NCBI GenBank assembly: GCA_017849615.1
Contig: JAFIGS010000011.1
Coordinates: forward strand, 372,001 to 436,000
Source: Pseudolabrys sp.
Lineage (GTDB): Bacteria; Pseudomonadota; Alphaproteobacteria; Rhizobiales; Xanthobacteraceae
DNA length: 64,000 nt
Reading direction: 5' to 3'
The notes under the pieces: model-generated
Database searches by the model: none
What the model was told of the DNA's origin: nothing
What the model saw: the letters and a program-made list of their open reading frames with translations, nothing else
Translations under genes and position numbers: made by a program
Shown here: positions 1 through 64,000 of the stretch, piece after piece
How positions within the stretch are numbered: position 1 is the first letter of the stretch
Layout: every line of letters starts with the position of its first letter

Positions 1-145
1 CAGGCCGCTCGCCGCTTTCGACCTTGCCGCCGGGAAATTCCCACAGGCCCGCCATCGGCTTGCCTGGCGGGCGCTGTGCGATGAGCACGCGACCGTCGGC
101 GTCGATGAGGGCGCAGGCGGCAACAAGGACGATTTTGACGCTCAT
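1..145 (-). CDS. mutT: MutT/NUDIX 8-oxo-dGTP diphosphatase, 3' part outside window
   Basis: The first 48 codons of a minus-strand gene starting with ATG at 145 run off the left edge. The translation has an N-terminal beta strand (MSVKIVLVAACALIDADGR), an AQRPPGKPMAGLWEFPGGK segment and then VESGERP, which is the start of a NUDIX box (GGKVESGE). MutT hydrolyses oxidised dGTP to prevent A:T to C:G transversions. It lies 93 nt downstream of argJ on the same strand, a neighbour pair commonly seen in Rhizobiales. The catalytic REXXEE part of the box lies outside the window, so activity cannot be judged. Confidence 0.85.
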   Translation of the reverse strand, partial: MSVKIVLVAACALIDADGRVLIAQRPPGKPMAGLWEFPGGKVESGERP

Positions 146-238
146 GGCCGGTCACCTGACGCTATGGGCGCAGAGTTAAAAGTTCCACTCATCGGGAGCG
201 CCGGCGACGATCGCTTCCCCGGCATGATTAGGGAATCG

Positions 239-1474
239 TTAAGACCGGTAGTCGCCGTTGATGGCGACGTATTCCTTGGTCAGGTCGCAGGTGAGGACAC
301 GGTCGCGGCCCTTGCCCATGCCGAGCGCGACCTTGAGGAAGATCTCCGGCTTCTTCATCTCGGCGGAGACCTTGGTCTCGTCATAGGACGGATCACGCGC
401 GCCCTTGTGCGCAACGCGCACGCCGGCAAACCAGATCGACAGCTTGTCGCGGTCCGCCGGCTCGCCGGCCTTGCCGACAGCCATGACGACACGGCCCCAG
501 TTGGCGTCCTCGCCGGCGATGGCGGTCTTCACGAGCGGCGAGTTGGCGATCGACATGGCGATCCTGCGCGCCGATTTGTCGGACACCGCGCCCTCGACGA
601 CGATTTCCACGAGCTTGCGCGCGCCTTCGCCGTCGCGCGCCACCTGTTCTGCGAGATCGGCGAGCACGTCGTGCAGCGCCTTCTTGTAGGCCTTAAGCTT
701 CGGATCGGCGGCGCGGGAAATCTTCGGGCAGTCTTTCGCCTGACCAGTCGCGAACATCATCAGAGTGTCCGACGTGGATGTGTCGCCGTCGATGGTGACG
801 GCGTTGAAGGTCGAGCCGACGCCCTCCTTGAGCAGGCCCTGCAGCGCCGGCGCGGCGATCGCTGCATCGGTGAAGACAAAAGAGAGCATGGTGGCCATAT
901 CCGGCGCGATCATGCCGGCGCCCTTGGCGATGCCGCAGATGGTCACCTTGGACTTGCCGATCCTCGCGGTGGCGGTGGCCACTTTCGGAAAGGTGTCGGT
1001 GGTCATGATGGCCTTGGCGGCCTCATGATAGAAATCGCCGGCGACGCTGTTGGCGAGGTTCTGCATCACCGGCGCGAACTTGTTGGCGTCGAGCGGTTCG
1101 CCGATCACGCCCGTCGAGGCGAGAAAGATTTCGTTCGGCTTGCAGCCGATGGTCTTCGAAGCGATGTCGGCGGTGAGCCTGGTCGCGGCGCGCCCGGTCT
1201 TGCCGGTGAAGGCATTGGCGTTGCCGGAGTTCACCACCAGCGCGCGCGCTTTCCCGGACTTGAGATTGGCGCGGCACCACTCGACCGGCGCCGAGGGGCA
1301 CTTCGACGTCGTGAACACGCCGGCGACCGTGGTGCCCGGATCGAACAGCGCCAGCAGCACGTCGGTGCGGTTCTTGTAGCGGATGCCGGCTTCGGCGGTC
1401 GCCATGCGCACGCCGGCGATCGCCGGCATGTCGGGGACGGTGGTCGGGGCGAGGGGGGAAACGGCGGTCGACAT
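239..1474 (-). CDS. argJ: Bifunctional glutamate N-acetyltransferase/amino-acid acetyltransferase ArgJ
   Basis: 411 aa cytosolic enzyme of the cyclic arginine pathway: it transfers acetyl from N-acetylornithine to glutamate and may also use acetyl-CoA. [10 protein letters not shown] lies at 82-91. The self-cleavage motif [13 protein letters not shown] is at 184-196, with Thr195 as the expected nucleophile of the beta chain. The length is normal for the family. I place the start at 1474 (MSTAVSP) because GGAGAG lies 6 nt upstream. A longer reading to 1558 would translate through the palindromic repeat at 1486-1522 and is rejected. mutT follows on the same strand. Confidence 0.95.
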
Positions 1475-1485
1475 TGCGCTCTCCA

Positions 1486-1522
1486 GCGTCATGCCCGGGC
1501 TTGTCCCGGGCATCCACGTCTT
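1486..1522. repeat. Palindromic intergenic repeat upstream of argJ
   Basis: A short perfect inverted repeat, ATGCCCGGG at 1491-1499 and CCCGGGCAT at 1505-1513, flanked by CGTC on the left and CCACGTCTTT on the right. Elements of this composition are scattered through Bradyrhizobium-type genomes. It lies 12 nt upstream of the argJ start, inside the leader. Confidence 0.6.
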
Positions 1523-1549
1523 TCGATTATCCGAATTAAACGAATTGGC

Positions 1550-1582
1550 CAAAAACAAAATGCCCGGCTTTCGCCGGGCATC
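1550..1582 (-). terminator. Rho-independent terminator of the parvulin gene
   Basis: Read on the minus strand, an 8-9 bp stem (ATGCCCGG with GAAA-like loop and CCGGGCAT, 1560-1581) is followed by TTTTGTTTTT (1560-1551). It lies 27 nt past the parvulin stop and separates that gene from argJ. Confidence 0.8.
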
Positions 1583-1608
1583 GTGTCTTGTCAGTCATGT
1601 GACAGCCG

Positions 1609-2550
1609 TTACTGCTTTGGCGCCGCCGGGGCATCGGCCTTCGGCTCTTCGACCGTGTAGTTCTTCTCGATCTTGGCATCGGCGCGCAGCTTGGTGACGA
1701 ATTCGGCCTGCGCCTTGCGGGCGACGAACTGCTCGACCTGCGGCTTGACGTCCTCGAAGCTCGGCTTCGGCTTTACGCGCTTGTCCTCGGTCTTGATGAC
1801 GTGCCAGCCGAACTGGGTCTTCACAGGCGCGGAAATCTTGCCCTTCTCGAGCGAGAAGGCGACGTTGGCGAATTCCGGCACCATCTGGTCCTTGGTGAAA
1901 TAGCCGAGATCGCCGCCATTGGCCTTGCCCGACGGGTCCTCGGTGACTTCGCCCGCGACCTTGGCGAAATCCTCGCCCTTGTTGAGGCGGGCGATCACGG
2001 CCTTGATCTTGTCCTCGGCGGCCTTGCTGGCCTTGTCGTCGCCGGCGGCGGCGCGGATCAGGATGTGGGCCGCCTTGACCTCTTCCTCGGCCGGAATCTT
2101 GATGACGGCGTCGTCATAGACGGCGCGCATGGCGGCGTCGGTCGAGGCCTCCTTGGCAACCTGGTTCAACAGCGATTCCATCAGCAGCTTCTGGCGGGCG
2201 AACTCCAGCTTGCGCTTGAAGGCGTCGTCGTCGGCGAGCTTCTTGTCCTCGGCGGCCTTGGTGATCAGGATGGCGTCGGCCATGAACTGGACGAGGTAGT
2301 CCTTCTTGGCGTTCTCCGACATCGGCGGCAGCTGACCGGCTTCCTCTTCGGCGACGGCAAGATCGCTCTGGGTGATCGGCTTACCGTTCACGGTGGCCAC
2401 CACCGGATCCTTGGCGTCCTGCGCGGCGAGCGGGGCGGTCGCGGTGAGCGTCAGGACCAGCGCGCCGGCGAACAGGCGGGCAATCGGACGACTTTGGCGC
2501 GGCGCGGTCGGGGCAAAAGCCGGCGCACCGGCACAGGTCGGGAGGGTCAT
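1609..2550 (-). CDS. Secreted parvulin-type peptidyl-prolyl isomerase
   Basis: 313 aa. A hydrophobic signal segment at about 26-43 ends in LAAQ. It is followed by a SurA-N-like helical part (VATVNGKPITQSDL, 51-64) and a rotamase domain at about 150-265 (EVKAAHILI, GGDLGYFTKDQMVPEF, FGWHVIK), then a charged tail ending in APAAPKQ. It is expected to help outer-membrane or secreted proteins fold in the periplasm. The start at 2550 is preceded by AAGGA 8 nt upstream. The upstream in-frame ATG at 2613 has no such site. It is transcribed away from secA, which suits a shared export role. Confidence 0.88.
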   Translation of the reverse strand: MTLPTCAGAPAFAPTAPRQSRPIARLFAGALVLTLTATAPLAAQDAKDPVVATVNGKPITQSDLAVAEEEAGQLPPMSENAKKDYLVQFMADAILITKAAEDKKLADDDAFKRKLEFARQKLLMESLLNQVAKEASTDAAMRAVYDDAVIKIPAEEEVKAAHILIRAAAGDDKASKAAEDKIKAVIARLNKGEDFAKVAGEVTEDPSGKANGGDLGYFTKDQMVPEFANVAFSLEKGKISAPVKTQFGWHVIKTEDKRVKPKPSFEDVKPQVEQFVARKAQAEFVTKLRADAKIEKNYTVEEPKADAPAAPKQ

Positions 2551-2911
2551 CTCGCGTGTCCTTGGAAAAGAGGCCGCCCTCAAAGGGCGAAACGCGCTCT
2601 TGTCACCCAACAACCATGGCTTTGCAATGGCGCGGCCCGGCGCTGGAACCTAAACTTGTCGTCATCATTGAGATAGCCGGGCGGACGCCGTTAAGCCCGT
2701 GTTCCTTGGCCAATTGACATTGATTCCACCCCCTCCTATCTCTCCCGGGACCCCGGCTGGTGGCGTTCAAAGCGCGATTTTGACGTCGTTTTTGCCCGAA
2801 AATGAGCCTGCTTTCCGGCGTTCCGGACGTGAATTCCGGTCCTGCCGGTCCCAAATACCGGTCGTTGCGGCGCTGTGACAGCGCCCCGGCCAGCAATCAG
2901 GAGCTCCACCG
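2551..2911. other. Intergenic region between divergent parvulin and secA genes
   Basis: 361 nt that must hold the promoters of both genes. Several short CCGG-rich inverted repeats lie at 2814-2865 (TTCCGG/CCGGAA and ACCGGTC-type pairs), just upstream of secA. I see no SecM-like coding leader and no credible small gene. The short ORFs over this stretch have no ribosome binding site. Confidence 0.5.
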
Positions 2912-5713
<2,802 letters not shown>

Positions 5714-5749
5714 CGGCCATGATGGCAAGAGGCCGGATGTCTGGCCGTA

Positions 5750-6379
5750 CTATCTCGCCGCACCCGCGTAGCGGGTGTTGCTGAGATAGGATGACAGGGC
5801 ATCGATCTGATCCGGCGACAGGTTGCCGGCAATGTGCGGCATAGGTGTCGCGCCGGCCCGGTTGTAGCCGTTTTGCCAGTCCGTCAAGCGTCGCACCAGA
5901 TAGCTGTGCGAGAGGCCGTCGAGACGCGGAATCGCGCCAACGCCCGTGGCGTGCGGACCATGGCACGCCACGCAGGCAACGATGTTCTCGTCTGCCACCC
6001 CGTTCTGGTAGATGTCGCGTCCGCGCCCCTCAAGCGCTGGATTGCCATCCATCGCAGGCTTGGTATCCAGCGCCGCGAGATAATCGGTCAGCGCGCGCAT
6101 GCGTCCGTCGCTGAGATTTTCCGCCGCCGCCCACATGAACTGGATTGACGCCGGCGCATCGCGGCCATGCATCCGGAATCGCTCAAGTTGCGCGCGCAGG
6201 TAAGCGCGTTGCTGCCCGGCAAGGCGGGGCGCTGGCAGATAGCCTTGCGCGCCGCCGCCGTGGCACCAAGTGCAGTTGCCGATCGCCGGGTCTTCCGCGC
6301 CGGCCGGGCTCGCCAAGCCTGCGAACAAAATGGTCGACGCTGCGGCGATGAGTAGAGCCTCCGCCAGACGCGAGCGCAT
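5750..6379 (-). CDS. Di-haem c4-type cytochrome c (third of three tandem copies)
   Basis: 209 aa. A signal peptide at about 1-28 ends SPAGA. There are two haem sites, CTWCH (36-40) and CVACH (136-140), in two similar halves with the PRLAGQQ and PRLDGL segments usual for cytochrome c4. Candidate axial Met ligands lie in IQFMWAAAENL and TPMPHIAGNL. It is expected to be a periplasmic electron carrier. The start at 6379 has AGGTAGGA 8 nt upstream. An in-frame start at 6409 would overlap the preceding gene and lacks this site. It is the most diverged of the three paralogues and the last gene of the cluster. Confidence 0.88.
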   Translation of the reverse strand: MRSRLAEALLIAAASTILFAGLASPAGAEDPAIGNCTWCHGGGAQGYLPAPRLAGQQRAYLRAQLERFRMHGRDAPASIQFMWAAAENLSDGRMRALTDYLAALDTKPAMDGNPALEGRGRDIYQNGVADENIVACVACHGPHATGVGAIPRLDGLSHSYLVRRLTDWQNGYNRAGATPMPHIAGNLSPDQIDALSSYLSNTRYAGAAR

Positions 6380-6389
6380 GGTATGTTTC

Positions 6390-7046
6390 CTACCTGAGCG
6401 AGCTGACATAAGCGGCCACCGCTTGCGCTTCGGAGCGAGAAAGACTGTGAGCCACCGGCTCCATGATCAGCGATGTATCGGGCTGCGAGGCGATTTGGCC
6501 CCGTTCTTTGCTCCAGTTGACCAGTTTGAAAACGACGTACTCATAAAGCTGACCGGCGAGCCTCGGGATTTCGCCGGTTCCTTGCGCCGCGGGACCGTGG
6601 CATGCCGCGCACGCCGCCACGTCTTTTTCCGGGATACCGTGGTCGAAGATATCCTTACCTTGCGCAGCGAGCGTTTGCGGTGCACCGCCGATTGGCGCCA
6701 CCTTGGCCGCGTTAAAGCGCGCGGCCAAGGCCGCAGCCATGTTGCCATGTAATCCGTGCGCGACATTGAGCATGATAGCGTTTTTGCGCCGGCGTTCGAG
6801 GAAAGCGCGAAGCTGATTTTCAATGTACTGGGTCTGCTGTCCGGCGAGCCGCGGGATCGGATAGAAGCCGCGGTAGCCTTGCCCGTTAGGACCGTGGCAA
6901 TCCTGACAGTAAGCAAACTTTTCCGACAGTGATTCTGCCGGACCCGCGGTCGCGGCCGCGCCTGGTGCTAGGCTGCAGGCGACAATCAGCATTGCCGCGA
7001 TCCGGCGGCACATGCTGCGGTCAATTCTTTTCACGGCTCGGGTCAT
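6390..7046 (-). CDS. Di-haem c4-type cytochrome c (second tandem copy)
   Basis: 218 aa with a signal segment at about 12-36. Haem motifs are CQDCH (47-51) and CAACH (146-150). GFYPIPRLAGQQ and KERGQIASQPD are shared almost word for word with the upstream copy at 7051-7695, so the two arose by duplication. Met ligands are probably in AIMLNVAHGL and LIMEPVAHSL. The ATG at 7046 lies 4 nt after the upstream stop; ATG at 7013 is an alternative start. The arrangement suggests coupled translation and stepwise electron transfer in the periplasm. Confidence 0.88.
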   Translation of the reverse strand: MTRAVKRIDRSMCRRIAAMLIVACSLAPGAAATAGPAESLSEKFAYCQDCHGPNGQGYRGFYPIPRLAGQQTQYIENQLRAFLERRRKNAIMLNVAHGLHGNMAAALAARFNAAKVAPIGGAPQTLAAQGKDIFDHGIPEKDVAACAACHGPAAQGTGEIPRLAGQLYEYVVFKLVNWSKERGQIASQPDTSLIMEPVAHSLSRSEAQAVAAYVSSLR

Positions 7047-7050
7047 CGCG

Positions 7051-7695
7051 TCATTCCAGCGTGCTGACATAGGCCGCCACCGCTTTGATCTGATCCGGCG
7101 TCAGGCCGTGCGCGATCGGCTCCATCAACGCCGAGGCATCCGGCTGCGAAGCGATCTGACCGCGCTCCTTGTCCCAATTCGCCAGCTTCGCAACAACGTA
7201 ATCGCTGAGCTGGCCGGCAAGTCGGGGAATTTCGCCGTTGCCGGCCGCCGTGTCGCCGTGGCAAGTCGCGCAAGCTGGGACATTCGTGGCCGATACGCCT
7301 TGCGTGAATATCGTCTTGCCTTCGGAGGCCAGTCTTGCCGGTCCACCGCCGAGCGGTTTGGGGTCGAGCTTGTTGAAGTGACTTGAAAGCGCTGAAAGCA
7401 TTTCCGGCGAAAGCACATGGGCGACACTGAACATGATCGTGTTGGTGCGCCGTTTTTGGGTGAACGCCAGAAGCTGGTTCTTCATGTAGTCGGGCTGCTG
7501 TCCGGCGAGCCGCGGGATCGGGTAGAAGCCGCGGAAGCCTTGTCCTGACACGCCGTGGCAGGTCGTGCAGTAATGCACTTTGGCGGCAAATTCGCGCGGC
7601 GGAGCCTGTTTGTCGTCCGCATGAGCCGTGGTCGCCGACGCGGCACCGAGGGCGGCGAACAGCTTACCGGACTGCAAGATGGCCTTGGCCTTCAT
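7051..7695 (-). CDS. Di-haem c4-type cytochrome c (first tandem copy)
   Basis: 214 aa. The signal peptide ends near residue 26 (TTAHA). Haem motifs are CTTCH (43-47) and CATCH (142-146), each followed by a c4-like PRLAGQ segment. Axial Met candidates are in TIMFSVAHVL and ALMEPIAHGL. GGGAGG lies 8 nt before the ATG. It sits 15 nt downstream of the fused cytochrome-barrel gene on the same strand. This is the order expected if the barrel protein passes electrons to soluble di-haem carriers, as Cyc2 does to Cyc1 in Acidithiobacillus. The transfer partner itself is inferred. Confidence 0.9.
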   Translation of the reverse strand: MKAKAILQSGKLFAALGAASATTAHADDKQAPPREFAAKVHYCTTCHGVSGQGFRGFYPIPRLAGQQPDYMKNQLLAFTQKRRTNTIMFSVAHVLSPEMLSALSSHFNKLDPKPLGGGPARLASEGKTIFTQGVSATNVPACATCHGDTAAGNGEIPRLAGQLSDYVVAKLANWDKERGQIASQPDASALMEPIAHGLTPDQIKAVAAYVSTLE

Positions 7696-7710
7696 GGCAG
7701 CGTCCTCCCG

Positions 7711-9326
7711 CTACATTGCCAGCCACAAATAGGCGAACAGCGTGTTATTGTTGTGCGCATACATCGTGTCCCCGTCGAACCGATTGTAGTAGGTGTATTG
7801 CAATCCGATGCGCGCATTCGCCCATGGCCATCCGGGCGAATGTTTGGAAATGTAGGGGATGTAGGACAGGTCGAAGATGAAGCCGTTGCTGTTCGGGTCG
7901 GTCTGCGCAGTCGCATTCGGATCGAACTGGCTCACGAGGCCGCCATATAAGATGGGGTCTGTTGAGCCCTTCGTGCTGAAGTATTGTGTCGTAAAGACAA
8001 TGCGATTGTCGTTGCCATAAGCGATCGAGGCGTCAAGTCGCAGCGTGTCGAGCGTATTCGACGGGTTGCTCGATCCGCCGTTGTTGAACGTCGCGTCGAG
8101 CTTCATGAACTCGTGAATCCAGGTTCCGCGAAGGGTGAGCCAGTAGTTTTCCCCGCGGTACTGGTACTGGGCGTCGAATGCTGTGTCGGTGTAACGGTCG
8201 GTGAACGGGATGGACGCCGGAATCTGGAAGCCGTTGCCGTCGAGTTGCGTCGTATCCCACTGCCGGACGTTAGCCTGTATCCCGTAGGCGCCCAGCATCA
8301 GCCAATGATTGCCCCAATGAGGCTCGATGGCGATGCGCCAGTAGGGGGCGATGCCGTCGATCATGCCGATGCCGAACGGATCGATGCCGAGCTTGGTCTG
8401 CGTCTTAAATCCGACAGATCGATAGCCCGACAGTTCGAGATACAGGAAGTCGTTTATAAAGGCGTAGGCGCCGACGCCGGCGACGTGGCCCGGCCCCAAT
8501 GCTTCGATGAATGTTGACGTCGCGGGGCCTGGCGCTGTGGTCGAGGCTGAAAAAGGAAACCGCCAAGCCGGCGTCGTATTCCACGGATCCTGTACAGAGG
8601 GATTGTTGTTGGCGGTAATGCCGAAGATGACCTCGGTGCCGCCGATATTAAATGTGTTCGCGTAACGAACATCGGTATTATCCCAAGACCACTGGAACGT
8701 TGCGTAAGGATCAGTCGCCGACGGAACGCCAAATGCCGCACCGGAATAGGTGACCTGTGCGAACGCGCCGATATGGTCGGTAATGGCGCCGGCGTAGAAC
8801 AGGCTCACGGGTGCGGCGGCAACCTGATCGTTGCAAGGATACGGTCCGCAGGGCGCGATCTGGGACGATTGGGTGTGCGTAAGGCCGACGACGGCCATGG
8901 CTGATATCGGCGGTACCCAGGTGCGATCCGACTCCGGCTTTGGCGAGGCTATGCTGCCGGCATCGGTCCGTATGTCCTTCTCATAAGCTCTAAGTCTGGC
9001 GTCGTCATCCAGGGGCGCGACGTTCGCTCGAAAGAGCCCGAATGGCGCTGTCCGGTATGGGCCGCCCCGGTCGTGTAACCCAAAAGCTTGAAGCGCCGGC
9101 CGTAGGGCGTCAGTGCGGGAAAATCGGTATGGCAAGTACCGCAAGGCTGTCCAGTTTGCCGGGCAAAGCTTGGAAGGGCCATTGCCGGCGACAGTGCGTC
9201 GGTTGCAGTCAAGACGCAGGCACCGAGAAGAAACGCTGCGGCCACCTTATGGGCAGCGGACGAATGACGGGGGTTCTCTTTTTTGGCCTCCGTCTGGAAG
9301 CTGGTCGGCAACGTCGAGGCGTTCAT
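7711..9326 (-). pseudogene. Cyc2-like fused cytochrome-porin, interrupted by one frameshift
   Basis: Two reading frames join into one protein of about 538 aa. The 5' frame (9326 to about 9068) has a signal peptide ending PAMA (50) and the motif LPSFARQTGQPCGTCHTDFP with one haem site CGTCH (62-66), then YGRRFKLLGYTTG. The rest, from GGPYRTAPFG on, is read one frame over and ends at 7711. It consists of alternating aromatic and polar strands typical of an outer-membrane barrel. Restoring one G in the GGGG at 9065-9068 gives a continuous TTGGGPYR. The FARQTG-CxxCH-FGRxFK layout resembles Cyc2 iron oxidases. It is either a true frameshift or a homopolymer sequencing error. The start at 9326 has a GGGGGG just upstream. 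Confidence 0.75.
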
Positions 9327-9465
9327 AGTCCCCCCCGAACTTCAGGCTTTCTCGGTTGCTTATGCCTTCTGAAAAGGATGCAGTAGCCATCAGGGCTGAT
9401 GTCGCCCTCGATCTTCTGGCGAGCGCCATCGGATAATTTGTAACATTTATAAATCAGGCCGACGT

Positions 9466-9479
9466 TTGATCTGCATCAA
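9466..9479 (-). promoter_or_regulatory. FNR/FixK-type binding site upstream of the cytochrome cluster
   Basis: The perfect inverted repeat TTGAT-CTGC-ATCAA matches the FNR/FixK consensus TTGAT-N4-ATCAA. On the minus strand, AT-rich hexamers that could serve as a -10 (TATAAA at 9451-9446, TTACAA at 9443-9438) lie 20-35 nt downstream, a spacing compatible with activation. The cytochrome-barrel ATG is 140 nt away. It implies expression at low oxygen. Confidence 0.7.
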
Positions 9480-9741
9480 GGGTCAGGATAACAAGTCCAT
9501 AAGCGGGCCGTATCTGAATAGGGTGCAGGGATGACGCGCGCTCAATTGGTATGTCGATCATGCTGTGCTACGAAGGTACGTATCCACCTTGTGGATCCGA
9601 GCCGAGGCAACGCAGCGGCGGTCGTAAAAAGAGCAATTACCTACATGGAAAAATTTGCGTCGGTACAGCCACATACAATGATGAATTCGGATCGCGGCCG
9701 ATGACGAGCGCAGAGTCCCTTGCCATTGGTGACGCCGCGGT
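9480..9741. other. AT-richer stretch without a recognisable gene
   Basis: This lies between the FNR box and the second secA-end repeat. I find no ORF with a family signature. The 74-codon plus-strand ORF at 9551-9775 has no ribosome binding site and runs through the repeat. The stretch may be the decayed end of the inserted element. Confidence 0.4.
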
Positions 9742-9763
9742 AGCACTGCCACGGCCAGTACGC
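9742..9763 (+). repeat. 22-nt direct repeat, copy 2 (relic of secA 3' end, putative attR)
   Basis: Identical to 5688-5709. In the secA frame it reads HCHGQYA followed by TAA at 9764-9767 after one changed base, so it is a relic of the original end of secA. It lies 13 nt before the racemase-like gene. Confidence 0.85.
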
Positions 9764-9776
9764 GTAAGCCGCTGAC

Positions 9777-10490
9777 ATGCGGGCCGTCGGCGGCAAAGGG
9801 GTTTACGGCGCGTCGGTCGGCATCCTGATGCTCGACGCGCGGTTTCCGCGTATCCCCGGCGACATGGGCAATGCGACGACGTGGCCGTTTCCGGTGCAGT
9901 ATCGTCTGGTACGCAACGCCACGCCGGACGCGGTGGTCCGTCAGGGCGCGCCGGGGCTGCTCGACGTTTTCATCGAAGCCGCGCATGACCTCGTGCGCCA
10001 CGGCGTCGATGGCATCACCACCAATTGCGGCTTCCTGTCGCTGTTCCAGGACGAGCTCGCCGACGCTGTCGGCGTTCCCGTCGCAACCTCGTCATTGATG
10101 CAGGTGGAGTTCGTCAATCGCCTGCTGCCGCGCGGCAAGCGCGCCGGCATTCTCACCATCTCGGCCTCGACGCTGACGCCGGCCCATCTGCAAAAGGCGC
10201 GCGTGCCGGAAGGCACGCCGGTTGGCAGCACCGAAGGGGGGCGCGAATTCACGCGCGCCATCCTGGGCAACGAGCTTGAGCTCGACGTCGCGCTGGCGCG
10301 GCAGGACAATATCGAGGCGGCTATCGCGTTGCAGAAGGCCCATCCGGATCTCGGCGCCATCGTGCTCGAATGCACCAATATGATCCCGTACGCCGCCGAC
10401 ATCCGTCGTGCGACCGGGCTGCCGGTCTTCTCGATCTACAATTTCATTTGCTGGTTTCAGCAGAGCCTGGTGCCGCGGACGTTTCCATAG
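9777..10490 (+). CDS. Aspartate/glutamate racemase-family protein
   Basis: 237 aa cytosolic protein of the Asp/Glu/hydantoin racemase superfamily. Both catalytic cysteines are present: TTNCGF (Cys84) and LECTNM (Cys199). The N-terminus VGILMLDARFPRIPGDMGN is typical of a subgroup found in catabolic clusters. An in-frame TAA lies just upstream, so 9777 is the first possible ATG. It probably epimerises or isomerises a dicarboxylate or amino acid, but the substrate is not known. It converges with the GntR gene at 10517 and probably serves the same locus. Confidence 0.8.
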   Translation: MRAVGGKGVYGASVGILMLDARFPRIPGDMGNATTWPFPVQYRLVRNATPDAVVRQGAPGLLDVFIEAAHDLVRHGVDGITTNCGFLSLFQDELADAVGVPVATSSLMQVEFVNRLLPRGKRAGILTISASTLTPAHLQKARVPEGTPVGSTEGGREFTRAILGNELELDVALARQDNIEAAIALQKAHPDLGAIVLECTNMIPYAADIRRATGLPVFSIYNFICWFQQSLVPRTFP

Positions 10491-10516
10491 CAGGCGCTCG
10501 TTGGGTCCGCGGCCGC

Positions 10517-11221
10517 TTACTGCCTGAAAACCTGCGCCGGTAACTGCTCGGAAAAGCGGTTGGCGCGGTCGAGATGCCTGCGCATGTGTTCGGCCGCTGC
10601 CGCGCCATCCCCGGCGAGGATCGCCTTGGCCACCGCGCGATGCTCGGCATTCGATTGCGCCAGGATGTCTACGGTCAGAGCGCCGCTCAATTGAAACATG
10701 ATCAGCGGCAGTTGCAATTGCCGGCCGACCGACGCGAGTTGGTCGTTGCCGCTGGCATCGACCACGGCCTGATGGAAGAGCTTGTTCTCGTCGAGATAGG
10801 CGAGCGGCATGTTGCGCGGCGAGTCGTTCCAGATCGGCGCGATGGCCGCCTCGAATTTCTCGCGTACGCCCGGCGATGAGATATTTGCGGCGGCGAGTTG
10901 CGCCGCCAGCATTTCCAGCGCGGTGCGGATCTGGAACAGCTCGCGCGTTTCCTTGCGTGTCAGGCGGCGGACCACCGCGCCTCGGTTCGGCACGCTTTCG
11001 ATTAGGCCTTCCGCCGACAAGCGCCGGAATGCTTCGCGCAGCGGGCCGCGGCTGACACCGAAGGCGCGCGTCAGGTCGGCCTCGATCAGTCGCTGACCGG
11101 CGGCGTAGCGGCCGTAAAGGATGCCCTCACGCAGATTTTCAACCAAGCGTTCGACCGTCGTGCCGCGGCCTTTGCCGCCGGCACCGTCGTCGGTCAGGTC
11201 TGGGTCGGGTTGATCGAGCAC
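10517..11221 (-). CDS. GntR-family transcriptional regulator (FCD/FadR subfamily)
   Basis: 234 aa. A winged helix at about 22-90 (LREGILYGRYAAGQRLIEADL, FGVSRGPLREAFRRL, RGAVVRRLT) is followed by an all-helical FCD ligand domain (about 95-220) with the Asp/His residues typical for metal and carboxylate binding (DENKLFHQAV, NAEHRAVAKAI). It is divergent from the citryl-CoA-lyase-like gene. A TTGT-CCT-ACAA inverted repeat lies between them, so it probably represses that operon until its carboxylate ligand binds. Confidence 0.88.
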   Translation of the reverse strand: MLDQPDPDLTDDGAGGKGRGTTVERLVENLREGILYGRYAAGQRLIEADLTRAFGVSRGPLREAFRRLSAEGLIESVPNRGAVVRRLTRKETRELFQIRTALEMLAAQLAAANISSPGVREKFEAAIAPIWNDSPRNMPLAYLDENKLFHQAVVDASGNDQLASVGRQLQLPLIMFQLSGALTVDILAQSNAEHRAVAKAILAGDGAAAAEHMRRHLDRANRFSEQLPAQVFRQ

Positions 11222-11249
11222 GGCTCTTCAATACGGCGCTTCGTGGCCG

Positions 11250-11284
11250 TTGACAACTCTCTGCCGGGCAGTATTGTCCTACAA
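11250..11284 (+). promoter_or_regulatory. Candidate promoter with overlapping GntR operator
   Basis: TTGACA (11250-11255), 16 nt spacer, TATTGT (11272-11277). The inverted repeat TTGT-CCT-ACAA (11274-11284) overlaps the -10 hexamer. This is a layout expected for repression by the adjacent GntR protein of the operon starting at 11347. Confidence 0.5.
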
Positions 11285-11346
11285 AATAGTCCGGCAGGGA
11301 GTGTGATCATGAAAGCAGCGGTAGTAGCGCCGTCGAGGGGCGGCGT

Positions 11347-12126
11347 ATGTTGATTGGCAAGGCCGGGCCCGCCACGACGTCGATCTGCACGTCTGACGCC
11401 TCCAGCATCGAAGTGCGCGGCAAGGATCTGTGCGGCGACCTGATGGGCCGTCTCACCTTCACCGAATACTTCTTCCTGCTGGTCACCGGCCGCGAGCCGA
11501 CGCAGAAGCAGCGCTTCTTCCTCGATCTTCTGCTGATCGCCATTGCGGAGCACGGCCTAACGCCGACCGCGCAGGCCTCGCGCATGACCTATGCCGCCGA
11601 TCCGGCCTGCCTGCAGGCGGCGGTCGCAGCCGGCATTCTCGGCTGCGGCTCTATCGTGCTTGGGACTTCAGAACTCTGCGGCCGCGTGCTGATGGCGGCG
11701 CAGGAGCGCGTCAAGTCGGGTGCAACTCCGGCCGATGCCGTGCTCGCCATCGCGAGCGAAACGCGCGCCAGCGGCGGCAAGCTGCCGGGCTTCGGCCATC
11801 CGGTTCATCATCCGGTCGACCCCCGCTCCGAGCGCATTCTAGAACTCGCCGACCGCGAAGGTGCCGCCGGTCCGCACGTTGCGCTGGCGCGGCTGTTCCC
11901 GGCCGCCGCGGCCGAAGTTTGGAAGCGGCCATTGCCGATGAATGTGTCGATGGCGATCGCGGCGGTGCTGCTCGATCTCGATTTTCCACCGGCCATCATC
12001 AAAGGCATCCCGCTGCTTGCACGCACCGCCGGGCTGCTTGGACATCTCGCCGAGGAGCAGGAAACCCCGATCGGCTTCCTCATGGCCCATCACGGCGAAG
12101 AAGCCATCAAGTACGTGAAGAAATAG
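11347..12126 (+). CDS. Short citrate-synthase-family protein, citryl-CoA-lyase-like
   Basis: 259 aa, far shorter than citrate synthase (about 430 aa) and close to stand-alone citryl-CoA lyases. GFGHPVHHPVDPR (148-160) carries the conserved His151. The segment matching the first catalytic His (GCGSIVLGTSEL, about 99-110) has none, as in the lyase module of ATP-citrate lyase. The NVD motif carrying the catalytic Asp reads NVS (Ser201). It probably cleaves or forms a 3-hydroxyacyl-CoA C-C bond. GAGGGG precedes the ATG. The CoA ligase gene starts 7 nt after the stop, suggesting ligase then lyase. Confidence 0.75.
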   Translation: MLIGKAGPATTSICTSDASSIEVRGKDLCGDLMGRLTFTEYFFLLVTGREPTQKQRFFLDLLLIAIAEHGLTPTAQASRMTYAADPACLQAAVAAGILGCGSIVLGTSELCGRVLMAAQERVKSGATPADAVLAIASETRASGGKLPGFGHPVHHPVDPRSERILELADREGAAGPHVALARLFPAAAAEVWKRPLPMNVSMAIAAVLLDLDFPPAIIKGIPLLARTAGLLGHLAEEQETPIGFLMAHHGEEAIKYVKK

Positions 12127-12133
12127 CAGTCGC

Positions 12134-13462
12134 ATGATTCTCGAACCGACCGTCGAAACGCTTCCCTGGCCCGAGCAGGTCCGCAAGGACGACGCGCTGT
12201 ACCGCGAGCAGATCAAATATCTGTTCGCCAATTCGCCTTTCTATCAGCAGAAGTTGCGCAAGGCCGGCTTCGAGACGCCGGCCGATGTCGGCGGCCTCGA
12301 AGACATCGGCAAATTGCCGACGACGGAAAAGGACGAACTGCGCGCCACGCGCAGCGACGACCAGCCCATCGGCACGCACCTTGCCGTGCCGATGGACAAG
12401 GTGGCCCGCATCTACTCGACCAGCGGCACGACCGGCGTGCCGAGCTACATCCCGCTGACCGCCGGCGACGTGGACAACTGGGTGACGACGTCGTCGCGCA
12501 GCTACACCGCGGCCGGCATCGGCCCCGGCACGCGCATCATCACGACCTATGGCGCCGGACCTTTCGTGGCCGGCGCGGCGCTCGATGCCTTCGCAAGGCT
12601 CGGCACGTGTCACATCCCGGTCGGCGCCGGTAACACCGAGCGCCTGATGATGGCGGTGCGTCTGCTCAAGGCCGAAGCCATCGCGCTGACGCCGTCCTAC
12701 GCGCTGCACCTTGCCGAGTGGGCGCGCGACCGCAAGTTCGACCTCAGGGGCAGCAGCGTGAAGAATCTGCTGGTCGCAGGCGAGCCGGGCGGCGGCGAGC
12801 CGGCGATGCGTGCGCAACTCGAAGATGCCTGGGGCGCGCAGGTGACCGAAGCCATGGGTATCGGCGATATTTCGCCGTCGCTGTGGGGCGAGTGCCCGGA
12901 AAAGCAGGGCATGCATCTCGGCGGCCGCGGTTACGTCCATATCGAGCTGATCGATCCCGACACCGGCGCTGCTGTGCCGATCACCGACGGCGCTCGCGGC
13001 GAACTCGTGCTCACGCATCTGCGCCAGCAGGCGGCACCCTTGCTGCGCTTCCGCACCCGCGATCATGTCGTGCTCTGGACCGAGCCTTGCGCCTGCGGCC
13101 GCACCTCGCCGCGCGTACGCTGCATCGGCCGCACCGACGACATGCTGATCGTGCGCGGCGTCAACGTATTTCCGTCGGCCGTGCGCGAGGTGGTGCACCG
13201 CTTCCAGCCGGACGTCAGCGGCGTGATCTCGATCCGCCCCGGCGTCAAGGGCGTCAAGCAGAACCCGCCGCTGAAGGTACTCGTCGAAATGGCGGAGAAG
13301 GCGGGCGGTGCCGACGGCCTCGCCAGGCAGATCGAAAGCGATATCCGCGCCAAGCTCGTGTTCACGGCGACCGTCGAACTCGTGCCGTTCGGCTCGCTGC
13401 CGCGAAGCGACTACAAGTCCAGGATCGTGGACTTTTCCGAAGCCGCGCCAGGCGGTGCATGA
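12134..13462 (+). CDS. PaaK-like (phenylacetate-CoA ligase family) AMP-forming CoA ligase
   Basis: 442 aa of the usual PaaK length. The P-loop STSGTTGVPS is at 95-104. There is a central GxGE-like region (VAGEPGGGEPAMR) and a C-terminal hinge FRTRDHVVLW plus GRTDDMLIVRGVNVFPSAV. It activates a carboxylic acid to its CoA thioester with ATP. Since its partner upstream is citryl-CoA-lyase-like and a TRAP carboxylate importer follows, the substrate is more likely an imported (di/tri)carboxylate than phenylacetate; this is inference. A ring-cleavage phenylacetate operon is absent here. Confidence 0.82.
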   Translation: MILEPTVETLPWPEQVRKDDALYREQIKYLFANSPFYQQKLRKAGFETPADVGGLEDIGKLPTTEKDELRATRSDDQPIGTHLAVPMDKVARIYSTSGTTGVPSYIPLTAGDVDNWVTTSSRSYTAAGIGPGTRIITTYGAGPFVAGAALDAFARLGTCHIPVGAGNTERLMMAVRLLKAEAIALTPSYALHLAEWARDRKFDLRGSSVKNLLVAGEPGGGEPAMRAQLEDAWGAQVTEAMGIGDISPSLWGECPEKQGMHLGGRGYVHIELIDPDTGAAVPITDGARGELVLTHLRQQAAPLLRFRTRDHVVLWTEPCACGRTSPRVRCIGRTDDMLIVRGVNVFPSAVREVVHRFQPDVSGVISIRPGVKGVKQNPPLKVLVEMAEKAGGADGLARQIESDIRAKLVFTATVELVPFGSLPRSDYKSRIVDFSEAAPGGA

Positions 13463-13494
13463 CCATGACAATGAAAAAAGCCAGGGAGGTAAGC

Positions 13495-14496
13495 ATGCGA
13501 ATGAAATCGATACTACTCGGGGCGGCGGTCGCCCTCGTGGCCGGCAATGCCGTTGCCGCCGAATACGAGCTGAAGATGTCTCTGATGTTCCCGCCGACTC
13601 ACTTCATCCAGACCCGGGCGATGGAGCCCTGGGCCAAGATGATCGAGGAGAAGACCAATGGGCGGGTGAAGTTCACCATCTTCTCGGCCGGCTCGGCGCT
13701 CGGCGATGCGACCAAGCAATTCGACCAGGTGCGCACCGGTGTCGTTGACGTCGCGGTCAGCATCCCGGCGATCCCGCGCGGCCGCCATCCGCGGACCACG
13801 CTCATGGAGCTGCCCTTCACCATCAAGACCTCCGCCGGCGGTACCAAGGCTCTGATGGATCTCTATGACAAGTATCTCAAGGCCGATTATCCCGGCACGG
13901 TCATGCTAAACATGACCATCACCGAGCCGAGCGCCGTTCACACGCGCAATCCGATCACCGATCTCGATCAGCTCAAGGGGGTGCGCACTCGCGCGCCGAC
14001 GTCGAGCGTGACCGCCATGCTCAACGCCATCGGCGCGACGCCGGTCGGAATGCCGCCGACCCAGATTTACGAAAGCGCCGAGCGTGGCGTCATCGACGGC
14101 AACGTCATGCCGTGGGGTCCGGTTGGCGCCTTCAAGGTCTATGAGATCTTCAAGAACCACCTCAACGCCCGCATCGACGCGGTGGCCATGTACACGCTGA
14201 TGAACGAGAACCGCTACAACTCGCTGCCGCCGGACATCCGCAAGGTGATCGATGACAGCCGGCCCTACCTCGTCGATATCTGGACCAAGTTGTGGAAGGA
14301 AACCGACGCCGCCGCCATTGAGATGGCGCGCAAGGCCGGCAACAAGATTGTCGATTTGCCGGACGCGCGCCGCGACGAATGGCGCACGAAGATGAAGCCG
14401 GTCGTCGATCAGTATATCGACGAGCAGGCCAAGACCGTCCCCAACTCGCGCGAGATCTACGACGCGATGGTCACGACGCTGAAAAAGTACGAGTAA
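13495..14496 (+). CDS. TRAP transporter substrate-binding protein (DctP family), locus 1
   Basis: 333 aa periplasmic binding protein. The signal peptide (MRMKSILLGAAVALVAGNAVA) is followed by YELKMSLMFPPTHFIQ. The DctP signature region reads RTRAPTSSVTAMLNAIGATPVGMP, with an Arg expected to bind the substrate carboxylate, then YESAERGVIDG. I choose ATG 13495 because AGGGAGG lies 5 nt upstream; in-frame ATGs at 13459, 13465 and 13471 lie before that site. It follows the CoA ligase by 32 nt and belongs to the same operon. Confidence 0.9.
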   Translation: MRMKSILLGAAVALVAGNAVAAEYELKMSLMFPPTHFIQTRAMEPWAKMIEEKTNGRVKFTIFSAGSALGDATKQFDQVRTGVVDVAVSIPAIPRGRHPRTTLMELPFTIKTSAGGTKALMDLYDKYLKADYPGTVMLNMTITEPSAVHTRNPITDLDQLKGVRTRAPTSSVTAMLNAIGATPVGMPPTQIYESAERGVIDGNVMPWGPVGAFKVYEIFKNHLNARIDAVAMYTLMNENRYNSLPPDIRKVIDDSRPYLVDIWTKLWKETDAAAIEMARKAGNKIVDLPDARRDEWRTKMKPVVDQYIDEQAKTVPNSREIYDAMVTTLKKYE

Positions 14497-14509
14497 AATT
14501 ACGAGACCA

Positions 14510-14545
14510 GGCGTCGGGCGGGCCTTGGCCTTCCCGGCGCCTTTT
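14510..14545 (+). terminator. Hairpin with T4 tail between dctP and dctQ, locus 1
   Basis: A nine-pair stem GGCGTCGGG (14510-14518) and CCCGGCGCC (14533-14541) with one G-U pair, followed by TTTT. It probably acts as a partial terminator or 3'-end stabiliser that keeps the binding protein in excess over the membrane subunits. Confidence 0.55.
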
Positions 14546-14566
14546 CCTCAACAGCCCGGGGCTGAG

Positions 14567-15058
14567 ATGACTTTCGAATCAGCGAGCGAGCGGGTTCTCC
14601 GCTTCGTCTCTTTCGCCGCGACGTTCATGTTCGTCGTTGGCGTGCTCCTTACCATGGCGGACATCTTCCTGCGCAGCGTTTCGACGCTGACGGTCCACGG
14701 CATGGTCGACATGATGCAGCTCTGCGTTCTGACCGGCGCCATGCTGGCCATCCCGCACGCCTTCCTGTCCGATCAGCACGTCGCCATCGATCTGTTCGTC
14801 GAACGCGCGCCGACCCGGGTGCAGCTCGCCCTGCGCATCATCGCTGCTCTGCTGGCCATCGTCTTTTTGTCCGGCGTGTTGTGGTTCTCGTATCAGCAGG
14901 CGCTGAACGAAGCGCATGACAGCAGTCAGACCATCGGCATTCCGATGACCTGGTACTGGGCGCCGTTCCTCGTCGGAATCGCGTTGTCCGTGTTCACGAA
15001 CTTCGTGCTGATGGTGCAGTTGTGGCGCCACGGCCTGCCGGCAAAGGCTGTCGAATAA
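14567..15058 (+). CDS. TRAP transporter small membrane subunit (DctQ family), locus 1
   Basis: 163 aa with four predicted membrane helices (about 10-30, 45-65, 85-108, 128-150). The DctQ signature TMADIFLRSV and QHVAIDLFVERAP are visible. It bridges the binding protein and the large permease. The start MTFESAS at 14567 is preferred; the longer reading from 14525 starts inside the upstream hairpin. Its TAA overlaps the ATG of the next gene by one base. Confidence 0.88.
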   Translation: MTFESASERVLRFVSFAATFMFVVGVLLTMADIFLRSVSTLTVHGMVDMMQLCVLTGAMLAIPHAFLSDQHVAIDLFVERAPTRVQLALRIIAALLAIVFLSGVLWFSYQQALNEAHDSSQTIGIPMTWYWAPFLVGIALSVFTNFVLMVQLWRHGLPAKAVE

Positions 15059-16359
15059 TGTCTCCTCCCATCATCGGCGCCCTTGGCGTCTTCGCGCTTC
15101 TCGTCCTGATCGGGCTGCGCGTCCCCGTCGCGATCGCAATGGGCATCGTCGGCATTGTCGGCGGCGTTGCCATCAACGGTTGGACCAGCCTCGGCTTCGT
15201 GCTGGGCTCGCAGCCTTTCGTTACGGTGGTGCCGTATTCGCTGTCGGTCATTCCGCTGTTCGTCATGATGGGTGCCTTCGCCGCCCGTGCCGGATTGTCG
15301 GCGTCGCTTTATCAGGCGCTGCATGCGCTGATCGGTCATTGGCGCGGCGGACTCGCCTCGGCGACGGTCGGCGCCTGCGCGCTGTTCGGCGCGGTGTGCG
15401 GTTCGAGCTTGGCCACGGCCGCCACCATGGCCCGCGTCGCGATCCCGGAAATGCGCTCGCTTGGCTATGACGACCGCCTCTCGGCCGGCGTTGTTGCCGC
15501 CGGAGGCACGCTCGGCATCCTGATCCCGCCCAGCATCATCATGGTCATCTACGCGATCATGACCGAGCAATCGATCGGTCGCATGTTCCTGGCCGGGATG
15601 ATCCCGGGCATCCTTGCCGCTGTTCTTTACGTCGTTGCGGTCACGATCGTGGTGACGCTGCGGCCGGCGATGGCACCGCGGGCGCCGCGCGCGAACGCCG
15701 CTGCCAAACGCGCCGCCTTCGGCCAGCTCGCGCCGGTGGCACTGCTGTTCGGTGCGGTCATGGGCAGCATCTATCTCAACATCGCTTCGCCGACCGAGGC
15801 GGCTGCCGTCGGCGCCTTCGGCGCCATGGTGCTCGCCGCCGCGCGGCGCAAGCTGACCTGGGAGGTGGTGCGCGAGTCGCTGGTGGAGACGGCGCAGACC
15901 ACCGCCGTGATCTTCCTTATCCTGGTCGGCACCTCGGTTCTGCAGTTCTTCATCGAGACCTCGACGCTGCCGACCCTGCTGCTGGAACTGATCAACCGCT
16001 TCAATCTGCCGCCCTTCGGCGTCATCCTGATCATTCTGGTGATCTACGTCATCCTCGGCTGCTTCCTCGACAGCCTGTCGATGATGCTGATCACGCTGCC
16101 GATCTTCTTCCCGCTGATCATCAAGCTCGGCTACGATCCGATCTGGTTCGGCGTGCTGGTGACGTCAGTGGTCGAAATCGGTCTGATCACACCGCCGGTC
16201 GGCATGAACCTGTTCATCATCGCTTCGGTGACCGAGAAGATGAAGTTCGAGGTCGCGGCGCAGGGCGTGCTGCCGTTCCTCGCTGCCGACTGCGTCCGGT
16301 TGCTGCTGCTCGCCAGCATTCCCAGCCTGTCGCTGTTCCTGCCGTCGCTGCTGATGTAA
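15058..16359 (+). CDS. TRAP transporter large permease (DctM family), locus 1
   Basis: 433 aa, about 12 membrane helices, standard DctM length. It is a sodium- or proton-driven secondary transporter. Typical segments are FVMMGAFAARAGLSASLYQ, GTLGILIPPSIIMVIYAIM and VVEIGLITPPVGMNLFIIASV. The ATG at 15058 overlaps the dctQ stop (TAATG), which implies translational coupling. Last gene of the operon that begins with the citryl-CoA-lyase-like gene. Confidence 0.93.
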   Translation: MSPPIIGALGVFALLVLIGLRVPVAIAMGIVGIVGGVAINGWTSLGFVLGSQPFVTVVPYSLSVIPLFVMMGAFAARAGLSASLYQALHALIGHWRGGLASATVGACALFGAVCGSSLATAATMARVAIPEMRSLGYDDRLSAGVVAAGGTLGILIPPSIIMVIYAIMTEQSIGRMFLAGMIPGILAAVLYVVAVTIVVTLRPAMAPRAPRANAAAKRAAFGQLAPVALLFGAVMGSIYLNIASPTEAAAVGAFGAMVLAAARRKLTWEVVRESLVETAQTTAVIFLILVGTSVLQFFIETSTLPTLLLELINRFNLPPFGVILIILVIYVILGCFLDSLSMMLITLPIFFPLIIKLGYDPIWFGVLVTSVVEIGLITPPVGMNLFIIASVTEKMKFEVAAQGVLPFLAADCVRLLLLASIPSLSLFLPSLLM

Positions 16360-16372
16360 GGGCCCGCTTCGC

Positions 16373-17242
16373 CTACGGCTTCGGATACAACGTCACCACC
16401 GCCGTCGCGTCCAGCTCGCTTTTGCCGGACGCGACCAGCAGGCGGTACAAGGTCAACGCCTGCGAGGCCATCGGCATGGCCAGATGCTGCTCGCGGGCGG
16501 CACCCTGCAGCATTTCCAGATCTTTCAGCACCTGCCGGGCAAAGCCGCGCGGCGCGAAATCCTCGGCGATCATTTGCGGCATGGCCGCGGCCAGCAGGTT
16601 CGAGCCGGCGTGGCCTGTCGCCAGCGCCTTCGGGATCTTCGCGGCATCGACGCCGTAGGCTTCGGCAAGGCGCAGCGCCTCGGCAATCACGCAGTAGTTC
16701 GTCAGCACCAGCGTTTGATTGACGAGCTTGGTCGCCTGTCCGGTGCCGACCGCGCCCATATGGGTCATGGTGCCGAGATCGCGCATCAGCGGCGCGATGG
16801 TAGCGATCGCCGCGTCGTCGCCGCCGGCCATGATCGCCAGCGTCCCGGCCTTCGCCGCGCCCGGACCGCCGGACACCGGCGCGTCGACGAACGCCGCGCC
16901 CCTGGCGGCGAGCGCCTTGGCGATACGGTGGGTGGCTTCGAGCTCGGTCGTCGAATGATCGACGACAATCTTGCCCTTGAGATCAGGGGCCTGTGCGATG
17001 CCATCGGCGCCGAGCGTTGCGGCTTCGACCGCCGCCGTATTGATCACGCAGGTCAGGATGATGTCGCTTTGCCGCGCGACGTCGGCGGCGTTCTGCGCCA
17101 CCGTCACGCCCCAGCCGGCAGCCGCCTTGGTGCGCGCGGCGTCGATGTCGAAACCGGCGACGCGGTAGCCCTTCTCGATGAGCCGCCGGGTGAAGCCTTC
17201 GCCCATCAGGCCGAGGCCGATGAAACCGATATTGCCGCTCAC
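16373..17242 (-). CDS. Beta-hydroxyacid dehydrogenase (3-hydroxyisobutyrate dehydrogenase family)
   Basis: 289 aa NAD(P)-dependent enzyme. A Rossmann GLGLMG lies at 9-14 and the substrate-binding DAPVSGGPGAAKAGTLA follows. The catalytic Lys is in GTGQATKLVNQ and the C-terminal helix in KDLEMLQGAARE. The start is GTG at 17242: it overlaps the upstream GntR stop as GTGA and has GGGAGG 6 nt before it. The ATG at 17266 lies inside the regulator gene. With a PdxA-like gene across the promoter, it could act like the L-threonate dehydrogenase LtnD in tetronate breakdown, but that is inference. Confidence 0.88.
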   Translation of the reverse strand: MSGNIGFIGLGLMGEGFTRRLIEKGYRVAGFDIDAARTKAAAGWGVTVAQNAADVARQSDIILTCVINTAAVEAATLGADGIAQAPDLKGKIVVDHSTTELEATHRIAKALAARGAAFVDAPVSGGPGAAKAGTLAIMAGGDDAAIATIAPLMRDLGTMTHMGAVGTGQATKLVNQTLVLTNYCVIAEALRLAEAYGVDAAKIPKALATGHAGSNLLAAAMPQMIAEDFAPRGFARQVLKDLEMLQGAAREQHLAMPMASQALTLYRLLVASGKSELDATAVVTLYPKP

Positions 17243-17976
17243 GGCGCGTCCTCCCTGTTGGTCCACTCGAAGGTGGCGGGGTCGATGCCCAGCGAATTCG
17301 CAAGGCGAGTCCAGGATGCTTCCAGATGCTGCCGCAGCACGTCATGGGCCAGGCGGGCGTTGCGCGTTTCGAGCGCCACGATCAGTTCCTCGTGGTCGGC
17401 GACGGCGGCGGCCCAGTTGTCCGGCAGGTCGTTGCCGCGGAAGCGGCTGCGCTTCATGCGCGCATGCAGGCGGCCATGCGTCGCCCGCAGCACGTCGTTA
17501 CGGGCCAGCCGCACGATCTCGACATGGATGGCCTGGTTGAGGCGGAAGTATTCCGGCTTCTCGCGGTTCCGGTAGTGCGCCATCATGCGGTCGTGCATGT
17601 CGCGCAGCGCGCGAAGCTCGGCGTCGGTGGCATGGAGGCAGGCGAGTTCGCCGGCGAAGGCTTCGAGCCGCGCGATCACGGCGAGCATGTCGTGTGCTTC
17701 GCGCGGGCTGAGCCGCGTGACGACCGCGCCCCGGTTGGGCTGGATTTCGACCAGCCCTTCGGACGCCAGCACCTTGAAGGCCTCGCGCAGCGGCGTGCGC
17801 GAAATGCCGAGCTGATCGCACAGCTCGCGCTCGATGATGCGGCTGCCTTCGGGGAGCTGGCCCTCGGCGATCAGATCGCGCAGCCGCGAGACCACCGTTT
17901 CATGCAGCGACCGCCATTCGATCCGCCCGCCGAGGTCGGCGGTCGGGGGTTGCTCTGCGCGGCCGGTGTTCGCCAT
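17239..17976 (-). CDS. GntR-family transcriptional regulator (FCD subfamily), locus 2
   Basis: 245 aa. The DNA-binding domain at about 22-95 includes LGISRTPLREAFKVLASEGLV and PNRGAVVTRLS. The FCD domain (about 100-225) includes RLNQAIHVEIV and DHEELIVALETRNA. It is encoded inside the operon, 12 nt after dctM and overlapping the dehydrogenase gene, so it is probably autoregulated. Candidate operator palindromes lie at 20900-20928 in the shared control region. Confidence 0.88.
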   Translation of the reverse strand: MANTGRAEQPPTADLGGRIEWRSLHETVVSRLRDLIAEGQLPEGSRIIERELCDQLGISRTPLREAFKVLASEGLVEIQPNRGAVVTRLSPREAHDMLAVIARLEAFAGELACLHATDAELRALRDMHDRMMAHYRNREKPEYFRLNQAIHVEIVRLARNDVLRATHGRLHARMKRSRFRGNDLPDNWAAAVADHEELIVALETRNARLAHDVLRQHLEASWTRLANSLGIDPATFEWTNREDAP

Positions 17977-17988
17977 GGGGCCGGATCA

Positions 17989-19269
17989 CTATCGCAAAAG
18001 GTTCGGAATGAAAAGAACCAGCGCCGGTACCGCGGTCAGGATGGCGAGCGTTATCAGCAGAGGCGGGTAGAAAGGCAGCATTGCCTTGAGCAATTTGACC
18101 ATCGGCACGCCGGTCATGTTCGACAACAGGAACAGCGACAGCCCGAAAGGCGGCGTGATCGTGCCGATCATCAGGTTGAACACGACGACGATGCCGAGGT
18201 GGATCGGATCGACGCCCGCGGCCACCACCGGCGGGGCGACGATCGGCACCAGCAGCAGCGTCGCCGTGGTCGAGTCGATGACCATGCCGGCGATGAAGAA
18301 AATCACGTTGACGACCAGCAGCAGTACGAGCGGGTTGTCCGAAATGTCCTTGAACCAGCCCGAGAACTCCTGCGGCACCTGCTCGACGGCGAGGATCCAG
18401 CCGAACATCGCCGCGGCTGCGACAATGATCAGGATCGCGGAGGTGCCGCGCACCGTGGCCATCGCCGCATCGCGGATGAAGCCCCAGTTCATGTCGCGAT
18501 AGTAGAAGGCGCCGATCAGCAGCACATAGACCACGCACACGGCCGAAGCTTCCGTCGGCGTGAAGCTGCCGGACAGCATGCCGCCGACCAGCACCACCGG
18601 CGCGAACAGCGCCGGCGCGGCCGGCCAGAAGGCCACCCACAGGTCGCGCAGCGAGGGCCAGCGCTCGGCGCGCGGCAGGTCGGTTTTCACCGCGATGATC
18701 GCGGTGGCCGCCATCAGCATGGCGACGCAGATCAAGGCCGGGATGATGCCGGCGACGAGCAGTTGCAGCGCCGAGATCGACGTGACCGATGCGTAGATGA
18801 TCAGCGGGATGGACGGCGGAAAGATCGGCCCGACGATGGCCGAGGCGCCGGTGATGGCGGCGGAAAACGGCAGCGTGAAGCCGCGGTCCTTCATCGCCTT
18901 GATCTCGATGCGGCCGAGGCCGCCGACATCCGCCAGCGCCGCGCCGGACACGCCGGAGAAGATCAGGCTGGCGACGATGTTGACCTGCGCCAGCCCGCCA
19001 TGGAGGCGTCCGACCAGCACATCGGCGAAGTGAAACAGCTTCTGCGTGATGCCGGCGGAGTTCATCAGGTTGCCGACGAAGATGAACACCGGCACCGCGA
19101 CCAGCGGGAACGAGTCCATCGAATAGAGAATACGCTGGCCGATAGTGGCCAGCGGGATGCCCTCCCACGCGATATAGGCGATCGACGGCACGAGGATAGC
19201 GAACACGACCGGAAAGCCGAGAACGAACAGCACAAAGAAAGCCAGAATGACCAGAAGCCCGAGATCCAT
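17989..19269 (-). CDS. TRAP transporter large permease (DctM family), locus 2
   Basis: 426 aa, about 12 membrane helices. DctM hallmarks include PVFIFVGNLMNSAGITQKL, ASAIVGPIFPPSIPLIIYA and FNLMIGTITPPFGLSLFLL. Inner-membrane permease of a tripartite carboxylate importer with the two genes upstream (dctP, dctQ). It is a separate lineage from the locus 1 permease judging by its N-terminus. Confidence 0.92.
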   Translation of the reverse strand: MDLGLLVILAFFVLFVLGFPVVFAILVPSIAYIAWEGIPLATIGQRILYSMDSFPLVAVPVFIFVGNLMNSAGITQKLFHFADVLVGRLHGGLAQVNIVASLIFSGVSGAALADVGGLGRIEIKAMKDRGFTLPFSAAITGASAIVGPIFPPSIPLIIYASVTSISALQLLVAGIIPALICVAMLMAATAIIAVKTDLPRAERWPSLRDLWVAFWPAAPALFAPVVLVGGMLSGSFTPTEASAVCVVYVLLIGAFYYRDMNWGFIRDAAMATVRGTSAILIIVAAAAMFGWILAVEQVPQEFSGWFKDISDNPLVLLLVVNVIFFIAGMVIDSTTATLLLVPIVAPPVVAAGVDPIHLGIVVVFNLMIGTITPPFGLSLFLLSNMTGVPMVKLLKAMLPFYPPLLITLAILTAVPALVLFIPNLLR

Positions 19270-19287
19270 CGTGTTGTCTTTCTGTCG

Positions 19288-19776
19288 TCAGATAACGGGG
19301 GTCGGACCGTCGATGGTCGGAGGCTTGCGCCGCAGGGCGAACCAGACATAGCCGGCGGCGCCCAATGCGAAGCCGACCAGCATCGGCGCGGCGAACAGCC
19401 AGAACGGAATGTCGAGGATCGGCGTGCGGGTGCCGAAATTGCGCCAGATCGACAGCCCGCCGGCCACCGCGACGACGGCCAGCGCCAGGCCGCTGATCAA
19501 GAGGATCAGGCGTTCGAGCAGCAGGCGCACGGGCCTCGGCAGCAGGTCGATGAATTCGGCGAGCCGGATGTGTTCGTTGGCGGATATCAGCAACGGGGCC
19601 GCGATGAACACCAGAATGATCAGGCCCCAGCGCGTCGATTCTTCCAGTCCCGTGATCGGGTCGTTGAAGACGCCGCGCATCACGACCTGCAACGCGGGCA
19701 GGACGACGAGCGAGAACAAGGCCAGCATCGCCACGACGCCGAGCCAGCGTTCAAGGAGGGTCCAGAGTTTCTGCAT
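19288..19776 (-). CDS. TRAP transporter small membrane subunit (DctQ family), locus 2
   Basis: 162 aa with four membrane helices and the signature VVMRGVFNDPITGLEESTRW and ISANEHIRLAEFIDLLPRP. The start is ATG at 19776 (MQKLWTLLERWLG). The longer reading to 20019 would translate across the hairpin and into dctP in another frame, so it is rejected. The large permease starts 18 nt downstream. Confidence 0.85.
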   Translation of the reverse strand: MQKLWTLLERWLGVVAMLALFSLVVLPALQVVMRGVFNDPITGLEESTRWGLIILVFIAAPLLISANEHIRLAEFIDLLPRPVRLLLERLILLISGLALAVVAVAGGLSIWRNFGTRTPILDIPFWLFAAPMLVGFALGAAGYVWFALRRKPPTIDGPTPVI

Positions 19777-19801
19777 GACTTGCCCGGTGTTGGCGGAAGA
19801 G

Positions 19802-19829
19802 GGCGGGCCGGCTCGCTTGCCGGCCCGCC
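19802..19829. promoter_or_regulatory. Strong hairpin between dctP and dctQ, locus 2
   Basis: A perfect 10-bp stem, GGCGGGCCGG (19802-19811) and CCGGCCCGCC (19820-19829), with an 8-nt loop. No T run follows on the minus strand, so an mRNA-stabilising or processing element is more likely than a terminator. Confidence 0.55.
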
Positions 19830-19838
19830 GGAAGCGCG

Positions 19839-20846
19839 TCAGCCCTGGGTTTCCTTGATCCTGGCGATGTAGGGCGCCCAGGCCGGATAGTCCTTGAGGA
19901 TCTGATTGCCGACGGATTCGCGGAAAGCCTTGAGATCGAGGCCGCTCTTCTCGTCGATGATGGTGACGCCGTTGGCTTTGAGGGTCGCGATCTCTTCCGC
20001 TTCCGCGTCCTTCGCCCATTTCAGCGAACGCTGCGCCATTTCGGCGAAGGCGTCCTGCATGATCTTGCGGTCAGCGGCCGGGATGCCCTCCCAGCTCTTT
20101 TCGTTGATGAACACGGCCAGCACCGATTCCATGTGGCTGGTCATCATGACGAACTTGTTGGCTTCCCACATCTTGCGGGCGATGACGTTGTTGAGCGGGT
20201 TTTCCTGGCCATCGACGAGGCCGGTCATCAGCGCCGGCATGATTTCCGAGATTTCGACCGGCGTCGGAATCGCGCCCATGCCCTTGATCATCGAATTCCA
20301 GAGCGGCACGGGCACCGAACGGAATTTCTTGCCGGCCATGTCCTTGGGTGAGCGCACGGCATAGCGCGCGGTCAATTGACGGGCGCCGCGATAGAAGTTG
20401 CCGACGATGCGGACATTGCCTTTGGCGACCAGCTTCTTGTTCATCTCCTGCAGCACCGGAGACGTCGCCTCATTGGTGGCGCGCATGGCCTGCTCGGGAC
20501 CGGAGAACAGGAACGGCGCATTGAACACCGCGACATCCGGATCGATACGGTCGAGCGAGGAGAAGTCGTGGTGCGCCATCTGGATCGAGCCGATGCGCAC
20601 GCCGTCGATCATCTCGCTCAGATTGCCAAGCTGCGAGCCTGGGAAGACGCGGATTTCGATGCGCCCTTGCGTCTTCTCGTTGACGAGTTTGGCAAGCTCG
20701 GCCGCGTAGCGCGTCTGGGTTTCACCTTCCGCGCCCACATGGGCGTACCGCATGACGATTTTCTGTTGAGCCGCGGCCGGGCCGACGGACACGACGACCG
20801 TCAGTGCTGTCGCCAGGATGGCGCAAAGGGGCGTGAACACGCGCAT
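19839..20846 (-). CDS. TRAP transporter substrate-binding protein (DctP family), locus 2
   Basis: 335 aa with a signal peptide ending GPAAAQQ near 27. DctP features include MRYAHVGAEGETQTRYAAEL, GRIEIRVFPGSQLGNLSEMI and the Arg-containing SPKDMAGKKFRSVPVPLWN, followed by EISEIMPALMTGLVDGQENP. The start is ATG 20846, with GGGAGGAAAT before it; a TTG 15 nt upstream belongs to that ribosome site. First gene of the minus-strand operon. Confidence 0.9.
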   Translation of the reverse strand: MRVFTPLCAILATALTVVVSVGPAAAQQKIVMRYAHVGAEGETQTRYAAELAKLVNEKTQGRIEIRVFPGSQLGNLSEMIDGVRIGSIQMAHHDFSSLDRIDPDVAVFNAPFLFSGPEQAMRATNEATSPVLQEMNKKLVAKGNVRIVGNFYRGARQLTARYAVRSPKDMAGKKFRSVPVPLWNSMIKGMGAIPTPVEISEIMPALMTGLVDGQENPLNNVIARKMWEANKFVMMTSHMESVLAVFINEKSWEGIPAADRKIMQDAFAEMAQRSLKWAKDAEAEEIATLKANGVTIIDEKSGLDLKAFRESVGNQILKDYPAWAPYIARIKETQG

Positions 20847-20899
20847 GGCATTTCCTCCCAAAAAGTTGCTGAGGGTTGACCCCTCTATGCGAAAGAATT

Positions 20900-20928
20900 A
20901 TTCATGATATGAATATTGAATGCAATAT
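20900..20928. promoter_or_regulatory. Two inverted repeats in the dctP/pdxA-like divergent control region
   Basis: ATTCAT-GAT-ATGAAT (20900-20914) and ATATTG-AATG-CAATAT (20913-20928) overlap by two bases. They lie 54 nt upstream of the dctP ATG and 41 nt upstream of the PdxA-like ATG. They are candidate operators for the GntR regulator of this locus. Confidence 0.5.
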
Positions 20929-20969
20929 GCAAAAGCGTGAGAAGCGCGGCGCGTGGGGCTGAAACGACA

Positions 20970-22001
20970 ATGACGCAAGCAACATCGAGCCCCGCTCCCC
21001 GCATTGCGATTGCAATGGGCGATCCTGCAGGCGTCAGTCCCGAGTTGCTGGCGCGTCTGTTGAGCAAGTCCGAACTTCTTGATCAGGCCGCGGTCGCGGT
21101 GATCGGAGACCGCCGGGTTCTTGCCGAAGGCGAAAAGATCGCCGGGCTTTCTGTCGATATGCCGGTGGTGCCGCTGTCCGAACTGGACCGGGCGGCGCCC
21201 GGCGCGCCGGTCTTCATCGACCTCGGCCATCTCGATCCGGCGACCTTGCGCATGAAGGAAGCCAGCGCCGAAGGCGGCGCCTTCGCCATCCGCAATTTCA
21301 AGGAAGCGCTGCTGCTCGCTAAAGCGGACCGGATCGACGGCATCATGTTCACGCCCTTCAACAAGCTGGCGCTGAAAATGGCGGGCAATCCGTATCCGGA
21401 TGAAATTCGCTGGGCGACCGACATTCTCGACTGGAAGGGCGAGTGCAGCGAATACAACCGGCTCGACAATTTGTGGAACGCGCGCGTCACCTCGCACGAG
21501 CCGTTGAAGGATGTCGCCGGGCTGTTGACGCGGCAACGCGTGGTCGCGGCCATCGAGGCGACCACGGCGACGCTGAAGGCCGCCGGCATCGCGCGTCCGC
21601 GCATCGCCGTGGCCGGCCTTAACCCGCACGCCGGCGAAGGCGGTCTGTTCGGGCGCGAAGAGATCGACGTCATCGCGCCGGCGGTGGCCGAGGCGCAGGC
21701 GCGCCAATATGCCGTCGAAGGTCCGTTCCCCGCCGACACGGTGTGGATCAAGGCGCGGCGCGGCGACTACGACGTCGTGCTGACGATGTATCACGACCAG
21801 GGCCAGATCGCGCTCAAGCTGCTCGGCTTCGAGCGCGGTGTGACCATTCTCGGCGGCATGCCGGTGCCGATTACGACGCCGGCGCATGGCACGGCCTACG
21901 ACATCGCCGGCAACGGCGTGGCCGATCCGTCCGCTACCATCAGGGCCTTCGAGACGTTACTGTCCCTGACCTCGCTGCGCATGGCGCGTACGGCGGCGTA
22001 A
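20970..22001 (+). CDS. PdxA-family (4-hydroxythreonine-4-phosphate dehydrogenase-like) oxidoreductase
   Basis: 343 aa. AIAMGDPAGVSPE begins the fold. The three metal-binding His positions of PdxA are kept in TSHEPLKD, NPHAGEGG and MYHDQGQ. The GHTE active-site segment of PdxA is missing and replaced by YPDEIRWATDI, so this is a diverged member rather than the vitamin B6 enzyme. PdxA2-type relatives oxidise 4-phospho-D-threonate or erythronate. No DUF1537 kinase, which that pathway needs, is in the window. The start MTQATSS at 20970 is chosen; the in-frame ATG at 20916 falls in the operator region. Confidence 0.78.
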   Translation: MTQATSSPAPRIAIAMGDPAGVSPELLARLLSKSELLDQAAVAVIGDRRVLAEGEKIAGLSVDMPVVPLSELDRAAPGAPVFIDLGHLDPATLRMKEASAEGGAFAIRNFKEALLLAKADRIDGIMFTPFNKLALKMAGNPYPDEIRWATDILDWKGECSEYNRLDNLWNARVTSHEPLKDVAGLLTRQRVVAAIEATTATLKAAGIARPRIAVAGLNPHAGEGGLFGREEIDVIAPAVAEAQARQYAVEGPFPADTVWIKARRGDYDVVLTMYHDQGQIALKLLGFERGVTILGGMPVPITTPAHGTAYDIAGNGVADPSATIRAFETLLSLTSLRMARTAA

Positions 22002-22011
22002 GAGAAGGCCC

Positions 22012-22935
22012 GTGTCCGAGCCTGCACAGACGTTTCCCGACATTCCGATCGTCGATGCGCATCAGCATTTCTGGGATCTGACGCGCAATTACTATCCATG
22101 GCTTTGCGACGAGCCGCTGATTCCTTTTCGCTATGGCGACTATTCGGCGATCCGCCGCAACTATCTGCCCGAGGATCTGCGCCGCGACAGCGCCGGCTTC
22201 AATCTGCGCATGACGGTTCACATGGAAGCAGAGTGGGACCGCGCCACGGCGCCCGCTGAAACGCGCTGGCTGGAAACGGTCAAAGCCGCCACCGGCCTGC
22301 CGACGGCCTGTATCGGTCATGCCGAATTCGAGCGCGATGACATCAAGGACGTGCTCGCCGCGCATGCCGGCAGCAAACTGATGCGCGGCATCCGGCAGAA
22401 GCCGGCGGCCGCCGCGAACCCGGCCGAGGCCAGGCGTGGTGCGCCGGGATCGATGGACGATCCGGTCTGGCGCGATGGTTATGCCCAACTGGAAAAGCAC
22501 GGGCTGTCTTACGACCTGCAAACGCCGTGGTGGCATCTCGATGCCGCCGCCGAGCTGGCCAGGGATTTTCCGCGCACGACCATCATCATCAATCACACCG
22601 GCCTGCCGGCCGACCGCAGCCCCGAGGGCCTTGCCGCATGGCGCGCGGCGCTCGAGCGCGTGGCGGCGCACGGCAATGTCGCGATCAAGATCTCCGGCCT
22701 TGGCCGTCGCGGCCTGCCGTGGACCGTCGAGGCGAACGGGCCGATCATCCGCGACACCATCGCGGTGTTCAGCGCCGACCGCTGCATGTTCGCCAGCAAC
22801 TTTCCGGTCGACAGTCTGGCCGGCTCCTATCGGGACATCTTTGCCGGTTTCTTCGCCGCTGTCGCGGACAGGTCCGAAGCGGATCAGCGTAAGCTGTTTC
22901 ACGACAACGCCGTCCGGATTTACCGGCTGGCGTAA
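22012..22935 (+). CDS. Amidohydrolase family 2 protein (COG3618-like lactonase/hydrolase)
   Basis: 307 aa TIM-barrel hydrolase. The N-terminal metal motif is VDAHQHFWDL, typical of L-fuconolactonase and 2-pyrone-4,6-dicarboxylate lactonase relatives. Further conserved segments are GIRQ, INHTGLP, KISGL and FASNFPVDSL. The start is GTG at 22012 with AGAGAAGG upstream, 10 nt after the PdxA-like stop, so the two form an operon. A lactonase acting before or after the dehydrogenases on a sugar-acid lactone would fit, but the substrate is unknown. Confidence 0.8.
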   Translation: MSEPAQTFPDIPIVDAHQHFWDLTRNYYPWLCDEPLIPFRYGDYSAIRRNYLPEDLRRDSAGFNLRMTVHMEAEWDRATAPAETRWLETVKAATGLPTACIGHAEFERDDIKDVLAAHAGSKLMRGIRQKPAAAANPAEARRGAPGSMDDPVWRDGYAQLEKHGLSYDLQTPWWHLDAAAELARDFPRTTIIINHTGLPADRSPEGLAAWRAALERVAAHGNVAIKISGLGRRGLPWTVEANGPIIRDTIAVFSADRCMFASNFPVDSLAGSYRDIFAGFFAAVADRSEADQRKLFHDNAVRIYRLA

Positions 22936-23031
22936 CCGGCAGGCCCGCAAGCCCCCCCCGCCGCCCCTTTAAATGCCGCGTTCCGCGCCTTACATCGTCT
23001 GCGCGCCGTTATGGCGCATGGGAGACCTGCC

Positions 23032-23436
23032 GTGGGGCCGATGTCGCTGCTGTTCAACCTGTTGTGGATCGTGTTCGGCGGCTTCTGGATGGCCGTCGGC
23101 TGGGCCATCGCCGCGGTGATCATGGCCATCACCATCGTCGGCCTGCCGTGGGCGCGGGCGGCCTTCACCATCGCCGCCTATACGTTGTTGCCGTTCGGCC
23201 AGCGCGCGGTGCCGCGCGACAGCTATTTCGGCCGCGAGGATATCGGCACCGGCACCCTTGGTTTCATCGGCAACATCATCTGGTTCGTCTTGGCCGGCTG
23301 GTGGCTGGCGCTCGGACATTTGCTGACGGCGTTGCTGCTGGCGGTCACCATCGTCGGCATTCCCTTCGCCTGGGCTCACCTGAAACTCGCGGGCCTTGCG
23401 CTGTGGCCGATCGGCAAGGTGATTGTTCCGGCCTGA
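23032..23436 (+). CDS. YccF-family inner-membrane protein
   Basis: 134 aa with two repeated halves of two membrane helices each: LLFNLLWIVFGGFWMAVGW with TIVGLPWARAAF, then GNIIWFVLAGWWLALGH with TIVGIPFAWAHLKLA, ending ALWPIGKVIV as in E. coli YccF. The function of the family is unknown. I choose GTG 23032 because GGAG lies 7 nt upstream; ATG at 23041 or 23011 is possible. Confidence 0.82.
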   Translation: MGPMSLLFNLLWIVFGGFWMAVGWAIAAVIMAITIVGLPWARAAFTIAAYTLLPFGQRAVPRDSYFGREDIGTGTLGFIGNIIWFVLAGWWLALGHLLTALLLAVTIVGIPFAWAHLKLAGLALWPIGKVIVPA

Positions 23437-23504
23437 CTTGGATCGCCGCCTTTTCGCGCCTAGATAGGGTGGGGCAGCGGCGACGCGATTGCGATGGTGA
23501 AGCG

Positions 23505-23768
23505 ATGAGCAAGAAATCCGAGGAACGTGTCGCCCAGTTCAATGCGTTGACGAAGGAGCGCGACGAACTCGAAGCCGCGATCGACAGCATGATCGCCGAC
23601 ATGGCCGAGCAGCCGGAAGCGGCGCGCAAGACCGGCGTATGGGCGGCGGACGGCGCCTCGACCCAGCGTTATCTCACGCTCACCGAGCGCCTGAGCGAAG
23701 TGGAGGGCGATCTGGTCGATATTACGCGCGCCATGGCCGCGGCGGCCGATGAAAGCCGGCCGAATTGA
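23505..23768 (+). CDS. Small hypothetical coiled-coil protein
   Basis: 87 aa, starting MSKKSEERVAQFN. Two charged helices with heptad-like spacing (NALTKERDELEAAIDSMIADM and TERLSEVEGDLVDITRAM) suggest a coiled coil. There is no signal or membrane segment. I do not recognise the family. The codon usage matches its neighbours and a weak GGTGA lies upstream. Confidence 0.55.
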   Translation: MSKKSEERVAQFNALTKERDELEAAIDSMIADMAEQPEAARKTGVWAADGASTQRYLTLTERLSEVEGDLVDITRAMAAAADESRPN

Positions 23769-23793
23769 ACGGCGATCGTCGTCAGGTCGGGCC

Positions 23794-23864
23794 GTAGCCC
23801 GCATGGAGCGAAGCGCAATGCGGGGCGACATCCCGGATTTCGCCGCGCTCATTCGGGCTGCAAG
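23794..23864. repeat. Dispersed palindromic repeat
   Basis: A left arm CCCGCAT-GGAGCGAAGCGCA-ATGCGGG (23798-23825) forms a hairpin. A second inverted part follows, with CCCGGAT near 23832 and ATTCGGG near 23851. This is the kind of intergenic mosaic repeat common in Bradyrhizobium relatives. It lies between two convergent genes. Confidence 0.5.
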
Positions 23865-24119
23865 CTAGCCGGATATCCGCTGCGCCAGTTCCTTGCGGAA
23901 GGCGCGCTCGCGCTTGAGATGCCATTCCCGGCTCATGGCTTCCTCTTTGGTGGCGAAGCATTCCGAATGCAGCAGTTGCCAGGTGCGGCCGCGCGTCGTG
24001 CGCGCGCCCTTGCCGGCATTGTGCTGCGCCAGCCGCCGCTCGACGTCGTTGGTCCAGCCGACATAAGTCAGCATGCGGCCGTTGCTGCGGCAGCCGAGGA
24101 CGTAGACGTAGCAATCCAT
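23865..24119 (-). CDS. GIY-YIG domain protein (UPF0213/YhbQ-like)
   Basis: 84 aa single-domain protein. MDCYVYVLGCRSNGRMLTYVGWT contains the YV...YVG form of the GIY-YIG core, followed by RRLAQHNAGKGARTTRGR and the Glu helix KEEAMSREWHLK. It is a putative small endonuclease of unknown role. I start at ATG 24119, where the domain begins. An upstream ATG at 24185 would add 22 residues without similarity to the domain. Confidence 0.82.
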   Translation of the reverse strand: MDCYVYVLGCRSNGRMLTYVGWTNDVERRLAQHNAGKGARTTRGRTWQLLHSECFATKEEAMSREWHLKRERAFRKELAQRISG

Positions 24120-24191
24120 GATGCTCAATCTCGCATCGCCCACCTGGCATTCAAGCCGGGCGCGCGAGGAGTCTACAACGCGCAAGATTGA

Positions 24192-25682
24192 TCAGCGAAC
24201 GCCGCCCGCCCAGCGCTGGTCGAACGAGCCGACCGGCACGACCGGCTGGGCGCCGGTGAGCGTGGAGCCGCCATTCGTCGGCTGCGCCGAGAATGCGGTG
24301 CGCAGTTGCGGCGCCGGTTCGGGTTCAGCCGGGGTCATCCGCGGCGCGGCGGCAGCCGATGCGGCAGCGACGGCCTTCGGCTTCGCCGGCGGGGTTGCGG
24401 GCGCTGCCTTGGCGGCCCGGGTTACGGCGCGCGGGGCCGGGCGCGGTGCGGGCGCGGCGACAGCCGGCGGCGGCGCCTGAACCTGCGCCGGTACGGCCGC
24501 GGAATTGCTGAACAGATTGAGATTGCCGATCAGGCCGCCGATCGAGCTCGACCGCGCCGCCGCCTGGCTCGCGTCGGGCGTCGGCTGCGGCATCGGCACG
24601 CTGGCGACCTGCACCGGAGCCGGCTCGGGCTGCGCATCCGGCGCGCGCGGCACCGAAACGATCGTCGCCGGCGGGGGACCGTCGCCGCGCGGCAGCGAGC
24701 CCGGCGCGGCCGCGACCTGGATCGCACGGCCGCGGCTGTCATAGCCATCCTGCGCGGTCATCTTCTCGGAGAACATCGAATGCATGCCGCCGTCGATGCC
24801 GCTGCGCGGCTTCGCCGTGGACACGCCCTGCGCAATGTACGACGCCATCTGGACCTGTTCCTTGCGGCGGTGGTCGAGCACGGCGTCGGCGATGTTCTTG
24901 TCGAGTTCATAAGCCGGGCACTTGCCCGCGGCGTTGAACTTGAGCGGCTTGTCGTCGGTCGAGGCGGGATCGAACACGTATTTCTTTTCGCAGACCGCAA
25001 CCTTCGGCTCCTGCTTGCTCACCTCGAAATTGTCGTAGCCTTCCTTGAGCATCTTCCAGAACGCGAAATGCGGGCTGTTGCGATGCCGGGCCATGTTCAT
25101 CGCGGTCATGCGGAACGGGAAGGCCTGAAGCTGAAACGCCTTCTGGCCGCCGAAGAAAGACTCGCGGGCCAGCGCATAGATTTCCTGGATCTGCTCGTCG
25201 GTCATCGCGTAGCAGCCGCGCGACGAGCAATCGCCATGCACCATCAGGTCCGAGCCGGTGTAACCGTGAGCACGGTCATAGGTGTTCGGGAAGCCGGTGT
25301 TGAAGGCGAGATAGTAGCTGGAGTTCGGGTTCATCTGACCCGGCGTGATCGTGTAGAAGCCCTCCGGCGCCTGGCGGTCGCCTTCCTTCTTCTTCGGGCC
25401 GAGGTCGCCGGACCAGCGGCAGATCGGGTAGCTCTTGAGCAAGGCGTATTCGCCGTCGCGGGTCTGCTTCCAGACCTCGAGCTCGGATTCTTCCTTGAAG
25501 ATGCGGACGAGGATCGGGGATTCCTTGTCCATGTTCTTGGAAGCGATTTCGGACAAAGTCCGCTCCGAGAGCGGCGCCTGAGCGCGGCCGTTCGAAGCCA
25601 TATCGGCATTGCAGCCGGCAAGCGCGATCGCCGCCGCAAGCGCGGCGGACGCCAACATGGCGCGGACGAAGCGAGACTTCAA
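24192..25682 (-). CDS. L,D-transpeptidase (YkuD-like) lipoprotein with long Ala/Pro tail
   Basis: 496 aa. A lipobox LAGC with Cys24 makes it a lipoprotein. The YkuD-type catalytic motif HGDCSSRGCYAM has His149 and Cys157. Residues 40-230 form the family core of the YafK group (murein L,D-transpeptidase or hydrolase of the Lpp link). From about 320 on the chain is Ala/Pro/Gln-rich and probably flexible. It is a periplasmic cell-wall enzyme. The tail is the unusual part compared with YafK, which lacks it. Confidence 0.82.
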   Translation of the reverse strand: MKSRFVRAMLASAALAAAIALAGCNADMASNGRAQAPLSERTLSEIASKNMDKESPILVRIFKEESELEVWKQTRDGEYALLKSYPICRWSGDLGPKKKEGDRQAPEGFYTITPGQMNPNSSYYLAFNTGFPNTYDRAHGYTGSDLMVHGDCSSRGCYAMTDEQIQEIYALARESFFGGQKAFQLQAFPFRMTAMNMARHRNSPHFAFWKMLKEGYDNFEVSKQEPKVAVCEKKYVFDPASTDDKPLKFNAAGKCPAYELDKNIADAVLDHRRKEQVQMASYIAQGVSTAKPRSGIDGGMHSMFSEKMTAQDGYDSRGRAIQVAAAPGSLPRGDGPPPATIVSVPRAPDAQPEPAPVQVASVPMPQPTPDASQAAARSSSIGGLIGNLNLFSNSAAVPAQVQAPPPAVAAPAPRPAPRAVTRAAKAAPATPPAKPKAVAAASAAAAPRMTPAEPEPAPQLRTAFSAQPTNGGSTLTGAQPVVPVGSFDQRWAGGVR

Positions 25683-25852
25683 AAGTGGTACTCCCCGGGA
25701 GGACGAGCCCCTGTCACGCTATCGTTATCCATAAGATATGGCATCTGCAAGGCAATCCCGGGTTGCCGCGCTTTAGGCTAACCCTATGGTAAATCTTGCC
25801 TAAAATGCCGCCGATGGGGGCGGCCGGGGCCCTCGCGGGCGTAAAATCGGCC

Positions 25853-26821
25853 TTAACCGGCGGCTTTCGCCGGCAGCCGGCCGATGGCGAGGAATTTGTC
25901 GCGGCGGGCCTTGCGGACAGCGTCCCGGTCCAGCGGCTTGAGTTCGGCAAAGGCGGCGGCGATGGCGTCGCCGGTGCTGGCGATGGTCTCGCCGGGGTCG
26001 CGGTGAGCGCCGCCGGTCGGCTCGGCGATGATCTGATCGATCACCCCGAAGCGGATCATGTCCTGCGCGGTGATCTTCATGTTGGTGGCGGCGTCCTGCG
26101 CCTTGGCGGAATCGCGCCACAGGATCGAGGCGGCGCCTTCCGGCGAGATGACGCTGTAGATGGCGTGCTCGAGCATCAGCACCTTGTTGGCGGTGGCGAG
26201 CGCGATTGCGCCGCCCGAGCCGCCTTCGCCGAGAATGACGGCGACGTTCGGCACACCGAGGCCGAGGCACACATCGGTCGAGCGCGCGATGGCTTCGGCC
26301 TGGCCGCGTTCCTCCGCGCCGATGCCCGGATAGGCGCCGGCGGTATCGACCAGCGACAGCACCGGAATGCCGAAACGATCGGCCATTTCCATCAGCCGCA
26401 CGGCCTTGCGATAGCCCTCGGGCCGGGCCATGCCGAAATTGTGCTTGAGGCGGCTCTCGGTGTCGTTGCCCTTCTCGTGGCCGAGAATGCAGACACTGTC
26501 GCCGCGGAAGCGGCCGAAACCGGCAATGATGGCGTCGTCGTCGCCGAACTTGCGGTCGCCGGCGAGCGGCACGAAGTCGGTGATCAGGCCATTGACGTAA
26601 TCGAGACAATGCGGCCGCTGCGGATGGCGCGCGACCTGCGTCTTCTGCCACGGGGTCAGCTCGCCGTAGAGTTCTTTCAGCGCCTGCGCCGCCTTGCCTT
26701 CGAGGCGGCCGATCTCTTCCGTCACGGACACCGCATTATCGGTGGCGGCCATGGCGCGCAGTTCCTCGACCTTGGCCTCGAGTTCGGCCACCGGCTTTTC
26801 AAAATCGAGATAACTACGCAT
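25853..26821 (-). CDS. accA: Acetyl-CoA carboxylase carboxyltransferase subunit alpha
   Basis: 322 aa, normal AccA length. [21 protein letters not shown] is the typical N-terminal coiled segment. [19 protein letters not shown] and [17 protein letters not shown] are diagnostic, and [28 protein letters not shown] and [11 protein letters not shown] complete the crotonase-like core. It transfers carboxyl from biotin to acetyl-CoA for fatty acid synthesis. The start at 26821 is chosen because residues before MRSYLDF, in the reading from 26884, show no family similarity. Confidence 0.96.
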
Positions 26822-27071
26822 GAGACAAGGGCGCTTCGCTGATATCGAGGAACCGGCGGGCCGGTTGGTGGGCAACTGACCCATAGTGGGGCGTTAGTCA
26901 AGCGGCAGGGATAATGCCCTCTGAATCCTTAATGTTTCCCCGCGAATACGGCCCGTCCGGCTCACCGCTCCTTAACCCAGAACGGCCCTTAGGGGACTTT
27001 CTGCGATCATTTTACACTAGCTTTAACGGCGTTTCGCGCACGGTCCCCCGCACAAGGGCGCGGGGAGCGTT

Positions 27072-28292
27072 ATGTCAGTCGTCGATACTCGTCACAACGT
27101 GCAGGGCTGGATAGCCGGCGCGCGAGCCGCGCTGGCGCGGGATCGCGCCGGGGACGCGGCGAGCGGCGAAGCGTTCTTCGAAGTCGCCGACATTCTCTCG
27201 GTACCGCAGGCCGCCTGGGCCGATCTGGCGGCGCGATCTGTTGAAGCCAATGCTTTCTATCATCCAGCCTGGGCGCGCGCCGTGGCGCGCCATGTCAAAG
27301 GGCAGGTCGGCATGCGCGCGCTGCTTGCCTGGGATGGCGCGCGCAAGCGGCGCCTGCTCGGGCTCATGCTGGTGGCGCCGGCCTGGAACGGCCTGCGCCT
27401 GCCGCTGCCGGTGTTCGTCGGCTGGTATGCCTACGCGCCGCTGACCACGCCGCTCCTCGACCGCGACCGGCCCGATGCTGCGGCCGCCGCCTTGATGAAA
27501 GGCGCGCGCGAAGCCGGCGCCCAGGCGCTGCTGCTGCCGGCGCTGGCGCAGGACGGCCCCGTCGCCGCGGCGCTGCTTCGGGCGGCCGAACCGTTTGCCG
27601 TGACGCCGCGCATCTTCAATGCGCATGTGCGCGCCCGCCTCGACGCCAGGCAAGGCGGCGATGACGCGCTCGCCTCGCTCGGGCCAAAGAAACTCAAGGA
27701 GCTGCGCCGCCAGCGCAATCGTCTCGGTGACACCGGCGAGGTCGAATTCCGCATCGCGGCGCCGGGCGCCGAGGCGCAAGCCGCGCTCGATCAATTCCTC
27801 GCCCTCGAAGCCGCCGGCTGGAAAGGCGCTGCCGGTACCGCGCTCGCCGCCAAGCAGGGCGACGTCGCATTCATGAAAGAGGCGCTGCCGGCGATGGTGC
27901 GCGATGGCGCCGCGCAGATCGTGACGCTGACGAGCGGCGACAAGGTGGTCGCCGCGGGCGTCGTGCTGCGCCATGCCCGCCGCGCCTATTTCTTCAAGAT
28001 CGCCTATGACGAGGGCTTCGCGAAGACCTCGCCGGGCGTGCAGCTCACGCTCGATATCACGCGCGCGCTATGCGCCGACGAGGCGATCGACAGCGTCGAT
28101 TCCACCGCGGTCGCCAACCATCCGATGATCGATCACATCTGGCGCGATCGGCAGCCGATCGCCGACCTCATGCTGCCGACGCAGGGCGGCGCCTTTGGCT
28201 TCAAGGTTCTCGCCACCGTCATCGACGCCCGCCGCGGGCTGCGCGACGCCGCCCGCGCCCTCTATCACCGCCTTCGCAAGCTGAAAGGATGA
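27072..28292 (+). CDS. GNAT-like acyltransferase (BioF2-like/CelD domain)
   Basis: 406 aa. The C-terminal half (about 195-340) has the fold typical of the BioF2-like acetyltransferase domain (KKLKELRRQRNRLGD, FLALEAAGWKG, YFFKIAYDEGFAKTSPG, VDSTAVANHPMID). The N-terminal half contains a second, weaker copy (AFYHPAWARAVARH, GWYAYAPLTTPLL). No signal peptide or membrane span is seen. It overlaps the following cupin gene by ATGA, so the two probably act together. Related proteins modify surface polysaccharides or peptides; the substrate is unknown. Confidence 0.7.
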   Translation: MSVVDTRHNVQGWIAGARAALARDRAGDAASGEAFFEVADILSVPQAAWADLAARSVEANAFYHPAWARAVARHVKGQVGMRALLAWDGARKRRLLGLMLVAPAWNGLRLPLPVFVGWYAYAPLTTPLLDRDRPDAAAAALMKGAREAGAQALLLPALAQDGPVAAALLRAAEPFAVTPRIFNAHVRARLDARQGGDDALASLGPKKLKELRRQRNRLGDTGEVEFRIAAPGAEAQAALDQFLALEAAGWKGAAGTALAAKQGDVAFMKEALPAMVRDGAAQIVTLTSGDKVVAAGVVLRHARRAYFFKIAYDEGFAKTSPGVQLTLDITRALCADEAIDSVDSTAVANHPMIDHIWRDRQPIADLMLPTQGGAFGFKVLATVIDARRGLRDAARALYHRLRKLKG

Positions 28293-28297
28293 CCATC

Positions 28298-29245
28298 ATG
28301 AGCACCGTTACTGCCGCTATCGAGCCGGTCGACCGGTCGGCCTTCGCCGCCAACTTCCCGATGCAGCCATTCTCGCTGCGTCATCAGCTGGCCGGCAATC
28401 CGCTGTTTACGCTGCCGAAGATCGTCGATCTGGTGCGCCATCTGCCGGCGGATTCCATCGAATACAATTCCGGCGACGCCGCCATCGGCCAGGATGCGAG
28501 CAAGACCAAGCTGATCGATCTCGATCCGGAGCAGGTCGTGCGCAGCATCGAGACCGCCGGCGCCTGGATGGTGCTCAAGCGCGTCGAGCAGCACCCGGCC
28601 TACAAGGCGGTGATCGAGGATTGCCTCAACGCGCTCGCCCGCGCCCAGGGCCGCCGCGATCTGCACGATGCCGGCTTCGAGGACCTGCGCGGCTTCATGT
28701 TCGTGTCGTCGCCGAACGCCACGACGCCGTTCCATGTCGATGCCGAGGACAACATCTTCGTCCATATCCACGGCGAGAAGTTCTTCACGATCTGCGACAA
28801 CCGCGACAGTTCGGTGGTGTCGGACGACGCCATCGAGCATTCGATCACCAAGCACCGCAACGTCACCTACAGCGCCGATTTCGAGCAGAAGTCGAAGTGC
28901 TATGCGCTCAATCCCGGCGACGGCGTGTTCGTGCCGTATCTGTGGCCGCACTGGGTGCGCACCGGCTCGCAGTATTCGATCTCGATGGCGGTGACGTGGA
29001 AGACCAGGGCGGTGATGCGCAAGAACGACGTGTTCGTCGTCAACTCGCTGCTGCGCCGCTTCGGCATGCCGCAGGCCGCGCCGGGCCGCAATCCGGCGCT
29101 CGACACCGTGAAGCTGGCGCTGTTCCGTGTCGTCAAGGCGGTGACCGATCCGCTGCGCAAGAGCCTCGCCATGCGGGCGCTGATCCGTAAGCTCGTGCTC
29201 GGCCGCGACGCCAACTACTACATGAAGACCAAACAGGCGGCGTAA
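28298..29245 (+). CDS. Cupin-8/JmjC-like domain protein
   Basis: 315 aa. The core TTPFHVDAEDNIFVHIHGEKFF shows the HxD...H arrangement of Fe(II)/2-oxoglutarate-type cupins, followed by GDGVFVPYLWPHWV. Such proteins are often labelled transcriptional regulator, but a hydroxylase role is equally plausible. ATG at 28298 has AAGGA 9 nt upstream. ATG 28289 overlaps the preceding stop but has no spacing from that site. Paired with the GNAT-like gene. Confidence 0.68.
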   Translation: MSTVTAAIEPVDRSAFAANFPMQPFSLRHQLAGNPLFTLPKIVDLVRHLPADSIEYNSGDAAIGQDASKTKLIDLDPEQVVRSIETAGAWMVLKRVEQHPAYKAVIEDCLNALARAQGRRDLHDAGFEDLRGFMFVSSPNATTPFHVDAEDNIFVHIHGEKFFTICDNRDSSVVSDDAIEHSITKHRNVTYSADFEQKSKCYALNPGDGVFVPYLWPHWVRTGSQYSISMAVTWKTRAVMRKNDVFVVNSLLRRFGMPQAAPGRNPALDTVKLALFRVVKAVTDPLRKSLAMRALIRKLVLGRDANYYMKTKQAA

Positions 29246-29251
29246 GCGGCT

Positions 29252-30199
29252 TTACTCGGTATCGGAGAGCGGGTGGAGATCGCGCACCAGCGATTTCAGC
29301 CGCTCTTCGAGCACATGCGTGTAGATCTGCGTCGTCGAGATGTCGGCGTGGCCGAGCAAGGTCTGCACGATGCGCAGGTCGGCGCCGTTATGCAGCAGAT
29401 GGCTGGCGAAGGCGTGGCGCAGCACGTGCGGCGACAGTTGCGCCGGGGCGATCCCGCAGGCCGCGCCTAGCGCCTTGAGTTCGCGGGCGAAATGCTGCCG
29501 CGTGAGGTGGCCCTGCTCGCCGAAGGACGGGAACAGCCACTTCGACTTCGCGTCTTTTCCCGCCTCGCCACGCAGCGCGAGATACTCTGCCATCGCCCGC
29601 TTGGCGGCCGCATTGAGCGGCACCATCCGCTCCTTGTTGCCTTTGCCGCGCACCACCAGCATCTGCTGCTGCGGCCGCGCGGCGGAGGCGGCCAGCGCGA
29701 CGAGTTCGGAGACGCGCAGGCCGGTCGCGTAGACGACCTCGAGCAGGCACAGCAGCCGCGCGGCGCGCAGGCGTGCGGCCTTGGGCTGTTCGGCGTTCTC
29801 GGCATTGGCGCGCGCCTGCGTCAGCAACGTATCGACGTCGGCGATGGAGAGCACCTTCGGCAATGTCTTGCCGCGCTTGGGGCCCTCCAGCACCGCGGCC
29901 GGATCGTCGCCGCGTTTTCCTTCCGCATAGAGGAAGCGATAGAGCTGCCGCGTCGCCGATAGCCGCCGCGCCAGCGACGAGGCCGCGAAGCCGCGGTCGT
30001 CGAGGCTCTTGAGGAAGCCGCGCAGGGTGCCCGTGTCGGCGCTCGCCACCGAAGATCCCGCGGCGCGCAGATAGGACGACAGGTCGGTGAGGTCGTTGCG
30101 ATAGGCACCGAGCGTGTTCTCGCCGGCGCCGCGCTCGGCCGCCTGCATGTCGAGGAACAGTTCGATCAGGGCATCGTCGGTCTGGCGGGCCTTGGCCAT
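29252..30199 (-). CDS. xerD: Tyrosine recombinase XerD
   Basis: 315 aa. The N-terminal SAM-like core-binding domain spans about 10-100. Catalytic residues are Arg162 (GLRVSEL), Lys186 (VRGKGNKE), His258 and Arg261 (HVLRHAF), His284 (GHADISTTQ) and the nucleophile Tyr293. It resolves chromosome dimers at dif together with XerC. Length and motif spacing fit the housekeeping protein, and the neighbours (small protein, aroK, aroB) are those usual in Rhizobiales, so it is not a phage integrase. Confidence 0.92.
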
Positions 30200-30215
30200 C
30201 CGTCAGCGCGCCCCT

Positions 30216-30368
30216 TCACTTCGGCTGCTTGAAGAACTTGTCCTGCGGCACCGTCACCGTCATCTCGCGCGGCTGCAGCTTGACGAAATTGGCGAGCGCG
30301 AACACGCCGACATAACCGAGGGCGGCGATCATCCCGACGATGACAAGGAATCGGAACAGGCTCGGCAT
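30216..30368 (-). CDS. Small single-span membrane protein between xerD and aroK
   Basis: 50 aa: one membrane helix (FLVIVGMIAALGYVGVFALA, about 6-25) followed by a conserved-looking tail (MTVTVPQDKFFKQ). Start MPSLFRF at 30368 with GGGAAG upstream. A protein like this is commonly found at this position in Rhizobiales. The function is unknown. Confidence 0.7.
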   Translation of the reverse strand: MPSLFRFLVIVGMIAALGYVGVFALANFVKLQPREMTVTVPQDKFFKQPK

Positions 30369-30544
30369 AGGCTTCCCGGCTCGAATCAAGGCTCTGTCGC
30401 AACGCCCTACGACCACGGTTCCCGGTTCAAGGCAACCGGTAAACAAGACGTCCGGCATCCCGGCAACCTTTCCGCCAATCGAGACGGTCGCGGGCCCGCA
30501 ATAATTGATATATGGAACCGTTACGCCGGTCCGGAAACCCTATC

Positions 30545-31144
30545 ATGGTTAATACCACCGTCCAGAAAGCCGCCGATGGCGCGCTCGATCCCGCCCTGAG
30601 GGCGGCGATCGTGGCTGCGCTGGGCGCGCGTTCGCTGGTGCTGGTCGGCATGATGGGGGCCGGCAAATCGTCGGTCGGGCGCCGGCTGGCCACCCGGCTC
30701 GGCCTGCACTTCACCGACGCCGACACCGAGATCGAAACCGCGGCCGGCATGAGCATCCCGGAAATCTTCGCCCGCCATGGCGAGCCTTATTTCCGCGCCG
30801 GCGAGGCGCGCGTCATCGCCCGTCTGCTCGACCACGGCCCGCAGGTGCTGGCGACCGGCGGCGGCGCGGTGATGGATCCGCGCACGCGCGAACTGATCCG
30901 CAACAAAGGCGTGTCGGTCTGGCTGAAGGCCGATCTGGACATTCTCGCCAAACGCACCAAGAAGCGCGGCACCGGCGACCGCCCGCTGGTCGATCGTCTC
31001 AAGGAGCTGCTGCCGTTGCGCGAACCGGTCTATGCGATGTCGGACATTATCGTGCAGTCGCGCGAGGAACCGCACGACGTGATCGTGGACGACATCATCG
31101 CCGCGCTGCCGAAGCAACTCGAACCCTCGGAGCCGACGCAATGA
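30545..31144 (+). CDS. aroK: Shikimate kinase
   Basis: 199 aa. The P-loop GMMGAGKSS is at 35-43. Then come shikimate-binding DADTEIETAAGMSIPEIF, FRAGEARVI and the GGGAVMDPRTR loop, and the lid RPLVDRLKELLPLREPVYA. It phosphorylates shikimate in aromatic amino acid synthesis. The start MVNTTV at 30545 is uncertain; an in-frame ATG at 30512 would add 11 residues. The stop overlaps the aroB start as ATGA. Confidence 0.92.
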   Translation: MVNTTVQKAADGALDPALRAAIVAALGARSLVLVGMMGAGKSSVGRRLATRLGLHFTDADTEIETAAGMSIPEIFARHGEPYFRAGEARVIARLLDHGPQVLATGGGAVMDPRTRELIRNKGVSVWLKADLDILAKRTKKRGTGDRPLVDRLKELLPLREPVYAMSDIIVQSREEPHDVIVDDIIAALPKQLEPSEPTQ

Positions 31145-32292
31145 CCGCGCCGCTGCGTCAATCCATGCCGCGAGAAACCATCGTGCCGGTGGCGCTCGGC
31201 GAGCGCGCCTACGACATCGTCATCGGCCGCGATGCGATCGATACGCTTGGCGAGCGCATCAAGGCGCTGCGCCCGGGCGCGCGCACCGCCATCCTGACCG
31301 ACGAGAACGTCGCGAGAGCGCATCTCTCTCGCGTCACCGACATTCTCAACGCGAGCGGCATTGAATCGACGCCGATCGTGGTGCCGCCGGGCGAGGGATC
31401 GAAGAACTACGCCACCTTCGAAAAGGTGTGCGAAGCCATCATCGCCGCGCGCATCGAACGTAACGATCTCGTCGTCGCGCTCGGCGGCGGCGTTATCGGC
31501 GACCTCGCCGGCTTTGCCGCCGCCAGCGTGCGGCGTGGCCTCGATTTCGTTCAGGTGCCGACCTCCCTGCTGGCGATGGTCGACTCGTCGGTCGGCGGCA
31601 AGACCGGAATCAACTCGCCGAGCGGCAAGAATCTGATCGGCGCATTCCACCAACCGATCCTCGTCATCGCCGATACGGCGATGCTCGATACGCTGCCGGA
31701 GCGCGAATTCCGCGCCGGCTATGCCGAGGTTGCCAAATACGGTCTGCTGGGCGATGCCGACTTCTTCGCCTGGCTGGAAAGCAACTGGCGCGAGGTTTAT
31801 GCCGGCGGGGCCGCACGCGAGCACGCCATCGCCGTGTCGTGCCGGGCCAAGGCGGCCATCGTCGCGCGGGACGAGCGCGAGACCGGCGATCGCGCGCTGC
31901 TCAATCTCGGTCACACGTTCGGCCATGCATTCGAAGCCGGCGCCGGTTTCTCGCAGCGCCTGCTGCATGGCGAGGCGGTGGCGCTCGGCTGCGTGCTGGC
32001 CTTCGAATTTTCCGAGCGGCAGGGTCTGCTCGGTGGCAACAGCGTGTCGCGCGTGCGCGCGCATCTTGCCGAGGCCGGCCTGCCGATCCGGGTGAGCGAT
32101 GTGCAGGGCGGTGTGCCGGATGTCGATCGCCTGATGGAATTGATCGCGCAGGACAAGAAGGTGAAGCGCGGCAAGCTCACCTTCATTCTGGTGCGCGGCG
32201 TCGGTCAGGCGTTCGTCGCCAACGATGTCGATCCGGGCGCCATCCGCGCCTTCCTCGCCGAGAAGCGCGGCACAGAGAAACGCGGATCATGA
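31141..32292 (+). CDS. aroB: 3-dehydroquinate synthase
   Basis: 383 aa. NAD-binding and active-site motifs are present: GGGVIGDLAGFAAASVRRG, TSLLAMVDSSVGGKTGINS, KNLIGAFHQP, and metal ligands in RAGYAEVAKYG, LLNLGHTFGHAFE and LLHGEAVALG. It converts DAHP to 3-dehydroquinate. It forms a tightly packed unit aroK-aroB-CNNM gene with ATGA overlaps on both sides. Confidence 0.96.
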   Translation: MTAPLRQSMPRETIVPVALGERAYDIVIGRDAIDTLGERIKALRPGARTAILTDENVARAHLSRVTDILNASGIESTPIVVPPGEGSKNYATFEKVCEAIIAARIERNDLVVALGGGVIGDLAGFAAASVRRGLDFVQVPTSLLAMVDSSVGGKTGINSPSGKNLIGAFHQPILVIADTAMLDTLPEREFRAGYAEVAKYGLLGDADFFAWLESNWREVYAGGAAREHAIAVSCRAKAAIVARDERETGDRALLNLGHTFGHAFEAGAGFSQRLLHGEAVALGCVLAFEFSERQGLLGGNSVSRVRAHLAEAGLPIRVSDVQGGVPDVDRLMELIAQDKKVKRGKLTFILVRGVGQAFVANDVDPGAIRAFLAEKRGTEKRGS

Positions 32293-33611
32293 GCGCGACG
32301 CTTAATTTGCTGCTGGCGTTTCTGCTGCTTGCTGCCAACGCCTTTTATGTCGCCGCCGAATTCGCGCTGGTGAAGAGCCGCGGTTTCCGCATCGACGCGA
32401 TGGTCGACGAAAACCGTTTCGGCGCGCGGCTGGTCAAGCACATCCTCGGCCACATCGAGGCCTATCTCGCCTGCTGCCAGCTCGGCATTACCATGGCGTC
32501 GCTCGGCCTCGGCTGGGTCGGCGAGCCGACGGTCGCTGCGCTGCTGACGCCGTTGCTGGAGCCGTTGGGAATGCCAGAGAAGGCGGTGCACTTCACCGCC
32601 TTCATCGTTGGCTTTCTCGTATTCTCGTCGCTGCATATCGTGGTCGGCGAGCAGGTGCCGAAGACCCTGGCGATCCGCGAGCCGGAGCCGGTGTCGCTGT
32701 GGGTCGCCTATCCTCTCTATGTATCCTTCATCGCCTTCTATCCGCTGAACTGGATGCTCAATTCGGTGTCGGCCTGGATCCTGCGCCGGCTCGGCGTCAA
32801 GGAGGCGCTGCCGCACGAAGTCCTCAGCGACGTCGAACTGGAAGGGCTGGTCGTGACATCGGCGGAATACGGCAAGCTTGAGGAAGGCCAGGCCGAATAC
32901 ATTCAGAACGTGTTCCGCGTCGGCGAGCTCGAAGTTTCCGATGTCATGGTTCACCGCACCGCCATGATCACGGTGGACGCCGACCAGAAACCCGAGGACA
33001 TCGTCAACACGGTGATCGCGTCGCCGGTGACGCGGCTGCCGCTGTGGCGCGACAATCCCGAGAACATCATCGGCATCCTGCATGTAAAGGATCTGTTGCG
33101 CGCGCTGCACGCCCTTGAAGGCGACGCGGCGAAGGTGGACATCCCCTCGCTGCTGACCCAGCCCTGGTTCGTGCCGGAAACGCGCCCGGTGTCCGAGCAG
33201 CTCAAGGCGTTCCGCCGGCGCAAGACGCCGTTCGCGCTGGTGGTCGACGAGTATGGCGAGGTCGAAGGTCTCGTCACGCTCGAGGATATTCTGGAAGAGA
33301 TCGTCGGCGACATCACCGACGAGCACGACGTTGCCATTCCGGGCGTGCGCCGGCAGCCCGACGGCTCGGTCAATGTCGATGGCGCGGTGCCGATCCGCGA
33401 TCTCAACCGCTTCATGGACTGGGAACTGCCGGACGAGGAAGCCACCACCATCGCCGGTCTCGTGATTCACGAGGCGCGTACCATTCCCGACGTTGGCCAG
33501 ACCTTCACCTTCCACGGATTCCGTTTCAGGGTGCTGCGACGCGCGCGCAATCGCATCACCTCGCTGCGCATCCAGCCGCTGCCGCGGGTGACCGGAGCGA
33601 AGGAGAAGTAG
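32289..33611 (+). CDS. Hemolysin-family protein: CNNM domain, CBS pair, CorC_HlyC domain
   Basis: 440 aa. Three to four membrane helices (about 1-150) form the CNNM/DUF21 domain (AEFALVKSRGFRID, HIVVGEQVPKTLAI). A CBS pair covers about 205-330 (VSDVMVHRTAMITVDAD, LVVDEYGEVEGLVTLEDILEEIVGD) and a C-terminal CorC_HlyC domain about 345-430. Members transport or regulate Mg2+/Co2+. The start overlaps the aroB stop (ATGA). Despite the family name it is not expected to be a toxin. Confidence 0.88.
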   Translation: MSATLNLLLAFLLLAANAFYVAAEFALVKSRGFRIDAMVDENRFGARLVKHILGHIEAYLACCQLGITMASLGLGWVGEPTVAALLTPLLEPLGMPEKAVHFTAFIVGFLVFSSLHIVVGEQVPKTLAIREPEPVSLWVAYPLYVSFIAFYPLNWMLNSVSAWILRRLGVKEALPHEVLSDVELEGLVVTSAEYGKLEEGQAEYIQNVFRVGELEVSDVMVHRTAMITVDADQKPEDIVNTVIASPVTRLPLWRDNPENIIGILHVKDLLRALHALEGDAAKVDIPSLLTQPWFVPETRPVSEQLKAFRRRKTPFALVVDEYGEVEGLVTLEDILEEIVGDITDEHDVAIPGVRRQPDGSVNVDGAVPIRDLNRFMDWELPDEEATTIAGLVIHEARTIPDVGQTFTFHGFRFRVLRRARNRITSLRIQPLPRVTGAKEK

Positions 33612-33617
33612 CCGCGC

Positions 33618-33890
33618 TTACCGTGCTTCGCCCGGCGCCTGGGCGTGGATGGCAAGTGCGTGGACGCCGCCTTTGAGTTCGTCGGCAAGGATGCCGTTGA
33701 TCAGGCGGTGCCGCTCGACGCGGGACTTGCCGGAGAAGGCTTCAGCCACGATATAAACCCTGAAATGAGTCTCGCCGCCCGGGCGATGGCCGGCATGGCC
33801 TTCGTGCTGGTGGGATTCATCCTCCACCTTCAGGCTCTCCGGAACCAGGGCGTCGGTCAGCTTTTTCGCAATCAGGTCAGCGGTTCGCAT
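33618..33890 (-). CDS. bolA: BolA-family protein
   Basis: 90 aa. BolA fold with LKVEDESHQHEGHAG, the conserved His, then THFRVYIVAEAFSGKSRVERHRLINGILADEL and GGVHALAIHAQAPGE. It usually works with monothiol glutaredoxins in Fe-S handling. It lies divergent from a J-domain gene, a conserved Rhizobiales arrangement. Confidence 0.92.
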   Translation of the reverse strand: MRTADLIAKKLTDALVPESLKVEDESHQHEGHAGHRPGGETHFRVYIVAEAFSGKSRVERHRLINGILADELKGGVHALAIHAQAPGEAR

Positions 33891-34001
33891 GGTACGCAGT
33901 TAGGAAACTGCGCGGGCCCGGTCAATGCCCGTCGAATCGGCGCCGCCATACCGGTGTCAAGACTTGCAGCCATTGTTGGAATAAGCGCATAACGTCCGGT
34001 C

Positions 34002-34601
34002 ATGAAAAACACGTCCTCGATTTTCGACAGCATTCGCGTCAAGCCCGACAAGGATCGTCGTCTCAAGAACGACGGTCCCGGATGTCAGTGGCCGGGCTGC
34101 AAGGACAAGGCGACGAACAAGGCGCCGAAGGGGCCGAACTCGTCCGGTTACTGGCACTACTGCCTCAAGCACGCCCGCGACTATAATCAGAACTATAATT
34201 TCTTCGCCGGCATGGCCGACGATGCGGTGCTCGCCTATCAGAAGGATGCGCTCACCGGCCATCGCCCGACCTGGAAGATGGGCACCGGCAAGAAAGGCCG
34301 CGCCAAACCGGGTCTCGGCGCGCTCGGCGGCGAGGGCGACGCCTTCGGCCTGTTCGGCGACGGTGCGCGCGCGGAACAGAAGGCCAAGGCCGAAAGCCGC
34401 GTCATCCGCAATGCCGAGCGCAAGGCTTTTGAGGCGCTCAGCCTCGAAATCAGCGCCACCAAGGCCCAGGTCTCGGCCCGCTACAAGGACCTGGTGAAGC
34501 GGCACCATCCGGACGCCAATGGCGGCGACCGCAGCCACGAAGACCGCCTCATCGAAATCATCAACGCCTACAAGTACCTCAAGTCGGTCGGTATGGGCTG
34601 A
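34002..34601 (+). CDS. J-domain protein with N-terminal Cys/His cluster
   Basis: 199 aa. The J domain is C-terminal (about 135-199), with HPD at 169-171 in KRHHPDANGG. The N-terminal part has Cys28, Cys33, Cys54 and His57, which could bind zinc (GCQWPGCKDKA, YWHYCLKH). It is a likely Hsp70 co-chaperone with a specialised client. It lies directly upstream of cobS-cobT. Confidence 0.88.
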   Translation: MKNTSSIFDSIRVKPDKDRRLKNDGPGCQWPGCKDKATNKAPKGPNSSGYWHYCLKHARDYNQNYNFFAGMADDAVLAYQKDALTGHRPTWKMGTGKKGRAKPGLGALGGEGDAFGLFGDGARAEQKAKAESRVIRNAERKAFEALSLEISATKAQVSARYKDLVKRHHPDANGGDRSHEDRLIEIINAYKYLKSVGMG

Positions 34602-34772
34602 GGCCCGTTCCCTGAGCGCTAACACACTGAAATAATACGGTATTTGAGCTATGCCGCGGGGCGCTTTCGTTGCCCCCCGGCTTTCTGGTAGCGTGCCGCG
34701 TCACACCCTGAAATAGCCTCATCCCGGCGATGATTTTGCGGCCCCGCGCCGTTCCGGGGCCACGGAGTAGCA

Positions 34773-35759
34773 ATGGCAACCGCAGTTCAAGAATCCCCCA
34801 AGCTGCCCGACCTGAAGGTCTCGGTGCGGCAGGTTTTCGGCATCGACAGCGACATGGAAGTCCCGGCCTATTCCAAGACCGACGACCACGTTCCGGATGT
34901 AGACCCCGATTATCGTTTCGACCGTCCGACGACTTTGGCCATCCTCGCCGGCTTCTCGCGCAACCGCCGCGTCATCGTCACCGGCTATCACGGCACCGGC
35001 AAGTCCACCCATATCGAGCAGGTCGCGGCGCGGCTCAACTGGCCGATGGTGCGCGTCAACCTCGACAGCCACATCAGCCGTATCGACCTGATCGGCAAGG
35101 ACGCCATCGTCCTCAAGGACGGCCAGCAGGTCACCGAATTCCGCGACGGCATCCTGCCGTGGGCCTATCAGAACAACGTCGCGCTGTGCTTCGACGAATA
35201 CGACGCCGGCCGCCCCGACGTGATGTTCGTGATCCAGCGCGTGCTGGAATCCTCCGGCCGCCTGACGCTGCTCGACCAGAGCCGCGTAATCAAGCCGCAC
35301 CCGGCGTTCCGCCTGTTCGCCACGGCGAACACCATCGGTCTCGGCGATACGTCGGGCCTCTATCATGGCACGCAGCAGATCAACCAGGCGCAGATGGACC
35401 GCTGGAATCTGGTGACGACGCTGAACTATCTGCCGCACGATAACGAGGTCGAGATCATCCTCGCCAAGGCCAAGCACTATCAGAACGAGAAGGGCCGCGA
35501 CATCGTCGGCAAGATGGTGCGCGTCGCCGACCTCACGCGGAACGCCTTCATGAACGGCGATCTCTCCACGGTCATGAGCCCGCGCACCGTGATTACGTGG
35601 GCGGAAAACGCCGACATCTTCCAGGATGTCGGCTTCGCCTTCCGCCTCACCTTCCTCAACAAGTGCGACGAGCTGGAGCGCCCGATCGTCGCCGAGTTCT
35701 ATCAGCGCTGCTTCGGCGTCGAGCTGCCGGAAAGCTCGGTGAACGTGGCGTTGTCGTAA
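34773..35759 (+). CDS. cobS: Aerobic cobaltochelatase subunit CobS
   Basis: 328 aa MoxR-type AAA+ ATPase. Walker [10 protein letters not shown] is at 71-79 and the Walker B-like segment is [39 protein letters not shown] and the arginine-finger region follow. It inserts Co2+ into hydrogenobyrinic acid a,c-diamide with CobN and CobT in aerobic vitamin B12 synthesis. CobN is not in the window. Confidence 0.95.
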
Positions 35760-35760
35760 T

Positions 35761-35878
35761 CCGTCATTCCGGGGCGCGAACGAAGTTCGCGAACCCGGAA
35801 TCCAGACGGATACTCAGGAGTTGTTTTCTGGATTCCGGGTTCGCGTGCTGCGCACGCGCCCCGGAATGACAAAGAAGA
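35761..35878. repeat. Large inverted repeat between cobS and cobT
   Basis: Two long arms face each other: ATTCCGGGGCGCG...GAACCCGGAATCCAG at 35765-35801 and CTGGATTCCGGGTTCGCG...CGCGCCCCGGAAT at 35828-35871. Each arm also contains its own small hairpin (CGAAC/GTTCG; GTGCTGCGCAC). It is a dispersed palindromic element typical of Bradyrhizobium relatives, and the transcript between cobS and cobT must fold through it. Confidence 0.7.
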
Positions 35879-35882
35879 GACA

Positions 35883-37787
35883 ATGGCCTCCAACATCAAG
35901 TCATCGAAGCCAAACGCCAAGGAATCGCCCACCGAGCCGTTCAAGCGCTCGGTGGCGGGGGCGTTGCGCGCCATCGCGCGCAAGCCGGATCTGGAGATCA
36001 CCTACGCCGCCGAACGGCCGGGCCTGCTCGGCGGCAAGGCGCGGCTGCCGGAGCCGGCACGCAAACTCACGCGCGCCGAGGCGGCCATCGTGCGCGGCAA
36101 TGCCGACTCCATCGCGCTCAAGCTCGCCTGTCACGACAGCGCGATTCATCGCCGCGGGCTGCCCGAAGGGCAGCAGGCGCGCGCGGTGTTCGAGGCGGTG
36201 GAGCAGGCGCGTGTCGAGTCGATCGGCGCGCGGCGCATGACCGGCGTGGCGCAGAACATCACGGCCATGCTCGACGATCGCTACACCCGCGGCAAGTTCG
36301 ATCAGGTCTCGCAGCGCGCCGATGCGCCGATCGAGGAAGCCTTGGCGCTGATGGTGCGCGAGCGCCTCACCGGCCTCGCGCCGCCGGCGGCGGCCAAGAA
36401 CCTTGTCGAGCTGTGGCGTCCGCTGATCGAGGAGCGCGCCGGCGACGACCTCGACCGTCTCGAGGACATCATCGAGGACCAGCGCCAGTTCTCCGACGTC
36501 GTCCACGACCTGCTCGACGCGCTCGAGATGGGCGAGGACCGTTCCTCCGATAACGAGGAAGATGACGAGGACGGCGAGGAGGAACAGAAGAACCAGGAAT
36601 CCGGCGACGACGGCGAAGCCGCCGAATCCGACGACCAGCAGAGCATGTCGTCGGAAGACACGCAGATGTCGACCGAGGATATGCCCGACGATGCGGCCGA
36701 ATCCGCCGAGGCGCCGACCGCCGACATGGCCGACGACTCCGAGCTTGGCGATGCCGAGACGCCGGGCGAGCCGCAGCGGCCGCGCCAGCACGGCCAGAAC
36801 GAGCCGCGCGGGCCGGACTATCGCGCCTTCACGATGAAATTCGACGAGACGATCGCGGCCGAGGATTTGTGCGAGCCGGAAGAGCTCGACCGTCTGCGCG
36901 GCTATCTCGACAAGCAGCTCTCGGCGCTGCAGGGCGTCGTCGCGCGCCTCGCCAACCGTTTGCAACGCCGGCTGATGGCGCAGCAGAACCGCTCGTGGGA
37001 CTTCGACCTCGAAGAGGGCATTCTCGATCCCGCGCGGCTGACCCGCGTCATCATGGATCCGATGCACGCCTTGTCCTTCAAATGGGAAAAGGACACCGAG
37101 TTCCGCGACACCGTGGTGACGCTGCTGCTCGATAACTCGGGCTCGATGCGCGGCCGGCCGATCACGGTCGCCGCCACCTGCGCCGATATTCTGGCGCGCA
37201 CATTGGAGCGTTGCGGCGTCAAGGTCGAGATCCTCGGCTTTACCACGCGGGCCTGGAAGGGCGGGCAATCGCGCGAGCACTGGCTCGGCGCCGGCAAGCC
37301 GGCCAATCCCGGCCGGCTCAACGATCTGCGCCACATCATCTACAAGTCGGCCGACGCGCCGTGGCGGCGCGCGCGCAAGAATCTCGGCCTGATGATGCGC
37401 GAGGGTTTGCTCAAGGAAAATATCGACGGCGAGGCGCTCGACTGGGCGCACAAGCGCCTGTTGGCGCGGCCGGAGCAGCGCAAGATCCTGATGATGATCT
37501 CGGACGGCGCGCCGGTCGACGACTCGACGTTGTCGGTTAATCCGGGCAATTATCTCGAACGGCACCTGCGCTGGATCATCGAGGACATCGAGACCCGCTC
37601 GCCGGTCGAGCTCATCGCCATCGGCATCGGCCACGACGTCACGCGCTACTACCGCCGCGCCGTGACCATCGTCGATGCCGAGGAACTCGGCGGCGCGATG
37701 ACCGAGAAGCTGGCCGAGCTGTTCGCCGAGGGCAATACGGCGGCGCCGGAGCCGCGCGTCCGCCGCCCGCGTAAGCGCGTGGCCTGA
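35883..37787 (+). CDS. cobT: Aerobic cobaltochelatase subunit CobT
   Basis: 634 aa. An N-terminal helical part is followed by a very acidic linker at about 215-310 (many Asp/Glu, Ser, Gln). A C-terminal VWA domain has the MIDAS motif [10 protein letters not shown] near 416-425, then [30 protein letters not shown] and [15 protein letters not shown]. It forms ring complexes with CobS. The gene begins 123 nt after cobS, behind the inverted repeat. Confidence 0.95.
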
Positions 37788-37803
37788 GCCTCCAATCGGG
37801 ACA

Positions 37804-38850
37804 ATGAGATATCCGAGCCGCCGCGCCGTTGTCGTCTCGACGATGCTGATCGTCATTGCCGCCGCCGTGGGCACTTTCGCGGTGGCGCAGAACCTGCGAT
37901 TTCCCCCGGCGCCGGAAAGGATCACCGTCCGCGCGCTGCCGATCGCATCCTTCGACAATCGCGATCCGACGCGGGTGCGCTTCGGCGCGCTCGAGTTTCG
38001 CGGCGGCCTCGAACTGACCTCGAGCTTCTCCGCGTTTGGCGGCATTTCCGGTCTGCTGATGCCGGACCACAGCCATCTTGTCGCGATCACCGACAATGGC
38101 TCGTGGCTGAAGGCGCGTCTTGTTTACGACGGAGGCCGCCTGACCGACCTTGCCGACGTCGAAATGGCGCCGCTGCTCGGCGCCGACGGCCGGCCGCTCG
38201 CCACCGGCCGCGCCTATGACGCCGAGTCGATCGCGCGCATCGGCGACGATGTCTATGTCGGCATCGAGCGGGTTCAGCGCATCGTGCGCTTTGCTTACGG
38301 CAAGCAGGGCTTCGCCGCGCGCGGCCAGGACATTCGCGTGCCATCCGACTTCAAGAGCTTCGTGAAGAACGCCAGCCTGGAATGCCTCGCCGCGCCGGCG
38401 GCCGGTCAGCCGCACGGCGGCAAACTTGTCGTCATGACCGAGCGCAGTCTCGATGCCGCCGGCAACCACCGTGCCTTTGTTCTCGATCCATCGGCGAAAA
38501 ACGGCGATGCCGGCGTGCTGCGTTTCTCGCTCGCGCGCAGCGACGACTTCGATGTCACGGACTGCGCGGTGCTGCCGACCGGCGATCTGCTGGTTCTGGA
38601 GCGGCACTTTTCGCGGGCGCGCGGTGTGGCCATGCGCATTCGCCGTCTGCCACTCGCGGCCATCAAGGACGGCGTATTGCTGGACGGGAAGATCCTGATC
38701 CAGGCGGACCTCGGCTATCAGATCGACAACATGGAGGGCATCGCCGTCACCCGGAACGAGGCCGGCGAAACCATCATTACTATCGCATCGGACGACAATT
38801 TCTCGCCGATCCAGCGCAATCTCGTTTTGCAATTCGCCCTGGTCGAGTAG
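37804..38850 (+). CDS. Exported esterase-like (phytase-like beta-propeller) domain protein
   Basis: 348 aa. An N-terminal hydrophobic segment (about 10-28) acts as a signal or anchor. The body matches the esterase-like phytase family: FGGISGLLMPDHSHLVAITDNGSW, DAESIARIGDDVYVGIERVQRI, DNMEGIAVT and SDDNFSPIQRNLVLQFAL near the end. It is probably periplasmic, with an unknown phosphoester or metabolite substrate. It begins 16 nt after cobT and may be cotranscribed. Confidence 0.78.
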   Translation: MRYPSRRAVVVSTMLIVIAAAVGTFAVAQNLRFPPAPERITVRALPIASFDNRDPTRVRFGALEFRGGLELTSSFSAFGGISGLLMPDHSHLVAITDNGSWLKARLVYDGGRLTDLADVEMAPLLGADGRPLATGRAYDAESIARIGDDVYVGIERVQRIVRFAYGKQGFAARGQDIRVPSDFKSFVKNASLECLAAPAAGQPHGGKLVVMTERSLDAAGNHRAFVLDPSAKNGDAGVLRFSLARSDDFDVTDCAVLPTGDLLVLERHFSRARGVAMRIRRLPLAAIKDGVLLDGKILIQADLGYQIDNMEGIAVTRNEAGETIITIASDDNFSPIQRNLVLQFALVE

Positions 38851-38869
38851 CGGCTGGGATTTCCGCGAG

Positions 38870-41332
38870 TCAGGATGCGTGGGCAATCATGCGGTGCACG
38901 CGTTCGATGAGCGTATCGACCTCGAACGGCTTCGCGATCAGCTCCATGCCGGCCTCGAGCACACCGGAGCCACCCTGCATGTTGTGGGCGTAGGCAGTCA
39001 TGAACAAAACGCCCAATTCCGGCCGCAGCATGCGCGCGGCGTCGGCCAGTTGTCGGCCGTTCAGTCCACCGGGTAGCCCGACATCCGACACCAGCAGGTC
39101 GATGCGGCCGGACGCCTGCAGAAACTTCAAGCCGGTCGCACCGTCGCCGGCTTCCAGTGTGCGATAGCCGGCGTCGCGCAACGCATCGACAACGATGGCG
39201 CGCACGGCAATCTCGTCCTCGACGACCAGGATGGTTTCGCCGCGCTCGGTGCGGTTGATCGGGTGCGCAACGTCGCCACGATACGCATGTGGCAGCGCTG
39301 CGTCGCTCTTGGGCAGATAGAGGCGCACCGTGGTGCCTTTGCCTTCCTCGCTGTCGAGTTCGACGAAGCCGCCGGACTGCCGAATGAAGCCGTAGATCAT
39401 CGACAGGCCGAGGCCAGTGCCCTGGCCAATCGGCTTGGTCGTAAAGAATGGCTCGAACGCCTTTTCCTTGATGTCGGCCGACATGCCGTGGCCGGTGTCG
39501 GCCACGGAGATCATGACGAAGGGGCCGGCGCCGCCAAGGCGGAAGTGGCTGGCGCGGTCCGCATCGACATGGACATTGGCGGTCCGGATCACGAGCCGGC
39601 CTTGCGGCATGGCATCGCGCGCATTGATTGCCAGATTGAGGATGGCGCTTTCGAGCTGGTTGGCATCGCACTTGGCCAGCCACAGATCGCGCTGGACGCC
39701 GAGCTCGAGTTCGATCGATTCGCCGATCGAGCGGCGGATCAACTCGGCCATGTCATCGACCAGCGCATTGACGTCGATCGTTCTTGAATCGAGCGGCTGC
39801 CGACGCGAGAAGGCAAGAAGCCGCTGCGTCAGAGCTGCGGCGCGATGCGCCGCCGCCGAAGCCGCGGTCGCATAGCGGTCGGCGTCGGCAAGACGGCCTT
39901 CGCCCGCGCGCCGCTTCATCATTTCGATCGAACCGATGATGCCGGTCAGGAGATTGTTGAAGTCATGCGCGATGCCGCCGGTCAGTTGACCGACGGCTTC
40001 CATTTTCTGGGCTTGCCGCAGGGCGGCTTCGGCTGCCGCAAGCGCCACGGCATGCTGCTTTTCCTCGGTGATGTCGCGGCCATACGCATAGACGAGCTCC
40101 GGTTCGGCCGACGTGTGCCAGGAGAACCAGCGCGGTTTGCCGTCCGAGCCGATCAGCCTGTTTTCAAACGCAGTAAGCTGCGACGCCTCGAGCGCCCTCG
40201 CGAAAGCACGGCTCGAAACTTCGGCGTCGTCGGACGCAATGAATTCACGAAAATTGCGGCCGACGACTTCTTCGATCGGATGGCCGAGAATACGCGTCCA
40301 GGCCGGGCTCACCGATTTGAAAATACCGTCGCGGTCGACCACGACCATGAGGTCGCGTGCATTGGACCAGATGCGGTCGGCGCGGCGGCGCTCCGATTGC
40401 AGCGCTTCGATATTGGCCAGTGCGCCGCCGATCTGGCCGGCGACCAGCCGCGCGATGTCCATGATGTAGGGATCGTGCGGTCTATGCGGGTTGAGACCGA
40501 GCACCAGCGAACCAAAGGTCTGCTCGCCGCCGGCGCCTGGAATGGGAATGATGAGGGCTTCCTTCGGCGACAGCTTCCACGCTCCGGCCGGGAAGGTTTG
40601 GTCCGAGGGTAAAGTCAGTTTTCTGACTCCGGCCGCGGCGGATTGCTCGAGCGGCCAGGGATGGTTGACGAGGTGAGCGGCGTCTGCGCTCCAGGCGCGC
40701 GCGTCGTTCTGCATGTAAAGCATCGCGAACGGAAAGTCGCGGCGACTGAATTCGAGCACCGAGAACGCACCATCGATAACCGTCTGGGCGTCCGCGGCGC
40801 CGACGATCTTCATGCTGAGCTGGCGCAACATGTCGATCCGGCGCTCGCTGATGACGCGCTCGGTATCTTCGCTGACGACGCAGAGCAGGCCTTCGACGCC
40901 GCCGTCGCCATCATAAAGCGGGCTGTATGAGAAGCTGTGATAGGTCTCTTCGGGATAGCCGCTGCGCTCCAGCAGCAGAAGCAGCGCCTTGTTCCAGGTG
41001 GCTTCGCCGGCGCGGACCCGCGCGACCTGGTCGGCGACGTCGTCATAGACCTCCGCCCAGACCTGGCGGAACGGCTTGGCCAGCATCGACGGGTGCTTGA
41101 GCCCGAGCGTCGGGATGTAGGCGTTGTTGTAGAAGAACAGGAGGTCGGGTCCCCAGCCGAGCCACATCTCGAAGCGGGACGTCAGCAGCATCTTGAGCGG
41201 GATTTTCAGGGCCTCCGGCCAGCCCAGCGGGTCGCCCAATGCCGTGCCGTTCCAGTCATGCTGCCGCATGAGTGTGGCCATCTCGCTGTCACCCGGAAAG
41301 ATGTCAGCGAGGCTGTCGGCTAACTTGGCCAT
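38870..41332 (-). CDS. Hybrid sensor histidine kinase (PAS/GAF input, HisKA, HATPase, receiver)
   Basis: 820 aa. An N-terminal PAS-like region ([22 protein letters not shown]) and a GAF-like part (to about 315) precede a PAS domain (about 320-430, [21 protein letters not shown]). The H box [13 protein letters not shown] has His456. The ATP-binding part shows [30 protein letters not shown] and [14 protein letters not shown]-terminal receiver covers the last 120 residues ([14 protein letters not shown]). There are no membrane spans, so it is cytosolic. ATG 41332 is chosen over a TTG at 41419. No response regulator gene is adjacent. Confidence 0.88.
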
Positions 41333-41420
41333 GGGATCCCGATACGGATGGCGTCGCGTTCGGCCAACGCCCGCTCCGGCCACAAAGTTCCACTTCCTGC
41401 CGGAGCCTTGATCGGACAAA

Positions 41421-41451
41421 CAAAAACGCCGCCCGGCTGGGGCGGCGTTTT
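41421..41451 (-). terminator. Rho-independent terminator of rpmB
   Basis: A perfect 11-bp stem AAAACGCCGCC/GGCGGCGTTTT with a 7-nt loop. On the minus strand it is followed by TTTTTGTTTG. It lies between rpmB and the downstream histidine kinase gene. Confidence 0.85.
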
Positions 41452-41474
41452 GAAACCGGGATGTCAGCGCAAAC

Positions 41475-41771
41475 TCAGCTCGCCTTGGCGGCGGCGCTCT
41501 TCTTCACGATCTGGCGCTTGAGGACCAGCATCTTCGGCGCGAGTTCGGCATCCTTCGCCTTGAGCAGGAAGGCGTCGAAACCGCCGCGATGATCGACCGA
41601 GCGCAGCGCGTTGGTCGAAATGCGGGCACGGACGGTACGGCCGAGAATCTCCGAGGTCAGCGAGACGCTCTGGAGGTTCGGCATGAAGCGCCGCTTGGTC
41701 TTGATGTTCGAGTGGCTCACTTTGTGGCCGGAGAGCGGCTTCTTGCCGGTCAGGTCGCAACGCCAGGACAT
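41475..41771 (-). CDS. rpmB: 50S ribosomal protein L28
   Basis: 98 aa. [20 protein letters not shown] and [15 protein letters not shown] are the L28 signature, followed by [22 protein letters not shown]. Structural protein of the large ribosomal subunit. The start at 41771 has AAGGA 8 nt upstream; the longer reading to 41930 is not supported. Confidence 0.96.
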
Positions 41772-42069
41772 GGCATCATCCTTCGCAAATGGTAGGTCGC
41801 TTGGTAAGCGCCGCGGAATTGGTCGCCCTGCAAAACGCCGGCCTGCACGTGCTTGTGGCTCGCGCCGGTCCGTTCCGTCAATGTGGGCTTGGACGGCAGG
41901 ACGTATAAAGAGCCGTGGCTTGGGCGTCAAGTTGGGGATTTGGCCGTCGTTTCCGCCATTTTAAGGTCTTTTCGGTGGCCTGCTCGCGTAATCTGACCCG
42001 GACACGACCGGTACCAAACATTTGGCGCAATGCGCGCCGACCAATACCCCCCATCAGGAGGAATTTCCG

Positions 42070-42972
42070 GTGCTGGATTTCCGGCGAGCGAGGCGGTGGA
42101 TGGCGCTGGCGGCGCCTGTGACGGCGCTGTGTGCGGTGCTGGTGCCCGTCCAGGTCGGGGCGCAGGCGCGGCTGGATGCGCGCTACACGGCTTCGCTGGC
42201 GGGTCTGCCGATTGGCGAAGGCACTTGGGAAATCGTGATCGGCGAGGGGGATTATTCGGCCACGGCCAAGGGCTCCACGACCGGCCTGATGAAGGCCTTT
42301 ACCGGCGGCCACGGCCACACCATCACCAAGGGTACACTGCAAGCTGGCAAGCCGGCCGTGGCCACCTATGTGGCCAGCATTCAGTCGTACAAAAAAGGCA
42401 ACGATATCAGTCTTAAAGTCGACGCGGGGACCGTCAAGGACCTGAAGCTCGACCCGCCGGCCGAGACCGAGCCGGAGCGCGTGCCGGTCACCGACGCCAG
42501 CAAGAGCGGCGTGCTCGACCCGATGACGGCGACCTTGGTGCGGATGCCCGGTCATGGCGACCTGATGTCGGCGGAGGCCTGTCAGCGCAAGCTGCCGGTG
42601 TTCGACGGCCGCCTGCGGTACGATCTCAATCTCGCGTTCAAGCGCATGGGCGAGGTGAAGGCCGAGAAAGGCTATGCCGGGCCGGTGGTGGTTTGTTCGG
42701 TCAATTTCACACCGGTCGCCGGCTACATTCCGACCCGCGCCGCGATCAAATACCTGCAGGAGCAGCGCAACATCGAAATATGGCTGGCCCCGATCGGCGG
42801 CACGCGCGTTCTGGTGCCGATCCGCATCGAGGGGCCAACGCCAGTCGGTCGCGCCGTGCTCGAGGCCGACGAGTTCGTGGTGACGGCCTTGCCGCCGCCG
42901 GAGCGTGCATCGGCGCGGCCCAAGGAGAAGTCGGCCAAGGCGGCGGCGAGCGAGACCAAGCCGACGCCCTGA
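42070..42972 (+). CDS. DUF3108-type exported protein
   Basis: 300 aa with a signal peptide (about 8-32, ending VGAQA). The body has the repeating beta pattern of DUF3108: ARYTASLAGLPIGEGTWEIVIGEGDYSATAKGS..., later FDGRLRYDLNLAF and PVVVCSVNFTPVAGY. The tail is Lys/Ala-rich. It is probably periplasmic; the function is unknown. The start is GTG at 42070, with AGGAGG 8 nt upstream. ATG at 42022 lies before the ribosome site. Divergent from rpmB. Confidence 0.8.
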   Translation: MLDFRRARRWMALAAPVTALCAVLVPVQVGAQARLDARYTASLAGLPIGEGTWEIVIGEGDYSATAKGSTTGLMKAFTGGHGHTITKGTLQAGKPAVATYVASIQSYKKGNDISLKVDAGTVKDLKLDPPAETEPERVPVTDASKSGVLDPMTATLVRMPGHGDLMSAEACQRKLPVFDGRLRYDLNLAFKRMGEVKAEKGYAGPVVVCSVNFTPVAGYIPTRAAIKYLQEQRNIEIWLAPIGGTRVLVPIRIEGPTPVGRAVLEADEFVVTALPPPERASARPKEKSAKAAASETKPTP

Positions 42973-43113
42973 TGCATTTCGGCGAGCGGAATCCGGCTTG
43001 ACTCCCGACGGCGACACCGACTCGGATTCGCGCTCGCACGCACCGGCCGAAAAAGTCCAATGAATCCGGGTTCGGCCACATCATGTGGTGGCCGCGTCTG
43101 AATCTGTTCCCAC

Positions 43114-43186
43114 ATATCGCCGTGAACGAATCCGAAGTGGGCTCGAGTCACCGATTCGCCCCCGCTTCGTTCCAGACTCGTTCCAT
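43114..43186 (+). repeat. Diverged 73-nt repeat, copy A
   Basis: Gap-free partner of 43368-43440. It contains facing CGAATC/GATTCG and GAACG/CGTTC elements, so each copy could fold into a hairpin. Confidence 0.5.
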
Positions 43187-43367
43187 CCTTTACAGACGGG
43201 CATTTCTGGCTGTTGCAGAGTGGGACAGTCGTAAGCTTCGGCGGGGACTCGACGTGACGCAAAAGGAGACAGTCCGGCCTCAGCCGTTAACGTCTGCGTG
43301 TTTTATCGCATCTGGCCGATGCAGGTCGCTGCCCCTATCTAGTAGGTGAGCGGCCAATGTCACCGAG

Positions 43368-43440
43368 ATGTCGCCGTGAACGGAGCCGCATTCAGCCGTT
43401 TTCAGCGATTCGCGCGCGGTTCGTTCGACGGTTGTTCCAT
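43368..43440 (+). repeat. Diverged 73-nt repeat, copy B
   Basis: Partner of 43114-43186, ending about 97 nt before the helicase ATG. It shares TCGCCGTGAACG, CGATTCG, GTTCGTTC-like and GTTCCAT blocks with copy A. Confidence 0.5.
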
Positions 43441-43537
43441 AACTTAACGGCGTATGGCTTTACGCCTTGCCGCCTCGCGCAATGTGCTAGACGAACTTGA
43501 CGCCGTCCAGGATTAGGGCGGCGTGTTTGGATAGGTA

Positions 43538-46500
43538 ATGACGATTTCCTTCTCTCCGCAGGCCAAACGCCAGCCGCACGCGCGCGGTTCGGGCGTGACG
43601 GCGGTGCTTGGTCCCACCAATACCGGCAAAACGCATCTCGCCATCGAGCGGATGCTGGCGCACTCGTCGGGCATGATCGGCCTGCCGCTGCGGCTTCTGG
43701 CGCGCGAGGTCTACAACAAGGTCGTCGCCAAGGCTGGCGAAGCCTCCGTCGCGCTGATCACCGGCGAGGAAAAGATCAAGCCGCCGAAGGCGCGCTACTG
43801 GGTCTCGACCGTCGAGGCCATGCCGCGCGATCTCGACGTCGCTTTCCTCGCGGTCGATGAAATTCAGCTCGGGGCCGACTTCGAACGCGGTCATGTCTTT
43901 ACCGACCGCATTCTGAACATGCGCGCGCGCGAGGAAACGCTCATCCTCGGCGCCGCCACGATGCGTGGCATCGTCGAGCGGCTGCTGCCCGGCGCCAACA
44001 TCGTGTCGCGGCCGCGGCTGTCGATGCTCACTTACGCGGGCGAGAAGAAGATCACCCGGCTGCCGTCGCGCTCGGCCATCGTCGCCTTTTCCGCGGCGGA
44101 GGTTTATGCGATCGCCGAACTCATCCGGCGGCAGCGCGGCGGCGCCGCCGTTGTTCTCGGCGCGCTCAGCCCACGCACGCGCAACGCCCAGGTGGCGATG
44201 TACCAATCAGGCGATGTGGATTACCTGATCGCTACCGATGCGATCGGCATGGGGCTTAACCTCGATGTCGATCATGTCGCATTTGCCTCCGATCGTAAGT
44301 TCGACGGTTACCAGTTCCGCAAACTCAACCCGTCCGAGCTCGGGCAGATCGCCGGCCGCGCGGGTCGCGCCACCCGCGACGGTACTTTTGGCACGACCGG
44401 CCGTTGCGATCCGTTCGACCAGGAACTGGTGCAGGCGCTCGAGAGTCACACCTTCGAGCCGGTGCGGATGCTGCAATGGCGCAACTCCGCGCTCGATTTC
44501 GCCTCGATCGGCGCATTGCAGGCTTCGCTGTCGATGACTCCGCAGGAGCAGGGTCTGACGCGCGCGCCGACCGGCGAGGACATTCTGGTGCTGGAACACG
44601 CCGGCCGGGACGACGACGTGAAGGCGCTGGCGCGCGGCGCGGCGGCGGTCGAGCGGCTCTGGGACGTCTGCCAGGTGCCGGACTATCGCAAGATCGCGCC
44701 GGCGACCCATGCCGAATTGGCCGTGACCCTCTATGGTTTCTTGCTGCGAGAGGGTAACATCCCTACAGATTGGTTCGCCCGTCAGCTCGGTCTGGCCGAC
44801 CGGACCGACGGCGACATCGACACCCTCTCCAACCGGATCGCGCATGTCAGGACCTGGACTTACGTTGCCAACCGACCGGATTGGCTTGCCGACCCGGAGC
44901 ATTGGCAGGGTGTTACACGTGCGATCGAAGACAAGTTGTCGGACGCTCTGCACGAGCGCCTGGCAGAGCGCTTCGTGGACCGCCGCACCAGCGTCTTGAT
45001 GCGGAGGCTGCGAGAGAACGCAATGCTCGAAACACAAATCGGAAAATCCGGCGAAGTCACAGTCGAGGGCCATGTCATCGGCCGGCTCGATGGCTTCATG
45101 TTCGCACCTGATGCTTCGGCCGCCGGCTCTGAAGCCAAGGCGCTCAATGCCGCCGCGCAGAAGGTGCTCGCCGGCGAGATCGAGGCGCGCGCCACCAAGC
45201 TGTCACAGGCATCGAGCGATCAGGTCGTGCTCGCCAATGACGGCGCGCTGCGCTGGACCGGCGAACTGGTTGGCAAGCTCGTGGCCGGCGACGACACGCT
45301 TCGGCCGCGCGTGCGCATCATCGCCGACGAGCATCTGACGGGTCCGGCGCGCGAGCTGGTGCAGAACCGTCTCGATCTCTGGATCAGGAACCACATCGAG
45401 AAGCAGCTCGCGTCGCTGTTCTCGCTGTCGGCCGCCGAAGACATCACCGGTGTCGCCCGCGGCATTGCCTTCCAGCTTGTCGAGGCGCTCGGCGTGCTCG
45501 AGCGGCAGAAGGTGGCCGAGGAGGTGAAGAGCCTCGATCAGCCCTCGCGCGCCACGTTGCGCAAATACGGTGTGCGCTTCGGCGCCTATCACATCTATTT
45601 GCCGCTGTTGCTCAAGCCGGCGCCGCGCGCGCTGGCGACCCAACTCTGGGCCCTCCGTCACGAAGCGCCGGACGCCAAGGGCGTCACCGAATTGCTGCAT
45701 CTGGCCGCCTCCGGCCGCACCTCGATCCCGCTCGACAAGGACACGCCGAAGGCGCTGTACCGCACCTCCGGCTATCGAATTTGCGGCGAGCGCGCCGTGC
45801 GTGTCGATATTCTGGAGCGGCTTGCCGATCTTATTCGCCCGGCTTTGTCCTGGCGCGAGGGCATGACGCCCAAGCCCGACGGCGCGTTCGACGGCCGCGG
45901 CTTCATCATCACGGGCGCCATGACGTCGCTGACCGGCGCCTCGGGAGAGGATTTTGCCTCGATCCTGCGGTCGCTCGGCTATCGCATGGACCGCAAGCCG
46001 AAGCCGCCGGAAGCCAAGCCCGAAGAAGCCAAGCCGGCCGAAGCAACGGCGGAAGCCGCTGCCGCGCCGGTGACCGACGCATCGGCCGAGACCACGCCCG
46101 AACCGGCCGTGGAAGCCGCGACATCGTCACAGTCGCTGCTGCCGGATGCCGAGTTCATGCCGGCCACGCCCGACGTTGCGGCCGAGCCGGTCGCTGCCGC
46201 CGCTCCGCAAGTGGGCGGCGAAGTGCCGGGTATCGCCGAGGCTGCCGAGGCGGCACCTGCGGTGGCCGGCGACGGCATGACCGCGACCGAAGCCGTAGCC
46301 GTCGTTGCCGACACGAAAGTCGAGCCGGAAACCATCGAAGTCTGGCGTCCGGGCGGCCATGGCGGCGAGCGCCGTCAGCATCAGCGCCCGCGCCGTGGAC
46401 AGCGTCCGCCACAGGCGGCCGCTGGAGCTGAAGGAGCAGCCGCGCCGGATGCCGCCGCGGCCTCCGCGCCGGCCGACCAGAGCGGCGTGCGCTACAACGA

Positions 46501-46816
46501 GCAGCGCCGCGAGCCGCGTCAGGGTCACGACCGCAACGAACGCCGCCAGCGCATGGAGCGGCAATCCCAAGGTTTTGCCAAGGGTTTCGGCGGCAAACCG
46601 TCGGACAGCAAGCGCGATCAGGGCCGGCCCGGCGAAGGCCGGGACAATCAATCGCGCGGCCCGCGCCGCGGCCGGGAACGCGATCAGGTCGATCGCGCCG
46701 ATCGCGACAAGTATTTCGCGCGTCCCGGTGGCGGCGGTCGCGACAAGGCGCCGGATCCGAACTCGCCATTCGCCAAGCTCGCTGCACTCAAGTCGCAGCT
46801 TGAGAGCAAGGATTGA
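43538..46816 (+). CDS. Suv3-like/MgpS-type ATP-dependent helicase with long low-complexity C-terminus
   Basis: 1092 aa. Walker A GPTNTGKT is at 25-32, a DEIQ box at 106-109, motif III-like GAATMRG, and motif VI in QIAGRAGRATRDGTFG near 275. The domain order resembles mitochondrial Suv3 RNA helicase. From about 830 the chain turns Ala/Pro/Glu-rich and then Arg/Gln/Gly-rich (RRQHQRPRRGQRPPQ, RGPRRGRERDQ), a likely RNA-binding tail. The stop overlaps the next ATG (TGATG). It probably acts on structured RNA or ribosomal precursors together with the S4 protein. Confidence 0.88.
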   Translation: MTISFSPQAKRQPHARGSGVTAVLGPTNTGKTHLAIERMLAHSSGMIGLPLRLLAREVYNKVVAKAGEASVALITGEEKIKPPKARYWVSTVEAMPRDLDVAFLAVDEIQLGADFERGHVFTDRILNMRAREETLILGAATMRGIVERLLPGANIVSRPRLSMLTYAGEKKITRLPSRSAIVAFSAAEVYAIAELIRRQRGGAAVVLGALSPRTRNAQVAMYQSGDVDYLIATDAIGMGLNLDVDHVAFASDRKFDGYQFRKLNPSELGQIAGRAGRATRDGTFGTTGRCDPFDQELVQALESHTFEPVRMLQWRNSALDFASIGALQASLSMTPQEQGLTRAPTGEDILVLEHAGRDDDVKALARGAAAVERLWDVCQVPDYRKIAPATHAELAVTLYGFLLREGNIPTDWFARQLGLADRTDGDIDTLSNRIAHVRTWTYVANRPDWLADPEHWQGVTRAIEDKLSDALHERLAERFVDRRTSVLMRRLRENAMLETQIGKSGEVTVEGHVIGRLDGFMFAPDASAAGSEAKALNAAAQKVLAGEIEARATKLSQASSDQVVLANDGALRWTGELVGKLVAGDDTLRPRVRIIADEHLTGPARELVQNRLDLWIRNHIEKQLASLFSLSAAEDITGVARGIAFQLVEALGVLERQKVAEEVKSLDQPSRATLRKYGVRFGAYHIYLPLLLKPAPRALATQLWALRHEAPDAKGVTELLHLAASGRTSIPLDKDTPKALYRTSGYRICGERAVRVDILERLADLIRPALSWREGMTPKPDGAFDGRGFIITGAMTSLTGASGEDFASILRSLGYRMDRKPKPPEAKPEEAKPAEATAEAAAAPVTDASAETTPEPAVEAATSSQSLLPDAEFMPATPDVAAEPVAAAAPQVGGEVPGIAEAAEAAPAVAGDGMTATEAVAVVADTKVEPETIEVWRPGGHGGERRQHQRPRRGQRPPQAAAGAEGAAAPDAAAASAPADQSGVRYNEQRREPRQGHDRNERRQRMERQSQGFAKGFGGKPSDSKRDQGRPGEGRDNQSRGPRRGRERDQVDRADRDKYFARPGGGGRDKAPDPNSPFAKLAALKSQLESKD

Positions 46817-47145
46817 TGAGCGAGCCGCGCGGCACCTCGCAGGGGCTCGGCGGCGGCGCGAAACAGCGCATCGACAAATGGCTCTGGCACGCCCGCATGG
46901 TGCGCACGCGCAGCGACGCCGCCCGCCTGGTCGAGGCCGGCCACGCCCGCGTCAACGGCCAGCGGGTGATCGCGCCGGCGCATCTGGTGCGGGCGGGCGA
47001 TGTCGTGACGCTGGCGCTGGACCGTTCGGTGCGGGTTATCGAAGTGACGGGTTTTTGTGAGCGGCGCGGCGGTGCCAGCGATGCGGCGGGGACCTTCCGG
47101 ATTCTGGAAAATAACGCGGGATACCGTCCTCAAGGCGCGGCTTGA
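46816..47145 (+). CDS. RNA-binding S4 domain protein (Hsp15-like)
   Basis: 109 aa. The S4 domain at about 16-62 (QRIDKWLWHARMVRTRSDAA, VEAGHARVNGQRVIAPAH, VRAGDVVTLAL) is followed by a basic tail. Hsp15 relatives bind stalled 50S subunits with a nascent chain. The ATG overlaps the helicase stop; a TTG one codon earlier is less likely. The fixed pairing with the helicase suggests a joint RNA role. Confidence 0.88.
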   Translation: MSEPRGTSQGLGGGAKQRIDKWLWHARMVRTRSDAARLVEAGHARVNGQRVIAPAHLVRAGDVVTLALDRSVRVIEVTGFCERRGGASDAAGTFRILENNAGYRPQGAA

Positions 47146-47201
47146 AGTCTATATAGCGTTGCGATACCCAGCAGGCGTTGTGCCGCCCGGAGTCGTCTGA
47201 A

Positions 47202-47540
47202 ATGACCTACGTCGTCACGGAAAATTGCATCAAGTGCAAGTACATGGACTGCGTCGAGGTCTGTCCGGTGGACTGCTTTTACGAGGGCGAGAACATGCTC
47301 GTCATTCACCCGGACGAGTGCATCGATTGTGGCGTCTGCGAGCCCGAATGCCCGGCCGAAGCGATCAAGCCGGATACCGAGCCGGGCCTGGAGAAGTTCC
47401 TCGCGCTCAACACCGAGTACGCCAAGAGCTGGCCGAATATCACGGTGAAACGGGATGCTCCCGCCGATGCCAAGGAATGGGACGGCGTCGCCGACAAGCT
47501 CGAAAAGCACTTTTCGCCCAAGCCCGGCGAAGGCGACTGA
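47202..47540 (+). CDS. fdxA: Seven-iron ferredoxin FdxA
   Basis: 112 aa. Cys9, Cys17, Cys21, Cys25 and Cys40, Cys43, Cys46, Cys50 supply the [3Fe-4S] and [4Fe-4S] clusters ([31 protein letters not shown]). The extended C-terminal part ([18 protein letters not shown]) is typical of FdxA. Soluble electron carrier. The start at 47202 (MTYVVTEN) is the conserved family start; an ATG at 47178 is in frame but unlikely. Confidence 0.95.
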
Positions 47541-47844
47541 GCGTCGCCGCCCGCGCTTGGCCATTCGAATTCCCGGTAGCGGGAACCTTGCTCCGGTCAG
47601 CGACATTTTTCGCCGCCAAATCTTCCGACGTTAACCGAACCGGCATTTCTGCGGCCGAGGCGGGCATATTGCCGTTTTGTAACGTCATAAGGCTTTGATT
47701 TTGGCCAAAAATGTGCTATATATGGCGAAATCCCAATGAATGTGAACAATCACCGCACACGGATTCAGCTCCCTCTGTCCGGGAGCATTATTTTTCGCGG
47801 GTTTCCCAAAGTTCCATAGAGGGCGTGTGATCCACGTGTGAGCT
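47541..47844 (+). other. carD leader region with hairpin and possible 27-codon leader ORF
   Basis: 304 nt. A candidate promoter is TTGATT (47696-47701), 16 nt, then TATATA-like sequence near 47718. A hairpin GCTCCC/GGGAGC (47768-47786) followed by ATTATTTTT is terminator-like. A small ORF, ATG 47736 to TAG 47817-47819 (27 aa), runs across this hairpin. No strong ribosome site precedes it. Confidence 0.4.
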
Positions 47845-48612
47845 GTGGCTGGTAAATCGCGTCAGAAGTCCAAGAAAGGGCCCTCCGGTATGAGCCGGAA
47901 GCCGAAAAAATCCGCCGAACCCCGGCGGAAACCGCATGCCGCCCGGGTAACGCCCCGCGCTGCGGCACCCGCAGCCAAAGTGGCCGGCGCCCGCAAGGCC
48001 GCCGGTGAAGGAGCAATGCCCGGAATGCCGACTGCCCCCAACAAGAAGACCACACAACGTCAAGGTTTTAAAACCAACGAATTCATCGTCTATCCGGCCC
48101 ATGGCGTGGGCCAGATCATGGCGATCGAGGAGCAGGAAATCGCCGGCGCGAAGCTGGAGCTGTTCGTCATCAACTTCATCAAGGACAAGATGACCCTTCG
48201 CGTCCCGACGGCGAAGATCGTCTCGGTCGGCATGCGCAAGCTCGCCGAGCCGGCGCTGGTGAAGAAGGCGCTGGAGACCCTCAAGGGCCGCGCGCGCGTC
48301 AAGCGCACCATGTGGTCGCGCCGCGCTCAGGAATACGAAGCCAAGATCAACTCGGGCGACATCGTCGCCATCGCCGAGGTGGTCCGCGATCTGTACCGCT
48401 CGGACACCCAGCCGGAGCAGTCCTATTCCGAACGTCAGCTCTACGAAGCGGCGCTCGACCGCCTGTCGCGCGAGATCGCGGCTGTGCAGAAGGTGACCGA
48501 GACCGAAGCGGTCAAGGAAATCGAGGGCGCGCTCGCCAAGGGCCCGCGCCGCGGGCCCAAGCCGGCTGAGGAAGCCGGTTCGGACGACTCGTCCGAGGAA
48601 GAAGCTGCCTGA
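47845..48612 (+). CDS. carD: CarD-family RNA polymerase-binding transcription regulator
   Basis: 255 aa if started at GTG 47845. The CarD domain starts near 73: RQGFKTNEFIVYPAHGVGQI, IAGAKLELFVINFIKDKMTLRVP, then the helical DNA-binding part (MWSRRAQEYEAKINSGDIVAIAEVVRDL) and an acidic end. CarD binds the polymerase beta subunit and stabilises open promoter complexes. Most relatives lack the 70-residue Lys/Pro/Ala N-terminal extension. Starts at 47890, 48016 or 48025 are possible, the last two near an AAGGAG at 48007. Confidence 0.9.
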   Translation: MAGKSRQKSKKGPSGMSRKPKKSAEPRRKPHAARVTPRAAAPAAKVAGARKAAGEGAMPGMPTAPNKKTTQRQGFKTNEFIVYPAHGVGQIMAIEEQEIAGAKLELFVINFIKDKMTLRVPTAKIVSVGMRKLAEPALVKKALETLKGRARVKRTMWSRRAQEYEAKINSGDIVAIAEVVRDLYRSDTQPEQSYSERQLYEAALDRLSREIAAVQKVTETEAVKEIEGALAKGPRRGPKPAEEAGSDDSSEEEAA

Positions 48613-48675
48613 AAGAATGAGGATTGAGGCGGAATGCCTCTAGCCCTCAGCCAAAGGCAAGCGGACAAGATCCAG

Positions 48676-48704
48676 GCCCGGCAGCAATGCCGGGCTTTTT
48701 CTTT
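48676..48704 (+). terminator. Rho-independent terminator of carD
   Basis: Stem GCCCGGC (48676-48682) and GCCGGGC (48689-48695), loop AGCAAT, then TTTTTCTTT. It lies 64 nt after the carD stop. Confidence 0.88.
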
Positions 48705-48789
48705 GTGCCGCTCATTCATTTTATGCATTTGACTGGAACGGCGCGGCGGCGAAAGTTTGCGACAGTCGGGGTAAACCTGAGAGGCAGCC

Positions 48790-49647
48790 ATGCTGAAGGC
48801 TTCTTTTCGCGGCGCGGTCATCGGCGCTGTAGCGCTGACGTCCGTCGCCTTCGCCGCAGAAACCAAACCGCCGCCGCCCATTGCCCTCGAGGACATCTAC
48901 ACGACGCAGGCGGTCGTGACGGGCAAGGACGAGCGCAACCGGCCGCTCGGCTTCAGCCTTTGCTTCGAGGACGTGCTGGTGAAGGCGTCGGGCGATGCGA
49001 CCGTTCTCGGTGCGCCCGCCGTGCCGGCGATGGCCGCCAAAGCCGGCGACTATATCGACAGCTTCTCATATTTCGATCGCCTGTCCGGACGCGATATTCA
49101 TGACGAGCAGGGCAGCTACGACCGCCCGCATTTCCTCACCTGCCATTTCAATCCCGGAAAGATAGACAATGTGCTGGCCTCGCTCGGCCGCAAGACCTGG
49201 AAAGGCAAACGGCCGGCTCTGACAATGATTGTCACCGTGAACGGCATGAAGCGCGACGGCGTACTCGCCGCCGACGGCGATTTCGATCCCGATATGCGCG
49301 AGGCGCTCGGCAATGCCGCCACGCGTTACGGCCTGAAGGTGGTGCTGCCGGCCGCGGAGCCGCTACGCGCCGCCGGCGTCACGCCAAAAACGCCGGCAAG
49401 GACGATCCGCGAAAAGGCGGAGCGGCTGACGCCGCTCGCGGGCGGCGACCTGCCACTGATCGGCGATCTGACCTGGAGCGACAAGGCGCATGGCTGGATC
49501 GCAACCTGGCGGATCGATGCGCGAGGACAGGCTTTCTCCTGGTCGGCGCGCGGCATCAATTACGACGAGGCGTTCCGGGTGGCCATGCGCGGCGCGATGC
49601 GGGCCTTGTCCGGCAATGGCGCGCCGGTGAACGAGCGCCACCCGTGA
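48790..49647 (+). CDS. Exported hypothetical protein (DUF2066-like)
   Basis: 285 aa with a signal peptide (MLKASFRGAVIGAVALTSVAFA). The first half reads EDIYTTQAVVTGKDERNRPLG, FEDVLVKASGD and YDRPHFLTCHFN. The pattern resembles DUF2066 proteins, a family of unknown function, but I am not certain. It is probably periplasmic. It follows the carD terminator and has its own transcription unit; AGGCAGCC lies upstream of the ATG. Confidence 0.6.
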   Translation: MLKASFRGAVIGAVALTSVAFAAETKPPPPIALEDIYTTQAVVTGKDERNRPLGFSLCFEDVLVKASGDATVLGAPAVPAMAAKAGDYIDSFSYFDRLSGRDIHDEQGSYDRPHFLTCHFNPGKIDNVLASLGRKTWKGKRPALTMIVTVNGMKRDGVLAADGDFDPDMREALGNAATRYGLKVVLPAAEPLRAAGVTPKTPARTIREKAERLTPLAGGDLPLIGDLTWSDKAHGWIATWRIDARGQAFSWSARGINYDEAFRVAMRGAMRALSGNGAPVNERHP

Positions 49648-49653
49648 GCCGCG

Positions 49654-50070
49654 TCAGCCGCCGAACAGATTGAACAGGAAGAAGCCGGATCGTTCGCGCC
49701 GCTCGGGCAGTTCGGCCACTGCCGGCCCGCGCTCGCGAACGGGCCGCGCCATCTGCGCGGGAGACGGCTCGCGCTTGGTGAGCCTGGCGTTCAATTCCGC
49801 GACGTATTTCGGGTCGACCAGAACTTCGTGCTTGAGATGCGCGAGCGGCATCGGGGTCGAAACGCGGTTGCCGATGATCGACCCCTGGAGCAGGGGGTCG
49901 AGCGGTTCGATGGGCGGATTGTCGTAAACCTGAGGCGATACGGCGATGGAGACCGGAATGGCGAAGAGACAGAGCGCGCCGGCGATCGCGGCCATATAGA
50001 TCGCGACCGAGCCGCCGAGGCCGTCGCGCGCCACATCCCTGATGAACTCTTCGCGATTGGACAGGTCCAT
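49654..50070 (-). CDS. Hypothetical single-span membrane protein
   Basis: 138 aa from ATG 50070 (MDLSNREEF). One membrane helix at about 22-45 (VAIYMAAIAGALCLFAIPVSIAV) with a periplasmic part rich in Pro and charged residues, ending GFFLFNLFGG. I do not recognise the family. The upstream ATG at 50118 would add 16 residues. Confidence 0.55.
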   Translation of the reverse strand: MDLSNREEFIRDVARDGLGGSVAIYMAAIAGALCLFAIPVSIAVSPQVYDNPPIEPLDPLLQGSIIGNRVSTPMPLAHLKHEVLVDPKYVAELNARLTKREPSPAQMARPVRERGPAVAELPERRERSGFFLFNLFGG

Positions 50071-50238
50071 GTGGGCCAATCGCGGTGCGCGCGCAGCGTT
50101 CCGCCCGGGCGACAGCATGCCGCAGTGGGCAGCGAGTGCCGCCGCGCCGGGTGGGCAGGCCCGGAACCGTTTGCCTCAGGTGTGCGCGGACGCGTATGAT
50201 GCGGCGCAAGACAACGACAATCGTCTAGGGAGACTGCA

Positions 50239-51201
50239 ATGACCGCTATCGGCGGCTACGTCGCGCCGACCGCCAGCTCGGACGAGTTCGGCATCCATTC
50301 GCTCGACCAGTTCGTTCTCGCCGTTCCGGATGTGAACGTGGCGGACGAATTCTATACGAATTTCGGCCTCAACATGGTGCGCAAGGGCAACTCCTTGCAG
50401 CTCAAGACCTTCGGTCATGACCATCCCTGGGGCTCGGTGATCGAGGGCAAAACCAAGGCGCTGCATCATTTGTCGTTCGGCTGCTATGCCGAAGACATCG
50501 ATCGGCTGAAGAAGCGCATCGAAGGGCAGGGCATCAAGCTCATCGACCCGCCGCCGGGGTTCGAAAGCAACGGCTTCTGGTTCCGCAACCACGAAGGCAT
50601 CCTGATGGAAGTGAAGGTGGCGCCGAAGGTGTCACCGGACGAGAAGGCGGTCAGCGAATGGGTCACCGTCGGCCGCAACGCCGCGGCCGCGACGACGCGA
50701 GCCGCAGCACCTCTGGTGCGGCCGCGCCGACTGTCGCATGTGCTGATCTTTACCAGCGATGTTTTGAAGTCGATTGAATTCTATGAGCGTACGCTCGGCC
50801 TGCGGCTGTCGGATCGCGCCTCGGATCTCGTCGCCTTCATGCACGGCATCCATGGCAGCGATCATCATCTGCTGGCGCTGGTGAAATCGTCGGCGCCGGG
50901 CTTTCATCACTGTTCGTGGGATGTGGCCAGCGTCAACGATATCGGGCTTGGCGCGGCGCGCATGCACGACAAGGGCTACCAGAAGGGCTGGGGCCTCGGT
51001 CGCCATGTCCTCGGCTCCAACTATTTCCACTACATCATGGACCCGTGGGGATCGTTCGCGGAGTACTCCTGCGACATCGATTACATCGGCAAGGAAGCGC
51101 GGTGGGATGCCGCCGACCACAAGCCGGAAGACTCGTTCTATCTGTGGGGTCCGGATGTACCCCGCGAATTCACGCTCAACCGCGAGGCGGGCGAGCAATA
51201 A
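50239..51201 (+). CDS. Extradiol (VOC-family) ring-cleavage dioxygenase
   Basis: 320 aa with two vicinal-oxygen-chelate modules (about 15-130 and 160-290). The C-terminal module keeps the likely iron ligands: His in RLSHVLIFT, His in FHHCSWDV and Glu in SFAEYSCDID. This is the layout of type I catechol 2,3-dioxygenases and biphenyl-diol dioxygenases. GGGAGA lies 8 nt before the ATG. It stands alone, with no hydroxylase, hydrolase or ferredoxin partner nearby, so the substrate cannot be read from context. Confidence 0.82.
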   Translation: MTAIGGYVAPTASSDEFGIHSLDQFVLAVPDVNVADEFYTNFGLNMVRKGNSLQLKTFGHDHPWGSVIEGKTKALHHLSFGCYAEDIDRLKKRIEGQGIKLIDPPPGFESNGFWFRNHEGILMEVKVAPKVSPDEKAVSEWVTVGRNAAAATTRAAAPLVRPRRLSHVLIFTSDVLKSIEFYERTLGLRLSDRASDLVAFMHGIHGSDHHLLALVKSSAPGFHHCSWDVASVNDIGLGAARMHDKGYQKGWGLGRHVLGSNYFHYIMDPWGSFAEYSCDIDYIGKEARWDAADHKPEDSFYLWGPDVPREFTLNREAGEQ

Positions 51202-51222
51202 CGCAGCGGCGGGTATGAATTG

Positions 51223-51254
51223 AAAACGGCCGGGGCGACCCGGCCGTTTTATTT
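51223..51254. terminator. Bidirectional terminator between the dioxygenase and M48 genes
   Basis: A near-perfect stem AAAACGGCCGGG/CCCGGCCGTTTT with loop GCGA. T-rich tails are present on both strands. It serves two convergent genes. Confidence 0.85.
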
Positions 51255-51265
51255 CGAGGCGGAGG

Positions 51266-52753
51266 TCACTCCATCACCAGCTTGACCTTCTCGCCCGGCT
51301 TGAGCTTGTCGCCCGCGGAAAAGCCGTTGAGCAGCAGGAAGCGGCTGAGCTTGTGGTCGGACGCCATGCGCTCGGCCAGCTTTTCGATCGTATCGCCGGG
51401 CTTCACCGTGGCGATGCGGATATGAAGCGGCTTCACGCCCGCGCTTTCCTTGACGCTCATGCGGCGGAAGCTCGATACCGACTCGCGGAAGGCGCGGTCG
51501 TTCTCGGCGGTCAGGCTGCGCGCAGCAAAGATAAAGCGATAGACGTCGCTGCCGAAGCGCACGGCGAAAAGCCGGAACGACCAACGCTCGCCTTTGGCCG
51601 ACGCGGTGGCGGCGGGAAAGCCGTTGACGGTGAACTCCTCGGCGCTCGCGGTATCGACATTGTCGATCCAGCCCGATTTCAGATAATCGCTCAGGCGCTG
51701 CTCGGCCGGGACGCTGACGACGTCGAGCCGCAAGGCCTCGTCTCCGCCATCCTTAAGGCCCAGCACCGCCTGGGCCGTGTTGTCGAGCGAGAAGCGGTCG
51801 GGCGCAACGAAGGTAAAGCCGAGCTTGGGATGCACGAAGCGCCGGCCGCGGGCGAAGCCTTCGCTCGGGTCTTCGCCGTAGACCATGCCGTCGATCGACG
51901 CGAGATAGGCGTCGCGGTCGCGCCTGCCGTTGCCCGGACCGCCGACCTGACGCGCATTGGCGAGCGCGTTCTTGACGCGCTCCGGCGTCGCCGGATGGCT
52001 CGACACGAAATCGGCGCCCTGAGAATCGATGGTCTCGGTCCTGGCGCCGTTCTTGATGTCGGCATTGCGCTGCATGGCGGTGAGGAACCGCGCGGCGCCG
52101 AAGCTGTCGAAGCCGGCGCGGGACGAGATGCCGACGCCGATGCCGTCCGCCTCGAATTCCTGCGCGCGCGAGAAGCTCGCCAGCGTGAGCTTCGATTTGG
52201 CCAGCGCCAGCGCGCCCATGTTGGGATCGCTCAAAACCTCGCTGACGACCTGACTGACCAGCGCGTTCTGCCGCGCCTGTTCCTCGCGGATGGCGGCATG
52301 GCGCGCGATGACGTGACCCATTTCGTGCGCCAGCACCGAGGCCAGCTCAGACTTGTCGGCGGCGAGCGCGATCAGGCCGCGCGAGATATAGAGATTGCCG
52401 TTCGGCAGGGCGAAAGCGTTGATCGCCGGCGAGTTCAGCATCGTGACCTGGTACTTCAGATCCGGGCGCTCCGAGGCCGCCACGAGTTTGGCCACGGTCT
52501 GCTCGATCTCGATCTGCAGCGGCGGGTTGTCATAGACGCCGCCATAGGAGGCGAGGATGCGCGCATTCTCGCGCAAGGTCGCGGTGGGGGGCGTGTCGCG
52601 GTCGATGGTGCGCGGGATCGGCAGCGAGACCTGGCGCGGCGCGTCCGGCATCGACGAGCAGCCGGCGAGCACGGCCAGCAGCAGCGGCGCGGCAAGCCAA
52701 GCATGCCGCACGCGACCTTTCCGCAAGCTCCGTTCGCTCAACCGGTTACGCAT
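51266..52753 (-). CDS. M48-family metalloprotease lipoprotein with C-terminal LysM-like domain
   Basis: 495 aa. Lipobox LAGC with Cys32. Zinc site HEMGH at 143-147 and third ligand Glu in EFEADGIG near 198, followed by FVSSHPATPERVKNAL. Residues about 305-440 form an extra beta-rich domain. The last 50 residues (RIATVKPGDTIEKLAERM... KLKPGEKVKLV) look like LysM, suggesting cell-wall attachment. BepA/YcaL-type periplasmic quality-control protease. It follows the nuclease gene by 3 nt. Confidence 0.88.
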   Translation of the reverse strand: MRNRLSERSLRKGRVRHAWLAAPLLLAVLAGCSSMPDAPRQVSLPIPRTIDRDTPPTATLRENARILASYGGVYDNPPLQIEIEQTVAKLVAASERPDLKYQVTMLNSPAINAFALPNGNLYISRGLIALAADKSELASVLAHEMGHVIARHAAIREEQARQNALVSQVVSEVLSDPNMGALALAKSKLTLASFSRAQEFEADGIGVGISSRAGFDSFGAARFLTAMQRNADIKNGARTETIDSQGADFVSSHPATPERVKNALANARQVGGPGNGRRDRDAYLASIDGMVYGEDPSEGFARGRRFVHPKLGFTFVAPDRFSLDNTAQAVLGLKDGGDEALRLDVVSVPAEQRLSDYLKSGWIDNVDTASAEEFTVNGFPAATASAKGERWSFRLFAVRFGSDVYRFIFAARSLTAENDRAFRESVSSFRRMSVKESAGVKPLHIRIATVKPGDTIEKLAERMASDHKLSRFLLLNGFSAGDKLKPGEKVKLVME

Positions 52754-52756
52754 GCT

Positions 52757-53494
52757 TCAGTCAATCAACTCGATCTGCTCGGGCGCGACGACATCGATCA
52801 TCGGGCCGTTGCGGCGCTCGAGGATGCCGCGGACACGAATGCGGCGTCGCTCCAGCGATTTGGGCTCGATGCCCGCGGCTGCGAACATACGGGCCTCCCG
52901 CTTCGGAATAGTGACTGCGAAGTCCCGCGTCCAGCGGCGCCCGAAATTGACATAAATAGTGGCTCCGCTCTCGCGCACCGACAAGACCTGGCCCTCAACA
53001 AGGGCGAATTGGCCCATTTGAGCGGCCAATATGGTTAAATTTTCGGAACTTAAAGGGGCGAAATTGCGGTCGGCCCAGAGACCGGCCCGGCTGGCCCGGG
53101 CGGCTCTTTCGGCCGCGAGGAGGAGGCTGGCGCAGGGTTTCGGGCCGGCTCGCGCCGCGACCCGGGCGTGGCCGGCCTTGAGCAGCGCGACCTGGAGGAG
53201 CTCCGCGGAATCGTCGGCTACGGCGAAGGCGACAATGCGCCCGTACCGGTCGTCCGCGATACGGTCGAGGCGGATGGTCTGCCCCGCCACGAGCGACCGC
53301 AAGGCGGCGCCATCGGCCGGCGCCTCGATGCCGGCGAGCCGGACTTCACGCCCGTCGTCCAGCAGGAGGGTGCGCCCGTCGCGCACAGCCGCGACGACGC
53401 CGGTGCCGGCCGGCGTGCCGGCGCAGGCGGCCCGCGCGGGCGCAGCGGCCATGAGGCCGAGCAAAGCCAGTGCGATGGGGGCGCGCCGCATCAT
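52757..53494 (-). CDS. Exported thermonuclease-family (SNase-like) protein
   Basis: 245 aa. Signal peptide at about 3-22 (ALALLGLMAAAPARA). The SNase-type core reads DGRTLLLDDGREVRLAGIEAP, then VAGQTIRLDRIADDRYGRIVAFAV and ELLQVALLKAGHARV. The OB-fold-like C-terminal part (LTILAAQMGQFALVEGQVLSVRES) is extra. The catalytic Arg/Glu set of staphylococcal nuclease is only partly recognisable, so activity is uncertain. The start is the first of two adjacent ATGs at 53494. Forms a unit with the M48 gene. Confidence 0.75.
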   Translation of the reverse strand: MMRRAPIALALLGLMAAAPARAACAGTPAGTGVVAAVRDGRTLLLDDGREVRLAGIEAPADGAALRSLVAGQTIRLDRIADDRYGRIVAFAVADDSAELLQVALLKAGHARVAARAGPKPCASLLLAAERAARASRAGLWADRNFAPLSSENLTILAAQMGQFALVEGQVLSVRESGATIYVNFGRRWTRDFAVTIPKREARMFAAAGIEPKSLERRRIRVRGILERRNGPMIDVVAPEQIELID

Positions 53495-53540
53495 GCGGCC
53501 ATTGTCGAGAAGGCCGCGCCGCGCCGTCAATGTTTATAAA

Positions 53541-55250
53541 TCAGGGCTTGCCCGACGGATGCGCCAGGAAGTCGAAGTCGCAGCCCTCATCGGCCTGCTG
53601 GACGTGCTCGAGATAAAGCTTGGCATAGCCGCGCTGCGCCACCTCGGGCACTGGCGGCGGCTGCCACTCGGTTTGGCGTTTCTTCATCTCGGCATCGTCG
53701 ATCAGCACGTCGATGCGCCGTGCCTTGACGTCGAGGCGAATGCGGTCGCCGGTCCTGACTAGCGCCAGCGGTCCGCCGACGGCGGACTCCGGGCTGATAT
53801 GCAGCACGATGGTGCCGAAGGCGGTGCCGCTCATGCGCGCGTCGGAAATGCGCACCATGTCCTTGACGCCCTGCTGCGCCAGCTTTTTCGGAATCGGGAT
53901 ATAGCCGGCTTCCGGCATGCCCGGCGCGCCGATCGGGCCGGCATTGCGCATGACGAGGATGTCGTCGGCAGTAACGTCGAGCGCCGGATCGTCGATGCGC
54001 GCCGTCATGTCGGCGACCGAATCGAACACCACGGCGCGGCCTTCGTGCTGCATCAGCTTGGCCGCGGCCGCGCCCTGCTTCAGCACGGCGCCGCGTGGCG
54101 CCAGATTGCCGCGCAGAACGACAAGCCCGCCTTCGGATTTGAGCGGCGCATTGCGCGGGCGGATCACCGTCTGCCCCGCCACGTCCTCAAAATTCCTGAT
54201 GGCGTCGCCAAGCGTGCCGCCGGCGACGTGCTTCGCGTCCAGCGCCAGCAGGTCCTTGAGCTCTTGCATCAGCCGCGGGACACCGCCGGCCTGATGGAAA
54301 TGCTCCATGTAGTGCTGACCGGTCGGCTTGAGATCGACCAGCACCGGCGTATCACGGCCGACTTCGTCATAGGTCTCGAGCGCGATCGGATTCTTGGTAC
54401 GGCCGGCGATGGCGGAGAGATGCACGACCCCGTTGGTCGAGCCGCCGATCGCTTGCAGCGTGACGATGGCGTTGCGGAAGGCGGCTTCGGTCAATATTTC
54501 CGACGGCTTCGGTCCGGCTCCCTTGGCCATTTCAGCGGCGCGCTTGCCGGTGGCCTCCGCCATGCGGATGCGGTCAGCATGCACCGCCGGGACCGAGGCG
54601 CTGCCGGGCAGAGACAGACCGAGCGCTTCGGTCATGCAGGAGATGGTGGAGGCAGTGCCCATGACGCCGCAGGTGCCGACCGACGGCACCAGCCTGCCAT
54701 TGGCGACGTCGATATCCTCGCCGCTCATGCGTTCGCCGCGGAATTCGCCCCACAAGCGGCGGCAGTCGGTGCAAGCCCCTAACTGCTCGCCCTTGAAGTG
54801 GCCGACCAGCATCGGGCCGGTCGGCAGCACGATCGCCGGCTTGTCGGCGCTGGCCGCGCCCATGATCTGCGCCGGGATGGTCTTGTCGCAGCCGCCGATC
54901 AGCACGACGGAGTCAACCGGCAGCGCGCGGATCATCTCCTCGGTGTCCATCGCCATCAGATTGCGCAAGAACATCGAGGTCGGGAACGCGAAGCTCTCGT
55001 GGATCGAAATGGTAGGGAACACCATCGGCATGGCGCCGGCCAGCATGACGCCGCGCTTCACCGCCTCGATGAGCTGCGGCACATTGCCGTGACACGGGTT
55101 GAAGTCGGAATAGGTGTCGGTGATGCCGACGATGGGGCGATCGAGCGCGTCGTCCGAATAGCCCATGCCCTTGATGAAGGCCTTGCGCAGAAAGAGCGAA
55201 AATTCGGTATCGCCGTAGCTGGTGAGGCCTTGCCGTAGTCCATTACTCAT
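53541..55250 (-). CDS. IlvD/Edd-family dehydratase (sugar-acid type)
   Basis: 569 aa. Fe-S cluster cysteines are Cys53 (NPCHGN), Cys121 (GGCDKT) and Cys194 (VGTCGVMGTAST). Further family motifs are AIGGSTNGVVHL and DARMSGTAFGTIVLHISPES. The acidic extra C-terminus and the setting beside a TRAP transporter and GntR gene point to a sugar-acid dehydratase (arabinonate/xylonate/galactonate type) rather than the valine-pathway IlvD. It is separated from the permease gene by 25 nt. Confidence 0.85.
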   Translation of the reverse strand: MSNGLRQGLTSYGDTEFSLFLRKAFIKGMGYSDDALDRPIVGITDTYSDFNPCHGNVPQLIEAVKRGVMLAGAMPMVFPTISIHESFAFPTSMFLRNLMAMDTEEMIRALPVDSVVLIGGCDKTIPAQIMGAASADKPAIVLPTGPMLVGHFKGEQLGACTDCRRLWGEFRGERMSGEDIDVANGRLVPSVGTCGVMGTASTISCMTEALGLSLPGSASVPAVHADRIRMAEATGKRAAEMAKGAGPKPSEILTEAAFRNAIVTLQAIGGSTNGVVHLSAIAGRTKNPIALETYDEVGRDTPVLVDLKPTGQHYMEHFHQAGGVPRLMQELKDLLALDAKHVAGGTLGDAIRNFEDVAGQTVIRPRNAPLKSEGGLVVLRGNLAPRGAVLKQGAAAAKLMQHEGRAVVFDSVADMTARIDDPALDVTADDILVMRNAGPIGAPGMPEAGYIPIPKKLAQQGVKDMVRISDARMSGTAFGTIVLHISPESAVGGPLALVRTGDRIRLDVKARRIDVLIDDAEMKKRQTEWQPPPVPEVAQRGYAKLYLEHVQQADEGCDFDFLAHPSGKP

Positions 55251-55275
55251 TCACGTCGTCCATCGCGTCGCGCCT

Positions 55276-56616
55276 TCAGGGGCAGATCCAGCCCGCGCCA
55301 CTGGGGTTATGAAAGCAGCCGACCGATTGCGGCAAAAGCTGCTTCGGCAGCCATAGCACGATTTCAGGGAAGTAAATCGCGAAAGCGATGGCCGCAAAGA
55401 AGACGATGTAGATCGGAAATGACGCCATCATGGCCTGCGAGAATCGCACATGGACGAACTTGGATGCCATCAGCAGACACAGGCCGTAGGGCGGGGTAAT
55501 GAGGCCGAAGGCCAGGGTTGTGATAATGACGACGCCCATGTGGACCGCGTTGATATCGGTGCTCTTGGTCAGTTCCAGGATCAGCGGCATGAAGATGATG
55601 ATGGCGGGCACCGCGTCGATGAAGTCGCCGACGATGATGAAAAGCCCGGTCAACATCAACATAATGAGGTGCGGGTCGCCGCCCGCGTAATAGGCGATCC
55701 AGTCGGAGACAACGGCCGGCCCGCGAAGATAAGCGAGCATCCAGCCAAAGGCCGAGGCGGCGCCAATGGTGATCAGCGGGATCGAATACAGCAACCCGGT
55801 CAGCGCGAAATCCCGCGGCAGATGCGGAAAATGTTTCGGGTTCAGCAGCGGAATGACGACGATGAGGATATAGGCGACGGCGATAATGCCGGCCTCGCTG
55901 GGCGTGAACCAGCCGGTGAGAATGCCGCCCATGATGATGATGGGGATCATCAGAGGCACGGCGGAACGCTTCGTCGCCTCGGTGAACTGCGCGAAAGTGG
56001 CGCGCCTGTGTTTGATGCCGATCGGGCCGAAGAAGTGGCTGTAGATCATCAAACCCAGGCCGATGAATACGCCGGGCGCGACGCCGCCGAGAAACAGGCC
56101 GCCGATCGAGACGTTGCCGGTGGCGCCGTAAACCACGGCCATGATGCTCGGCGGGATCAGATTGGCCATCGTGGCGGCGGAGGCGATCAGCGCGGCGGTG
56201 AAGGCCTTGTCGTAACCCTCACGCGCCATTTCCGGCGCGACCGAGCGCGTCAGCACGGCGACGTCGGCGGCTGACGAGCCGGAAATGCCGGCAAAGAACA
56301 TGCTGAACAGCGTGACGACCTGCGCCAGGCCGCCGCGCAGGTGGCCGACGAGGGTCTGCGACAGCACGATCATGCGCTGAGTGACGTTAGCCGAAGTCAT
56401 CAGGTCGCCGACCAGGAGGAAGAACGGGATCGCCATCAGAGCTTCGACGTCCATGCCGTTGAAGACCTGAGCGATCATCGAGGCGTGGCTCACCGGCGTG
56501 AAAGAGGTGACAATCAGCACCGCGCCAATGAGCGCGAAGGCGACCGGTACGCCCATATAGCCAAGGAACAGAAACAGCAGTCCCATGAAGAGGATGAGGA
56601 AGCCGTTGGTGGTCAC
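55276..56616 (-). CDS. TRAP transporter large permease (DctM family), locus 3
   Basis: 446 aa with about 12 membrane helices. MTTNGFLILFMGLLFLFLGY begins the protein. Then come PFFLLVGDLMTSANVTQRM, GISGSSAADVAVL, NLIPPSIMAVVYG and ITTLAFGLITPPYGLCLL. The start is GTG at 56616, overlapping the dctQ stop as GTGA. A longer frame to 57117 is only the shadow of dctQ. Confidence 0.92.
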   Translation of the reverse strand: MTTNGFLILFMGLLFLFLGYMGVPVAFALIGAVLIVTSFTPVSHASMIAQVFNGMDVEALMAIPFFLLVGDLMTSANVTQRMIVLSQTLVGHLRGGLAQVVTLFSMFFAGISGSSAADVAVLTRSVAPEMAREGYDKAFTAALIASAATMANLIPPSIMAVVYGATGNVSIGGLFLGGVAPGVFIGLGLMIYSHFFGPIGIKHRRATFAQFTEATKRSAVPLMIPIIIMGGILTGWFTPSEAGIIAVAYILIVVIPLLNPKHFPHLPRDFALTGLLYSIPLITIGAASAFGWMLAYLRGPAVVSDWIAYYAGGDPHLIMLMLTGLFIIVGDFIDAVPAIIIFMPLILELTKSTDINAVHMGVVIITTLAFGLITPPYGLCLLMASKFVHVRFSQAMMASFPIYIVFFAAIAFAIYFPEIVLWLPKQLLPQSVGCFHNPSGAGWICP

Positions 56617-57164
56617 AGCGTTTGCCTCTTTTCCTCCGGAGCGCCGGACGGGTCGGCGAAGCCGTTCCTGAAGCCGTTGACCATCTGCTCGATGGTGAAG
56701 AGGGCGACGAAGATGCCGCTGAGCGGGATGGCGGCGTAGAACATCGACATCGGCATCATCGAGGGCATGCGCAGGCTTTTGAAGCCGTCGAGGAAATTCA
56801 GATAGCCGAAATAGATCATGGCGAAGGCAACGCCGAGCACGCACAGCCGGTTGAACGTTTCGAAGAACAGCCGCGCGCGGCCCGACATCGCTTCGGCGAG
56901 CACGGCGAGATAGAGGTGATCGTTGCGCCGCGTCGCGGCGGCGACGCCGATGAAGATACCGTAGAGGAAGAACGTCATGGTGGCTTCCTGCACCCACAGC
57001 CACGGCCGGCCGATGGCGCGTGTGATGACGTCGCAGAACACCAAGATGCTGAAGGCGGCGATGCAGACGCCGCACAGGATCATGAGGCCCTGTTCGACCG
57101 GATCGAGCACGCGCCATTTGAGGTGGCGCTGATCCTCAAGGACAAGGCTGTTGAATGACGGCAT
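56613..57164 (-). CDS. TRAP transporter small membrane subunit (DctQ family), locus 3
   Basis: 183 aa with four helices (about 27-48, 63-80, 100-125, 140-162). The signature is FCDVITRAIGRPWLWVQEATM and NDHLYLAVLAEAMSGRARL. It couples the binding protein to the permease. The stop overlaps the permease GTG. Confidence 0.88.
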   Translation of the reverse strand: MPSFNSLVLEDQRHLKWRVLDPVEQGLMILCGVCIAAFSILVFCDVITRAIGRPWLWVQEATMTFFLYGIFIGVAAATRRNDHLYLAVLAEAMSGRARLFFETFNRLCVLGVAFAMIYFGYLNFLDGFKSLRMPSMMPMSMFYAAIPLSGIFVALFTIEQMVNGFRNGFADPSGAPEEKRQTL

Positions 57165-57186
57165 GGCTGACCTTGGCGGCAGGGCC

Positions 57187-57210
57187 GGCGGGAGACGACA
57201 GGCTCCCGCC
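57187..57210. promoter_or_regulatory. Hairpin between dctP and dctQ, locus 3
   Basis: A perfect 8-bp stem GGCGGGAG (57187-57194) and CTCCCGCC (57203-57210), 8-nt loop, without a T run. Same position as in the other two TRAP operons; likely a transcript stabiliser. Confidence 0.5.
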
Positions 57211-57217
57211 GCGGCGC

Positions 57218-58216
57218 TTACTGGACGTTACGCACCAGCTCGAGCACCTTGACCGCGTTAGGGCCAAGGTCTTTTGCCAACTTGTCCTGGATCGGCTTGC
57301 TGATCTGCGCAAAGCCGGTCTTGTCGACGGTTTTGACAACCTTGACACCGATTTTCTCGAGCCTCGCGAGTGCTTCGTGCTCGAGCTTGAAAGCGGCTTC
57401 GGGCTCCTTCTGCGACACTTCATCGGCCGCGGTCTGCACCCATTTCTTCTGCTCGTCGGTCAGGCTCGACCAGGCTTTGTCGCTGATGAACAACGCAGAG
57501 TGGTTGGCCTCGTGCTCGGTGAGCGAAATCACCGGTGCCGGCTCGTAGTGTTTGTTGACCAGATAGTTATTGATGCCGTTCTCGGCCATGTCGACGACGC
57601 CGGTCTGCAGCGCTGTGTAAACTTCGCCGAACGGCATGTGCACGACCTGTGCGCCATAGGCCGGGAACAAGGTGTCCTCGGTCACTGTGGCCTGCACGCG
57701 CACTTTCACGCCCTTGATGTCCGCGAGCTTCTCGACGGGTTTCTTGCCATACATATGCCGCAGGCCCTGAGAGCCGAGGGCGATCATGTGAGCGCCCTTG
57801 ATCTTGGCGGCATAGAGCTCGCGCATGGCCGCGATGACCTTCGCATCGGCAAGCACCTTGATGGCATGGGCCTCGTCGCGGAAAATGAAGTGCAGGGAGA
57901 ATACGCCCGACTCCGGCTGCGCCGTCGAAGCATTCGCAGTCGACAGGATCACGAAGTCGATGTCGCCAGTCTGCACCTTCTGCATGGTCTGGGCTTCAGT
58001 ACCGAGCTGCGCGCTTGGATACTGGTTGATCGACATGGTGCCCTTGCTCAACTCCTGCAGCTTCTTGTCGAACATCGCGGCGCCGATGCCATAGCCGCTC
58101 TGCTTGGGCTGGTCGTAGGCGAAGGAAAATTCGCGCTTCTGCGCCGACGCGGGCGAGGCCAGCATGGCCGCCGCGGTGAGTAAGATGGCGAGTGTCGACA
58201 ATTTGCGGATGAGCAT
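57218..58216 (-). CDS. TRAP transporter substrate-binding protein (DctP family), locus 3
   Basis: 332 aa. Signal peptide MLIRKLSTLAILLTAAAMLASPASA, then FSFAYDQPKQSGYGIGA. DctP core segments are ISQ-type INQYPSAQLGTEAQTMQKV, LADIKGVKVRVQATVTEDTLF (substrate Arg) and FGEVYTALQTGVVDMAENG. The start is ATG 58216 with AGGGAGGGAG upstream. The longer frame to 58501 crosses the operators and the regulator gene. Confidence 0.9.
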   Translation of the reverse strand: MLIRKLSTLAILLTAAAMLASPASAQKREFSFAYDQPKQSGYGIGAAMFDKKLQELSKGTMSINQYPSAQLGTEAQTMQKVQTGDIDFVILSTANASTAQPESGVFSLHFIFRDEAHAIKVLADAKVIAAMRELYAAKIKGAHMIALGSQGLRHMYGKKPVEKLADIKGVKVRVQATVTEDTLFPAYGAQVVHMPFGEVYTALQTGVVDMAENGINNYLVNKHYEPAPVISLTEHEANHSALFISDKAWSSLTDEQKKWVQTAADEVSQKEPEAAFKLEHEALARLEKIGVKVVKTVDKTGFAQISKPIQDKLAKDLGPNAVKVLELVRNVQ

Positions 58217-58293
58217 CGGACTCCCTCCCTGAGAGTGTTTGATCATGCCTGTGGCCCGGCATTTTTCTTTGGAGTGTGCCGCGGACTTTTCAA

Positions 58294-58307
58294 TATTGTC
58301 AACAATA
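58294..58307. promoter_or_regulatory. GntR operator candidate 1, locus 3
   Basis: TATTGT-CA-ACAATA, an inverted repeat 78 nt upstream of the dctP ATG. Same half-site (ATTGT) as the repeat at 58357-58368. Confidence 0.6.
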
Positions 58308-58356
58308 CGGCGAGTATTAATGCGCTGCAGCGCAAAATAACACGTGGCGCGGCCAG

Positions 58357-58368
58357 ATTGTCGACAAT
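58357..58368. promoter_or_regulatory. GntR operator candidate 2, locus 3
   Basis: ATTGTCGACAAT, a perfect 12-bp palindrome. Its centre is 62 nt (about six helical turns) from that of site 1, so two bound dimers would sit on the same face and could loop the DNA. Confidence 0.6.
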
Positions 58369-58382
58369 ATAGCGTTTCGGAC

Positions 58383-59084
58383 CTATTCGGCCGCTGGCGT
58401 CTGCGAGACGAGGTCGCCGGCTTCGCGGAGCCGGCCGAGATACTTCTCCTTGTTCGGCCGCAAATGCTGCACGCACAGTTCGGCCAGGGCCCAGCTGTCA
58501 CGGCCTTTAAGCTGCTCGATCATCAGCTCATGTTGCCGGCGCGAGGCTTCCAGCGCTTTGGGATCGGAGAAAGTGACGGTGCGGATCACGTAAGTGAGGT
58601 CCATGTACTGCTTCACCAGCGCCAGCAGGTGGCTGTTGCTGCACAGCGCGAAGATCGCCAGATGGAAGCGATCGTTGCAGGCATGGATGCCACGCAGGTC
58701 GCCGGCCTTCACGCAGGCGGCGTAGTCGCGCTGGATCGCTGCGATGCGCGCGACGTCGTCCGTTTCGGCCGGCAGGCGGATGCGCAAGGCGGCCTGGCGC
58801 TGGATCATCTCGCGGACGTCGTAGATCTCCTCCACCTCGGCAATGGTAAAGGCGCGCACCGCCGCGCCGACATTGCGGGTGTGGACCAGGATGCCTTTCT
58901 TCTCCAGCCGGGCGAAGGCCAGGCGGATAAAATGGCGCGAATGGCCGAAGCGCTCGAGCAGAGCTTCTTCGCGCAGCCGCTCGCCGGGCTTGAGGCGGCC
59001 GAAGATGATGTCGCTCTCCAACGCCTCGGCGATTTCCTCGTCGGGGGTGCGCTTGTGTTGCGGGCTTGCGGCGTCGCCGACCAT
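58383..59084 (-). CDS. GntR-family transcriptional regulator (FCD subfamily), locus 3
   Basis: 233 aa from ATG 59084 (MVGDAASPQ). The winged helix at about 17-85 includes LKPGERLREEALLERFGHSRHFIRLAFARL. The FCD domain (about 90-215) includes NDRFHLAIFALCSNSHLLALV and RRQHELMIEQLKGRD. It lies just upstream of dctP on the same strand, with two ATTGT-N2-ACAAT sites in between. The longer frame to 59750 runs into the dipeptidase gene in another frame. Confidence 0.88.
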   Translation of the reverse strand: MVGDAASPQHKRTPDEEIAEALESDIIFGRLKPGERLREEALLERFGHSRHFIRLAFARLEKKGILVHTRNVGAAVRAFTIAEVEEIYDVREMIQRQAALRIRLPAETDDVARIAAIQRDYAACVKAGDLRGIHACNDRFHLAIFALCSNSHLLALVKQYMDLTYVIRTVTFSDPKALEASRRQHELMIEQLKGRDSWALAELCVQHLRPNKEKYLGRLREAGDLVSQTPAAE

Positions 59085-59173
59085 CGTTGACCTTGTCGTC
59101 CGGCGAATGCGGCCGGACCTCGCCAAAATCATAGATGCATAAGCGGGAATGCGGCAACCGGTTCGCGCCGGCC

Positions 59174-60229
59174 CTAACCGATCGTCCGCTCCAGCAGATC
59201 GAGCCAATTTTCCCACGCGATCCTGGTCATCAGCGCGTCGGAATAGCCCCTGGTGCGCAGCGCCTCGAGCAGTACGGGCAGGCCGGCCGCGGAGCCGATA
59301 GCCTGCGGCACCGTGGCGCCATCGAAGTCGGAGCCCAGGCCGACATGATTTTCGCCGAGCTTCTCGAGCAGATAATCGAGGTGCTGCACCATCAGCGCGA
59401 TATCGGTGTCGCCGCGCATCTGGCCGTCGGGGCGCAGGAAGCCGGTGGCGAAGTTGAGGCCGACCATGCCGCCGGTATCGCGAATGGCGGCGAGCTGTTT
59501 GTCGGTAAGGTTGCGCGGCGAGGGGCACAAGGCATGGGCGTTGGAATGGGTCGCCACCAGCGGCGCCTTCGATAGCCGCGCCACATCCCAGAAGCCTTTC
59601 TCGGTGATGTGCGACAGGTCGATCAAGATTTTCATCTCGTTGCAGGCGCGCACGAGGGTCTCGCCGGCGGCGGTGAGACCCTCGCCGGTGTCGGGACTGG
59701 AGGGAAAGCGGAACGGCACGCCGTGGCCGAAAATGTTGGGCCGGCTCCACACCGGGCCGAGCGAACGCAAGCCCGCGGCATAGAGCACGTCGAGGAAGTG
59801 AAGCTTTTCGTCGATGGCCTCGGCGCCTTCGATATGTGGCACCACGGCGAGCGCGCCGCGCGTCATGGCCGACCTGATTTCCGCAACGTTGCGGCAGATC
59901 GAGACCGCACCCTGCGATGCCCGTTCAATTCGCACAAGAATGGCGAGCTCGCCGGTTACCGAGACGCGCGCCTCATCCATCGGCAGCGGCGGCGGCAAGG
60001 CGCGGGACAGGACGCCGCTGGCGGGATCGGTCCTGTTCGCGGCGCGCGGCGACGGCGAATAGAGCGCGAACAGGCCGCCCGCGAGACCGCCGGCATGCGC
60101 CTTCTTCAGGTCGATGTGCCCGGCATCCTCGCCATTGAGGAAGTCCGCGACGGGATCAGCGGCGGCCGAGAGGTAGAGACGCAGCAGAACATCGTTGTGG
60201 CCGTCGAAAACCGGGGTCAGCGGGCTCAT
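59174..60229 (-). CDS. Membrane dipeptidase (M19, renal dipeptidase family)
   Basis: 351 aa. Metal ligands are His11 and Asp13 (FDGHNDVLLRL), Glu in VVPHIEGAEAID, His in LIDLSHITEKGFW and His in VATHSNAHAL. GLGSDFDGATVPQAIG is also typical. No signal peptide is present, so it is likely cytosolic, as in most bacterial members. It hydrolyses dipeptides, including D-amino acid ones. Its place upstream of the GntR gene does not by itself tie it to sugar-acid use. Confidence 0.9.
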   Translation of the reverse strand: MSPLTPVFDGHNDVLLRLYLSAAADPVADFLNGEDAGHIDLKKAHAGGLAGGLFALYSPSPRAANRTDPASGVLSRALPPPLPMDEARVSVTGELAILVRIERASQGAVSICRNVAEIRSAMTRGALAVVPHIEGAEAIDEKLHFLDVLYAAGLRSLGPVWSRPNIFGHGVPFRFPSSPDTGEGLTAAGETLVRACNEMKILIDLSHITEKGFWDVARLSKAPLVATHSNAHALCPSPRNLTDKQLAAIRDTGGMVGLNFATGFLRPDGQMRGDTDIALMVQHLDYLLEKLGENHVGLGSDFDGATVPQAIGSAAGLPVLLEALRTRGYSDALMTRIAWENWLDLLERTIG

Positions 60230-60286
60230 CCAGATCGCCTGTCGTTACGTATTGATCCGGCGCGACTTTAGCACGGACGGGGCGCG

Positions 60287-60451
60287 ATGGTTCCAGAGCC
60301 GCGCTTTGCGCAATTGACCCTCGGACGAAAGAGACGTCATGGCGTCGCGCGCGGGATCATCCGAACTCACCACTTGCGCGCGCTTCTGCTTGCGGTCGCC
60401 GCGGCGATGCCGCTTGGCGCGCCGGTTGTCGTCTACGCCGCCGGCGTCTGA
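60287..60451 (+). CDS. Possible 54-aa small membrane or exported protein
   Basis: ORF from ATG 60287 to TGA 60449-60451. The first half is basic (LGRKRRHGVARG) and the second hydrophobic (LRALLLAVAAAMPLGAPVVV), like a signal anchor. No clear ribosome site. Real coding status is uncertain; it is the only plausible content of the gap before the tRNA. Confidence 0.25.
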   Translation: MVPEPRFAQLTLGRKRRHGVARGIIRTHHLRALLLAVAAAMPLGAPVVVYAAGV

Positions 60452-60500
60452 CCGGCGGGGGTGCGCCCAGTCAGACGCTATGCTACAGGCTGGTCCGCAC

Positions 60501-60577
60501 GGTCCCGTAGCTCAGCAGGATAGAGCAGCGGTTTCCTAAACCGAAGGTCACAGGTTCGACTCCTGTCGGGACCGCCA
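60501..60577 (+). tRNA. tRNA-Arg (anticodon CCU)
   Basis: Cloverleaf: acceptor GGTCCCG pairs with CGGGACC, D arm GCTC...GAGC, anticodon loop TTCCTAA with CCT at 34-36, T arm CAGGTTCGACTCCTG, and an encoded CCA end. It decodes AGG. No integrase gene or duplicated tRNA 3' end is seen beside it. Confidence 0.95.
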
Positions 60578-60794
60578 TCACGCCGACTGAAGGTTTTCGG
60601 TCCGGCCCTCATCGCCAATTGCAAGAGCCCTTGGAACCATAACGGGTACCGGCGTTCTGGCTCTGATCAGCCAGTAACCTCGTGCGGCACCGCATAACCC
60701 CCTGTTCCCCCACATTAAATACGTCATGCCGACGTCATGGCCGGGCGCTAGCCGTGCGCAGCCGCGTGTGCGGCGTCGTTTTGGGATCGACATC

Positions 60795-61025
60795 ATGACT
60801 GAGACCTTTGTAGCCGACCCTGTGGCCGTCGCCGCGCTCCCCGTTCAACGGCAGGGCCGGCCGAACCGGTGCGCCCATTGCGGACGTCCATTCGGTCTGG
60901 TGCGTCACCGGCTGGCCAACCGGCAGCTCTGTTCCAGCCCCTGTCTGACCGCCGAGAGCCAGCGGGTGCAGCGCGCCTTGCGGGAAAAAGTCAGCCGATT
61001 CGTGCAGCTCCCCGGCGGGTGCTGA
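60795..61025 (+). CDS. Small hypothetical protein with Cys4 zinc-ribbon-like motif
   Basis: 76 aa from ATG 60795 (MTETFVADP). CAHCGRPFGLVRHRL and QLCSSPC supply CxxC...CxxxC, a likely zinc-binding treble-clef or ribbon. A basic helix follows. The role is unknown. An ATG at 60726 in frame would add 23 residues of low similarity to anything. Convergent with phnM. Confidence 0.55.
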   Translation: MTETFVADPVAVAALPVQRQGRPNRCAHCGRPFGLVRHRLANRQLCSSPCLTAESQRVQRALREKVSRFVQLPGGC

Positions 61026-61035
61026 CGCAGCTCGC

Positions 61036-62178
61036 TCAGGCGACGCGGCGGCCGGCGCTCCACACCGCGCGCACCGCCGCGCCGTCCGGCGAGACATGCA
61101 CGCGAATAGCGTCGGCCCGCTTGCCGACGGCGATCTCGCCGCGATCGCCGAGACCCACGGCTTCGGCCGGCGTCTTCGACACGGTTCGCACGGCGGCGGG
61201 CAGATCGTAATTCGGCGCCTGCTTCGGCAGCATAAGCGCCGCGAGCAACAGGCTTGCCGGCACATAGTCCGACGACATCAGGTCGAGCAGACCGGCGCGC
61301 GCGAGTTCGGCTGTGGCGACGTTGCCGGAATGCGAGCCTCCCCGCACGAGGTTCGGCGCACCCATCATCACCTTGATGCCGTTGGCGTGCAGGCCCTGCG
61401 CCGAGGGCACATTGGTCGGAAACTCGGCGATGGCGACCTTGTCGTGTATGGCCTGCTGAACGTGCTCGGCTGTCGTGTCGTCGTGGCTGGCCATGGGCGT
61501 GCCGTGCTTTTGCGCCAGCTCGACCAGCCCCTTGTAGTTCTCCGGCGCGTACTTTTCCGAATGCGCGATGCGGCGGGCGAACATTTCGTCCAGCGCGGCC
61601 TCGCTCATGCCGCCGCTCTTGCCCTGATAGTATTCGCGCAGCTTCTTCGGGTCCTGGAATTGGCGCTGGCCCGGCGTGTGATCCATCAGCGACAGCAGGC
61701 GTACGTCGGGACGGCCGATCAGTTCGGCGGTGTCGATGACGACCTTCGGCATCGGCACTTCGCAGCGCAGATGCAAATAATGATCGACGCGCAGCAGGCC
61801 GGCGGCGCGGGCCTTGTCGATGGCGTCGGACAGCATGGCGGCTTGGCCGTCGGCAGCTTCCGCGCCTTCCTCGCGCCAGACCCGCAGCGAATCCAGCACG
61901 GTGGTGATGCCGCTGGTGGCGATCTGCGCGTCATAGGACACGACGGCGGAGACAGGGTCCCACTGCACCCTCGGTCGCGGCTGCACATGCGCCTCGAGAT
62001 GATCGGTGTGCAGTTCGACCAGGCCGGGCAAGAGAAGGTCGCCTTCGGCGTCGGTGCCCTTCTCGGGCGCCTTGCCTTCGCCGATCTCGGCGATGCGGTC
62101 ACCGTCGAAGGCGACATAACCGCGTTCGATCACGTGGTCGGCGAGAACGATGCGGGCATTTTCAATGATCTCGGACAT
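61036..62178 (-). CDS. phnM: Alpha-D-ribose 1-methylphosphonate 5-triphosphate diphosphatase
   Basis: 380 aa amidohydrolase-fold enzyme of the C-P lyase pathway, releasing pyrophosphate. Metal ligands lie in GLVELHTDHLEAH. Then come HYLHLRCEV, SLMDHTPGQRQF, MASHDDTTAEHV and FPTNVPSAQGLHANGIKVMMGAPN. APNLVRGGSHSGN and SSDYVPASLL are diagnostic for PhnM. It follows phnL by 21 nt. Confidence 0.95.
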   Translation of the reverse strand: MSEIIENARIVLADHVIERGYVAFDGDRIAEIGEGKAPEKGTDAEGDLLLPGLVELHTDHLEAHVQPRPRVQWDPVSAVVSYDAQIATSGITTVLDSLRVWREEGAEAADGQAAMLSDAIDKARAAGLLRVDHYLHLRCEVPMPKVVIDTAELIGRPDVRLLSLMDHTPGQRQFQDPKKLREYYQGKSGGMSEAALDEMFARRIAHSEKYAPENYKGLVELAQKHGTPMASHDDTTAEHVQQAIHDKVAIAEFPTNVPSAQGLHANGIKVMMGAPNLVRGGSHSGNVATAELARAGLLDLMSSDYVPASLLLAALMLPKQAPNYDLPAAVRTVSKTPAEAVGLGDRGEIAVGKRADAIRVHVSPDGAAVRAVWSAGRRVA

Positions 62179-62199
62179 GATTTGAAGAGCTTCGGATCT

Positions 62200-62895
62200 C
62201 TATGCGGCAGTGGCAAAACGGGTGACGTCGACGGCGACATCGGCGATGTCGTCGCGGACCTGCTCGTCGTGAACGATGGCGACGATGGCGGCGCCGCGGC
62301 TTTTGCGCTCGCGCACGATATCGACGACCACGGCGCGGTTTCTCGCGTCGAGCGAGGCGGTCGGCTCATCCAATAGCAGGATCGGGTGTTCGGGCAACAG
62401 CCCGCGCGCCAGGTTGATGCGTTGCTGTTCCCCGCCGGAGAAGGTCGCCGGCGGCAGGCTCCACAGTCGCTCCGGCACATTGAAACGGGTGAGCATGGCG
62501 GCGGCAGCGGCGGCAGCTTCGGCGGCAATGACACCTTCGGCTATCAGCGGCTCGGCGACGATGTCGAGCGCGGAGACGCGCGGCACCGCGCGCAGGAACT
62601 GCGTGACGTAGCCGAGCGCGCGCTGGCGGACGGCGAGGATGCGGCGCGGCGGCGCGGTGGCGAGATCGACCGTGGTATCGCCGTCGCGCACCAGGATGGC
62701 GCCCTGGTCGACGCGGTAGTTGCCGTAGATCAGCTTGAGGATCGACGACTTCCCGGCGCCGGACGGACCGGTGAGCACGACGCATTGCCCGGCCTCGGCG
62801 GCAAGATTGACATCGCGCAGCACCGGCAGCTTGAGCCCGCCCTGGAGGTGCATGGTGAAGGTCTTGGCGACGTCTTTGAGTTCAAGCGCGGGCAT
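62200..62895 (-). CDS. phnL: Phosphonate C-P lyase system ATP-binding protein PhnL
   Basis: 231 aa ABC-type ATPase. Walker A GPSGAGKSS at 43-51, signature FSGGEQQRINLARG, Walker B ILLLDEPTASLD. There is no membrane partner: PhnK and PhnL bind the PhnGHIJ core rather than act in transport. phnK lies 3 nt upstream. Confidence 0.94.
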   Translation of the reverse strand: MPALELKDVAKTFTMHLQGGLKLPVLRDVNLAAEAGQCVVLTGPSGAGKSSILKLIYGNYRVDQGAILVRDGDTTVDLATAPPRRILAVRQRALGYVTQFLRAVPRVSALDIVAEPLIAEGVIAAEAAAAAAAMLTRFNVPERLWSLPPATFSGGEQQRINLARGLLPEHPILLLDEPTASLDARNRAVVVDIVRERKSRGAAIVAIVHDEQVRDDIADVAVDVTRFATAA

Positions 62896-62898
62896 AAA

Positions 62899-63687
62899 TC
62901 ACACCGGCAAAATCGAGGACACGAGAAGCTGCGTATAAGGCTGATGCGGATCGTCGAGCACCTGATCGGTAAGGCCGGCCTCGATCACTTCGCCGCCTTT
63001 CATCACCATGATGCGATTCGACAAAAGCCGCGCCACGGCCAGATCGTGCGTGACGATAATGGCCGCGATGCGCATTTCCGAAACGATGCGGCGCAAAAGG
63101 TCGAGCAGGCGCGCCTGCACCGAGACATCGAGACCGCCGGTCGGCTCGTCCATGAAGATGAGGCGCGGCGCGGTGACGAGATTGCGCGCGATCTGCAAAC
63201 GCTGGCGCATGCCGCCCGAATAAGTGCGCGGCGTGTCGTCGATGCGGTCTTCCGGTATTTCGACGCGGCCGAGCCAGTCGCTCGCGGTGGCGCGGATGCC
63301 GGCGTAATTGCGCTGACCGATCGCCATCAGCCGCTCGCCGACATTGCCGCCGGCGGAAACGCCCATGCGCAGGCCGTGCTGCGGGTCCTGGTGCACATAG
63401 CCCCAGTCCGTGCGCAGCAGGAAGCGGCGCTCCGGCTCGCTCATATCCCACAGGCTCTGCAGGCCGCCATCGCGCATGCGATAGAGGATGCGCCCGGCGC
63501 TCGGCTCGATCTGGGTGGACAGCATTTGCAGCAGCGTCGATTTGCCGGAGCCGGATTCGCCGACCACGGCCATGACCTCGCCCTCGTACAGTTCGAACGA
63601 GGCGTCGCGGCAGCCGAGTTGGCGGCCGTAATATTTGGTCAGGCCTTCGGCGATAAGCAGCGGCTTGTCATCTTCAAAAGAAATCAT
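62899..63687 (-). CDS. phnK: Phosphonate C-P lyase system ATP-binding protein PhnK
   Basis: 262 aa ABC ATPase resembling the oligopeptide transporter ATPases. Walker A GESGSGKST at 43-51, TDWGYVHQDPQHGLRM, signature YSGGMRQRLQIARNL, Walker B LIFMDEPTGGLD, and H-loop IIVTHDLAVARLL. It attaches to PhnJ in the C-P lyase complex. The ATG overlaps the stop of the upstream acetyltransferase gene (ATGA). Confidence 0.94.
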   Translation of the reverse strand: MISFEDDKPLLIAEGLTKYYGRQLGCRDASFELYEGEVMAVVGESGSGKSTLLQMLSTQIEPSAGRILYRMRDGGLQSLWDMSEPERRFLLRTDWGYVHQDPQHGLRMGVSAGGNVGERLMAIGQRNYAGIRATASDWLGRVEIPEDRIDDTPRTYSGGMRQRLQIARNLVTAPRLIFMDEPTGGLDVSVQARLLDLLRRIVSEMRIAAIIVTHDLAVARLLSNRIMVMKGGEVIEAGLTDQVLDDPHQPYTQLLVSSILPV

Positions 63688-64000
63688 GCGCTTGCCTCGC
63701 TGAAGACGACACGGAAGCTGTAGCCGTGGCGTTCGAATCCGATGTTCTCGTAGAAGGCGTGCGCCCGCTCGCGCTTGGCGTTCGACGACAGCACGATCTT
63801 GTAGCAGTGCTTCTCTTTGGCCCGCTCCATGGCAAAAGCCATCATGGCGCGGCCGACGCCGCGGCTGTGCAGGGACGGGCCGACCGCGACGTCCTCGACC
63901 ACCGCCGAGGGCGCGCCGAGATGGCCGAGATTGTCCATGATCAGCAGCGCGAAGGTGCCGACGATGCGACCATCCAGTTCGGCGATATAGAGCGTGTAGT
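63684..64000 (-). CDS. GNAT-family N-acetyltransferase, N-terminus outside window
   Basis: The reading frame is open from 64000 to the TGA at 63684, so the gene enters from beyond the right edge; the ATG at 63938 is internal. GNAT motifs are visible: AELDGRIVGTFAL, VVEDVAVGPSLHSRGVGRAMM (acetyl-CoA loop) and AHAFYENIGFERHGYSF. It is coupled to phnK by a 4-nt overlap. It may act like PhnO, which acetylates aminoalkylphosphonates, but the sequence alone does not prove this. Confidence 0.82.
   Translation of the reverse strand, partial: YTLYIAELDGRIVGTFALLIMDNLGHLGAPSAVVEDVAVGPSLHSRGVGRAMMAFAMERAKEKHCYKIVLSSNAKRERAHAFYENIGFERHGYSFRVVFSEASA

Follow-up and report, generated by a model that had tools for sequence, protein, structure and literature searches.

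A cytochrome cluster between two secA ends in a Pseudolabrys genome: possible addition of foreign DNA through a crossover near the 3′ end of secA

In the genome of a Pseudolabrys species, a group of cytochrome genes lies behind secA, and the last bases of secA recur on the far side of the group. How did these genes come to lie there? The window analysed here, i.e., a stretch of 64,000 nucleotides of contig JAFIGS010000011.1, contains a complete secA gene encoding 933 amino acids (2912–5713, plus strand), followed by three genes for cytochromes c, each with a pair of CXXCH motifs (5750–6409; 6390–7070, for which the start codon is uncertain; and 7051–7695) and a Cyc2-like cytochrome-porin gene (7711–9326), all on the minus strand. 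The original prediction was that this block is an island integrated into the 3′ end of secA, flanked by a duplicated core of 22 nucleotides (nt).

The repeat is as originally described. Its two copies (5688–5709 and 9742–9763) are identical and both are on the plus strand; the proximal copy is the end of secA and reads HCHGQYA followed by TGA, and the distal copy encodes HCHGQYA followed by TAA. The exact repeat begins 23 nt ahead of the secA stop, and a direct repeat across the secA end is thereby present at both borders of the block. When up to three mismatches were permitted, the window still gave just these two matches, and 100 shuffles gave none, confirming that the repeat is beyond chance. 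Within the organism's own genome, a search with the secA tail (E ≤ 0.001) and a degenerate pattern for the secA end returned the same two places alone and no third copy, i.e., the repeat is not dispersed. A chance match or an assembly error is hardly credible: although the window comes from an assembly of 35 contigs, the stretch lies within a contig of 503 kb, the shuffles speak against chance, and the secA remnant described below has statistical support of its own.

The genes between the two copies are exclusively on the minus strand, and the GC content of 5714–9713 (0.602) is the lowest among 240 windows of 4 kb (mean 0.646, SD 0.015), both as had been claimed, although the first cytochrome gene has a GC content of 0.655 despite the low GC of the block. 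There is no integrase among the genes of the block, again in agreement with the prediction. The porin gene carries AXPXFAR[Q/K][T/Y], CXXCH and PXL, the first of which is the published N-terminal motif of Cyc2 (PMC8406198). The likeness to Cyc2, the fused cytochrome-porin of that source, consists of these three features; the difference is that the window's gene is frameshifted near 9066 (frames 7711–9144 and 8949–9326). No Pfam or NCBIfam model matched the gene. Unbroken porin frames are present in three other genomes: G025, G027 and G006, the last being cut by the start of its contig. Close relatives of the cytochromes (at least 56%) are found in few congeners, where they lie on a different contig from secA; in G025 they are not within 16 kb behind secA, and the contigs of G006 and G027 are too short to place them with respect to secA. 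The cargo is best read as a cytochrome cluster with a putative, frameshifted Cyc2-like cytochrome-porin. Between the porin start and the distal secA sequence there is a GC-poor stretch (9327–9590, GC 0.508, assigned to neither strand), for which comparison with the fetched loci gave no convincing match outside the secA remnant.

The nature of the distal copy is the point at which the original prediction is not supported. Rather than being a bare core of 22 nt, it terminates a longer, decayed fragment of secA, and the secA remnant on its left is in register with it. This emerged when 9250–9766 was aligned with secA 3′ ends. The fragment spans 9591–9768 on the plus strand and lacks 93 nt of the SEC-C part immediately before the 22-mer. 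In a profile of secA tails from a sister clade (type 2; four sequences, G024, G013, G012 and G002), positions 646–784 correspond to 9591–9743 and positions 878–904 to 9742–9768, 93 positions being left out; 9742–9768 is identical to the consensus of the sister clade, with the stop codon and the G after it. Searched against the whole window, this profile matched 9597–9755 with E = 2.7e-11, the best other match outside secA having E = 0.006 and the best in the reversed window 0.21. The remnant scored 33.9 bits with the sister-clade profile, 11.0 with an own-clade profile (three sequences) and 11.4 with a profile of all tails of the genus, and in a tree it was placed inside the sister clade (support 0.997) on a long branch. 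It reads DEFGSRPMTSAESLAIGDAAV as against DEFG.QPMTGTASLAMGDTAV, agrees with the sister-clade consensus at 94 of 136 positions (69%), and is frameshifted as well as gapped. The 3′ part of the full-length secA groups with the organism's own clade (G007, G001), unlike the remnant (9591–9741), which profile and tree assign to the sister-clade kind. The sequence here amounts to a partial duplication of secA, of which the 22 nt of the repeat are the part that has been preserved best.

The clade split seen in the 3′ part of secA is also seen in ppiC, xerD, aroB and tlyC, whereas it is missing from argJ and accA, i.e., from two of six neighbours that were compared, and from the 5′ part of secA; G024 was absent from the xerD, aroB, tlyC and accA comparisons. 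The history of this region is therefore not clean. The identities change within secA at about nt 1600, which raised the possibility of a recombination breakpoint at that point, but given that the neighbouring genes are mixed in this respect, no breakpoint is claimed.

Is the 3′ end of secA a place at which mobile elements integrate? The secA tail was recovered from 374 of the 391 genomes of the family, and 50 relatives with a second match to it were searched again; many of these second matches were confined to the region of the query that encodes SEC-C, a pattern expected of other genes with SEC-C. In G350, a tyrosine recombinase of 388 amino acids lies directly behind secA, and the secA end recurs 16.2 kb beyond (L041:17618); this is the only case in which secA and the second copy are on one contig. 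Relatives of this integrase are present in 57 of the 391 family genomes (E ≤ 0.001), mostly at low identity. One of them, 53% identical, is right behind secA in G041, a member of the window's genus. A scan of genome contigs yielded two loci, L068 (the G041 contig) and L067 (a Beijerinckiaceae metagenome-assembled genome, MAG), and in the latter the integrase is again directly behind secA. From just inside the secA end, G041 and L067 are 95.4% identical over 1627 bp, compared with 73.7% for their secA DNA, and SecA ends in HCHGVL in both, the near congeners of G041 ending in HCHGRFV. These identities point to horizontal transfer into the same site.

A scan across the order matched the integrase in 9 of 397 genomes (E ≤ 1e-25). 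Among these nine loci, secA is upstream only in G622, which belongs to another family and in which the locus is cut by the contig end; G622 and L067 may be from the same family. The contig of G228 begins within the integrase gene, and at the order loci with about 30% identity there is no secA within 1.5 kb upstream. Remnants of the integrase lie behind secA in G301, G175, G371 and G318; G361, however, has a remnant of the clade at a distance from secA, which counts against a strict site preference. The recombinases directly behind secA (G350, G041 and L067) match PF00589 (Pfam), and the alignment of the G350 and G041 integrases conserves R, HxxR and Y, the catalytic residues of such enzymes. 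Relatives in phages (18 records, at most 23% identity among the best 12 of the 18) and on plasmids (seven records, at most 29% identity) are distant, and none was found in viral contigs.

By direct comparison, the second copies of the secA end start 27 nt (G350), 31 nt (G228) and 29 nt (G039) before the stop, with 2, 0 and 1 mismatches, respectively, up to the gene end. A similar copy was seen in G005, in which the genome's own secA end is missing from the assembly. In G228, G039 and G005 the second copy and secA are on different contigs, and neither G039 nor G005 yielded an integrase. The sequence TAGGCA occurs twice beside each site of G041, L067, G039 and G005, and these repeats are presumed to be arm-type sites; a DUF6641 gene is present in the presumed element DNA of each of G350, G041 and G228. 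An inverted repeat of 11-7-11 around the core was tried and set aside: 7–8 of 11 positions pair in the secA of five relatives and 6 in that of the window, and equal scores occur nearby. Taken together, the sequences support the 3′ end of secA as a genuine integration site in this group.

Perhaps, then, the block in the window is the relic of such an element from which the integrase has been lost; the attL/attR core would then be the 22-nt repeat, and the secA remnant would have been carried over from an earlier host. Integrases do occupy the site in the genus (G041), in a second genus belonging to its family (G350) and in members of other families (L067 and G622); second secA-end copies exist in G350, G228, G039 and G005 and, where comparable, their starts at 27–31 nt are near the window's 23; the 22-mer is perfect beside flanks of 69% identity; and the block sits between secA and a racemase gene, which are neighbours in relatives. 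However, the genome has no member of the secA-type integrase clade (E ≤ 0.001), and TAGGCA is absent from 5701–9790, as against two beside each site of G041, L067, G039 and G005. Moreover, the remnant is in register with the 22-mer, as a single gapped fragment of secA would be, whereas the distal copies of the integrase elements have no secA further left. Such a relic is therefore possible but rather doubtful. The same tentative standing applies to the wider proposal that the secA 3′ end is the true attachment site of a cross-family recombinase clade that rewrites the last residues of SecA, the window holding an integrase-less relic that brought in a cluster for extracellular electron transfer (Cyc2-like porin and cytochromes). 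As to integration into the 3′ end of secA, the original prediction was right in that the site is used in the group, but the window's block is unlike the elements that use it.

What lies behind secA in the genus bears on the question as well. The gene was found in 41 of 43 genomes of the genus, the window's own included, and secA with its downstream stretch, of differing length, was fetched for 37 relatives. The window's cytochromes are behind secA in none of these 37 congener stretches (E ≤ 1e-4; some are short, e.g. 412 nt in G039 and 1060 nt in G024). The idea that they are an old resident there is unsupported. Beyond the distal copy in the window there is a gene of the Asp/Glu/hydantoin-racemase family (9777–10490, plus strand) and a GntR/FCD regulator (10517–11221, minus strand), the latter also lying behind secA in G007 and G001. 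In G024, G012 and G002 the racemase gene is 73–79 nt behind secA, with no cytochromes between, but on the opposite strand. Removal of the block would place the racemase gene behind secA, and relatives with these neighbours and without cytochromes exist, both as anticipated; the orientation does not fit, as the gene is reversed in all three.

In G007, the nearest relative by SecA identity (95%), secA is followed by a phn-type operon, the racemase gene (minus strand), TRAP-type genes, a second secA tail and then gntR; in G001 it is followed by a phn-type operon and then gntR (the phn-type and TRAP-type names are from the translations as read). With these genes, and the racemase gene in either orientation, the content behind secA is variable in the genus. 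The second secA tail of G007 is 7.7 kb behind secA (about 135 nt, profile E = 7e-24), and there is another in G008 at 2.2 kb (about 206 nt, profile E = 2e-21). Among 38 downstream stretches, the window's own included, such tails occur only in G007, G008 and G000, setting aside G006, in which the stretch is the broken secA itself, and a second, weak match in G008 (E = 0.0016). Neither G007 nor G008 has an integrase of the secA-type clade. The window's racemase is 82–84% identical to all five others, which is about the distance between clades, and it may therefore be native to the locus; that of G007 is 87–89% identical to those of the sister clade. The possibility that GCT-TGA at the end of secA was supplied by an element was dropped: the end is similar in G007, the downstream region of which is shared by G001.

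Variability of this kind could also mean that the locus is a mosaic of unrelated events, i.e., that the remnant arrived by introgression from the sister clade and the cytochrome cluster was inserted separately. The differences among the nearest relatives in the interval behind secA (phn-type operon, TRAP-type genes, racemase either way) are in keeping with this, as is a repeat of 31 bp of the gntR end that flanks another insertion in G007. On the other hand, the block fits exactly between two secA ends, and no insertion sequence was recognised on reading its genes. A mosaic is thus improbable, less so than chance or misassembly.

With its long secA tail and no integrase of the clade, the window is more like G007 and G008 than like the integrase elements; therefore, the favoured explanation is that the block came from elsewhere and was added behind secA when a crossover took place near the 3′ end of that gene. 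We hold this with a little under even confidence. The order of the locus is clade-typical secA end, cytochrome block, 5′-truncated sister-type secA fragment, secA end and racemase. The fragment of secA would have arrived together with the block, on a molecule that was circular or was otherwise added rather than replacing resident DNA. The crossover would have fallen within roughly the final 120 nt of secA, a part in which the SEC-C motif would keep the DNA similar across species. It was probably homologous recombination of the RecA type, an inferred agent that we prefer by a small margin to an integrase since lost. The side with GTAAG and the racemase would be the old native neighbour of secA, and the 93-nt gap and the frameshift of the remnant would be later decay. 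The secA fragment to the left of the distal copy, the orientation of the racemase gene in relatives and the porin frameshift near 9066 had all gone unnoticed in the original prediction.

Several observations count against this explanation. The 22 nt are perfect beside a remnant of 69% identity, which suits a crossover exactly at the core; at the 69% rate, the chance of 22 intact bases is about 3e-4, a figure that is too strong, given that some of the 31% may reflect divergence of the donor in a fast-evolving linker. Addition of foreign DNA also leaves unexplained how a cytochrome cluster was joined to a 5′-cut fragment of secA, and an additional inversion is required to account for the orientation of the racemase gene. 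The mixed clade signal of argJ, accA and the 5′ part of secA counts against it as well. Neither a donor nor a circular form was found.

The gene secA is essential and nearly universal, and its 3′ end would therefore be a widely available docking site. If secA is a target, it adds a new protein gene to the known list and provides an integrase with a predictable site. Insertion of an element appears to replace the last residues of SecA, e.g. by HCHGVL in G041 and the Beijerinckiaceae MAG. Two known situations resemble the window in part. Cis-mobilizable elements (CIMEs) are recombinase-less islands between att sites; the window shares with them a cargo flanked by direct repeats at the end of a gene and the lack of a recombinase, but it has no clean att site at its distal repeat. 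Campbell-type integration by a single crossover leads to partial duplication of a gene; the window likewise has a complete gene and a 5′-truncated copy with foreign DNA between them, but the sequence of the truncated copy marks it as foreign, and there is no sign of a vector backbone.

A third comparison is with genomic islands and ICEs inserted at the 3′ ends of protein-coding genes, such as ICERspD18B in guaA (PMC7775301). The shared features are the 3′ end of a conserved gene, a direct repeat of about 20 bp and an island behind the gene, and the secA elements with integrases in relatives of the window fit such islands. The differences are that the target is secA, that the window's block has no integrase and that its distal repeat runs into a decayed secA fragment. 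In the literature searched, secA was not found named as an integration target, although the TIGER/Islander locus table may still list it: the available text of PMC7775301 has no secA target (the sole text match being the plant name secalinum), the main text of PMC12884075 has no match to secA, and PMC12424338, the TIGER/Islander announcement, does not mention it. The window shows that a short repeat, even a perfect one, can be what is left at the end of an older, partial duplication of a gene, which calls for caution in deducing att sites from repeats alone. Second matches to the secA tail are also present in G016, G260, G130 and G230.

In one congener (G008, locus L022), the gene that adjoins the 3′ end of secA is a TPR/glycosyltransferase-41 gene, whose open reading frame (143-2371 nt past secA; locus 3439-5664) continues in frame into a displaced SecA tail, such that its product is closed by a SEC-C motif (residues 722-740). 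This reading frame is a gene fusion, apparently produced by the insertion.

In the window itself, the Cyc2-like cytochrome-porin gene (7711-9326) has a frameshift near 9066, which may be either a real loss or an assembly error. A related cytochrome/porin cluster in the congener G006 (locus L048, contig C276) adjoins a fragment of another, different tyrosine recombinase (4329-4727; Pfam E=2.6e-27); thus, the cytochrome/porin cluster may have other modes of travel too.

Near secA in the congener G007 (locus L004), there is a second gene-end duplication, that of gntR: its 3′ end is present as a 31-bp imperfect direct repeat (87%), with copies at about 3719-3749 and 9842-9872 nt past secA, and the 6.1-kb insertion between these copies contains the racemase gene, TRAP-type genes and the secA tail. 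In the congener G013 (loci L007 and L069), the gene that comes after secA on contig C87 looks, by eye, like a transporter gene, and the racemase gene is near the end of another contig, C77; this may be another insertion at the same site behind secA, obscured by the contig ends.

The secA element of G350, a member of another genus of the same family, includes a partial inverted copy of its own left end, i.e., secA tail plus integrase start (locus L041, 7228-7728), which suggests an insertion that is composite or repeated. One contig of G228, a genome with second copies of the secA end, has two right-end copies, mutually inverted.
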